From NCBI GenBank assembly GCA_017445315.1, contig JAFSUI010000015.1, forward strand, positions 1 to 39,013: 39,013 nucleotides of DNA, written 5' to 3'. Below the pieces are notes generated by a model that searched no databases, was not told the origin of the DNA, and saw only the letters and a program-made list of their open reading frames with translations. Below are positions 1 to 39,013 of the stretch, in pieces. The DNA is from Bacillota bacterium. GTDB lineage: Bacteria; Bacillota; Clostridia; Peptostreptococcales; Anaerovoracaceae. The position numbers and the translations under genes are program-made. Each line of letters starts with the position of its first letter. The first letter of the stretch is position 1.

Positions 1-247
1 ATTCGCTTCTTATTTTTGATGCAAATTCCGATGTAGGGTCTACTAAAAGAAAAAACAACAGATTGCCTTTTGGACTCTGATGAACAACGTTTTGTTCCAG
101 AATAATCATGTTGCCTCTCGCATTGTTACCCAGCGTCAATGATTCCTTTCCAAGAAAAACATGCAGCATACTATGCTTGTGAGCAACGGCATTCTCATAA
201 GTGGGAATAACAGCTATATATGTATCATCGAAAAATATCTGGCTCAT
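1..247 (-). CDS. AraC-type transcriptional regulator, N-terminal part (truncated by window edge)
   Basis: An open frame starts at ATG 245-247 and runs leftward for 82 codons off the edge of the window without a stop. The visible protein begins MSQIFFDDTYIAVIPTYENA and continues with a histidine-rich stretch (AHKHSMLHVFLG) and a loop rich in G, N and V. That pattern fits the cupin-like ligand-binding domain at the N-terminus of AraC-family regulators. The C-terminal helix-turn-helix that would prove the family lies outside the window, so the call rests on the cupin pattern alone. Codon use and orientation match the following minus-strand genes. Another cupin protein is the main alternative. 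Confidence 0.45.
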   Translation of the reverse strand, partial: MSQIFFDDTYIAVIPTYENAVAHKHSMLHVFLGKESLTLGNNARGNMIILEQNVVHQSPKGNLLFFLLVDPTSEFASKIRSE

Positions 248-324
248 GTTAATTATTCATGCTTCATAATAAAAGCCTTTTACAAATCGCGATTTATCGA
301 CATCCCGACAAACTAGAATTCATT

Positions 325-732
325 TTACTTTCTACTTTGTATAATCTCTGCCTGCATGATATCACACCACTTATCCCATTTTTCTTTATACTCTTCCTCG
401 GAAATGATGCGCGTCAGCAAATCTGCAGGTGAAAGAATAATTTGCTCTTGGCATGCACTCACACATGCTCTATACATATCCCAGTCCAACTCATCCTCGT
501 CCCACACCAGCGGTACTGAATCAAGTCCAGCTTTGATGGCGGCAACTGCCCTGGTATGTCCGTCGGTCATAACAAGTTTTCCATCCAATAGTTTAATCGG
601 AATAGGCTCAAAACCCGATAAGTCCTTTGGGTCAAACCAATTTTCAATATCTCGAAGTTTCTTTTCTGAAATATAAAACTGTGATGGTTGCAAATCTGTT
701 AATACAAGACAGCTTATCTCACAATTCTCCAT
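325..732 (-). CDS. ParB-like (ParB/Srx fold) domain protein
   Basis: This 135-residue protein contains MTDGHTRAVAAIKAGLDSVP at residues 55-74. It matches the phosphate-binding GHxR signature of the ParB/sulfiredoxin fold, in which H59 and R61 would contact a nucleotide or phosphate. It is preceded by the usual PI-x-L-x-DGKL strand (residues 43-53). There is no helix-turn-helix and no partner parA, so a role in chromosome partition is unlikely. Stand-alone proteins of this kind are common in Clostridia and have no assigned function. The tail (residues 75-135) is acidic and Trp-rich. A GAGGAG ribosome site precedes the ATG at 732. The gene lies 27 nt downstream of the GNAT gene and may be co-transcribed with it. 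Confidence 0.6.
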   Translation of the reverse strand: MENCEISCLVLTDLQPSQFYISEKKLRDIENWFDPKDLSGFEPIPIKLLDGKLVMTDGHTRAVAAIKAGLDSVPLVWDEDELDWDMYRACVSACQEQIILSPADLLTRIISEEEYKEKWDKWCDIMQAEIIQSRK

Positions 733-759
733 TCTCTTTTCTCCTCTACAAACGAGAAT

Positions 760-1254
760 TTATAAACCAAATACAATATCATCTCCGTCGAGTTCCGGTA
801 ATAGACAGAACCCCAGTGATTGATACAAACACTGTGCTTTTATGTTGTCCTTTTCCGTTGCAAGTTTGATCGGTTTGTCAGGATTTGCAGCTTTCAGAAG
901 CCGAACCGCTGCTTCAGCGGCGCTTTTTCCATACCCTTTTCCTTGATGACTTTTGTCAATATAAAAACTCCAAGTATAAGCATCTCCTTCGCCAAGCCAC
1001 TTGCAAAGATTGATGAATCCAATCGGCGTCATTTGTTCGTCGTATATGATACAGGGATAATTGTCTTCTCGGAACAGATATGCCCTGCCAATAGAATACC
1101 ATGCAGGATTGACCAATTCTTTTTGCTTGTCGTCAAGTTGGCAATCATAGGCTGCATAGAACAAATCGGACTCCGTTTTGAGCGGACGGATAGAAACATG
1201 TGTATTCGACCACAGATCATTTCCGACCGTTCCTAAGTCTGTTCTTACTCCCAT
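760..1254 (-). CDS. GNAT-family N-acetyltransferase
   Basis: The protein has 164 residues. The acetyl-CoA pyrophosphate-binding motif A is clear: KSHQGKGYGKSAAEAAVRLL at residues 101-120, with the Q/RxxGxG/A core QGKGYG. It is followed by motif B-like sequence (ATEKDNIKAQCLYQSLGF), whose N..A..LY..LGF pattern is typical of the family. Motif C/D strands (CIIYDEQMTPIGFINLCKW) precede it. The protein should transfer an acetyl group from acetyl-CoA to an amine, but the substrate cannot be read from sequence. A GGAGGAG ribosome site lies just upstream of ATG 1254. The first 20 residues look unlike the fold and an internal start is possible. The gene sits between tag and the ParB-like gene, all on the minus strand. 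Confidence 0.8.
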   Translation of the reverse strand: MGVRTDLGTVGNDLWSNTHVSIRPLKTESDLFYAAYDCQLDDKQKELVNPAWYSIGRAYLFREDNYPCIIYDEQMTPIGFINLCKWLGEGDAYTWSFYIDKSHQGKGYGKSAAEAAVRLLKAANPDKPIKLATEKDNIKAQCLYQSLGFCLLPELDGDDIVFGL

Positions 1255-1342
1255 AACTCCTCCATAAACTTCCGATTTGCGCTTCTCTTTTTTATCCTGT
1301 ATTCGTATATCATTTTGTCATATACCCTATCATCGATGATGT

Positions 1343-1894
1343 CTATCTATAACTGCAATCTATTAGGTGATCGTTTACCATTCCTATTGACTGCATGAAT
1401 GAGTATGTGATGACAGGGCCCATGTAGGATATCCCGCGTTTTTTCATATCACGAGCCATCTTTTCCGACTCCGGGGAACGAACCGGTATCTCTGCCGGAG
1501 TCTTCCAGTGCCCATCTATCGTTACGCCGCCGGTAAAGTTCCAGAGATAACGATCGAAGGATCCGAATTCTTCGCGTATCTTCATCACTGCGCGGGCATT
1601 GCTCCTGACGCTGAATACCTTGCCGCGATTTCTTATTAGGCCCGTGTCGGCAAGTAAATCCTCGAGCTCTCCGTCAGACATCTCAGCGCACTTTTCAATC
1701 TCGAAGTTATGAAAGGCAGCTCTATATGCGGCTCTTTTGTGCATCACGGTCTTCCATGATAGCCCGACGCTCGCGCCCTCGAGGCATAGCATCTCGAACA
1801 TAAAGCGGTCATCATGACTGACCTTGCACCACTCGTTGTCATGATACTCTTCGAGCACCGGATCCCCTTCATACCATTTTCTGCATTCACTCAT
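1343..1894 (-). CDS. tag: DNA-3-methyladenine glycosylase I
   Basis: The 183-residue protein is close to the usual length of Tag. It excises N3-methyladenine from alkylated DNA, the first step of base excision repair. The zinc-binding snap typical of Tag is complete: C4 and H18 near the N-terminus (in YHDNEW) and H176 and C180 near the C-terminus (NDHLIDC). The active-site Glu in CLEGASVGLSW is E39. The conserved IRNRGK and SFMQSIGMVNDH blocks are present. A ribosome site (GAGGAG) lies upstream of ATG 1894. The upstream region is the 92-bp repeat array, so any promoter would lie in or next to array A. Confidence 0.95.
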   Translation of the reverse strand: MSECRKWYEGDPVLEEYHDNEWCKVSHDDRFMFEMLCLEGASVGLSWKTVMHKRAAYRAAFHNFEIEKCAEMSDGELEDLLADTGLIRNRGKVFSVRSNARAVMKIREEFGSFDRYLWNFTGGVTIDGHWKTPAEIPVRSPESEKMARDMKKRGISYMGPVITYSFMQSIGMVNDHLIDCSYR

Positions 1895-1937
1895 AGGCAG
1901 CTCTTTTCTCCTCTATAATCTTGGATTTATTAAAACT

Positions 1938-2213
1938 CCTAGGCAGAATTGCAATTTTGCTCTTCCATCCACGCATATTTTGCAAAAATGGCGTTTCTGC
2001 CTAACAAATCGGCGCTTTTTGTCATATTTCCTAGGCAGATTTGCAATTTTGCTCGTTCATCCATGCATATTTCTCAAAAATAGCATTTCTGCCTAGCAAA
2101 TCGGCGCTTTTCGTCACTTTTCCTAGGCAGATTTGCAATTTTGCTCGTTCATCCATGCATATTTTGCAAAAATGGTGTTTCTGCCTAGCAAATCGGCGCT
2201 TTTACAGTTTTAA
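1938..2213. repeat. 92-bp tandem hairpin repeat, array A (3 copies)
   Basis: Three direct copies begin at 1938, 2030 and 2122, an exact 92-bp period. Each copy starts CCTAGGCAG and about 55 bases later has CTGCCTAG, so CTAGGCAGA and TCTGCCTAG form a perfect 9-bp inverted repeat in copies 2 and 3, with one change in copy 1 (CTGCCTAA). Inside are TTTGCAATTTTGCTC and a TTGCAAAAAT stretch; after the second arm comes CAAATCGGCGCTTTT. Ninety-two is not divisible by three and the open frames across it are artefacts, so this is non-coding. It lies upstream of tag. Function unknown. Confidence 0.9.
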
Positions 2214-2217
2214 TCAA

Positions 2218-2475
2218 TCACTTTTGCGAGACAATTTGCAAGTTTTGCTCTGTCAGCCTCGCAAATTTATGCAAAACGCATTTTCAGACCACCAACTCGG
2301 CCAAATTCCTCACTTTTGCGAGACAATTTGCAAGTTTTGCTCTCTCAGCCTCGCAAATTTAAACAAAATGTATTTCTAGACCACCAAATCGTCCAAATTC
2401 TTCACTTTTGCGAGACAATTTGCAGGTTTTGCTTTGTCAGCCTCGCAAATTGAAACAAAATACATTTTCAGACCA
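2218..2475. repeat. 92-bp tandem hairpin repeat, array B (3 copies, last incomplete)
   Basis: Copies begin with TCACTTTTGCGAG at 2218, 2310 and 2402, again exactly 92 bp apart. Each contains the inverted pair TTTGCGAG / CTCGCAAA with a loop of about 26 bases. Array B is diverged from array A but collinear with it: both have TCACTTTT, then TTTGCAA(G)TTTTGCTC, an AAAAT block, an ATTTCT block and CAAATCG at matching places. The two arrays are therefore subfamilies of one repeat. The rest of the gap, 2476-2611, holds decayed fragments (two CCGATTTGGC motifs) and no gene that I can see. Confidence 0.88.
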
Positions 2476-2611
2476 TAATTTGAGTGGCGTAGGCTAGAAA
2501 CACTGCGTCAAATCCCGATTTGGCAACATACCGACAACCTCCGATTTGGCGCTCTCTACATGTAACGTTCTACGGCATAATTCTACCATAGACCTAAGAC
2601 TATATGAATAG

Positions 2612-2645
2612 CAATAAAGAAGGCAGCTTGCCTAAGCAAACTGCC
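2612..2645 (-). terminator. Rho-independent terminator of tRNA-Thr
   Basis: On the minus strand, GGCAGTTTGC, loop TTAG and GCAAGCTGCC form a 10-bp stem (one G-U pair), followed by TTCTTTATT. It starts 8 nt beyond the 3' CCA end of the tRNA. Confidence 0.85.
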
Positions 2646-2652
2646 AAAAAAG

Positions 2653-2728
2653 TGGAGCTCCCGATGGGACTTGAACCCATGACCTGCGCGTTACGAATGC
2701 GCTGCTCTACCGACTGAGCCACGGAAGC
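2653..2728 (-). tRNA. tRNA-Thr (anticodon CGT)
   Basis: A 76-nt cloverleaf reads on the minus strand from GCTTCCG to CGGGAGC-T-CCA. The acceptor stem is 7 bp with one T-G pair. The D arm is GCTC/GAGC and the T arm is ATGGG-TTCAAGT-CCCAT. The anticodon loop TTCGTAA gives anticodon CGT, which reads ACG (Thr). The 3' CCA is encoded. The closing pair of the anticodon stem (31-39) is an A-C mismatch; the other four pairs are G-C. It lies 51 bp downstream of prmC but has its own promoter and terminator. Confidence 0.93.
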
Positions 2729-2770
2729 GTGTTCTGCGGCGCCCGAATTCCAATTCCCGAGCGCCCAATC

Positions 2771-2799
2771 AGTATATCATTATTTTTCTTTTGCGTAAA
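2771..2799 (-). promoter_or_regulatory. Sigma-70-type promoter of tRNA-Thr
   Basis: On the minus strand, TTTACG (-35, 2794-2799), a 17-bp spacer and TATACT (-10, 2771-2776) precede the tRNA by about 42 bp. The -35 box lies within the last codons of prmC. Confidence 0.6.
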
Positions 2800-3739
2800 G
2801 TCCGAAAACCACGCGGTCGCGGCCCGCGAGATCTTTGATTATGCGGACATTTGTGAAGCGTCCTTCCGGCCCTGAACCTCTACGCGTAGAGCGCTCTTTC
2901 GCTATTCTTCCTCCGCTTTCAAGAAGCGCCTTTACGGACTCCCCTTGGTTATCTCCTATCTCAAGAAGTATCACTCCGCCGTCAACAAGATGATTAGGTG
3001 CTTCATCCGCTATGCGACGATAAAAGTCAAGGCCATCCGCTCCGCCATCAAGGGCGCCCATGGGTTCATGCTCTTTGATTTCTTTCTGGAGCCCCGCTAT
3101 AGCGTCTGTTTCTATATAGGGCGGATTGCTTACTATCATGTCAAACTTCTGCTTTTTGAAAAGTTTGTTAAACGGTGCAAATAGATCACCGCATGTAGTT
3201 TTTACGCTGCTCTCTACGGCATTTAGTTTTATGTTTTCGCGTGCGACTTCAAGCGCATCACGGCTGATATCAGATAGTATTACATTAACATCTGCAAGCT
3301 TTGCAATAGATATACCTATCGCACCGCTACCCGTACAAAGGTCCAGAACCTGCCATCCTGTTTTTTCTGCTGCGACGCGCGCACCTTCACCTGCGAGTTT
3401 TCCGTCCTTTATAAGCGAGATGGCATTCTCAACCAATGTTTCCGTATCCATTCTTGGAATCAGAACTCTTGGATCAACCTTGAACTCAAGTCCCATAAAC
3501 TCCTGAGAACCGACTATATACTGAAGCGGCTCTCCCGAAGCTCTTCTATCCACCAAGTCAAAATACTGATCGCAAAGAAGATCCTGTAGCCTGTACTGAT
3601 ACTCCATGAAGAGTTTACCGATCGGGATTCCAATCAAATAGCAATAGAGGGACTTACTGTCCCTCGCTGCATCTTCGATTCCACTTTCAATCAATTGTTT
3701 TTCGCCGAGAGAAAGAATCTCTCTTACGGTCATACTCAT
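2780..3739 (-). CDS. prmC: Peptide chain release factor N5-glutamine methyltransferase
   Basis: PrmC (HemK) transfers a methyl group from S-adenosylmethionine to the glutamine of the GGQ motif in RF1 and RF2; prfB, one of its targets, is also in this window (31501-32602). The protein has 319 residues, slightly longer than usual because of a C-terminal extension after RIIKDLAGRDR. The helical N-terminal substrate domain is followed by the SAM-binding motif DLCTGSGAIGISIA and by the hallmark NPPYIETDAI, in which the NPPY loop holds the substrate glutamine. The start codon overlaps the stop of yqhQ (ATGA), indicating translational coupling in a rho-yqhQ-prmC operon. This order is common in Bacillota. 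Confidence 0.95.
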   Translation of the reverse strand: MSMTVREILSLGEKQLIESGIEDAARDSKSLYCYLIGIPIGKLFMEYQYRLQDLLCDQYFDLVDRRASGEPLQYIVGSQEFMGLEFKVDPRVLIPRMDTETLVENAISLIKDGKLAGEGARVAAEKTGWQVLDLCTGSGAIGISIAKLADVNVILSDISRDALEVARENIKLNAVESSVKTTCGDLFAPFNKLFKKQKFDMIVSNPPYIETDAIAGLQKEIKEHEPMGALDGGADGLDFYRRIADEAPNHLVDGGVILLEIGDNQGESVKALLESGGRIAKERSTRRGSGPEGRFTNVRIIKDLAGRDRVVFGLYAKEK

Positions 3740-5223
3740 TCTTCTTTTGCTTTCTTGATTTCTGCCTCGTCATCCCAGATAGGAATGCCTGCTGAGTTCT
3801 TTGCTCTTCCGCTTGGAGCGGTGCCTACTTCTTCTCTCTGTTTGGAAAAGAAATTCATAAAGCCACCCTCATGCGATTCTTTTTTTGTTTCCTCGTGATC
3901 ATGCTTCATGATTTTCTGCCACGGCTTTAGCTTGGGCTCTTTTTTCTCTACTATTTCTTCCTCGACCTCGTAAGCCTCGTCATACTCATCAACGTATTCC
4001 TCAGGATACTCATCGTCGATATTTCCCCTACCCAAAACCTTGTCAAGAAATCCTGTTCCCATATCCCTTGCCTTTTTCAAATCAAAGATCGGTTTATCAG
4101 CCATGTCATTCTCCTCTTCGCTTTTACTACTGAGCGTCGAATCTGCTACAGCCTTTTCGTCCGACACCTCTTCATAAGCGTCACGCTTTATTGTACCACT
4201 TTTTTCGGGTTCGCTGTTAATATGTTTTTCCTCTATAAGATTGGCATCTTTATCGCAAATTCCTTCTATATACGGTGTGTCGGCGCTCACAAGAACCGCC
4301 TTCATGGACGCTATCGCTACCTCAAGCTGCTCCTTGGAGGGCTCTCTTGTTGTTAGTTTCTGAAGCAGAAGCCCCGGCATTGACAGAACCTTTACGACCG
4401 CGCTGTCGCTACGGCCGGCCCACTTAAGAAGCTCGTATGAAAGCCCGGCAACTACAGGGAGCAAAAGAATTCTCGAGAGCAGTCTAACCCATACATTAGG
4501 CCATCCAAGTAGCGAGAAGATTACCAGGCTTATTACCATTACGAACATGAGGAAGCTCGTTCCGCATCTCGGATGAAGCGTATAGAAGTCCTGCGCATTG
4601 TCAGGCGTAAGCTCAAGATTATTTTCAAAACAATGGATCGTCTTATGCTCCGCGCCGTGATATTCAAACGTGGTGCGGATATCCTTCATATTACCAACGA
4701 GCGCTATATAGATAATGAACAGCAGTAGCCTAAGAATACCCTCGCAGAGATTCAAAAGGATTTTGCTGGTTGTGAACTTTGATAGGAGGTTCACCAAAAC
4801 TGTCGGAAGGAGAATAAATAGTCCAACGGAAAACAGTATCGCAAGAACCACCGCTATATAGATTGCAAAATTCCATGCGGCTCGCTCTCCAAAATGCTTT
4901 TCTACCCACTTGGAAAATGCACTGGGTTCTTCTTTTTCTTCTTCCTCCGGAGAATAATACTCAAGTACATCCGCGGAGTAGAGAAGGGTTTTCATTCCCG
5001 TTACGAGCGATACAACAAAGGCGAAAACTCCTCTTAATACAGGAATCTTCATCCACGCGCCACTCTTTGGGAGCTGCTGCGTCTTTATATGTATTCTTCC
5101 GTCCGGCAGCCTAATCGATGTCGCCATACGATCCGCACCGCGCATCATTACGCCATCCATTACCGCCTGTCCACCGATTGCGGTCGGACAAGCATCTTTT
5201 AAAAATATCTTGCTTAAATCCAT
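3736..5223 (-). CDS. yqhQ: DUF1385 (YqhQ-family) membrane protein with long C-terminal extension
   Basis: The first ~310 residues are a typical YqhQ/DUF1385 protein. It starts with IGGQAVMDGVMMRG (residues ~16-29), has several hydrophobic segments (about 123-150, 163-180, 226-243 and 250-270), and carries the family signatures YHGAEHKT and LHPRCGTSFLMF. The role of the family is not established. After ~310 comes a further ~185 residues that the family normally lacks: acidic, low-complexity and Tyr/Glu-rich (DDEYPEEYVDEYDEAYEVEE). A well-spaced GAGGAG and ATG lie in frame at residue 374, so the tail may be a fused or separately translated protein. The gene is 1 bp downstream of rho and overlaps prmC. 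Confidence 0.88.
   Translation of the reverse strand: MDLSKIFLKDACPTAIGGQAVMDGVMMRGADRMATSIRLPDGRIHIKTQQLPKSGAWMKIPVLRGVFAFVVSLVTGMKTLLYSADVLEYYSPEEEEKEEPSAFSKWVEKHFGERAAWNFAIYIAVVLAILFSVGLFILLPTVLVNLLSKFTTSKILLNLCEGILRLLLFIIYIALVGNMKDIRTTFEYHGAEHKTIHCFENNLELTPDNAQDFYTLHPRCGTSFLMFVMVISLVIFSLLGWPNVWVRLLSRILLLPVVAGLSYELLKWAGRSDSAVVKVLSMPGLLLQKLTTREPSKEQLEVAIASMKAVLVSADTPYIEGICDKDANLIEEKHINSEPEKSGTIKRDAYEEVSDEKAVADSTLSSKSEEENDMADKPIFDLKKARDMGTGFLDKVLGRGNIDDEYPEEYVDEYDEAYEVEEEIVEKKEPKLKPWQKIMKHDHEETKKESHEGGFMNFFSKQREEVGTAPSGRAKNSAGIPIWDDEAEIKKAKEE
4102..4116 (-). promoter_or_regulatory. Internal ribosome binding site and in-frame ATG inside yqhQ
   Basis: On the minus strand GAGGAG (4111-4116), a 6-nt spacer and ATG (4102-4104) are in frame with yqhQ. 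Initiation here would make a 122-residue acidic protein beginning MADKPIFDLKKARDMGTGFL and ending at the yqhQ stop. The DNA shows the site; its use is inference. Confidence 0.4.
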
Positions 5224-5224
5224 T

Positions 5225-6721
5225 TTATTTTATCAGTACCTTTTTAATTATTTGTACAAAGTTTCTATTGTTGGACGTATGAGCCAAATTATCTATGATG
5301 GTCTCTGTGATGTCCTGGTTCTGCATATTTGACATCGCCCTACGCATGGTCCAAATTGCTTCCATCTCTTCCTGATCCATGAGGAGGTCCTCACGTCTTG
5401 TTCCGGAGCGATTGAGATCGATTGCCGGGAATATGCGCTTTTCTGAGAGGCGTCTATCCAGATGCAGTTCCATATTACCTGTACCCTTAAACTCCTCATA
5501 TATAACATCATCCATACGGGATCCTGTTTCAACAAGCGCTGTTGCAAGGATGGTGATGCTTCCGCCCTCTTCAATATTTCTTGCGGCACCAAAGAATTTC
5601 TTTGGCTTATAGAGAGCGCTCGGATCAAGCCCTCCCGTGAGCGTTCTTCCGGAAGGCTGCTCCACAAGGTTATATGCTCTTGCAAGCCTTGTGATACTGT
5701 CAAGAAGAATAACTACATCCTGCTTGTGCTCGGCCATTCTCTGCGCCCTTGCGAGCACCATCTCCGCAACCTTTACATGGTGCTGCGGTCTCTCGTCAAA
5801 CGTGGAGTAGATTACCTCTCCGCTCGTTAGTGAACGCTTCATATCGGTAACTTCTTCAGGTCTTTCATCTACGAGAAGGACTATCAGAGAAACATCCGGA
5901 TGGTTTGTCTCTATACTATTTGCAATCCTCTTTAAGAGAGTTGTTTTACCTGCCTTTGGAGGAGCTACGATGAGTCCTCTCTGGCCCTTTCCGACAGGCG
6001 CAATTAGGTCTATAAGCCTTGTGGATAGGTCCTTTGCGCTCGTTTCCATGGAGAGCCTGTGATTTGGGAAAATCGGCGTCAAATCCGAGAAATCCGGACG
6101 TCTAATAGCCTCTCCCGGCTCCTGGTCGTTTACGGTATTTACATAAAGAAGTGCTCCAAAACGCTCGCCCTGGTTCGGAAGCCTTGAAATTCCGGCAATT
6201 TTGTCGCCTGTCTTTAGGTTGAACCTTCTGATCTGCGTCGGAGAAACGTATATATCTCTGTCGCTTGTAAGGAAATTGTCAAAACGAAGGAATCCAAAGC
6301 CTCCATCCTCTGCAATATCAAGGATTCCGACTACCTCCGGACGCGGTTTTTCATCGGTTTTCTCATCTGACTTGGCTTCGGCCTTTTCTTCGGCCTTCTC
6401 CGCGGCCTTTTCTTCGGACTTCTCCTCAGGTTTTTCCTCGACCTTCTCCTCGGCCTTCTCCTCGACCTTGGAGTCAGACTTCTCCTGTTCTTCAGATGCT
6501 GCTTCCGGGGATCCCTTGGGTTCTGCGGCCTTTTCCTTGGTTTTACGCGTTTTCTTTGGCTTTTCCTCTACAGGAGGCTCTTCCACCAAATCAAGCTCAA
6601 GCTTAGCCTCAGCTTCCTTCTGGGCCTTGGTCTTCCTTGGAGCGCGCTTCTTTTCTGGCTCTTTTTCCTCAACGTTAACAATAGCTTCTTCCAATACGTC
6701 TTCTTTTTTCTTTCTTGGCAT
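5225..6721 (-). CDS. rho: Transcription termination factor Rho
   Basis: Rho is a hexameric RNA-dependent ATPase that releases untranslated transcripts. The RNA-binding cold-shock-like domain (residues ~130-200) includes [12 protein letters not shown] and the [12 protein letters not shown] block. The ATPase core has Walker [10 protein letters not shown] (253-261), Walker [11 protein letters not shown] (336-345), the conserved PSGRTLTGG loop and a C-terminal arginine-rich region ([11 protein letters not shown]). The protein has 498 residues against about 420 in E. coli. The excess is N-terminal: residues 1-128 are low-complexity Lys/Glu/Ala with repeats such as [11 protein letters not shown], and no normal Rho_N helical domain is visible. 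It is the first gene of the rho-yqhQ-prmC operon. No strong ribosome site precedes ATG 6721. Confidence 0.97.
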
Positions 6722-6788
6722 AAGTAAAACTTCGGCTGAATGCCTTTCCTTTCTTTTTAGATGGGATAATTAGATAAAAACTTTAGCA

Positions 6789-6817
6789 ATTATACCCTAA
6801 ACCCCGTAAAAATGCAA
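6789..6817 (-). promoter_or_regulatory. Probable promoter of the rho operon
   Basis: On the minus strand, TTGCAT (6812-6817), 17 bp and a perfect TATAAT (6789-6794) lie about 70 bp upstream of the rho ATG. The -35 is weak, the -10 is consensus. The divergent small gene at 6897 has only a TACAAT-like -10 (6862-6867). Confidence 0.5.
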
Positions 6818-6896
6818 ATTATCATACTTTTGTGCCACTTTTATTATCTTATTTAATATGGTACAATTAAATGCTATAGAAAAATGGAGGTTTCAA

Positions 6897-7058
6897 ATGA
6901 AAAAGAGCGACAAAGAATTACTTAAAACTCTGAAGATGCAGCAGAAGCTTGAAAAGAAAAAGAATGCCGAAAATATCGTGGTATTCACCGCTGTATTTGC
7001 CATTGTAGCACTAGGCGTAGTTGCCGCTGCTCTCAGTTTTAAAGCTCCTCAAGAATAA
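6897..7058 (+). CDS. Small single-pass membrane protein, function unknown
   Basis: An open frame extends back to 6858, but GGAGG at 6886-6890 sits 6 nt before ATG 6897, so I choose that start, giving 53 residues. The first ~23 residues are strongly basic and helical (MKKSDKELLKTLKMQQKLEK). Residues ~26-47 form one hydrophobic segment (VVFTAVFAIVALGVVAAA), and a short polar tail PQE ends the protein. By the positive-inside rule the N-terminus should be cytoplasmic. It is 29 bp upstream of the LytS-like kinase on the same strand and may be co-expressed with it. I do not recognise a family. Confidence 0.6.
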   Translation: MKKSDKELLKTLKMQQKLEKKKNAENIVVFTAVFAIVALGVVAAALSFKAPQE

Positions 7059-7087
7059 CTTGGATTTTTTTAACCAACCATAATGCC

Positions 7088-9043
7088 ATGAAAAAACAAA
7101 ACAAATCGACACCTGTAACACTAATAGCATTTGTCATTACGCTTTTTGTGATATTTGTTATTGTTGCATTCCTCTTGCTTGGCAAAGGAAACACCAACGC
7201 CAATACAAGACCTCGCAATCTGACGTATGACACAGGCTGGACCTTTATTGAGAACGGAAGCAACCAAGGAACGGTCAATCTTCCGGTCAAGATGACAACA
7301 CCGTCATCTGGCATATCAGTTCTTAAAAAGCAGCTCCCCTCCAACATCTCCTCAAGAGATGCTATTGCCGTGAGAAACTACCATCAGCTTCTTCACGTCA
7401 GAATCGGAGACAGCATTATATTTGCTTATCCAAACCTTGGATGGAACGGTGTCGGAAATATAATAAGCGACGAATGGATTGTTGTGAATCTGAAGCCCGA
7501 ATACGCAGGCGAAACAATTGAGCTTCACTTCACCAATACATCCATGTTCAAAACATCTTTTAATATCAGCAATGTCTATTACGGAACGGATAACGATGTC
7601 GTTCAGCATATTCGCTCTACGACCTTTATGCCATTCCTCTGGGGTCTCATAATCTTCTTGATCGGACTCTTCCTTTTGATTATGAGTGCTGTTTATGCAA
7701 GACCAACCGACCAAAGGCCAAATACCGCAATGGGCGCGGCGCTACTTTGCTTTGGCCTATGGCTCCTAAATAGATCGCTCATGCCGGTGCTCACAAGATT
7801 CTCCGGTGCACTCTATATTTTCGCGGTACTCGCGCTGATGTTTGTACCGCCGTGCATCTTCCTCTACTCCTATTACAGGAACAAAGAGCATCGACAGATT
7901 TCCATGAAATGCTATATCGTTGCTATTGCGGCTGACGTATTCATCATGCTCTCCTGCATAGTAATCAGATACAACGCAAATATAATCGCAATACTTTGTT
8001 ATTCCCTCGCGGGTGTCGGCATCATCCTTAATGGCGTGCTTCTCTATAGATCCGCTTATGGCGACAAAGCAAATCTGCTTACGAGGACGGAACTCCTTCT
8101 CAACAGAACCGAGTTCCTCGCAAATATTATTCTTCCAATCATAATCATTGCGGAATCAATCCTCTTTAGAGACAGAATGTGGACAGAGATGAGCATGTTC
8201 TTCAGAAGCGGTCTTCTAATCTATGCATTCATCTATCTGGTATTTGTATTCTGGAGAAATCGACTCGCGCTTTCCGACAGAGTAAATGTAACCAATAGAC
8301 TTAAGGAGAATCAGCTGAAGCTGATGATGGATCAGATTCAACCGCACTTCCTCTTTAATACACTTAGTGCGATTCGTATTTTGATTAAGATGGAACCCGA
8401 TATGGCTTATGACGCCATGTACGACTTCTCCAAATATCTCCGTGCAAATATAGACAACGTCAACAATATCGACGGAATCGATTTTGCATCTGAGGTTGAA
8501 CACATCAAGAGCTATGTGAATATAGAAAAGATCAGATTCGGTGACAGAGTAAATGCCGTATATGATATCCAGTGCGACGACTTCTTTGTACCGCCGCTAT
8601 CGATTCAGAGCCTCGTAGAAAACGCCATTCAGTACGGCATCCTTCCAAAGATGCGTGGCGGAACCATCTGGCTCAGGAGCTATGAGACAAACGACTACGA
8701 CGTTGTGGAGATAGAAGACGACGGCGTAGGATTCACAAGAGATACAGCTGCTCACCTCTTCTCAATTTACGCAAGTGACGATGACAAGGTCGGCATGGAA
8801 TCCAACCAGGTTCTCCGAACTGCGCTGACAGAGGTTATGGAAAATCTCAACCTAACAGACTCCACCGGAAACCCAATCGTATTTACGAAGCCGGTTAAGA
8901 ATAACGATCTCACAGAGGAACATCAGTCATCTAGCACGATGAATATCTTCCTCCGTCTGAGAGAAATGTCGGGAGCAAAATTTGAAATCGCAAGTACCGA
9001 AGGAGAAGGAACACTTATCCGCGTGCTTATACCAAAGAACTAA
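7088..9043 (+). CDS. Membrane sensor histidine kinase, LytS/YehU (His_kinase) type
   Basis: The 651-residue protein has one N-terminal membrane segment (residues ~12-34), then an extracytoplasmic beta-rich domain to ~175. Seven or so closely spaced membrane helices follow (about 180-390), a layout like 7TMR-DISM receptors. The cytoplasmic part starts with QIQPHFLFNTLSAIRI, the phospho-acceptor block of LytS-type kinases (H420). The ATPase domain has N-box SLVENAIQYGI, G1 box EDDGVGF and a C-terminal GEGTLIRVLIP. These kinases usually phosphorylate LytTR or AraC-type response regulators, but none is adjacent, so the partner is unknown. No good ribosome site is visible upstream of ATG 7088; coupling to the small upstream gene is possible. 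Confidence 0.88.
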   Translation: MKKQNKSTPVTLIAFVITLFVIFVIVAFLLLGKGNTNANTRPRNLTYDTGWTFIENGSNQGTVNLPVKMTTPSSGISVLKKQLPSNISSRDAIAVRNYHQLLHVRIGDSIIFAYPNLGWNGVGNIISDEWIVVNLKPEYAGETIELHFTNTSMFKTSFNISNVYYGTDNDVVQHIRSTTFMPFLWGLIIFLIGLFLLIMSAVYARPTDQRPNTAMGAALLCFGLWLLNRSLMPVLTRFSGALYIFAVLALMFVPPCIFLYSYYRNKEHRQISMKCYIVAIAADVFIMLSCIVIRYNANIIAILCYSLAGVGIILNGVLLYRSAYGDKANLLTRTELLLNRTEFLANIILPIIIIAESILFRDRMWTEMSMFFRSGLLIYAFIYLVFVFWRNRLALSDRVNVTNRLKENQLKLMMDQIQPHFLFNTLSAIRILIKMEPDMAYDAMYDFSKYLRANIDNVNNIDGIDFASEVEHIKSYVNIEKIRFGDRVNAVYDIQCDDFFVPPLSIQSLVENAIQYGILPKMRGGTIWLRSYETNDYDVVEIEDDGVGFTRDTAAHLFSIYASDDDKVGMESNQVLRTALTEVMENLNLTDSTGNPIVFTKPVKNNDLTEEHQSSSTMNIFLRLREMSGAKFEIASTEGEGTLIRVLIPKN

Positions 9044-9092
9044 AATAAATTAAAAAAATAAATTAAAACAATAGATTAAAACGAGGGAACAA

Positions 9093-10934
9093 ATGGAAAG
9101 AGAAGATTTACTTGATGTTTATCGCCACTCACTGGCACATATCCTTGCAAAGGCGGTAATCGAAATTTTTGGAAAAGAAAATGTGCAGTATGCAATCGGT
9201 CCGGAAGTATCCGATGGTCTTTATTATGACTTCGTTCTTCCGCGCGCCGTAACAAAGGAGGACTTCACTGTTATAGAAGAGAAGATGCACGAGATTATTA
9301 AGCGTAGAGAGGCTTGGCTTCGTCAAGAAATAAGCCGCGAGGATGCTCTTGAGATGTTTAAGGATCAGCGCTTTAAAACGGAGCTCATAGAAGACCTCCC
9401 TGAAGACGAAAAGATTACGATTTACTATACGGGCGAAGACTTTGTCGATCTCTGTAGAGGTCCTCATGTAGATAATTCACAGGAGCTCCTCTCCGCAGCG
9501 TTCCAGCTTAAGTCTGCTTCAGGATCTTACTGGAGAGGCGACGAGCATAATGAACAGCTTCAGAGAATCTATGTCTATGCGTTCCCTGACAAGCAACAGT
9601 TAAAGGATCATCTAAAACTTATACAGGAAGCTCTTGAGCGCGACCACAAGAAACTCGGTCAGCAGCTTGAACTCTTTATGTTTGATGAGACCGCTCCGGG
9701 TATGCCCTACTGGCTACCGAGAGGATGGAGACTATATAACACTCTTATGGACTTCTCAAGGACTCTCCAGGACGAATACGGATACCAGGAAATTTGCGCA
9801 CCGGTATTTAACAACCGCAAGCTCTATTTGATCAGCGGTCACTGGGCACATTATCAAAATAATATGTTTGTAGTTCCAGAACTGGAGAGAGACGAGAACG
9901 GACAGATTCTCCTTGACGAGAACGGTTCTTTCAAGATGAAGCCTGTAGAGGAAGCAGACATCTACTCGGCAAAGCCGATGAACTGCCCTAACGCAATGGT
10001 AGTGTTTAAATCTCAAGTTCGTTCATATAGAGACCTTCCGCTTAGACTTTCTGAAAACAACGTTCTTCACAGAAAGGAAAAATCCGGTCAGCTAAACGGC
10101 CTTCTCCGCGTTCAGGAATTCCGTCAGGATGATGACCATACATTTGTTATGGAGTCGCAGATAGAAGAAGAGATCGGAAAGATCTTTGAACTTACGGATA
10201 AGATTTATTCTACGCTCGGACTATCATATAGAGCAGAGCTTTCTACTCGCCCTGAAGACTTTATGGGCGACATAGAAGTTTGGAACGAAGCCGAAGCTGC
10301 CCTTAAGAAAATTCTTGATGGCAAATACGGTGAGGGCGGATACGAGATTAACGAAGGCGATGGCGCGTTCTACGGACCAAAGATTGACCTTCAGATGAAG
10401 GATGCTCTCGGTCGCGAATGGCAGTGCGGAACGATTCAGCTAGACTTCCAGCTTCCACATAATTTTGAACTTAAATACACAGCACCTGATGGAAGCCTCA
10501 AGCAGCCTATCGTAATCCACAGGGCGCTCTACGGATCGTTCGAAAGATTCATAGCTGTAATCATAGAGAACTTCAAGGGAGCATTCCCCTTCTGGCTTTC
10601 ACCGACACAGGTTGCCGTTGTTCCAATCAAAACAGAACATAACGATTACGCAGAGGTAATCTGCAAACTTCTCCGCGCCAATCGCATTCGCTACGAAGTA
10701 GATTATGAGGACAAAAATATGAACGCCAAAATCAAGACGTTCAAGAACTTCAAGGTGCCTTATATAATCGTTGTTGGCGGACAAGAGGCAGAGAATAGAA
10801 CTGTATCGATAAATGTTCGTGGATCAAATCAGCAACTCAGGAATGTTCCGCTTGATACATTCCTGGATATGTGCGATATGATGAATGAAGAACACTCATT
10901 AGAACTCCTCACCGAGGTCCCCGCAGAGCAATAA
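9093..10934 (+). CDS. thrS: Threonine--tRNA ligase lacking the TGS domain
   Basis: ThrRS charges tRNA-Thr with threonine. The protein has 613 residues. The N2 editing domain starts at once (RHSLAHILAKAV, the HxxxH of the editing site, and the later DLCRGPH). The catalytic core has MNCPNAM (zinc Cys), RVQEFRQDDDHTF (motif 2), FYGPKIDLQMKD and VIHRALYGSFERF (motif 3 region with zinc His). A class-II anticodon-binding domain closes the protein (VAVVPIKTEH onward). The ~60-residue N-terminal TGS domain of E. coli ThrRS is absent: no in-frame start lies further upstream. A GAGGG site precedes ATG 9093. Only 49 AT-rich bases separate it from the kinase, leaving no room for a T-box leader. Confidence 0.96.
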   Translation: MEREDLLDVYRHSLAHILAKAVIEIFGKENVQYAIGPEVSDGLYYDFVLPRAVTKEDFTVIEEKMHEIIKRREAWLRQEISREDALEMFKDQRFKTELIEDLPEDEKITIYYTGEDFVDLCRGPHVDNSQELLSAAFQLKSASGSYWRGDEHNEQLQRIYVYAFPDKQQLKDHLKLIQEALERDHKKLGQQLELFMFDETAPGMPYWLPRGWRLYNTLMDFSRTLQDEYGYQEICAPVFNNRKLYLISGHWAHYQNNMFVVPELERDENGQILLDENGSFKMKPVEEADIYSAKPMNCPNAMVVFKSQVRSYRDLPLRLSENNVLHRKEKSGQLNGLLRVQEFRQDDDHTFVMESQIEEEIGKIFELTDKIYSTLGLSYRAELSTRPEDFMGDIEVWNEAEAALKKILDGKYGEGGYEINEGDGAFYGPKIDLQMKDALGREWQCGTIQLDFQLPHNFELKYTAPDGSLKQPIVIHRALYGSFERFIAVIIENFKGAFPFWLSPTQVAVVPIKTEHNDYAEVICKLLRANRIRYEVDYEDKNMNAKIKTFKNFKVPYIIVVGGQEAENRTVSINVRGSNQQLRNVPLDTFLDMCDMMNEEHSLELLTEVPAEQ

Positions 10935-10938
10935 ACCA

Positions 10939-11212
10939 ACAAGAGCCTTGTCCCTCCTTGGTTGGCTGCACGCACTTTAGTCCTCGGGATGGATAATTAA
11001 TTCCTCAATAAAATTGAACCTCTGGAGGGTTGCATCAAAGCTCGAACCCTTGCGGTACTTCTCTTCCACCAAACAAGTTTGGTATTGAGAAGCCCCGCAA
11101 GACTTCGACTGCTGCCAACCTCACAGAGGTTCTTCTTTTATTTTCGGTTAATTATATTCCATCCCTGCGGAAGGCGTGCCGTGCAACCATCCCAAGAAGG
11201 GCCTTCTCTTGT
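10939..11212. repeat. Long convergent-gene hairpin element, copy 1 (candidate structured or terminator element)
   Basis: The gap between thrS and prsW stops folds on itself. The outer arm ACAAGAG (10939-10945) pairs with CTCTTGT (11206-11212). GGGATGG and ATAATTAA pair with TTAATTAT and CCATCCC. The core GAACCTCTG pairs with CAGAGGTTC (9 bp), followed by TTCTTTTATTTT. Arms 11005-11040 (36 nt) and 11113-11144 (32 nt) are identical to those of the copy at 18049-18294. The 72-nt insert between them is itself a nested hairpin (CTTGCGG/CCGCAAG, ACTTCTC/GAGAAG, ACCAAA/TTTGGT). The T-rich tails fit a bidirectional terminator, but the element is larger than termination needs. Confidence 0.8.
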
Positions 11213-11216
11213 CGGT

Positions 11217-11933
11217 TTATAGTGGGTGGTCTGTAAGCGCTTCTTTCTTTATGGTGCTTATCATCAGTATGTCGATAGCGATAATGAATGCAAAGAATAT
11301 GATTGTCGATAGCGCGGTCTGTTTCATCGCACATGCATCATAGAACCCATGGAGGAATACCGCAACCAGATATGCAAGCTTTCTGTTCACGGACGACTTT
11401 TGATCGTCTCCTCTGTTGGCCCAGAGTCTCGCTCTTCCGTAGAAGACTCCCATAAATACCGCAAAGGACATATGCCCCGGAATTGCAAGGAGCGCTCTCG
11501 TCGGTGCGATTGTTAGACCGTAGCCTGCTACGTATCCGATGTTTTCAAATGCGGCAAACCCGAGTGAGATAAATACAGCATAGATGATTCCGTCAAACCT
11601 AAAATTGAAATGCGGATTCTTCCATGTAATAAGCTTCATGAAGATATACTTTGTTCCCTCTTCAACCACAGCAACAACAAGGAACGCAAGTATTATTACG
11701 TATAGCGGATTGGCGACGCTGATAAAGCGATCTAGCACAGTTATCGCAGCACCTTCCAGTCCACCGGAAACAATTGCAGCAAGAACTCCGAGACCTATGA
11801 GTTTAAACAAAAGTCCCGCGGGTTCTTTTTCTATTGTGTCCTTTCTGTACATATAGAAAAGAAGTAGTGCCGCAGGAAGAACCGCAGCCAATATATAAAC
11901 TATTCCTACAGGTATCAAATTAATATAAAACAA
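11217..11933 (-). CDS. PrsW-family intramembrane metalloprotease
   Basis: PrsW proteases cut membrane substrates; in Bacillus subtilis the substrate is the anti-sigma factor RsiW. The 238-residue protein is almost wholly membrane-embedded with about seven hydrophobic segments. All family motifs are visible: EKEP (residues 35-38), EEGTK (E91, E92, K95), FAAFENIGY (E130), PGHMSF (H154) and HGFYDA (H195). No sigma or anti-sigma gene is nearby, so the substrate is unknown. It starts 2 nt after the stop of the P-type ATPase gene, so the two are translated from one transcript. Its stop lies 5 bp from the long hairpin element shared with the convergent thrS. Confidence 0.9.
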   Translation of the reverse strand: MFYINLIPVGIVYILAAVLPAALLLFYMYRKDTIEKEPAGLLFKLIGLGVLAAIVSGGLEGAAITVLDRFISVANPLYVIILAFLVVAVVEEGTKYIFMKLITWKNPHFNFRFDGIIYAVFISLGFAAFENIGYVAGYGLTIAPTRALLAIPGHMSFAVFMGVFYGRARLWANRGDDQKSSVNRKLAYLVAVFLHGFYDACAMKQTALSTIIFFAFIIAIDILMISTIKKEALTDHPL

Positions 11934-11935
11934 TT

Positions 11936-14314
11936 CTATTCCTCTCTTCCGTGACGACGACGGCGTTCTCTTCTCTTTTCTTCTTTTCTGGCGAGCTGTT
12001 GCCTCCTTACGTATGATCCTACACTCGCCGCTTTATGAACATATCTAAATACTGCTTCGGTTGCAATTAAGAATACTATGAGGAGCATAAAAGCCTTTGT
12101 TGTTATTCCTGTTATACCGAATACCTCCGGAATGAGTATTACACAAAGCGCCATGCCCACTACCAATGCACCTATCATGAACTTGTGGAAATTGGTTAGC
12201 GGCGCTGCAACCTTTGTTAGGAATAAGAACCCTACAAGCGCAACGAGCATGGTTGCCGATGTGGAAATACATTCATCGTCTATCTTAAACACTCGCCCAA
12301 ATATTACCATGGCGCTCACGGAAATAAACATAGTGAGTCCCGCCGGCGCGGCCATCTTGAGAACGTTAGGAAGGAAGCTTCCCTTGATTCTCTTTGTATT
12401 TGATTCTAGTGCGAGTATGAACGAAGGAACACCAATCGTAAATGCACTGATGAGCGTTATCTGTCTCGGCTTAAGCGGATACGAGAGCACGCTTATCATG
12501 GAGAATATCGCAAGAAGAATCGAGAAAATATTTTTTGTTAAGTATAGAGATGCTGCTCTCTGGATATTGTTTACGACTCTTCTTCCCTCTGCAACTACGG
12601 ATGGCATCTTGCTGAAGTTTGAATCCATCAGTACGAGCTGCGCCACATTGGATGCGGCATCGCTTCCCGAAGCCATCGCAACTGAACAGTCTGCGTCTTT
12701 TAACGCAAGGATATCGTTGACGCCGTCTCCCGTCATTCCGACGGTATGGCCTTGTTCCTGAAGCGCACGTACAAATTTTCTCTTCTGCTCCGGGCTCACT
12801 CTTCCAAATACGGTAAACCTCTGCACCGCATCATAGATTGCTCTATCGTTAATGAGCGTTCTTGCATCGACATAGTGATCTGCGTCCGGGATTCCGGCTT
12901 CCATGGCGACATGAGAAACTGTCTCAGGGTTATCTCCGGAAATTACTTTTATCACTACATCGTTTTCTGCGAAATATCTGAACGTTTCCAACGCGGATTC
13001 TCTTACCGGGTTATTGAGAAGTATAAACGCAATTGCATCTGCTCTTCCCATGAGCTCCTGTCCCGCAGGGATTTCCGATACCTCGGCAAAGGCAAGAACT
13101 CTGAATCCCTTTTCTCCCATCTCTACCACATAATCTCTATACATGTGATAACCCGGTCCGAGAACGTTTTCCGGAGCTCCGAGTACATAGTTTCCTCCGA
13201 GGAAACATACACCGCTATATTTATATCTCGATGAGAATGGACATACCTTTACGACTTCCCAGTTTCCGACTTCATCAAAATACTCTTTGAGCGCAACCAT
13301 GGTCGCATTGTCCGCAGCCTGCGCATCAACAAAGGAACCGAGAAGGCGCCCAATCTCTTCCGCTTCCATTTTTCTGGTTACGAGTGTTACGCTATCTACG
13401 CGCATTTCATTTTCTGTGATCGTTCCCGTCTTATCCACACAAAGCACATCTACTCTTGCGAGCGCCTCTATGCATTTTAGGTTTTGAACAAGAACGTCGC
13501 GTCTGGCTAACTTGATTGCTGAGACAACCATTGCGATTGAGGCGGTAATGTATAGACCTTCAGGAATCATCCCGAGGACCGCTGCAACCATTGAAATTAC
13601 ACTTTCCTGTAATTTCATATCTAGGACTACCATCTGCTGAATCATCATTACGATTCCGACAGGAATAATTACAACGCCGATTACCTTTAGCATCTTATCA
13701 AGAGAGATTATCATTTCGGAATCGTCGTGCTTCCCGGATTTGGTTGCTTCAAGTGTTAGACGAGAGATATATGCTTCTTTTCCTACCGCCGTAAGAACAG
13801 CAAGGCACTCACCCGAAACGATGTAGCTTCCGGAAAGAAGGCTGTCGCCTTTGTTCTTTGTTATTTCGTCTGCTTCACCTGTTAGGAGAGCCTCGTTAAC
13901 CTGAACGGATCCTTCTATAACCTCGGCGTCCGCAGGGATTTGGTTTCCCGCTCTAAGTACAACAACGTCGTCAAGCACAAGCTCTTCTGTTCTAACCTCA
14001 ACCTCTTCACCGTTTCTTATTGCGTGAGCCCTCGGCATCTTCATGAGCTTGAGTTTATCGAGCGCACGTTTTGATCTCAGTTCCTGGAAAATACCTATGA
14101 AGGCATTTGCTATAACCACTATCATAAATGTCAGTTCCTTGAATGAACCAACAAATATGAGTAGCGCTGCCAAGATAACAAAGACCAAGTTAAAATACGT
14201 CAGAACATTTCCCTTGATTATCTGTTTGACTGTGCGCGTAGAAGGATCTACCTGAACATTGGTCTGATACTTATCTATTCTGTGTTGTACTTCTCTGTCG
14301 GTTAAGCCCGGCAT
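11936..14314 (-). CDS. P-type cation ATPase, CtpE-like (probable Ca2+ or other divalent cation transport)
   Basis: The 792-residue protein has the complete P-type ATPase plan: the actuator TGE loop (LLTGEAD, residues 144-150), the phosphorylation motif DKTGTIT with D294, the nucleotide-binding domain, the hinge MTGDGVND and six C-terminal membrane helices. The membrane helix before the phosphorylation domain carries PEGL (251-254), as in Ca2+/Mg2+-type pumps and in the CtpE group, and lacks the CPC motif of heavy-metal pumps. The N-terminus has no metal-binding domain. The C-terminus is a very basic tail (RKEEKRRERRRRHGREE). CtpE has been described as a calcium importer in mycobacteria; the ion here is inference. 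It is followed by prsW after 2 nt. Confidence 0.87.
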   Translation of the reverse strand: MPGLTDREVQHRIDKYQTNVQVDPSTRTVKQIIKGNVLTYFNLVFVILAALLIFVGSFKELTFMIVVIANAFIGIFQELRSKRALDKLKLMKMPRAHAIRNGEEVEVRTEELVLDDVVVLRAGNQIPADAEVIEGSVQVNEALLTGEADEITKNKGDSLLSGSYIVSGECLAVLTAVGKEAYISRLTLEATKSGKHDDSEMIISLDKMLKVIGVVIIPVGIVMMIQQMVVLDMKLQESVISMVAAVLGMIPEGLYITASIAMVVSAIKLARRDVLVQNLKCIEALARVDVLCVDKTGTITENEMRVDSVTLVTRKMEAEEIGRLLGSFVDAQAADNATMVALKEYFDEVGNWEVVKVCPFSSRYKYSGVCFLGGNYVLGAPENVLGPGYHMYRDYVVEMGEKGFRVLAFAEVSEIPAGQELMGRADAIAFILLNNPVRESALETFRYFAENDVVIKVISGDNPETVSHVAMEAGIPDADHYVDARTLINDRAIYDAVQRFTVFGRVSPEQKRKFVRALQEQGHTVGMTGDGVNDILALKDADCSVAMASGSDAASNVAQLVLMDSNFSKMPSVVAEGRRVVNNIQRAASLYLTKNIFSILLAIFSMISVLSYPLKPRQITLISAFTIGVPSFILALESNTKRIKGSFLPNVLKMAAPAGLTMFISVSAMVIFGRVFKIDDECISTSATMLVALVGFLFLTKVAAPLTNFHKFMIGALVVGMALCVILIPEVFGITGITTKAFMLLIVFLIATEAVFRYVHKAASVGSYVRRQQLARKEEKRRERRRRHGREE

Positions 14315-14330
14315 AATGTCTCCTTAATGT

Positions 14331-14438
14331 TTAAATCCTGAGTATATCGTCAGAGCGTCCCATCGGTTTTTTCATCTTGACGAGAGTTCTTCCGCATGAA
14401 CATTTCTCTCTTGATATTATTTTCTTTTCATCACACAC
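14331..14438 (-). pseudogene. Remnant of a phenylacetate-CoA-ligase (PaaK)-like gene
   Basis: Between the kinase stop and the ATPase start a minus-strand frame encodes EKCSCGRTLVKMKKPMGRSD followed by DILRI and a stop. It matches the C-terminal hinge region of PaaK-type AMP-forming ligases, where CxCGRT is followed by a GR(S/T)DD(M/I) signature. The family continues with a ~90-residue C-terminal domain and is preceded by ~300 residues, both absent here. The fragment (about 35 codons from a possible GTG) is open upstream to the kinase stop codon and ends 16 nt before the ATPase ATG. It is therefore most likely a deletion scar. A small zinc-binding peptide is a less likely alternative. Confidence 0.55.
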
Positions 14439-14465
14439 TTTTTTCTTTTTTTGGACTTTTAGTTT

Positions 14466-16079
14466 TTACTCAGATGCTTTTTCTCCTCCGTCCATATTTA
14501 TTAATTCTTCAGATATAACTTCTGCTGTAGTTTCTCCCTCTGGAGAATCCTCTGCAGCTCCTTCCTCTGCAGTATCTTCCTCTGCAGTTTCTTCCTCCGG
14601 ACTTGTCATTGTTTCTGCGAGGCTCTCTAGATCAATATCGTGAACGTTGATTCCGGCGAGGCCTTCTTCCGAAACTTTTTCTTCTACAGTCTTTTCTCTA
14701 TATACGAGCAAGGTTACATTGACTTTAAATGCATCGCCTTCATCGGTATAAACAAAATCTCCGCCCATGTCCTTGCAGATTTTTTCGCAGGTCTTTAGAC
14801 CGATCTTGTTACTCTCTACGTTTCGAGAATCTTCGCGTATTCCATTCTCAAGGTTAACGACGATTTTCTGTCCCTGGACGTGCGCCTTGATTTTGATCGA
14901 CTCCTTCTTGTCCGCATACTTCAAAATATTGGAGAAGAGATTATCAAAGAGTCTCTTTAGGCCGGATACGTCAGCTTCTATTTCTACACCTTCGGGAATC
15001 TCGTAATCAAACTCTACGTTAAATCCGTAATTGATTAGCTCTGCGGCGTGCTCGCTCAAAAGCTGCTGAACGAGTATCCCTGCGTCATAGACTTCCAAAT
15101 CCTTTTCGGCTCCTTTACTTCCAAATACCAAGAAGTATTGGAAGAGTTTATCCGAAAGGTCTTTTAATTGGAAGGCTTTATCCCTACTCGCAGCGACATA
15201 TTTTTTCATGTCTTCTTCAGACTGATATTTTCCGCTCTCTATGATGTCCAGATAACCGATTAACGATGTGAGTGGCGTTCTTATATCGTGTGACATTGCG
15301 GTTATGAGCTCCGAGTTCTTGTCCCACGCTTCCTTTTCGTTGATAAGTCGCTGGATAAGACTCGATCTCATCGTATCTACTCGCGTGGCAAGTCTTCCTA
15401 CTTCGTCGTTTGCGAGCGGCTTTATTGTCGCACCGAGATCTCCGTTGGTTACGTTCTCTGCATATTGCGACACCTTTGCTATTCTTGCCATGAGGCGTGC
15501 GTTATATACGAGGAGCGAGCCTATAACTACAGCAATCGCACCTATGAGTTTTAGGGCATCAAATATTCTGTAAAGATGCTGCTGCTTATATACGTCTATA
15601 AAGACATAATAGTCGCCGTCCTCAAATGTAATGATCCTGTTCTTTAAATCCTGCTGGAACTCTTCCGGTGTGATTCTTGGAGTGTTTTCATCATTCGCTA
15701 CCGAAGAATGGTCATCTGTCATGGATTCGTCATCGGAGCTTCTCGGTGTAACCGTCCAACCTCCGTCAAAGGATATGGAGAAATTATCAAAGACCATAAG
15801 ATATGTATAGTCATTTTCTCTTATCCATTTTTGGAGCTTATCCGTATCGGTTGTCTTAAGATTCTCGGCCTCTATATATTCCTTGAAATCCCTAAATGCT
15901 GCATTGATATTTCTTGTCTCGGCGTCCTCGTTCAGATAGTACTTCTGAGCAACGACATTTTCGAGACCTTCTAGTGCTTCATAAAGAATAAAAGCCGCAA
16001 TCAAAGAACTTATGACAACAAGGGCCAGCTTAAGCGTAAGCGGTATATAGATTTTTTTCTTTGCCTGTTGTCTCTCCAA
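14466..16079 (-). CDS. Sensor histidine kinase (HAMP, HisKA), partner of the adjacent response regulator
   Basis: The 537-residue protein has two membrane segments (residues ~15-34 and ~176-193) flanking a ~140-residue extracellular domain. HAMP (~195-245), HisKA with AMSHDIRTPLTSLIGYLDII (H264) and an ATPase domain with N-box RLFDNLFSNILKYAD follow. The usual DxGxGI and the long ATP lid are replaced by a short loop, NLENGIREDS to NKIGLKTCEKICKDMGG, a shortened form I associate with VanS-like kinases of Clostridia. After the fold, residues 461-537 are an acidic Glu/Thr/Ala tail encoded partly by a short degenerate repeat (CCTCTGCAG). Its ATG directly abuts the stop of the response regulator gene. 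Confidence 0.9.
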   Translation of the reverse strand: MERQQAKKKIYIPLTLKLALVVISSLIAAFILYEALEGLENVVAQKYYLNEDAETRNINAAFRDFKEYIEAENLKTTDTDKLQKWIRENDYTYLMVFDNFSISFDGGWTVTPRSSDDESMTDDHSSVANDENTPRITPEEFQQDLKNRIITFEDGDYYVFIDVYKQQHLYRIFDALKLIGAIAVVIGSLLVYNARLMARIAKVSQYAENVTNGDLGATIKPLANDEVGRLATRVDTMRSSLIQRLINEKEAWDKNSELITAMSHDIRTPLTSLIGYLDIIESGKYQSEEDMKKYVAASRDKAFQLKDLSDKLFQYFLVFGSKGAEKDLEVYDAGILVQQLLSEHAAELINYGFNVEFDYEIPEGVEIEADVSGLKRLFDNLFSNILKYADKKESIKIKAHVQGQKIVVNLENGIREDSRNVESNKIGLKTCEKICKDMGGDFVYTDEGDAFKVNVTLLVYREKTVEEKVSEEGLAGINVHDIDLESLAETMTSPEEETAEEDTAEEGAAEDSPEGETTAEVISEELINMDGGEKASE

Positions 16080-16796
16080 TTATTCTACCCTATAGCCTTT
16101 GCCCCAGATGGTTTTGATGACCTCCGGGTGGTTTGCGTCTTCTTCGAGTTTCTTTCTGAGATTGAGTATATGTACCATTACGGTGTTTCCATCTGACGGA
16201 AGATAGCTGTCATTCCACACGCCCTCGTAGAGTTCTTTGTTTCCTACGATTTCACCCTTATGGCTCGCAAAGAATTGCATGATGGCATATTCTTTTTCCG
16301 TAAGCGGGATTCTTCTCTCATCCTTTATGGCGCTTCTGCTCTTTGAGTCCAGAACGATATTCTTACCTAGCGTCGGACTCTCCTGATCTGTGCTTACAGG
16401 CTTCTGATATTCCTTATAACGTCTAAGGAGCGATCTCACCTTCATGATAAGTTCTGTCTGGGAGAACGGCTTTACGAGATAGTCGTCTCCTCCGCCGGAA
16501 TATGCTTCGACCTTGTCCTGGTCCTGAGATTTGGCCGTAAGGAAGAGAATCGGAACCGCCGATCTCTTTCTGATCATCTCGCAGGTTTCGACACCGGTCA
16601 TTCCGGGCATCATAATATCCAAAAGAACCAAGTCTATCTCCTTGTCGGCATAGACCATCTCCACAGCAGAGCCACCGTTCTCAGCCTGAACTACGCGGTA
16701 GCCCTCACTACCGAGTAAAACCGAGACGACTTCTCTGATATCCGGTTCATCGTCAACTATCAAAATCTTGTACTGTTCTTTGTTCTTTTCTTCCAT
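16080..16796 (-). CDS. OmpR/PhoB-family response regulator
   Basis: I place the start at ATG 16794-16796, giving 238 residues (MEEKNKEQYKILIVDDEPDI); the frame is open to a GTG at 16916, but the extra 40 residues are basic and unlike the family. The receiver has the acidic pair in VDDEPD, phospho-acceptor D60 in DLVLLDIMMPG, and K in LVKPF. The C-terminal winged helix has RRIPLTEKEYAIMQFFASHK and the recognition region VMVHILNLRKKLE, ending in TIWGKGYRVE. The kinase gene follows with no gap, so these form a two-component pair. Targets are unknown; the neighbouring ATPase and PrsW are candidates because they lie downstream on the same strand. Confidence 0.94.
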   Translation of the reverse strand: MEEKNKEQYKILIVDDEPDIREVVSVLLGSEGYRVVQAENGGSAVEMVYADKEIDLVLLDIMMPGMTGVETCEMIRKRSAVPILFLTAKSQDQDKVEAYSGGGDDYLVKPFSQTELIMKVRSLLRRYKEYQKPVSTDQESPTLGKNIVLDSKSRSAIKDERRIPLTEKEYAIMQFFASHKGEIVGNKELYEGVWNDSYLPSDGNTVMVHILNLRKKLEEDANHPEVIKTIWGKGYRVE

Positions 16797-16962
16797 TATT
16801 TTGACCTTTGTTTTATCACTTTCCCTTGACGCACAAAGCGCCTTTTTTGAATAGTTTCTCAACTTATATTTTACTACAAAATGCCCTCTTTCGTCTATTG
16901 AAAAATCTCCCTGCACAAAGCATGCAAAACTCTGTTTTTCGTTGAAATTCAGCCATTATCTA

Positions 16963-16991
16963 TTTACTGCGGAGCCTTATGAGAGTATAAT
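16963..16991 (+). promoter_or_regulatory. Promoter of the D-2-hydroxyacid dehydrogenase gene
   Basis: TTTACT (16963-16968), 17 bp and a perfect TATAAT (16986-16991) lie about 70 bp upstream of ATG 17066. GGAGG at 17056-17060 is the ribosome site. Confidence 0.6.
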
Positions 16992-17065
16992 GATTTTACT
17001 GTATCTACACAAAATGCACACCTTGCGTCCACCGGACGAAAGGGTGCTTAAAACGGAGGATAAAA

Positions 17066-18037
17066 ATGAGCAAGAAAATCGTTGTTGTTAAGGCAAAAAG
17101 AGATGAAATTGCCATGAATTTGGTCCACGAAACCGCTGCCAAATATGGTTATACGGCCGAGTTCTATGGAGATCTCGAGGAAGCCAAGCCGCATCTTGAG
17201 GATGCCGAGATCATTCACGGCATGGGCATGGGCCTTCTAAAATACGCGCCGAACGCAAAATGGTATTGCATAGCATCTGCGGGCGTAAATGGCTACGATG
17301 CGGACTATTTTGACGAACGCGGGGTGCTGGTAAGCAATTCAGCAGGCACCTATGGAACGACTATAGCAGAACATATTATCATGATGGCAACCATGATAAT
17401 GCGCCATATGTTTGAATTTGAGGATTGCAGAAAGCAAGGAAAATGGCTCGGCCACCAAGAAATTACGACTGACTTTAGGACTCTCTGCGGAAGCAGGATC
17501 CTTGTTCTCGGAACAGGAAACCTCGGAGCGACCTTTGCGGGAAGAGTAAGAGGGTTTGAGCCTGAATCTATCGTTGGTGTTTCAAGAAGTGGGCGCCCTG
17601 TTTCCGATTTTGACAGGGTTATTAGCATGGATGATTTAGAAAAAGAGCTTCCAAATGCCGACCTTATCGTAATGTGCCTTCCGGGTACTTTAGAGACCGA
17701 AAACGTTCTTAGCCGCGAGAGGATTGCTCTTCTATCAAAGGACGCAATCGTAATAAATGTCGGACGCGGAACTGCAATAGATGAGGATGCACTCGCAGAG
17801 GCTCTGGAAAGCGACAGAATATATGCTGCAGCACTTGATGTATTCAGGGAAGAACCTCTTCCCGAAACGAGCCCTCTCTGGAAGACAAAGAATCTCTATA
17901 TCACACCGCATGTTTCAGGTCAGGAAACTGCACATATTACGCGCGAGCTCAATATGCGCATGTTCTGCGAGGACATAGAGAATTACTGCAACGGAAAGCC
18001 ATTAAAATATGCCGTTGACCTACACCGCGGTTATTAA
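17066..18037 (+). CDS. D-2-hydroxyacid dehydrogenase family protein
   Basis: The 323-residue protein belongs to the NAD(P)-dependent D-2-hydroxyacid dehydrogenase family, which interconverts 2-oxoacids and D-2-hydroxyacids. The Rossmann motif is LGTGNLG (residues 148-154). The catalytic triad is visible: R234 in NVGRGTAIDE, E263 in REEPLPE and H282 in TPHVSG. The substrate-domain loop is SAGVNGYD (71-78). The exact substrate cannot be told; lactate, glyoxylate/hydroxypyruvate and branched 2-oxoacids are possible. It has its own promoter and ends at a long hairpin shared with the convergent DUF3899 gene, so it is monocistronic. Confidence 0.9.
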   Translation: MSKKIVVVKAKRDEIAMNLVHETAAKYGYTAEFYGDLEEAKPHLEDAEIIHGMGMGLLKYAPNAKWYCIASAGVNGYDADYFDERGVLVSNSAGTYGTTIAEHIIMMATMIMRHMFEFEDCRKQGKWLGHQEITTDFRTLCGSRILVLGTGNLGATFAGRVRGFEPESIVGVSRSGRPVSDFDRVISMDDLEKELPNADLIVMCLPGTLETENVLSRERIALLSKDAIVINVGRGTAIDEDALAEALESDRIYAAALDVFREEPLPETSPLWKTKNLYITPHVSGQETAHITRELNMRMFCEDIENYCNGKPLKYAVDLHRGY

Positions 18038-18048
18038 TCATCAAAGCC

Positions 18049-18294
18049 CTTCAGAATGTCGCAAGCAATAAATTGACACACACAAGCCACTTCCACTCGT
18101 CCTCGTAATGGACAATTACAACTTCAATAAAATTGAACCTCTGGAGGGTTGCATCAAAGACTCCTCGCTTACGCTCGTCGCTGATGCCAACCTCACAGAG
18201 GTTCTTCTTTTATTTTGTGTAATTGTTCCCATTACTGCGGAACCGTTCCAGTGACTCTTCGCGTGTCAATTTAATGGCTTATGACATCTTGAAG
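18049..18294. repeat. Long convergent-gene hairpin element, copy 2
   Basis: The same core as at 10939-11212: arms 18124-18159 and 18185-18216 are identical to copy 1, with a 25-nt insert instead of 72 nt. The surrounding stem differs from copy 1 in sequence but keeps pairing: TAATGG and ACAATTAC face GTAATTGT and CCATTA. Outer arms pair AATTGACAC (near 18071) with GTGTCAATT (near 18263) and CTTCAGAATGTC (18049-18060) with GACATCTTGAAG (18283-18294). The last arm covers the final codons of the DUF3899 gene. Likely a bidirectional terminator at least. Confidence 0.8.
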
Positions 18295-18743
18295 AACATT
18301 ATGGTGAATATTCCCGCGATCAAGATGAACGCTATACCTACGAGGACGAGAAACAGAAATGGCGATCTTGGCTTTGCTGCCTTTTCTTCTCTGTACTCAT
18401 AAAAGCTCATTGGCCTCCCCTTCTTGAGCGTGTCCTCTCGGAAACGGAAGAACCATGTAAGCGATTTTATTGCAAAGAACAATCCATCAAACGCACCGTG
18501 GCTTGATACAAAGAGTATCGCACCAAAGCTCGTCATGAGCGCTCCAACAATGAAGAACGCATCAGAAAGTATTCTCACTCTGTCTAGAGACGAAACCGCA
18601 TGGTAGTTTTCCGTAGTGTAATCTATTACCTCAGCATCCCAGAATCCGCGCGACCATACAATTAGAATGACCGCCACAAGACCTGCTATAGCCGCAACTA
18701 CGTATTTTACCCACGCCTTCTCGGGAATATTAGGCTTATTCAT
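18279..18743 (-). CDS. DUF3899-type membrane protein
   Basis: The 154-residue protein has three or so hydrophobic segments (residues ~15-31, ~61-80 and ~128-150). The middle portion FVSSHGAFDGLFFAIKSL followed by a basic, Tyr-rich loop (MSFYEYREEK) fits the DUF3899 family, whose function is unknown. It overlaps the end of oppF by 8 nt, so it is translated from the opp transcript. Whether it works with the transporter is unknown. Its last codons form one arm of the long hairpin element. I am fairly sure it is a real gene and less sure of the family. Confidence 0.7.
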   Translation of the reverse strand: MNKPNIPEKAWVKYVVAAIAGLVAVILIVWSRGFWDAEVIDYTTENYHAVSSLDRVRILSDAFFIVGALMTSFGAILFVSSHGAFDGLFFAIKSLTWFFRFREDTLKKGRPMSFYEYREEKAAKPRSPFLFLVLVGIAFILIAGIFTIMFFKMS

Positions 18744-20013
18744 CCTTTCCCTCTACGGCGCTGCCTGAATCGTCACCCATGCGAGCCGCACGAGCTTCTT
18801 CTGCAGCAGTATCGTAATGCTCTTTGTAATATTCGAATTCTTTGAGCGTGCAACGAACAAAATGTCCCGGCACGATTTCTCTGAATTCAGGTTCCTCATC
18901 CGTATGCTCGTGATCCGTAAGCGGATTATATTTAATACGTACACGTTTCTTCTCCGAAATCGGATCCGGTAGCGGAACCGCAGAAAGAAGCGATCTCGTA
19001 TATGGATGAAGCGGATGAGCAAAGAGTTCATCCGACGATGCAAGCTCTACCATATTTCCGAAATACATTACACCGATACGATCGGAGAAGTATTTAACTA
19101 CGGAGAGGTCGTGAGCAATAAAGAGAATCGTTAGTCCTCTCGTCTCTCTCAATTCGTTCAGAAGGTTTATTACCTGCGCACGAATAGAAACGTCAAGAGC
19201 AGAAATAGGTTCGTCCGCAATGATCATATCCGGATTCATGATGATAGCTCTTGCGATACCGATTCTCTGGCGCTGTCCGCCGGAGAACTCGTGTGGATAT
19301 CTGCTTGCATGTTCCGGAACAAGACCTACGGTCTCAAGCATCTTATATACCTGCTCGTTGATATATTCTTCGTCCTTGATTCCCTGAATCTTCAGTCCCT
19401 CTGCAATGATTTCGCGAACCGTCATACGCGGGTCAAGCGATGCTACAGGATCCTGATAGATCATCTGAATCTTTGTAACAAGTTTTGAATTCTTAACGGC
19501 ATTTCGCTCGTTATTGTATTTCTTTGTGAGCGCAGCCTTTTCTTCTTCTGTCGCAGTTGCCATAGCAGCTTCGTACTCTGTTTTGAGTCTCTCCTGCTCC
19601 TGCTTGCGATAATCGTCGTTATGATGCTCGTGATCGTATTTTGCGGAAGCTATTTCTTTTTCCAGCTCTGCAATTCTTGCCTTTGCTGCTTCTACCTTTT
19701 CTGTTTCCCCGCTCTTTGAAAGCGCAGACATTTCTTTACGAAGCTTTTTGATTTCCGTCTTATAGCCTTGGATTCCGGCAACAATACGTGTGCCCTTGAA
19801 ATATACGTTTCCTGCAGTCGCATCATAAAGACGAATGATGGTACGTCCTGTCGTGGTCTTTCCGCAACCGGATTCTCCAACAAGACCAAATACCTCGCCG
19901 GGCTTTACATCAAACGATACATCGTTAACAGCTTTCTTTACTGCTTCTCCCTTTCCAAAGTACATGGAAAGGTGTTCAACTCTAAGCAAGGAGTCCTGAG
20001 TATTGTTATTCAT
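18736..20013 (-). CDS. oppF: Oligopeptide ABC transporter ATPase OppF with coiled-coil insertion
   Basis: OppF is one of two ATPases that power the Opp importer. Walker A is GESGCGKT (46-53), the Q-loop IYQDP has Q187, the signature is FSGGQRQR (~243-250), Walker B is MIIADEP (263-269) and the H-loop is H301. The C-terminal oligopeptide-transporter extension ([19 protein letters not shown]) is present. The usual distance from Walker A to Q-loop is about 45 residues; here it is ~135 because of an insertion at about 80-178. It is Lys/Glu/Ala-rich and predicted coiled coil ([20 protein letters not shown]). Start and stop of oppF and oppD overlap by one base (TGATG), with AAGGAGGT upstream. Confidence 0.93.
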
Positions 20014-22196
20014 CAGTTGCTACCTCCTTCCGATGTCTCAGCTGTCTGCCCAAGTCTTTCACGTTCAAGTCTCATTCTTTCTATACGCTCCTGGATTACC
20101 GCAGGTCTTTCTAGTTTAGGTGCGTTTGGATGCAGAAGCCATGTTGCTGCGTAATGCGTATCCGTAATCTTGAACATCGGCGGTTGCTCCTCAAAGTCGA
20201 TTGCAAGCGCGTTCTTGTTTCTGTCGGCAAACGCATCGCCCTTTGGCGGATAAATCATATTTGGCGGTGTTCCCGGGATGGACTCAAGTTTTGCCTTTGT
20301 ATCCAAGTCAGGAACTGATGACAGAAGCGCCCATGTATATGGATGTGCAGGTTCATAGAATACTTCGTTTGCTGTTCCGTATTCTACAATCTTTCCTGCG
20401 TACATAACCGCAATTCTGTCTGCCATATTTGCAACGACGCCGAGGTCGTGCGTGATAAAGATAACCGAAAGGTTACGCTCTTTCTTTAGGTTGTTTATCA
20501 GGTCAAGAATCTGAGCCTGAATCGTAACGTCAAGCGCGGTTGTAGGTTCGTCGCAGATTAAGATGTCCGGGTTTGCCGTAAGCGCAATTGCGATTACTAT
20601 TCTCTGACGCATACCACCTGAGAACTCAAACGGATACTGTCTATATCTACGTCGAGCATCGTCTATACCTACGCTCTCCATGAGCTTGATAGCGCGTTCC
20701 TTTGCTGCAGATTTTGTAATCGTATATGAAGAATCATGTGCCTGTTCCTTCAGGAACTCGATTACTTCTTCTGTCTTTTCTGCAAAGTTTGCAGTCTTAT
20801 GACTTTCTATCTGCTCAGCAAAGTGATCTCTCATCTCGGTGACTGTCTCAATCATTTCCTGATGAGCAAGATCCGTATTGATATAGCTTGCCGGAATTAC
20901 TTCCCAGTCAGGAGTCTTTCCTTTTTCTACAAGCTTATCGTATTTTGCCTGCATCTTGGCTACGCGCTTTTCTTCTTTTTCGTTTTTGATGAAGCCGTCA
21001 AAATAGAGTTCAATCGCGTAATCGATAGATGTATCAAAGGTATGCGCAAGGCTGTCCTTTGTTACTTCTAGCGGATCAAGACCCTTTGGAACTATATCCT
21101 TTAGTTCCTTTGCACAAGCTTCTGCCTCTGCTCTTATTGGGCTTTCCTTTTCAAATATCGGAAGCTTCGCCTCAAGCGCCGCGATCGCAGCGCGTCTTCC
21201 CTCGTCAGTCTGCTTTACGGAGAACTCTACGCCCTCCTGCGCGTCCTTGAGGAAGTTGGTCATAAACTCAGATGACAGTCTTTCGGAAGTCATCTTGTTT
21301 AGTTCTTCAACAGGAAGATCAGGAATCTTGTCCTCAACATTCTCAAGATAATATCCAAGAGAGAATGTGTCAGGCGCTCCTGCTTCCGTCGCCTTCTTAA
21401 GAACCTCTACGGCTCTATCCATGGCCGAGCGGAGATTTGCGTATTCTTCCTTTGTTGTCTTCTTGCCTTTTGATTCGGATGTAGCAACAGAAACTGTCTC
21501 GTCGAGAACCATAACATCGTCACCGTTAACAACAAAGCGGCTCTTTGCACCTGCTGCTGCCTTGATGAAAGAAGTGATATCGTTCTTGAGTGAAATATCG
21601 ATTGCGTTTCTGTCTATTCTTAGAGCGATATTTTCTGCTAGAGCAAGCGCTTCCTTTGCGGCATCGATGCTCTGCGAATACTCACTCTGAAGTTTTGCGT
21701 GGCGCAAACTGAAGGTCTTTAGTTTTTGCAGGTCGGCGTTTGCTGTTGGAACGCCCGCCTGAGTCATCTTTTCTCCGAGCGCAGCAAACATGCGGTCCAT
21801 ATTGACCTTGCTTTCTCTTACGGTGGCTTTGTTCTTTAGGAGCATAGCCTCGGTGAGCTGCTGTCCGATACGCATAATCGGATTAAGTGACGAAAGAGGA
21901 TCCTGGAATACCATGGCGATTTTGTCACCACGGATTTTGTGAAATTCTTCCTCTGAAATATTCATGAGATCCTTACCGTCGTAGAGAATCTTGCCGCCTT
22001 CTTTAACGGCGTTCCCTGCAGAGATTCCCATGATGGCACGGCTCGTTACACTCTTTCCGGATCCGGACTCACCTACTATGGCAAGTGTTTCACCTTCATA
22101 GAGTTCAAAGTCGATATCGCGAACCGCCTGCACCTTTCCGTTAGTGGTGCGGAATGATATACGTAGGTCTTTTACTTCTAGTTTCTTCTCTGCCAT
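20013..22196 (-). CDS. oppD: Oligopeptide ABC transporter ATPase OppD with very large helical insertion
   Basis: OppD pairs with OppF. Walker A is GESGSGKS (42-49), the Q-loop is VFQDP (Q98), the signature FSGGMRQR starts at 525, Walker B is ILICDEP and the H-loop is in FITHD. The usual gap between Q-loop and signature is about 60 residues; here it is ~427, so about 365 residues are inserted between ~122 and ~490. The insert is charged, helical and rich in Ala, Glu and Lys, with no Cys. The C-terminal Opp extension is complete (EPAHPYTWALLSSVPDLD), so the protein is not a fusion of two ATPases. Length is 727 against ~335 for E. coli OppD. Stop and start overlap neighbours by one base. Confidence 0.93.
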   Translation of the reverse strand: MAEKKLEVKDLRISFRTTNGKVQAVRDIDFELYEGETLAIVGESGSGKSVTSRAIMGISAGNAVKEGGKILYDGKDLMNISEEEFHKIRGDKIAMVFQDPLSSLNPIMRIGQQLTEAMLLKNKATVRESKVNMDRMFAALGEKMTQAGVPTANADLQKLKTFSLRHAKLQSEYSQSIDAAKEALALAENIALRIDRNAIDISLKNDITSFIKAAAGAKSRFVVNGDDVMVLDETVSVATSESKGKKTTKEEYANLRSAMDRAVEVLKKATEAGAPDTFSLGYYLENVEDKIPDLPVEELNKMTSERLSSEFMTNFLKDAQEGVEFSVKQTDEGRRAAIAALEAKLPIFEKESPIRAEAEACAKELKDIVPKGLDPLEVTKDSLAHTFDTSIDYAIELYFDGFIKNEKEEKRVAKMQAKYDKLVEKGKTPDWEVIPASYINTDLAHQEMIETVTEMRDHFAEQIESHKTANFAEKTEEVIEFLKEQAHDSSYTITKSAAKERAIKLMESVGIDDARRRYRQYPFEFSGGMRQRIVIAIALTANPDILICDEPTTALDVTIQAQILDLINNLKKERNLSVIFITHDLGVVANMADRIAVMYAGKIVEYGTANEVFYEPAHPYTWALLSSVPDLDTKAKLESIPGTPPNMIYPPKGDAFADRNKNALAIDFEEQPPMFKITDTHYAATWLLHPNAPKLERPAVIQERIERMRLERERLGQTAETSEGGSN

Positions 22197-23752
22197 TATT
22201 CATCCGCTCCTCTCAGTGATGGGTTAAACGCGTCGCGCAAACCATTACCAAATAAGTTAAACGAAATCATCAGTAATGAGATGAATACCGATGGGAAGAA
22301 CAGAATATGCGGGAACGTGGAGAGATACGCCTGACCATGTGCCAGCATTGTTCCAACCGAAGTCATGCTCGATGTCTCAAGGTTTATGATTCCAAGATAT
22401 GAGAGCATGGACTCCGAGAATATTACGCTAGGAATAATCATAACTGTACCCGTTATGATGGTACCGAGTGAGTTAGGAAGTATATGCCTAAATATCAGTC
22501 TTCGGTCTCTTGCACCGAGCGTTCTCGCGGCGAGTATGTATTCATGATTCTTAAATCGATACATCTGCGTTCTTACTCTGTGTGAGATTCCGATCCATCC
22601 TGTAAGTACAAAGGCAAAGAGTAGCGACCCTAGGTCTCCGACCTTTGCTGCGATATGCAGTTTAAAGAGTACTACTACTACAAGGAACGGAACGGATGAA
22701 AGAACGTCCGTGATACGCTCCATGACAAGGTCAACAACTCCGCCGTAATAACCTGAAACTGCGCCCCAGATTATTCCGATAACAAAGTTGATGAGCGAAA
22801 CGGAAATCGCAAGAAGGAATGATAGTCTTGCGCCGCTTGCAAGGCAAGCGAGTATGTCCTGTCCGTGCTGGTTAGTTCCAAGCAAATGATACGGATAGAA
22901 ACCGTTTTTATAGTAATAGTATTCTTTGTAATAAACTCTTATACGGTAACCGGACTGGTTCTTTACAGCGTAGGTGAACCATGTCTTTCCGTCCTTGCCG
23001 CCGTCATCTGACGGGATTCTAATAGAGTCATAGTTTCCACGTTCTTTGTTGTCCGATGTATGATAATCCGGAACAAAGATTGGATTGCCTTCATCATCGT
23101 GATGCTTGCTTAAGCCGTTTGAGTTTCCGCTGTTATCCGCAAGCTCATACCAAAGGTTAGCACCGTTTGAAACAACAACAAAGTTTGTCTTGTAGTTGTT
23201 CGGAATCGGATACATAACCTGGATACCGGTTTTATTCTGATAAGCCTTTATTTTTTCGTACTCGCTTGCGTTAACATCCGCATAGGTGAAGCCTACCTTG
23301 TCGTACGAATCTACATAGACGTTATAGTATTTTGTTCCGGTGTTCTGATCGACAAATCTTTCTCTTACTTCTTTGACTGCGCTGTTATCGAGCTCGTAGC
23401 CGATACCTGAAAGATAATCAAATCCGGACTGTCCTTCCTTTTGGATCTTGCAGCCGTCCCAACCGAGGAAACTGAACACTTTACTCTTTGGGAGAACCAT
23501 CTTGTAATATCCATCACGGAAGGTTACATCGTAGTGGGAAATAAACGGAATTATTATCGCATAGAGGAAAAGCAGCAAGATAATAATTGCCGCAGCCACC
23601 GACGATTTATTTTTACGGAAACGGATCCAAGCATCGCCAAAGTAGCCGACAGCTTTGGTTGAGAGCTTCTTATCGGTTATGCGATCTCTGTTTCCGACCA
23701 GTTCAAATTTTTCCTTGGGTAGGTTGTCGTATTTCTCATTTATATTTGCCAT
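22196..23752 (-). CDS. oppC: Oligopeptide ABC transporter permease OppC with large extracellular insertion
   Basis: I choose ATG 23750-23752 (GAGGTG six bases upstream) over the in-frame GTG at 23761. The 518-residue protein has membrane helix 1 at ~52-73. The normal OppC block HLLGTNQHGQDILACLASGA appears only at ~289. The intervening ~205 residues are polar, Tyr- and Asn-rich (for example VYYKEYYYYKNGFYPYH) and must lie outside the membrane. The remaining five helices and the EAA loop that contacts the ATPases (EYILAARTLGARDRRL) are normal. Typical OppC length is ~300. It begins 5 nt after oppB and overlaps oppD by one base. Confidence 0.92.
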   Translation of the reverse strand: MANINEKYDNLPKEKFELVGNRDRITDKKLSTKAVGYFGDAWIRFRKNKSSVAAAIIILLLFLYAIIIPFISHYDVTFRDGYYKMVLPKSKVFSFLGWDGCKIQKEGQSGFDYLSGIGYELDNSAVKEVRERFVDQNTGTKYYNVYVDSYDKVGFTYADVNASEYEKIKAYQNKTGIQVMYPIPNNYKTNFVVVSNGANLWYELADNSGNSNGLSKHHDDEGNPIFVPDYHTSDNKERGNYDSIRIPSDDGGKDGKTWFTYAVKNQSGYRIRVYYKEYYYYKNGFYPYHLLGTNQHGQDILACLASGARLSFLLAISVSLINFVIGIIWGAVSGYYGGVVDLVMERITDVLSSVPFLVVVVLFKLHIAAKVGDLGSLLFAFVLTGWIGISHRVRTQMYRFKNHEYILAARTLGARDRRLIFRHILPNSLGTIITGTVMIIPSVIFSESMLSYLGIINLETSSMTSVGTMLAHGQAYLSTFPHILFFPSVFISLLMISFNLFGNGLRDAFNPSLRGADE

Positions 23753-23757
23753 ACCAA

Positions 23758-24711
23758 TCACCTCTGTCCCATCTTGATTCTCGGATCAATAAATCCGTAC
23801 GAAAGGTCCGTAACAAGTCCTGCGAGAAGACCTATAGCAGTATATAGCACCGTGTCAGCCATAAAGAAGTTATAGTCTCTCAAGTTTATGGATGTTACAT
23901 ATAGAGAACCAATTCCCGGTATAGCAAAGATGCTTTCAATGATTAGCGATCCACCTAAGATTGCAACAAATTCACCCAAGATCATTGGGAGTATAGGAAC
24001 CATAGCATTACGCATCGCATGCCTTGTTATGGCTTGAGATCTTGTAAGACCTTTGGTTCTTGCAAGGAGAAGATAGTCGCCTGTGAGAACCTCCGAAAGC
24101 TCAGCACGTGTAAAACGCGTAAGTCCCGCTATGGTACCAAATGCCAGCGACATTATCGCGGGCACCATGGATCTAAACATGGTCCAACTAAAAAAGTCTG
24201 CATCGGCACGTGACGCTACCGTAAGAGGAAAGAGTCCCGCCTTGAAGCAGAGGAAGTATTGAACCAAGAATGCATATACATAACTGGGCACTGAAATAAA
24301 GAGAACAACAGCAGTTGATATTACATGGTCCTGCCACCTGTTCTTTCTTAGGGCGGCGTATATACCCAAGATTAGTGCCAGAGGAATTGCAACTAGAATT
24401 GAATATAGGTTTACGACGACAGAGTATGGGAGCTTTGTCATCATGATATCAAATACCTCTCGACCCGCATACATCTGCTCACCAAGTCCAAAATCTCCTT
24501 GGAAGAGATGTTTTAGGTAAATGCCGTATTGAACAAGAATGGGTTTGTTATAACCCATAGCTTCGCGCCTGGCCAAAATAATATTTACGTCTCGGCCCAT
24601 CTCCTTAACAGCAGGAAGCGGAAGCAGTTTCACCAAAATAAAACAAATAGTGGTGATAACAAATAACGTGAAGACCATCAAGACTAAACGCTTGATTACA
24701 TATTTTGTCAT
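23758..24711 (-). CDS. oppB: Oligopeptide ABC transporter permease OppB
   Basis: The start is taken as ATG 24709-24711 (AAGGA eight bases upstream), giving 317 residues from MTKYVIKRLVLMVFTLFVIT; the frame is open to a TTG at 24750. This is a normal-length OppB/DppB permease. It has the N-terminal helix, a periplasmic-type loop with YGIYLKHLFQGDFG, the cytoplasmic EAA loop (GDYLLLARTKGLTRSQAITRHAMRNA) and six membrane helices. It differs from its partners in the operon in having no insertion. It forms the channel with OppC. A hairpin lies between oppA and oppB. Confidence 0.94.
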   Translation of the reverse strand: MTKYVIKRLVLMVFTLFVITTICFILVKLLPLPAVKEMGRDVNIILARREAMGYNKPILVQYGIYLKHLFQGDFGLGEQMYAGREVFDIMMTKLPYSVVVNLYSILVAIPLALILGIYAALRKNRWQDHVISTAVVLFISVPSYVYAFLVQYFLCFKAGLFPLTVASRADADFFSWTMFRSMVPAIMSLAFGTIAGLTRFTRAELSEVLTGDYLLLARTKGLTRSQAITRHAMRNAMVPILPMILGEFVAILGGSLIIESIFAIPGIGSLYVTSINLRDYNFFMADTVLYTAIGLLAGLVTDLSYGFIDPRIKMGQR

Positions 24712-24792
24712 AGCCGTATCCTTCTTTTGTATGTGAGGATAAAGTGGCAAAAGGAAGTTAATCCGAACCTCACTTATTTTTGATTATGTAGA

Positions 24793-24835
24793 ATAAAAAA
24801 GAAATCAAGGGGTGGCCGCTTACGCGGCCACGCCC
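24793..24835 (-). terminator. Terminator or attenuator between oppA and oppB
   Basis: On the minus strand GGGCGTGGCCGC, loop GTAA and GCGGCCACCCC form a strong GC-rich stem 13 nt after the oppA stop, followed by TTGATTTCTTTTTTATT. Partial read-through would give more binding protein than transporter, as is common for such operons. Confidence 0.75.
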
Positions 24836-24848
24836 TAAGATCGGTAGA

Positions 24849-27353
24849 TTAGTAAGTTAGAGTGCTTGCAACTCCAGCCCACTCCTCATCATTGTAGTTG
24901 TAGGTGCAGAATCTTGTACCACCGAATCCAACCATATCCATGTACTCAGTAAGCGGATAAACAACCTTCTGTGAGATCATTGATCCGGTGTTACGATAGT
25001 ACATCGGTGTTGTTGGGTAGTTAGCAAGATATACATACTCTAGATTTGCGAACAGTGCTGCTCTGCTCTCTGCATCGTATTCACCAAATGCATTGAGTCC
25101 GTCGAGTTCAGCTGTGTTGCACATCCAGAATGCCCACTCCTGCAAGCTGTGTGTGTGCGGAGTTCCGTTGAGTGTCATTGTTACCTTTACCTGGCTTGTG
25201 TCGAATCCGTATTCCATCTGGTTTCCGGAACCGTCAGAAGCGTCGCAGTAAACCTGACCAAGCATTGTGTATGGTGAATATGCAGCGCCACCCCAAGTTG
25301 TAAAGATCATGTCGCAAGCGCCGGAGTAGTTGGATTCATAGTAGTCGGCATCGACCTTCATGTCGAGTTTAATCTTGCCGGCAAATCCTGTTCCTTCGCA
25401 AGCTGCCTGAAGTGCATCATTTAGATAGTTGAACATCTTTACATAGATGTCATCTGACTGATATACGCTGAATGTGATTGTAACGTCTTCATCGTTATAT
25501 GTTCCTGCAGCCTTTAGCTGTTCATAAGCAAGCTGCATTGCATAACGAGCACCCTCGATGTCATATCCTGTGATAGCATCGTGAGCTTCGTCGAGATCGT
25601 CAAACTCGTCTTCAAGACCATAGAGTTTAACGAGTGCAGCCTTTGCAGGCTCTGTATCACGGTAAGTAGCACCTGTGAACGGATCATATACATACATATA
25701 GTTCAACATACCATAACCAGCGGAACCAGCTGCTGTATAAGATGTAGCAAAGGTGTTACGGTCAATTGCCAAGCTCCAGCCCTTACGGAAGTTGCGGTTT
25801 GAAAGAACCATAGTTCCGCGTTCTGCAAGCTTGCTCTCATCCGTATTCCATGTCAACTTTGTTGTATAGGACTGTGGAGTATAACGGATGTAATCGCTGG
25901 AAGCGTATTTTTCCATATCTTCCTGCTGAAGTGCAACGTTATCGATTTCACCATTCTGGAATGCAAGAAGTCTTGTAGCGTGCTCTTTGATAACGTGTGT
26001 GATAATTGAATCTGTCTGGTACTGTCCAGCGTGCTTTCCATCGGAGTATCCATACCAGTTCTCGTTACGTTCAAATGTGATCTGCTTGTCAAGTTCGAAG
26101 TATGCGAGCTTGTAAGGACCGAAGGAAGCTGTTGTCTCCTGTGATGTTCCGTAGGTTGTGGTGAACTTTCCGTCTGTCACAACCTTGAGGGACTCATAGA
26201 GATCTTCCTTTACGAGGTACGGTGTTCCAAGGTTGTATGGAACATAGTACTCTGGGCTCTCAATTGGAGTTGTGGAGATGAATACTATTTCATAGTCACC
26301 TGTCTTAAGAATGCCAACGCCGTCCCATGTTCCTTCGTACTTGGTCATGGTTCCGAGGTATGTAGCTGCTTCATCAGCATACTGACCTTCTGGTCCAAGG
26401 TACTCTGCATAGAGGGATGCTCCGCTGAATGCATCGTCTCCCTGTCCGTCAGCACTGTACTCTGTTTCGTCAGTAACAGGAATAGGACCTGTGATTTCAT
26501 TACCTTCAGCATCTACATATCCACCAGCGTTCCAGAAACCTATTGCATCAACATAAAGATCGTCGATGGAGTTTCCGGCTTCTAGCCACTCTGCAGCTGT
26601 CATTCCCAATGGGCTCAGTGCTTCCTGACCACTATAGAAATATTCCTTTGCACCAACAACCTGGAAGTCGCCGGCATAAAGGGAGTCAGCTCTTCTGTTT
26701 AGCTGTGCTGGATCAAGGAGCTGCTGATAAGAATAGATGTATGTGTCCGCATTAATCGGTGTGCCATCTTCCCATGTAGCTGCTTCGTTAAGAGCGATCT
26801 TCCAGGCCTTTCCTTTTTCGCCTTCAGAAACTCCAAACTGACCAACATAGTCAGCAGTTACATCTACAGGATAATCTGCAGCCATTTCCGGAATGATTGA
26901 CCATCCGTCGCCTTTGCTGTTGAGTACCCAATCATAGAATCCTATGGAGAGGTAATCAAGAACGTAGCTGTCACTGTTTGTTTCCCAGGATAGTGGGTTC
27001 CAGTTCATGCTGTTTGTTTCTTCAATATAGTCATTTAAGGTGTAATGTGCCTCATCGGTATAGTCTTTTCCAGCTGTTCCGGCATATACATCGTGTCCGA
27101 TTTCTCCGCCTTCTGCTGTTCCGAGCTCTATTGTGAGTTCTCCCATATCAAACTCAGGATACTTCACATATTCCTCGTACTCAACTTCTACCGTAGAGAC
27201 GTCTTCGCCACTAGGTTCTTCTGTGTCTTCTCCTGTGTCTTCTCCTGTCGGTTCATCAGCAGGCTTCGGATCTTCTTTCTGTCCGCATCCTGCCAGGAGG
27301 GAAACACATAATACTAAGACAAGAAGTAGTGCAAGTAATTTGCGCATTTTCAT
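24849..27353 (-). CDS. oppA: Oligopeptide-binding lipoprotein OppA (SBP family 5), unusually long
   Basis: The protein captures peptides outside the cell and delivers them to OppBC. It has a lipoprotein signal (MKMRKLLALLLVLVLCVSLL then AGC) with lipidated C23. An acidic low-complexity linker follows (EPTGEDTGEDTEEPSGED). The mature part is an SBP family 5 fold, with ITFERNENWYGY and LLAFQNGEIDNVALQQEDME. At 834 residues it is about 300 longer than E. coli OppA. The extra length is spread over the first half (for example the ~250-340 region). Its promoter at 27436-27464 is strong, and a hairpin separates it from oppB. Confidence 0.93.
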   Translation of the reverse strand: MKMRKLLALLLVLVLCVSLLAGCGQKEDPKPADEPTGEDTGEDTEEPSGEDVSTVEVEYEEYVKYPEFDMGELTIELGTAEGGEIGHDVYAGTAGKDYTDEAHYTLNDYIEETNSMNWNPLSWETNSDSYVLDYLSIGFYDWVLNSKGDGWSIIPEMAADYPVDVTADYVGQFGVSEGEKGKAWKIALNEAATWEDGTPINADTYIYSYQQLLDPAQLNRRADSLYAGDFQVVGAKEYFYSGQEALSPLGMTAAEWLEAGNSIDDLYVDAIGFWNAGGYVDAEGNEITGPIPVTDETEYSADGQGDDAFSGASLYAEYLGPEGQYADEAATYLGTMTKYEGTWDGVGILKTGDYEIVFISTTPIESPEYYVPYNLGTPYLVKEDLYESLKVVTDGKFTTTYGTSQETTASFGPYKLAYFELDKQITFERNENWYGYSDGKHAGQYQTDSIITHVIKEHATRLLAFQNGEIDNVALQQEDMEKYASSDYIRYTPQSYTTKLTWNTDESKLAERGTMVLSNRNFRKGWSLAIDRNTFATSYTAAGSAGYGMLNYMYVYDPFTGATYRDTEPAKAALVKLYGLEDEFDDLDEAHDAITGYDIEGARYAMQLAYEQLKAAGTYNDEDVTITFSVYQSDDIYVKMFNYLNDALQAACEGTGFAGKIKLDMKVDADYYESNYSGACDMIFTTWGGAAYSPYTMLGQVYCDASDGSGNQMEYGFDTSQVKVTMTLNGTPHTHSLQEWAFWMCNTAELDGLNAFGEYDAESRAALFANLEYVYLANYPTTPMYYRNTGSMISQKVVYPLTEYMDMVGFGGTRFCTYNYNDEEWAGVASTLTY

Positions 27354-27435
27354 AAGCTTTGTCTCCTCACTTCTCTAAAAAATTATACAAAAACCGAGTC
27401 AAGGCAAGTCGCCTTTCCCCGTAACCGTTCTAATT

Positions 27436-27464
27436 ATTATACTAAAGGCAGCACTTTAGGTCAA
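27436..27464 (-). promoter_or_regulatory. Promoter of the opp operon
   Basis: On the minus strand TTGACC (27459-27464), exactly 17 bp and TATAAT (27436-27441) lie ~83 bp upstream of the oppA ATG. This is the best match to the sigma-70 consensus in the window. The leader has a small AAGGC/GCCTT hairpin and then a GAGGAG ribosome site. Confidence 0.75.
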
Positions 27465-27494
27465 TAAAGTTTTTGATGTTTTTTTACCATTTTC

Positions 27495-27530
27495 TTTAAA
27501 AAAAGGCTCGGTTTTAGCCGAGCCTTTTCC
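27495..27530 (-). terminator. Rho-independent terminator of hbd
   Basis: On the minus strand AAGGCTCGG, loop CTAAAA and CCGAGCC are followed by TTTTTTT, starting 11 nt after the hbd stop. The stem is 7 bp GC-rich plus A-T pairs and could work in both directions. Confidence 0.88.
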
Positions 27531-27540
27531 ATTTTTTAAC

Positions 27541-28389
27541 TTATTTGCTGTAGTCGTAGAAACCAACGCCTGTCTTACGTCCAAGCTTGCCGCCACGTAC
27601 CATCTTGCGAAGGAGCGTATGAGCTCTGTACTTTGGATCGCCGTATTCGTTGTAAAGTACATCCATGATTGCTAGGCAAACGTCGAGTCCGATAAGATCG
27701 CCGAGTTCAAGAGGTCCCATTGGGTGGTTTGCGCCGAGCTTCATAGCTGTATCGATACCCTCTGCATCAGCAACTCCGTCAGCAAGGATGCCAACAGCTT
27801 CGTTGATCATTGGAACGAGGATTCTGTTAACAACAAATCCAGGAGCTTCAGCAACCTCTACCGGCGTCTTTCCAAGCTTTTCGGAAAGTTCTACGATAGT
27901 CTTGTTGGTTTCTTCAGATGTTGTGAGACCGTTGATAATCTCAACAAGCTTCATTGCAGGAACAGGATTGAAGAAATGCATTCCGATAACCTTGTCAGGT
28001 CTTCCTGTAGCTGCTGCGATCTCTGTAATTGAGAGAGAAGAAGTATTTGTTGCGATTATAGCTTCAGGTTTTACAAGCTCATCAAGTTCCTTGAAGAGAG
28101 CCTTCTTGGCTTCCATATCCTCTGTGGCAGCTTCGATGATGAGGTCTGCATCCTTGATGATTTCAATGTCTGTAGATCCCTGAATGCGGCCCATGATAGC
28201 AGCCTTGTCGTCAGCAGTAATCTTTTCTTTTGCTACCATCTTGTCGAGATTCTTTTCAACAGTAGCAAGTCCCTTATCAACTGACTCCTGTCTTCTAGCT
28301 CTCATTACAACTTCGTAGCCGTTCTGTGCGAGCACCTGAATGATGCCTGCTCCCATTGTGCCTGTTCCTAATACGCCAATTTTCTTCAT
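27541..28389 (-). CDS. hbd: 3-hydroxybutyryl-CoA dehydrogenase
   Basis: The enzyme reduces acetoacetyl-CoA to 3-hydroxybutyryl-CoA with NAD(P)H in butyrate or butanol fermentation. The 282-residue length is normal. The N-terminal Rossmann motif is [12 protein letters not shown] (GxGxxG). The catalytic region is [18 protein letters not shown] with the active-site His, and the conserved [12 protein letters not shown] loop precedes it. The C-terminal domain has [16 protein letters not shown] and ends [12 protein letters not shown]. Unlike many Clostridia, no thiolase, crotonase or acyl-CoA dehydrogenase gene is adjacent: it has its own promoter, GGAGG ribosome site and terminator, so it is a monocistronic unit. 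Confidence 0.95.
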
Positions 28390-28396
28390 GACTTAT

Positions 28397-28441
28397 CCTC
28401 CCGGGGCCATTTTACTTGATAAAGGGTGGTTCTCGGGCCCC
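28397..28441 (-). promoter_or_regulatory. Hairpin in the hbd leader next to the ribosome binding site
   Basis: On the minus strand GGGGCC (28436-28441) can pair with GGCCCC (28403-28408) across a 27-nt loop. The second arm directly abuts the GGGAGG ribosome site (28397-28402). A role in controlling translation is possible but unproven. Confidence 0.3.
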
Positions 28442-28516
28442 ACTCCACTAAAGATCCATCCCTGTAATTAATGATATTTGCCCGCGTTTGTTAAAAATTT
28501 AACTTTGGCACTTTTG

Positions 28517-28544
28517 ATTATAGCACATAAAACCGCCTTGTAAA
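28517..28544 (-). promoter_or_regulatory. Promoter of hbd
   Basis: On the minus strand TTTACA (28539-28544), 16 bp and an extended -10 TGCTATAAT (box 28517-28522). The implied leader is about 120 nt. Confidence 0.7.
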
Positions 28545-28607
28545 GTAGTATTCGCAACTTATTTTAAATACACTCATGCAAGGCGATTATATTGATTTTT
28601 ATGCTTT

Positions 28608-29924
28608 TTACTCAATTCCGGCGATTGTGGCGTGCTCCAGGCGAAGAACCGACGGGATAACCACATTGTCGTACTGCCGGCTCTCCTTTGATAGATACAT
28701 CTCTTTTAGGAGTTCCTTCATATTTCCAGATACGGAGCCTCCAGAAACCGGTGTAATCTTTTCTCCGTCATGATAATATGCGAGTCTTATTTCGCCCGCG
28801 ATGTCTCCCGTGAGGCTGTCACAGTCAAATCCGGAGAACTCTACTACTTCTATATAAGGACCGGTTCTCAGTTCCTCTGCGGATTTGCTTCCGCCGTCAA
28901 ATATATAGTTATAGACCAGTGAGCTATCCTCTAGCCCTATATACTGGCTGAACTGCCTGCCTCCCCAGTAGTTCTCGGGAGTATTTTCTCTTATGAGAAC
29001 TTTCTCTTTTATCTTTGCTCCCTCTTCATCAAAGGGGTAGTTTCTGGAACTATTCGGAAGAACAGGAACGGCGGTAAGCGTAATCTTGTCGCCCTTTACA
29101 TCGTCTGCGATTTCTTTTCCGATTTCCCAATCGGTAAAGCCTCTGTATTTAAAGGCTGCATTCATGCGAGAAAAGAAAAAGTCAAACGCCCATGCTGCAT
29201 CCCTTGTGGAAAGAATGAGTGGCGCCTCCTTTAGGTGCGGAGTTGAAACTGCACTTAATCTATCCTTACCCATCGTCAGTGTCTCTACTATGTCGCGAGT
29301 AAGCGCTTCTCTGTCGCAAGTTCCCCTGTGATAAAGATTGTATAACTCGATTTCTTTAGAATCCCTTCTGGCATTGGTCACAACCTCTATCATTGCACTC
29401 GGATAGGTTGAGCGTTGGTCGATTCCGTTGGAGTTGATAAAATGCTTTTGGATTTTGCTCACAAAGATTTCATAGGAGTTCAAATCCTCAGTCTCTGTTT
29501 CCGGAATTGCACTCAAGGTCTCTATGAAATCCTCTGCCATTTTCTCTATATCAACTTCTGTTAGAACTCCCTGTCTCGGGTCGTCACCCGCAGTAACTCC
29601 GGCTTCTTTTAAACCATTAAGTTCGTAGTACGGATTCTTGACAAGACCGGCCTGATATACAAGATTGTCTATGAGTTTCTTAAGCTCTTCTTTGCTTGCG
29701 GTCGGCGGTACGTCGGCTGCTGCACTTCCAAGGAAGTTCCCGTCATCGGACTTCTTGAACACCTTAATATTTATGGATGTAACTTCCTTTGCTCTGTTCT
29801 GATCGAGCTTATGACGAATAAAATAGAACTCCCAACCTGTCTCTACAAGCTCGGTTACCTCGTATCCGTCTGCACCGGACTCCCCCAGCAACTCGCGTAT
29901 CATTTCAAATACATTATTCTTCAT
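28608..29924 (-). CDS. TldE/PmbA-type subunit of the TldD-TldE protease
   Basis: This 438-residue protein belongs to the TldD/PmbA family. It lacks the HExxxH zinc motif of TldD, so it is the non-metal partner (TldE/PmbA). It has the family's two-part layout: an N-terminal alpha/beta domain with repeated acidic helices, and a C-terminal beta barrel with conserved blocks (YIEVVEFSGFDCDSLTGDIA). In E. coli the TldD-TldE heterodimer degrades unfolded peptides and matures microcin B17. It lies 43 bp downstream of tldD. No peptide-natural-product genes are near, so a general peptidase role is more likely. Divergence from E. coli PmbA makes the symbol uncertain, hence none given. Confidence 0.85.
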   Translation of the reverse strand: MKNNVFEMIRELLGESGADGYEVTELVETGWEFYFIRHKLDQNRAKEVTSINIKVFKKSDDGNFLGSAAADVPPTASKEELKKLIDNLVYQAGLVKNPYYELNGLKEAGVTAGDDPRQGVLTEVDIEKMAEDFIETLSAIPETETEDLNSYEIFVSKIQKHFINSNGIDQRSTYPSAMIEVVTNARRDSKEIELYNLYHRGTCDREALTRDIVETLTMGKDRLSAVSTPHLKEAPLILSTRDAAWAFDFFFSRMNAAFKYRGFTDWEIGKEIADDVKGDKITLTAVPVLPNSSRNYPFDEEGAKIKEKVLIRENTPENYWGGRQFSQYIGLEDSSLVYNYIFDGGSKSAEELRTGPYIEVVEFSGFDCDSLTGDIAGEIRLAYYHDGEKITPVSGGSVSGNMKELLKEMYLSKESRQYDNVVIPSVLRLEHATIAGIE

Positions 29925-29967
29925 ATTTTTCCTCTTTTATTTCTATCGTTCATTTATAAGTTCGTTG

Positions 29968-31401
29968 TTATCCGAGCCTGGCGCGACATTTTAGGTACGG
30001 GCCGCCGTCTGCAACCTTGACCCACTCCTTATGTCCCTTTCCGCAGCCGCCGTTACCCGGAACCTCGCGGTCGGTGCTTGCCATGGAAATGGATCCGAGA
30101 AGGTCAGGAACATATCCCGTCATTACAATTGGGCTCACGAGTTTTCCGGTGAGCTTCCCGTCTTTGATTTCGTATCCGCGACTTATTATGCACTGGATTC
30201 CCCAATGCTTTGGATCCTCCATTCCGCTTTCCATTCCTTCGAGAAGATATCCATAATCAATGGATGCAATCATGTCTTCCAATGTATCTTTTCCGGAGTC
30301 AAAAATCGTATTGGTCATTCGCGTATAAACCTTATGCGCAAAGTTTTCTCTCTTGCCGTTTCCTGTCGGCTCGGTTCCGAGTCTAAGCGCTGCGAGTGCA
30401 TCGCAGATTCCGGTCTTTAGGATTCCGTTTTCGATTTCGGTTACATCGCCTGCGAGTACACCCTCGTCATCAAAGGCATAAGCAGCAACGCTCTCTTCGC
30501 AGAGCGCACCCTCGTGCATTGTTACAAGATCTGAACCGACGCGTTTTCCGATATGCTCTGCGCCGAGTGCTCTTCCCTTTACGAACATATCCATCTCAAC
30601 TCCGTGACCAAAGGCCTCGTGCGCGATGAGTCCGGAAACCTCAGGCGATGCAATGATATCGTATTCACCCGGAACGATTTTTTCTGCATCAAGCATCTCG
30701 GTAGCTTTCTTTGCAACATCGGAAACCAAATCTCCGAGGCTGTTAAAGAGTTCCGGTCCGCAAAGTCCGGAAATTCCGGAATGCGCGATCTTGTTATCAC
30801 CATCTCTCGATGTGATAACAACAACAGATGCTTCTGAATAAACATAGCTCTGTCTCAAGAATCTGTTTGGGCTGATGAACATTTTGGATACATGTGTGCT
30901 CTGTCCGTTTACTGCGCATTCAAGTGCGCCCTCTGCCAGGGACATTCCTTTGTCTGAAATCGCGGTGAACATATCTACGAGGTCCTTTATGTCCGCGTCT
31001 TCCGGAAGAAGCTCGGTTTCTTTTTCAACAAAGAGTTCAAGTTCTTCATCTGCAAGAATTGCTGTATCAAAAATTTCTGTCTGTGTTTTCTTGATTACGG
31101 CAAGTTGTTTGTCGAGTTCGGTTTTGATGAGGGCAGAAAGTTCTTCTCCGCTCTTTCCGTTAATCTCGTTAAATGCGTACTCACTATAGAGTCCATCTTT
31201 TCTAACTCTTACGACGGTTCCTCTCTCCGTTGCCATCGTCTCGTTGCTTACGGATTTTTGTCTCTGCGAAATCGCGAGTCTGAGTCCGTTGGAATCGGTG
31301 GAGAGCACGCTGACGTAGTCGTAATGACCTGAGAGTTCGCGCACCACATCCTTTAATGTCTGCGCGATACCGTCTAGGTATGCTGAAAATTTTGCTTTCA
31401 T
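29968..31401 (-). CDS. tldD: TldD metalloprotease subunit
   Basis: The 477-residue protein carries the TldD zinc motif HEAFGH at residues 261-266 in SGLIAHEAFGHGVEMD. It also has the conserved YGYLLEGMESG and the C-terminal GGPYLKCRARLG, near the usual TldD end. TldD holds the catalytic zinc and cleaves extended peptides inside a chamber formed with TldE, encoded 43 bp downstream. It is cytoplasmic: no signal peptide. A moderate ribosome site (AAAGGAATT) precedes ATG 31401. The gap to prfB, 31402-31500, holds two small hairpins (one is GTGGAGCGTTCCAC on the minus strand) without a clear T-run. Confidence 0.93.
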   Translation of the reverse strand: MKAKFSAYLDGIAQTLKDVVRELSGHYDYVSVLSTDSNGLRLAISQRQKSVSNETMATERGTVVRVRKDGLYSEYAFNEINGKSGEELSALIKTELDKQLAVIKKTQTEIFDTAILADEELELFVEKETELLPEDADIKDLVDMFTAISDKGMSLAEGALECAVNGQSTHVSKMFISPNRFLRQSYVYSEASVVVITSRDGDNKIAHSGISGLCGPELFNSLGDLVSDVAKKATEMLDAEKIVPGEYDIIASPEVSGLIAHEAFGHGVEMDMFVKGRALGAEHIGKRVGSDLVTMHEGALCEESVAAYAFDDEGVLAGDVTEIENGILKTGICDALAALRLGTEPTGNGKRENFAHKVYTRMTNTIFDSGKDTLEDMIASIDYGYLLEGMESGMEDPKHWGIQCIISRGYEIKDGKLTGKLVSPIVMTGYVPDLLGSISMASTDREVPGNGGCGKGHKEWVKVADGGPYLKCRARLG

Positions 31402-31500
31402 AAAACAATTCCTTTCTAGCTAAAGTATAGCGGCTAAGTCGAGATTGTACCCCCGAGTGGAACGCTCCACGAAGGGCGTAAGATTTCGTCTTAGGCGCGG

Positions 31501-32602
31501 TTATATCTTTGCCTTAAGTTCTTCATTTATAAGATAGTCGAGGTCTCCATCCATTACCGCTTGGACGTTACCGACTTCGGCATTAGTTCTGTGATCCTTT
31601 ACCATCGTATATGGTTGGAATACGTATGAGCGAATCTGCGAGCCCCATGCAATCTGCGAGAAATCTCCTTTGAGTTCCTTTAGGTTCTCCATATGCTCGC
31701 GCTCTGCTAGTTCTGTGAGTTTTGCTGCGAGAATCTTCATTGCAACTTCTCTGTTCTGGTGCTGGCTTCGCTCGTTCTGACAGGTAACTACGATATTTGT
31801 TGGGATATGCGTGATTCTTATTGCAGAGTCGGTTGTGTTTACGTGCTGACCGCCTGCGCCGCTTGAGCGATAGGTGTCTATCCTGAGGTCACCCGGATCG
31901 ATTTCTATCGCAATGTCGTCATCAATCTCCGGCATAACCTCAACCGAAGCAAAGGATGTCTGGCGCTTACCCGCAGCATTGAATGGGGAAATTCTCACAA
32001 GTCTATGCACGCCGTTCTCGCGCCTTAGATAACCGTAGGCGTTGTCACCTTCTATCATCATAGTCGCACTTTTGATTCCGGCTTCTACATCGTCCTGTTG
32101 ATCGACAACGCTGACCTTATATCCCTTTTTCTCGCCCCATCTTATGTACATGCGCTGAAGCATCTGCGCCCAGTCCATCGCCTCAACTCCGCCCGCACCT
32201 GCGTGCACCGTAAGTATGGCACTGTTGTGATCGTATTTTCCGTCCAAAAGCGCAGTCAAGCGGAAGTTCTCAAGATCATTGGAAATCTTCGCATAGTTTT
32301 CCAAGATACTATCCGCCTCCGCTTCATCATTCAGTTCTTCCGCTATGTCCATAAGATCAGGCATATCGGAAAGCTCACGGTGGATTCTGTCGTACTCATC
32401 TACCGTGCGCTCTATGCTCTTTTTCTTTTTTAATACACCCTGGGCCTTCTCCTGATCGTTCCAGAAGTCCGGGGCTTCGCTTGCGCGAGCAAGTTCTTCT
32501 ATCTGCTTCCTAAGACCTGCGAGGTCAAAGGGACTCACCTGCCTCGCGGAGTTTTGCTAGCTGCTGGGGCAGTTCCTGGCGAAGCTGTTCCAACTTAAGC
32601 AT
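31501..32602 (-). CDS. prfB: Peptide chain release factor 2, expressed by programmed +1 frameshift
   Basis: RF2 releases proteins at UGA and UAA. The complete gene starts at ATG 32600-32602: 25 codons (MLKLEQLRQELPQQLAKLRE then AGESL) lead to an in-frame TGA at 32525-32527. Shifting forward one base at CTTTGAC continues as DLAGLRKQIEEL in the long frame to 31501, for 366 residues in all. The GGQ loop that triggers hydrolysis is RSSGAGGQHVNTTDSAIRI. The usual SPF-type recognition region is in the expected place. An AGGTGA sequence upstream of the slip site could act as the stimulatory Shine-Dalgarno. It follows secA, as in many Bacillota. PrmC, its modifying enzyme, is encoded at 2780-3739. 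Confidence 0.95.
32524..32530 (-). other. Programmed +1 frameshift site of prfB
   Basis: On the minus strand the site reads CTT TGA C, identical to the slip site used by most bacterial prfB genes. An AGGTGA purine block lies a few bases upstream. Low RF2 makes the ribosome pause at TGA and shift, so RF2 regulates its own synthesis. Confidence 0.93.
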
Positions 32603-32632
32603 ACTCTATCACTCCCTTCTCTTTTTCTTTTT

Positions 32633-32912
32633 CATTGGGGACGGTTCCACTTGCAAATTTTTTCATCGGGGACGGTTCTACTTGTAAATAGGAGCCGATG
32701 ACTTATACTTTTTTACGCTTCGCAGCAATCGTGGTAATCATTCGCGAGACGAGGTTAACTTTCGTTGGATGTGTGGATCTGTTTGAGCCCGTAGGGCGAG
32801 TTATTCACACTCCCGAAAGTTTCCGAGCCGAGTGATTTGATTACAGATTGCGAGAACTAAAAAAGTATTGAGTCATTGGCGACAAAATTTGCAAGTAGAA
32901 CCGTCCCCAGTG
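32633..32912. mobile_element. MITE-like palindromic element with GGGGACGGTTC terminal inverted repeats
   Basis: The secA-prfB gap is bounded by 26-bp inverted ends: CATTGGGGACGGTTCCACTT at 32633 and the complement of CACTGGGGACGGTTCTACTT at 32887-32912, with 24 of 26 matching. A second direct copy of the left end lies at 32668-32689. The interior continues as an imperfect hairpin: GATGACTTATACTTTTTTA faces TAAAAAAGTATTGAGTC, AACTTTCG faces CGAAAGTT, GTGTG faces CACAC, and GCCC-GTA-GGGC is near the apex. There is no open frame of note. A non-autonomous mobile element is the best explanation. Confidence 0.7.
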
Positions 32913-32917
32913 TAAAT

Positions 32918-35803
32918 TTATTTGCCGTGGCAGTTTTTGTATTTTTTGCCGCTGCCGCATGGGCATGGATCGTTACGGCCGACTTTTGGTTGTTCGCGTC
33001 TATATGTTTCGGGTTTTGTTTGGCGCGGAGGAATCGGGGTGTCCTTTGGAAGATTTTTTACTCCGCCTTTTCCGCCGGCGCTTCCGCCTGCTGCTCTTGC
33101 GGCGTTAATTGCGGCGGCCATGCGAGCCGCCTGGACGTCTTCATCTACATAGTCGTCCTTCTTTGCGTCGCCAACTATGATTACGCCGTTTCCGCGGTTG
33201 TCGGTTGTTTCAATCGTGATGCTATAGCAGTATCTTACGGTGTCTTCCTGGATGGCTCCGATCATTTCTTCAAACATATCAAAGCCTTCTTTGGCGTACT
33301 CTGCCGCAGGATCCATCTGACCGATTGCGCGTAGGCCGATGCCGGATTTCATTTGATCCATTGCATCGATATGCTCCTGCCACATATTATCTACGACACG
33401 CATAAGAATCATGCGCTCAACGTTTCTCATGTGAACTGCGCCGATTATATTTTCTTTTGCTTCATAGAGCTTGTCCAGTTCAGAGATGATATCGTCGCGT
33501 AGCGATTCCTTTGTTAGCGCGGCAATCTTGTCGTCGGTCCATTCCTTGACTTTGTATTCAGGAATGAGTTTCTTTAGATTCCTATCCAGACTCTCAAGGT
33601 CCCAGCCCTCAGGATATTTGCTATCCGATGTTGCGGACTCAATCATGGTATCAACGAGAGTATCTCTCATATTCATGATATAATCGCGAAGATCTTCACC
33701 AAAGAGAACCTTGCGGCGCTCCTCGTAAATGATTTCGCGCTGCTTGTTCATGACGTTGTCGTATTGGAGGACGTATTTTCTTATTCCAAAGTTCTTGGAC
33801 TCAACTCTCTTCTGAGCATTCTCGATTGACTTGGTGAGGATTCCCGCTTCAAGCGCCTGGTCCTCATCCATTCCCATCTTTCCAACTACGCCCTGCATGC
33901 GCTCTCCACCAAAGAGACGCATTAGCTCGTCTTCCATGGAGATGAAGAACTGCGTCATGCCCGGGTCTCCCTGACGTCCGGCACGGCCTCGGAGCTGATT
34001 GTCTATACGACGCGACTCGTGGCGCTCACTACCGATGATACAAAGTCCACCGAGTTCAACAACCTCGTCGTGCTCCTTATCTCTATCTTCTTTTATCTTT
34101 GCGAGTATCTCGTTATATTTATCCCTCGCGGCGTTTAGTTCAGGATCGTTTGACTTTGTTCTGCTAAGCGCAAACTCAACCTGCTCCGGCGTGAACTCCA
34201 GTTTCTCAAGTTCTTTACGCGCCTCAAACTCAGGGTTTCCGCCGAGGATGATATCCGTACCACGACCTGCCATATTGGTTGCGATTGTAACCTTGCCTTT
34301 GCGACCGGCCTCTGCAACTATCTCGGCTTCTTTGTCGTGCTGCTTTGCGTTAAGCACGTTATGCTTTACGCCGCGTCTGTTAAGCATCTCGGAAAGATGC
34401 TCGGATTTTTCTATTGAAATTGTACCCACAAGCACCGGCTGTCCCGTTTCATGGACCTCTGCGATTCTGTCTGCGATTGCTCTGAACTTTGCTTTCTCCG
34501 TCTGGTAAACAACGTCCGGAAGGTCGTCTCTTACAACAGGCTTGTTGGTTGGAATCTCCACTACGTCCATATTGTAGATTTCGCGGAATTCTTCTTCTTC
34601 GGTTTTTGCTGTACCGGTCATGCCGGCAAGCTTGTCGTACATACGGAAATAGTTCTGAAGTGTAATCGTTGCCATCGTCTTTGACTCGGATTTTACCTGA
34701 ACATGTTCCTTTGCTTCGATCGCCTGGTGGAGACCGTTGCTAAAACGGCGACCAAACATAAGACGTCCGGTAAATTCGTCAACGATTATTATCTCGCCGT
34801 CCTTTACGATATAATCAACGTCGCGCTCCATTGTGCTGTGAGCCTTCAGGGCCTGAACGACGTGATGGTTTATCTCCATATTTTCAGGGTCGCCATAAGT
34901 TTCAAGACCAAAGAACTTCTCAGCCTTCTTGATACCGCGCTCAGTCAGTGCAACCTGATTATCTTTTTCTTCGTAGATGAAGTCGTAGTTTTCTTCGTCG
35001 GGATCTTCCTCTGCACCGAGTGCCATGAGAGGTCCCTTCTTTTCTTTTATGATTCTCTTTCCGGAAAGAGTTCTAACAAAATCATCAGCCTTCTGATAAA
35101 GCTCGGTCGATGGATCACCCTTAACAGAAATAATGAGCGGAGTCCTTGCTTCGTCTATCAGGATGGAGTCAACCTCGTCGATAATGGCATAATGAAGTTC
35201 TCTCTGCGCGAGGTTCTCTTTGTACTTTGCCATATTGTCGCGGAGATAATCAAAGCCAAATTCGTTATTTGTTCCGTAGGTGATGTCAGCGTTATATGCC
35301 GCGCGGCGCTCGTCGCTCTTTACTCCGTGAACGACAACTCCGACGGTGAGTCCGAGAAGTCTATAGATTCTTCCCATCCACTCAGCGTCTCGACGAGCGA
35401 GGTAATCGTTAACCGTAACAACGTGAACGCCCTTTCCTTCAAGTGCGTTAAGATATGCAGGAAGCGTCGCAACAAGTGTCTTACCTTCACCTGTTTTCAT
35501 TTCGGAAATTCTTCCTTGGTGAAGAACCATTCCGCCGATAATCTGAACAGGGAAATGTTCCATTCCGACCGCACGCCTTGCGGCTTCTCTACATACCGCA
35601 AAGGCCTCCGGCAGGATGTCATCAAGCGTCTCTCCTCCCGCAAGTCTCTGACGGAATGTCATGGTCATCATTCTTAACTCTTCGTCCGTTTTTTCGGGGA
35701 GCCCGAGTTCTTCTTTTAATGCGATGACTCTTTCCGCAACTGCTTCCATTTTTTTAACTTCTTTGGCGCTTGCATCACCAAAAAGCTTTTGAAATAAACC
35801 CAT
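32918..35803 (-). CDS. secA: Preprotein translocase ATPase SecA
   Basis: SecA drives secretory proteins through SecYEG. I place the start at ATG 35801-35803 ([26 protein letters not shown] upstream), giving 961 residues; the frame is open for many codons further upstream, which do not resemble SecA. Walker A is MKTGEGKT, Walker B is [18 protein letters not shown], the second helicase half has [12 protein letters not shown] and [10 protein letters not shown]. The C-terminal zinc tail is complete: [21 protein letters not shown] Gly/Pro-rich linker precedes it. Insertions at ~250-300 and ~545-600 (Asp/Glu/Lys-rich) make it longer than the 841-residue Bacillus protein. It is followed by the MITE-like element and prfB. 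Confidence 0.97.
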
Positions 35804-35929
35804 AATGTCCTCTCTCTTGTGCCGCACGCAAGATGGTTTCGGCACCCAGCATATTAATTCTTGCGCCGCCTTGCTTATTTGCAACGCGTTCCTACGCTCC
35901 TTGATCTTTACTGCGTCGATAGTTGCAGT

Positions 35930-36001
35930 GTATTTATTGTCCGCTTGCCCTTCTACCCTAAGGTCTTATTTATTGTCCGCTTGACCTTCTACCCTTAAGT
36001 T
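35930..36001. repeat. 36-bp tandem duplication of the 3' end of the CNNM gene
   Basis: TATTTATTGTCCGCTTG is followed by (C/A)CCTTCTACCCT in two copies 36 bp apart (35930-35965 and 35966-36001). The inner copy encodes the last codons and stop ([13 protein letters not shown]). The outer copy repeats them downstream of that stop, with TAA changed to TAC. From there the same frame stays open through to the secA start. Confidence 0.85.
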
Positions 36002-37237
36002 CAGTTCGAGAGCTTTTCTGTCGTCTGCCTTTGTTACAAGAACTCTGAAGAGCTTGTCTCCAATCTTATATTCAAATCTGTCTCCGCGCTTTGGGAGATG
36101 GTCGAGAATTATCGCAGCCCAACCGTTTACCGTGGTCGCGTCTATATCTCCGATCTCCTCTCCAAAGAATTCAAATAGATTCTCCACGTTCGCAGAGCCG
36201 AGCACCCTATACGTTCCGTTCTGCATAAGCGTTATGTCGCGCTCTGCAACGGTGTCACTCTCGTCATAGATTTCTCCGACGAGTTCTTCGATTATATCTT
36301 CCGCTGTGACTAGGCCTGATGTTCCGCCGTACTCGTCAACAACAACCGCCATGCGGCTTTTGCTCTCCTGAAGCTTTCTCAAAAGCTCTGCGGCCCTCAT
36401 TGACTCAGCAACATAGATTACAGGCTTAACCATATCTGCGACAGTTTTCTCGCCGCGGTAGATATAATTGTAGAAATCCTTCTGAGCCAGCACGCCGATT
36501 ATCGTATCAAGATCATCCTCATAGACAGGAAGCCTTGAGTAACCGGTGTCCCTAAAGAGCGCGTCTATCTCTTTTATGTCTGTGTCAATCTCGACCGCTT
36601 CTATTTCAACACGCGGCGTCAAAATATCTTGCGCCTGGAGCTCGCTGAAACCAATTGCGTTTTGGATGAGCTCGTTCTCGCGCTCACCGATCCCGCCTGT
36701 AACAAAGGCTTCATCGACAATCGTTACGAGTTCGTCTTCGGTAATCTTTTGATTTCCTCCGGTTTTAAAGACTATGTTTAATAGTTTCTTCCACTGTCCA
36801 AAAATCCAGTTGATTGGCATCAGGATTATTCTCAGCGCATTGATAAGCGGCGCCGAGAACATTGCAAATTTCTCCGGGTATTCCTTGGCGAGACTCTTTG
36901 GCGTAATCTCTCCAAAAATCAAAACGACCACGGTGGTGACTATTGTGGCAATAGTCGCCCCGTAGGGTCCGTACAGCTTGACGAACAGCACTGTTGCTAC
37001 CGCAGTAGTTGCAATGTTTACAAGGTTATTGCCTATCAGAATCGTGGAAAGAAGATTGTCGTAATTCTGTTCCAGGTGAAGAACACGCTTGGCTTGTTCG
37101 TCGCCCGCGTCTGCTTTGTTCTTGATTCTGATTCTGTTAAGTGACGTAAAGGCCGTTTCAGTCGCCGAGAAATAGGCCGATAATAGTAATAGCCCTATAA
37201 TTAACGCGACCGACGGCATGATACTGTGACCGTCCAT
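35966..37237 (-). CDS. CNNM/CorC (HlyC)-family membrane protein with CBS pair
   Basis: The 423-residue protein has the DUF21/CNNM membrane domain (residues ~1-180) with the typical start LLLSAYFSATETAFTSLNRI and GEITPKSLAKEYP. A CBS pair (~205-330) follows, with VPVYEDD-like RLPVYEDDLDTIIGVLAQKD and RMAVVVDEYGGTSGLVTAED. The CorC/HlyC transporter-associated domain ends it (~345-420). Members of this family are linked to Mg2+ efflux or resistance; older databases call them hemolysins, without good evidence for lysis. The frame and strand continue into secA after a 3' tandem duplication. No convincing ribosome site lies upstream of ATG 37237; a second ATG six codons in is possible. Confidence 0.9.
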   Translation of the reverse strand: MDGHSIMPSVALIIGLLLLSAYFSATETAFTSLNRIRIKNKADAGDEQAKRVLHLEQNYDNLLSTILIGNNLVNIATTAVATVLFVKLYGPYGATIATIVTTVVVLIFGEITPKSLAKEYPEKFAMFSAPLINALRIILMPINWIFGQWKKLLNIVFKTGGNQKITEDELVTIVDEAFVTGGIGERENELIQNAIGFSELQAQDILTPRVEIEAVEIDTDIKEIDALFRDTGYSRLPVYEDDLDTIIGVLAQKDFYNYIYRGEKTVADMVKPVIYVAESMRAAELLRKLQESKSRMAVVVDEYGGTSGLVTAEDIIEELVGEIYDESDTVAERDITLMQNGTYRVLGSANVENLFEFFGEEIGDIDATTVNGWAAIILDHLPKRGDRFEYKIGDKLFRVLVTKADDRKALELNLRVEGQADNK

Positions 37238-37330
37238 AGTATTTTGTTTTTAAAAAATCCTTTCTTTTCTGTGCTTCTGTTATTCTGTGCTCCGCGATGC
37301 CGCTAGTTTAAACGCACCGCATGCGTGCGG

Positions 37331-37526
37331 TTTTACTCCGCGGCGCCCTGCGTTTTATTCCGCGGCGCCCTGCGTTTTACTGCACGGCGCCCTGCGTTTT
37401 ACTCCGCGGCGCCCTGCGTTTTACTCCGCGGCGCCCTGCGTTTTATTCCGCGGCGCCCTGCTTTTTTTCCGCGGCGCCCTGCTTTTTTTCCGCGGCGCCC
37501 TGCGTTTTACTGCACGGCGCCCTGCG
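37331..37526. repeat. 22-bp GC-rich tandem array (9 units)
   Basis: Nine head-to-tail units of 21-22 bp run TTTTACTCCGCGGCGCCCTG then CG. Each has a T-rich half and a GC half with the palindromes CCGCGG and GGCGCC. Variants in order are ACTCC, ATTCC, ACTGC, ACTCC, ACTCC, ATTCC, TTTCC, TTTCC, ACTGC, suggesting block duplication. Open frames across the array on both strands are side effects of the repeat. It lies ~90 bp upstream of the CNNM gene start. Confidence 0.95.
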
Positions 37527-37569
37527 ACAAAGAGCTTTATTGGCAACATTCTAGCATATATATGTGTAG

Positions 37570-37622
37570 AAATAAAGAAGGCGCTGTAGAAGACGCCGTG
37601 TATGGCGTCTTGCAGCGGCGCG
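37570..37622 (-). terminator. Terminator downstream of the S41 peptidase and the 92-bp array C
   Basis: On the minus strand CGCTG and AAGACGCC pair with GGCGTCTT and CAGCG (6-nt loop), followed by CCTTCTTTATTTCT. The tail is like that of the tRNA-Thr terminator. If used, array C would lie in the 3' untranslated part of the S41 transcript. Confidence 0.65.
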
Positions 37623-37641
37623 GTTTGACGAGCCACAATGG

Positions 37642-38000
37642 TTTTCTGTGGCAGGGGCGCTTTGTCGTTCAATTTCCCGTGGCAAAGGCACTATTCTGCA
37701 CTTTTGCCACAGGTTTTGGCTTTGCCTCGCTTGTTTTCTGTGGCAGAAGCGCTTTTTGGTTCAATTTCCCGTGGCAAAGGCGCTAATCTGACCTTTTGCC
37801 ACAGGTTTTGGCTTTGCTTCGCTTGTTTTCTGTGGCAGAGGCGCTTTTGGGTTCAATTTCCCGTGGCAAAGGCACTATTCTGCACTTTTGCCACAGGTTT
37901 TGGCTTTGCTCTTGTGGCTTTTCTGTGGCAGGGGCGCTTTATCGTTCAATTTCCCGTGGCAAAGGTGCTGTTTTGCCTTTCTGCCACAGGTTTTGCTGCC
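37642..38000. repeat. 92-93-bp tandem hairpin repeat, array C (4 copies, last incomplete)
   Basis: Copies begin with TTTTCTGTGGCA at 37642, 37734, 37826 and 37919 (periods 92, 92, 93). Each has CTGTGGCA and TGCCACAG, a perfect 8-bp inverted pair, plus an internal CCCGTGGCAAAGG. Read from CACTTTTGCCACAG, a 25-base loop separates TGCCACAG from CTGTGGCA, like the 26-base loop of array B read from CACTTTTGCGAG. The period and the CACTTTT anchor tie it to arrays A and B at the other end of the window. It is non-coding and lies just downstream of the S41 gene. Confidence 0.9.
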
Positions 38001-38030
38001 TCGATAGCCCGTATAATCCGGATGGCTTTC

Positions 38031-38954
38031 CTACAGTTCCGATGGATTTTGTTGAATGTCTGGAAGGATGCCGCTTCCGATGAATTCGGTTCCATCAAGC
38101 AGGCGATACCCGACGGAAACCACTTGGGCGCGTCCGCCACATCGCAGGCTGATTAAATATGGCGACCCGGTAGAGCCAAAAGTTGCCTCGCCAATCAATG
38201 TCGCACGGTTGTTGCTTTTGAACATGGCCGTGAAATCTTCAGCTGCAGACATAGTCTTCTTTGAAATCAGAAGCTGCACTGGTCCGTCATAAATTGCCAC
38301 ATTGTCCTCCGAGCCATGTGTGTCCAAATATGTCTCATACTTTGTTCGACGCATCTCATTTTTTGCGTCCTCTACATCTTCCTCTGTCATCAATCCATCG
38401 TCAATATAACGACGAAGCCTCTCTTCGCTATCTCTCACGAGCTGGCTCGCACTGGCGGCATCAACGGCCTTCCGTATCTGCGTCCATTTTTGACATCCGT
38501 GGAATACTCCCGAGATAAAAAGTTCGGCAACCTTGGCACCATAGAAGGTATTGCCTCCGATATTGTCACGAATATCTAATCGCACCATCGAAACGTCCGG
38601 ATTCTCAGTCAGCAACTTCCTGACATAGTCAGAATGATCAAATAAAAATTCATTGATCTTTATGGTCAACACATCGCCTTCGATTGTATGCGACGGTTCA
38701 TCCGGGCGAACAAAGGGCTTCGCTTCCTTGAATGGTTCCGGCGGAATATATTTGGTGTGCCCATCGCCCAAGCTGCCCGTGAATTCTACGAGAAGGTTGT
38801 GAAACTCGCCCTCGTCTTCTGTCGCGAGGACTTTGCCTAGATATGCATAATACTGTTCATCCCAATCAAACGGCAAACGACCAAAGTAAGGAAATTGCTC
38901 TTGCACGGCCGCCCAAATAGCCGAAATGTCATAAATCATGTCAGCTTTGTTCAT
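38031..38954 (-). CDS. S41-family (C-terminal-processing-like) peptidase
   Basis: The 307-residue protein has the S41 fold. It has GSLGDGHTKY (residues 60-69), the core strand RLDIRDNIGGNTFYGA (125-140), the nucleophile region KKTMSAAEDFTAMF with S236, and GEATFGSTGSP (255-265). S41 enzymes cut proteins near C-termini using a Ser/Lys or Ser/His/Glu arrangement. This one lacks a signal peptide, membrane anchor and PDZ domain, so it should be cytoplasmic and closer to stand-alone tail-specific peptidases than to CtpA. The substrate is unknown. GGGAGG precedes ATG 38954 at good spacing. Its stop is 31 bp from the end of repeat array C, and its upstream side is a 9-bp microsatellite. Confidence 0.85.
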   Translation of the reverse strand: MNKADMIYDISAIWAAVQEQFPYFGRLPFDWDEQYYAYLGKVLATEDEGEFHNLLVEFTGSLGDGHTKYIPPEPFKEAKPFVRPDEPSHTIEGDVLTIKINEFLFDHSDYVRKLLTENPDVSMVRLDIRDNIGGNTFYGAKVAELFISGVFHGCQKWTQIRKAVDAASASQLVRDSEERLRRYIDDGLMTEEDVEDAKNEMRRTKYETYLDTHGSEDNVAIYDGPVQLLISKKTMSAAEDFTAMFKSNNRATLIGEATFGSTGSPYLISLRCGGRAQVVSVGYRLLDGTEFIGSGILPDIQQNPSEL

Positions 38955-38977
38955 TTTTACCTCCCGCCCAATGCTTG

Positions 38978-39013
38978 TTGCTATTGTTGCTATTGTTGCT
39001 ATTGTTGCTATTG
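38978..39013. repeat. 9-bp microsatellite (at least 4 units, runs off the window)
   Basis: TTGCTATTG is repeated exactly four times up to the last base of the window. The first unit lies 24 bp upstream of the S41 peptidase start codon, so the tract lies in its leader or promoter. The minus-strand reading contains TAG in every unit in one frame. Confidence 0.95.

Follow-up and report, generated by a model that had tools for sequence, protein, structure and literature searches.

The standard way to prove that an RNA fold is under selection is to show compensatory base-pair changes. Among described bacterial repeats, the EFAR repeats of Enterococcus faecalis are reportedly palindromic, ~170 bp long and modular, and are said to insert into stem-loops unrelated to them, part of whose stem is retained at the element ends, and the ERIC, YPAL, NEMIS and RUP families are recognised by sequence. 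EFAR is listed among the bacterial MITEs (PMC3733652), and ERIC, YPAL, NEMIS and RUP are presented as intergenic, transcribed sequences that fold into hairpins affecting neighbouring mRNAs (PMC3733652, PMC1590033). Here we describe a hairpin that is real and that is one member of a large, apparently undescribed family, found in the window (the whole 39,013-nucleotide stretch of DNA analysed), which is one contig of the draft genome G000 (1.34 Mb, 77% complete).

Within the window, three hairpin copies were identified. Copy 1 has its core at 10979..11174 on the + strand (the strand carrying GTCCTCG), where it matches our covariance model R2 with 124.4 bits (E 8.9e-28), and its locus-specific left outer arm (10939..10978, +) pairs with the right outer arm (11175..11212, +) in the fold; its neighbours are thrS, threonyl-tRNA synthetase (9093..10934, +; PF00587, PF03129, PF07973), and a convergent PrsW-type protease gene (11217..11933, −; PF13367). 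Copy 2 has its core at 18098..18244 (+; R2 match 136.1 bits, E 1.4e-30) and, in the fold, outer arms at 18066..18097 and 18245..18276 (both +), with a D-2-hydroxyacid dehydrogenase gene (17066..18037, +; PF02826) to its left and a convergent DUF3899 protein gene (18279..18743, −; PF13038) to its right. Both copies trained R2, and each folds as a single long hairpin far beyond chance: z is −11.2 over 10939-11217 and −7.3 over 18038-18278, and 0/200 shuffles fold as well in either case. The first-pass annotation had described a hairpin between convergent genes and a second locus sharing its core, with identical arms, a variable interior and paired changes in the stem, and each of these features was recovered: an exact 36-mer at 11005..11040 (+) recurs at 18124-18159, an exact 32-mer at 11113..11144 (+), with a T-rich tract at its end, recurs at 18185-18216, the sequence between them measures 72 nt in copy 1 (11041..11112, +, an apical part that folds as a nested hairpin) and 25 nt in copy 2, and the changes from GG/CC to TA/TA, from T-A to C-G and from A-T to C-G are seen in both folds. 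Scanning yielded one terminator-like match within copy 1, at 11117-11131 (shuffles expect 0.5), and a simple sigma-70 scan yielded no promoter-like site at copies 1 and 2. Copy 3, absent from that annotation, is a divergent core at 32716..32858 (−; R2 match 52.1 bits, E 1.8e-10) that trained no model and is nested between REP-like repeats, such that two repeats (GGGGACGGTTCYACTTG) at 32636..32684 (+) form its outermost left arm and an inverted one at 32892..32909 (−) its outermost right arm. Elsewhere in the window are three tandem arrays (1937-2203, 2218-2475 and 37641-37995) whose units differ and whose period is 92 bp in all three, as well as nine tandem copies of a 22-bp unit, GTTTTACTCCGCGGCGCCCTGC, at 37330-37526.

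Searching with copy 1 by BLAST revealed 22 matching pieces in G000 itself and matches in two more genomes of the genus, G003 and G012 (a 26-nt match in G027 was not counted as a copy), and an exact-pattern scan of named genomes, which may omit the window's own record, placed the core in RGIG8396, an assembly from water-buffalo rumen, and in RUG12197. A first covariance model (R1, built from 24 copies) matched 9 of 13 genus genomes (E ≤ 0.1) and at least 10 of 296 family genomes (E ≤ 1e-4), and the second (R2, built from 35 copies picked for diversity) matched at least 15 of 393 genomes of the order (E ≤ 1e-5), all 15 of which fall in the window's own family; the family-wide and order-wide counts are lower bounds because the best 8-10 candidates per genome were scored. 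One genome, G010, was detected by R2 and missed by R1. Across the fetched loci, 194 R2 matches at E ≤ 0.001 reduced to 135 places and then to 132 distinct cores, a count that excludes window copy 3 and one further batch of loci, and these come from 24 genomes, which represent 8 genera within a single Clostridial family. The host bacteria of this family are uncultured, some of them from rumen. This model-based search of relatives, proposed in the first-pass annotation, brought in copies with far more covariation, and no match to a known Rfam family emerged to remove the hairpin's novelty: no hairpin match exceeded the gathering threshold in the window or in six loci with diverse copies, and of the weak matches at copy 1 the highest-scoring was to a microRNA model (MIR1031, 24.3 bits vs a threshold of 100). 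A literature search, mostly judged from listings, led us to recognise no published description of the hairpin family. Separately, 13 IMG/VR stretches that fit a loose core pattern were considered as a sign of viral origin; folding showed no copy in them, and the fits were taken as chance.

To size the covariation, we aligned 35 copies (alignment A4), in which 96.1% of cells pair and 37 of 39 pairs have changed on both sides, a level of pairing and covariation reached by 0/500 shuffles. Because A4 includes copies that trained R1, we made a separate alignment, A7, of 30 copies from other genera that trained neither R1 nor R2; there, 86.0% of cells pair, against 34-45% in slid registers, 38 of 39 pairs have changed on both sides, and the observed pairing or covariation score was again reached by 0/500 shuffles. 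Fitting to the structure biases both alignments towards it, by an amount that the slid controls show. In A7, pairing is weak in helix 1, at 75.2% of cells, and in helix 3, at 60.8%. G-T pairs are rare, at 15 of 1324 cells in A4 (L134 and L135 omitted).

The first-pass annotation had taken covariation as strong evidence for a selected fold, and this does not hold by itself for the arms of a long palindrome, because template switching also yields double changes. Comparing each copy with its nearest neighbour, we counted 146 double changes vs 80 half-changed pairs (18 G-T) in A4, 108 vs 77 (14 G-T) in A7, and 33 vs 32 (4 G-T) in A2. Double transversions, which cannot go via G-U, made up 30-42% of the double changes (44/146, 45/108 and 11/33, respectively). 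Runs of at least two adjacent double changes, given here as raw counts, numbered 30/112 in A4, 22/79 in A7 and 4/29 in A2, and isolated double changes dominated (82 of the 112 runs in A4). Among 17 ortholog pairs of copies at shared sites, representing 9 distinct sites, 6 pairs, falling at 3 sites, have the element in opposite orientations with respect to its two flanking genes (L020/L175, L004/L176, L083/L109, L015/L109, L015/L202 and L083/L202, with flanking genes read directly for six loci of these pairs), and the cores of L083/L109 are 93% alike. The reported marks of template switching between inverted repeats are double changes, arm homogenisation and spacer inversion (PMC8794818, PMC8604942). 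Double changes and inverted middles are both present in the hairpin family, and from them we infer that template switching helps to keep the arms complementary. Half-changed pairs are also present, so stepwise change occurs as well, and they are not rare, which leaves room for stepwise compensation. As a further observation, the rpe-like, thrS and tsf-like sites of G000, G003 and G012 carry few apical-loop types, which are nearly identical among the G003 copies and unlike those at the corresponding sites of the other species, a pattern that suggests within-genome homogenisation.

Unpaired motifs shared by several genera are better evidence for selection than arm covariation. With ≤1 mismatch, 83 of 132 copies carry a 5'-terminal GTCCTCG (vs 0.8 in shuffles), 82 a 3'-terminal CTGCGGAA (vs 0.5) and 40 an apical ACTC..TCANACA (vs 0.2), counts to be read knowing that R1 and R2 contain all three and that motif-bearing copies are therefore easier to detect; the terminal motifs are absent from some 50 of the 132 copies. 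In the folds, the unpaired motifs sit opposite each other across internal loops, and the same mismatched internal loops recur across genera. Template switching would erase such loops, so their persistence suggests selection.

Beyond the core, each locus carries its own arms, which are complementary to each other. When arms were also combined across loci, an arm's own partner outpaired 99% of the cross-locus combinations in 48 of 52 copies over the 30 nt nearest the core, in 22/51 at 25-65 nt, in 7/50 at 40-80 nt and in 1/50 at 60-100 nt (L129 and copies with short flanks omitted); called gene ends lie mostly ~20-50 nt from the core. At the thrS site of G000, G003 and G012, the arms are unlike between species yet paired in each. 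Mapping the outer arms of five ortholog pairs revealed that 147 of 343 pairs had shifted register, with the remainder divided into 135 that stayed the same, 14 with both sides changed, 26 that pair in a single species and 21 that pair in neither. We also considered that the outer arms are remnants of ordinary terminators, which found no support at the sole clear empty site (G012, L017), where the terminator stem differs from the filled-site arms.

The gene context of the copies was evaluated with a simple ORF method that is unreliable for short genes. Where both neighbours could be called, 72 of 116 copies lie between convergent genes (a raw share), 36 between co-directional genes and 8 between divergent genes, the divergent calls being provisional, and a further 16 copies could not be assigned. 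The co-directional copies split 15 and 21 by orientation, without clear preference. After the inner stem, 34/35 copies of A4 have at least 6 T in 12 nt on one strand and 27/35 on the other, and by the stricter count (6 T in 8 nt, for which 11% of all element positions qualify) the numbers are 32/35 and 24/35. The corresponding T-tract in A7, from other genera, is weak, at 9/30 and 5/30 by strand for 6 T in 8 nt, with 10% of all element positions qualifying. The L017 site has the same two neighbours in three genomes; the element lies there in G000 and G003, and an ordinary palindromic hairpin with A- and T-runs in G012. Downstream of an hppA-like gene (this and similar gene names are our reading of the sequence), G003 and G012 have an ordinary terminator, at a place where the other neighbour is unlike that in G000, and in other species simple hairpins follow thrS, several with T-runs (judged by eye, with the next gene checked in some only). 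With T-rich tracts on both strands in A4, convergent sites and an ordinary terminator standing in the element's place, the earlier suggestion of a bidirectional terminator family gains some support.

A strand bias was seen in genus g1, where isolated mismatches read on the GTCCTCG strand are more often A-C than G-T in the outer arms (70 vs 29) and in the core (45 vs 7), related copies not being independent in these counts and L195 and L197 being omitted. Other genera were without clear mismatch bias (25 to 21, and 11 to 5). On the opposite strand, the A-C excess reads as a preference for G-U, which would be expected if that strand folded, whether as RNA or as single-stranded DNA, and it points to selection on one strand's fold, which an orientation-free terminator does not predict.

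Evidence for mobility comes from copy number and from repeats that bound one subfamily. We found 33 copies in G003, 20 in G000 and 4 in G012, counts drawn from assemblies that are 77-85% complete, with 8 sites common to G000 and G003. Three composites from unrelated parts of G000 share 95-98% identity over 179-248 nt, and window copy 3 is of this kind (core plus REP-like repeats). The REP-like repeat (≤1 mismatch) occurs at 77 places in G000, 1 in G012 and 0 in the other 11 genus genomes; among 20 stretches fetched around it, 7 hold an R2 core (one cut by the stretch end), and, by eye, five hold a short repeat palindrome but no core and one an internally deleted form. Terminal repeats are seen only in this REP-bounded subfamily. 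Given the near-identical composites and the REP palindromes with and without core, at least the REP-linked subfamily appears, from these comparisons, to have moved recently, and together with the variable copy numbers the composites strengthen the earlier proposal of a mobile palindromic element. A RAYT as mobiliser was ruled against, as no Y1_Tnp gene was found in the incomplete assemblies of G000, G003 and G012 (4 of 13 genus genomes have one). An integron attC site was likewise rejected: attC boxes are RYYYAAC and GTTRRRY at the two ends, and none of the 132 copies had the box pair, whichever order was searched (shuffles average 0.24 for the first order). We also note that several G000 contigs (the start of C7 and the ends of C33, C21 and C14) end inside or near hairpin copies; the first ~40 nt of C7 are a reversed repeat of a gene end further downstream, which may be an assembly fold-back. 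In RGIG8396, L084 is an apparent solo left half without a right arm, a possible deletion product.

We interpret the family, with a probability of roughly 0.5, as a dispersed, non-autonomous palindromic element that would serve as a bidirectional 3'-end or terminator hairpin in either orientation, its arms kept complementary in part by template switching. The element consists of a core of ~120-200 nt plus outer arms and lies just after stop codons. The inner stem, standing between an A-tract and a T-tract, would as RNA end transcription from either side, which would make orientation immaterial, and a copy and an ordinary bidirectional terminator could stand in for each other. Template switching in replication would keep the long arms complementary and sometimes invert the middle, selection would hold the unpaired motifs, and copies would spread, one G000 subfamily doing so together with a REP-like repeat. 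Termination does not explain the long outer arms and conserved loops, because an intrinsic terminator needs only a short stem. In an alternative reading, the element would work as a folded single DNA strand that a transposase or recombinase recognises, with the loops as the code and termination as a by-product, much as attC sites and IS200/IS605 ends are folded-strand recognition sites. The survival of loop motifs on largely replaced stems, the free orientation, the differing copy numbers among close species (incomplete assemblies notwithstanding) and a g1 mismatch bias that ties folding to the element's strand and not to its neighbours all fit such a site. However, the mostly convergent placement is not required of a mobile site, the attC box pair is absent from all 132 copies, and the one transposase gene searched for, Y1_Tnp, was not found in the three incomplete assemblies; we regard this reading as possible but on the whole unlikely. 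A broader version of the idea, a new class of non-autonomous mobile element recognised by the unpaired-loop code of a folded single strand of DNA or RNA, with stems rewritten by template switching, is more doubtful still; were it true, the loop-code element would be inherited as shape and not as sequence, its stems holding little sequence information.

An RNA that acts in trans or as a regulator, its structure bound by protein via the internal loops, would account for the strong covariation in the held-out copies of A7, for the excess of the apical motif over shuffles, and for the g1 strand bias, which fits RNA made from the strand opposite GTCCTCG. The first-pass annotation had offered a structured RNA among its readings, but a strand-specific version is unlikely as the main function because the element occurs both ways round at corresponding sites, and the near-even split beside co-directional genes, the rarity of G-T pairs in A4 and the lack of a promoter-like site at copies 1 and 2 in the sigma-70 scan also count against such an RNA, which we consider improbable. 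Neutral palindromes maintained solely by template switching, without a selected function, would produce few G-T intermediates, double transversions and inverted middles, as observed; yet switching would erase the internal loops that recur across genera, and the copies are concentrated at gene 3' ends, making this the kind of account we would give very little weight. Of all these readings, an orientation-free terminator or 3'-end hairpin borne by a dispersed palindrome has the best support as a working model, with the recurrent loops and the g1 strand bias leaving room for the folded-strand site.

That template switching can also make compensatory changes renders the standard proof of a fold ambiguous, and the ~130 copies, a number of which occupy sites that related species have in common, form a natural data set for separating selection from switching. 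Insertion into stem-loops, as reported for EFAR, would explain the locus-specific outer arms. REP palindromes both with and without core exist in G000; at the one other empty site, in G012, the ordinary stem is not the filled-site outer arm. Compared by description only, EFAR also differs in that the hairpin family's stems covary across genera with recurrent loops. ERIC, YPAL, NEMIS and RUP are likewise intergenic hairpin elements, whereas in the hairpin family the shape and the loops carry over from genus to genus and most of the stem sequence does not. Like REP, BIME and REPIN sequences, the copies are extragenic palindromes, some in inverted pairs (L163, L164, L209) or in tandem (L207), and one subfamily is bounded by REP-like repeats, but the hairpins are much larger and, unlike systems with a RAYT, are accompanied by no Y1_Tnp gene in G000, G003 and G012. 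The inverted arrangement consists of two copies facing each other, plus then minus, across a short gap (also at L211 and L131), and L207 has three tandem copies. Finally, the hairpins share with bidirectional intrinsic terminators the A-tract, stem and T-tract as well as the position, and such a terminator stands in the element's place at the L017 site, such that an undescribed palindrome family can occupy a place where a relative has an ordinary terminator; they differ from it in their arms reaching 40-60 nt past the core, their recurrent loops and their kinship as a repeat family.
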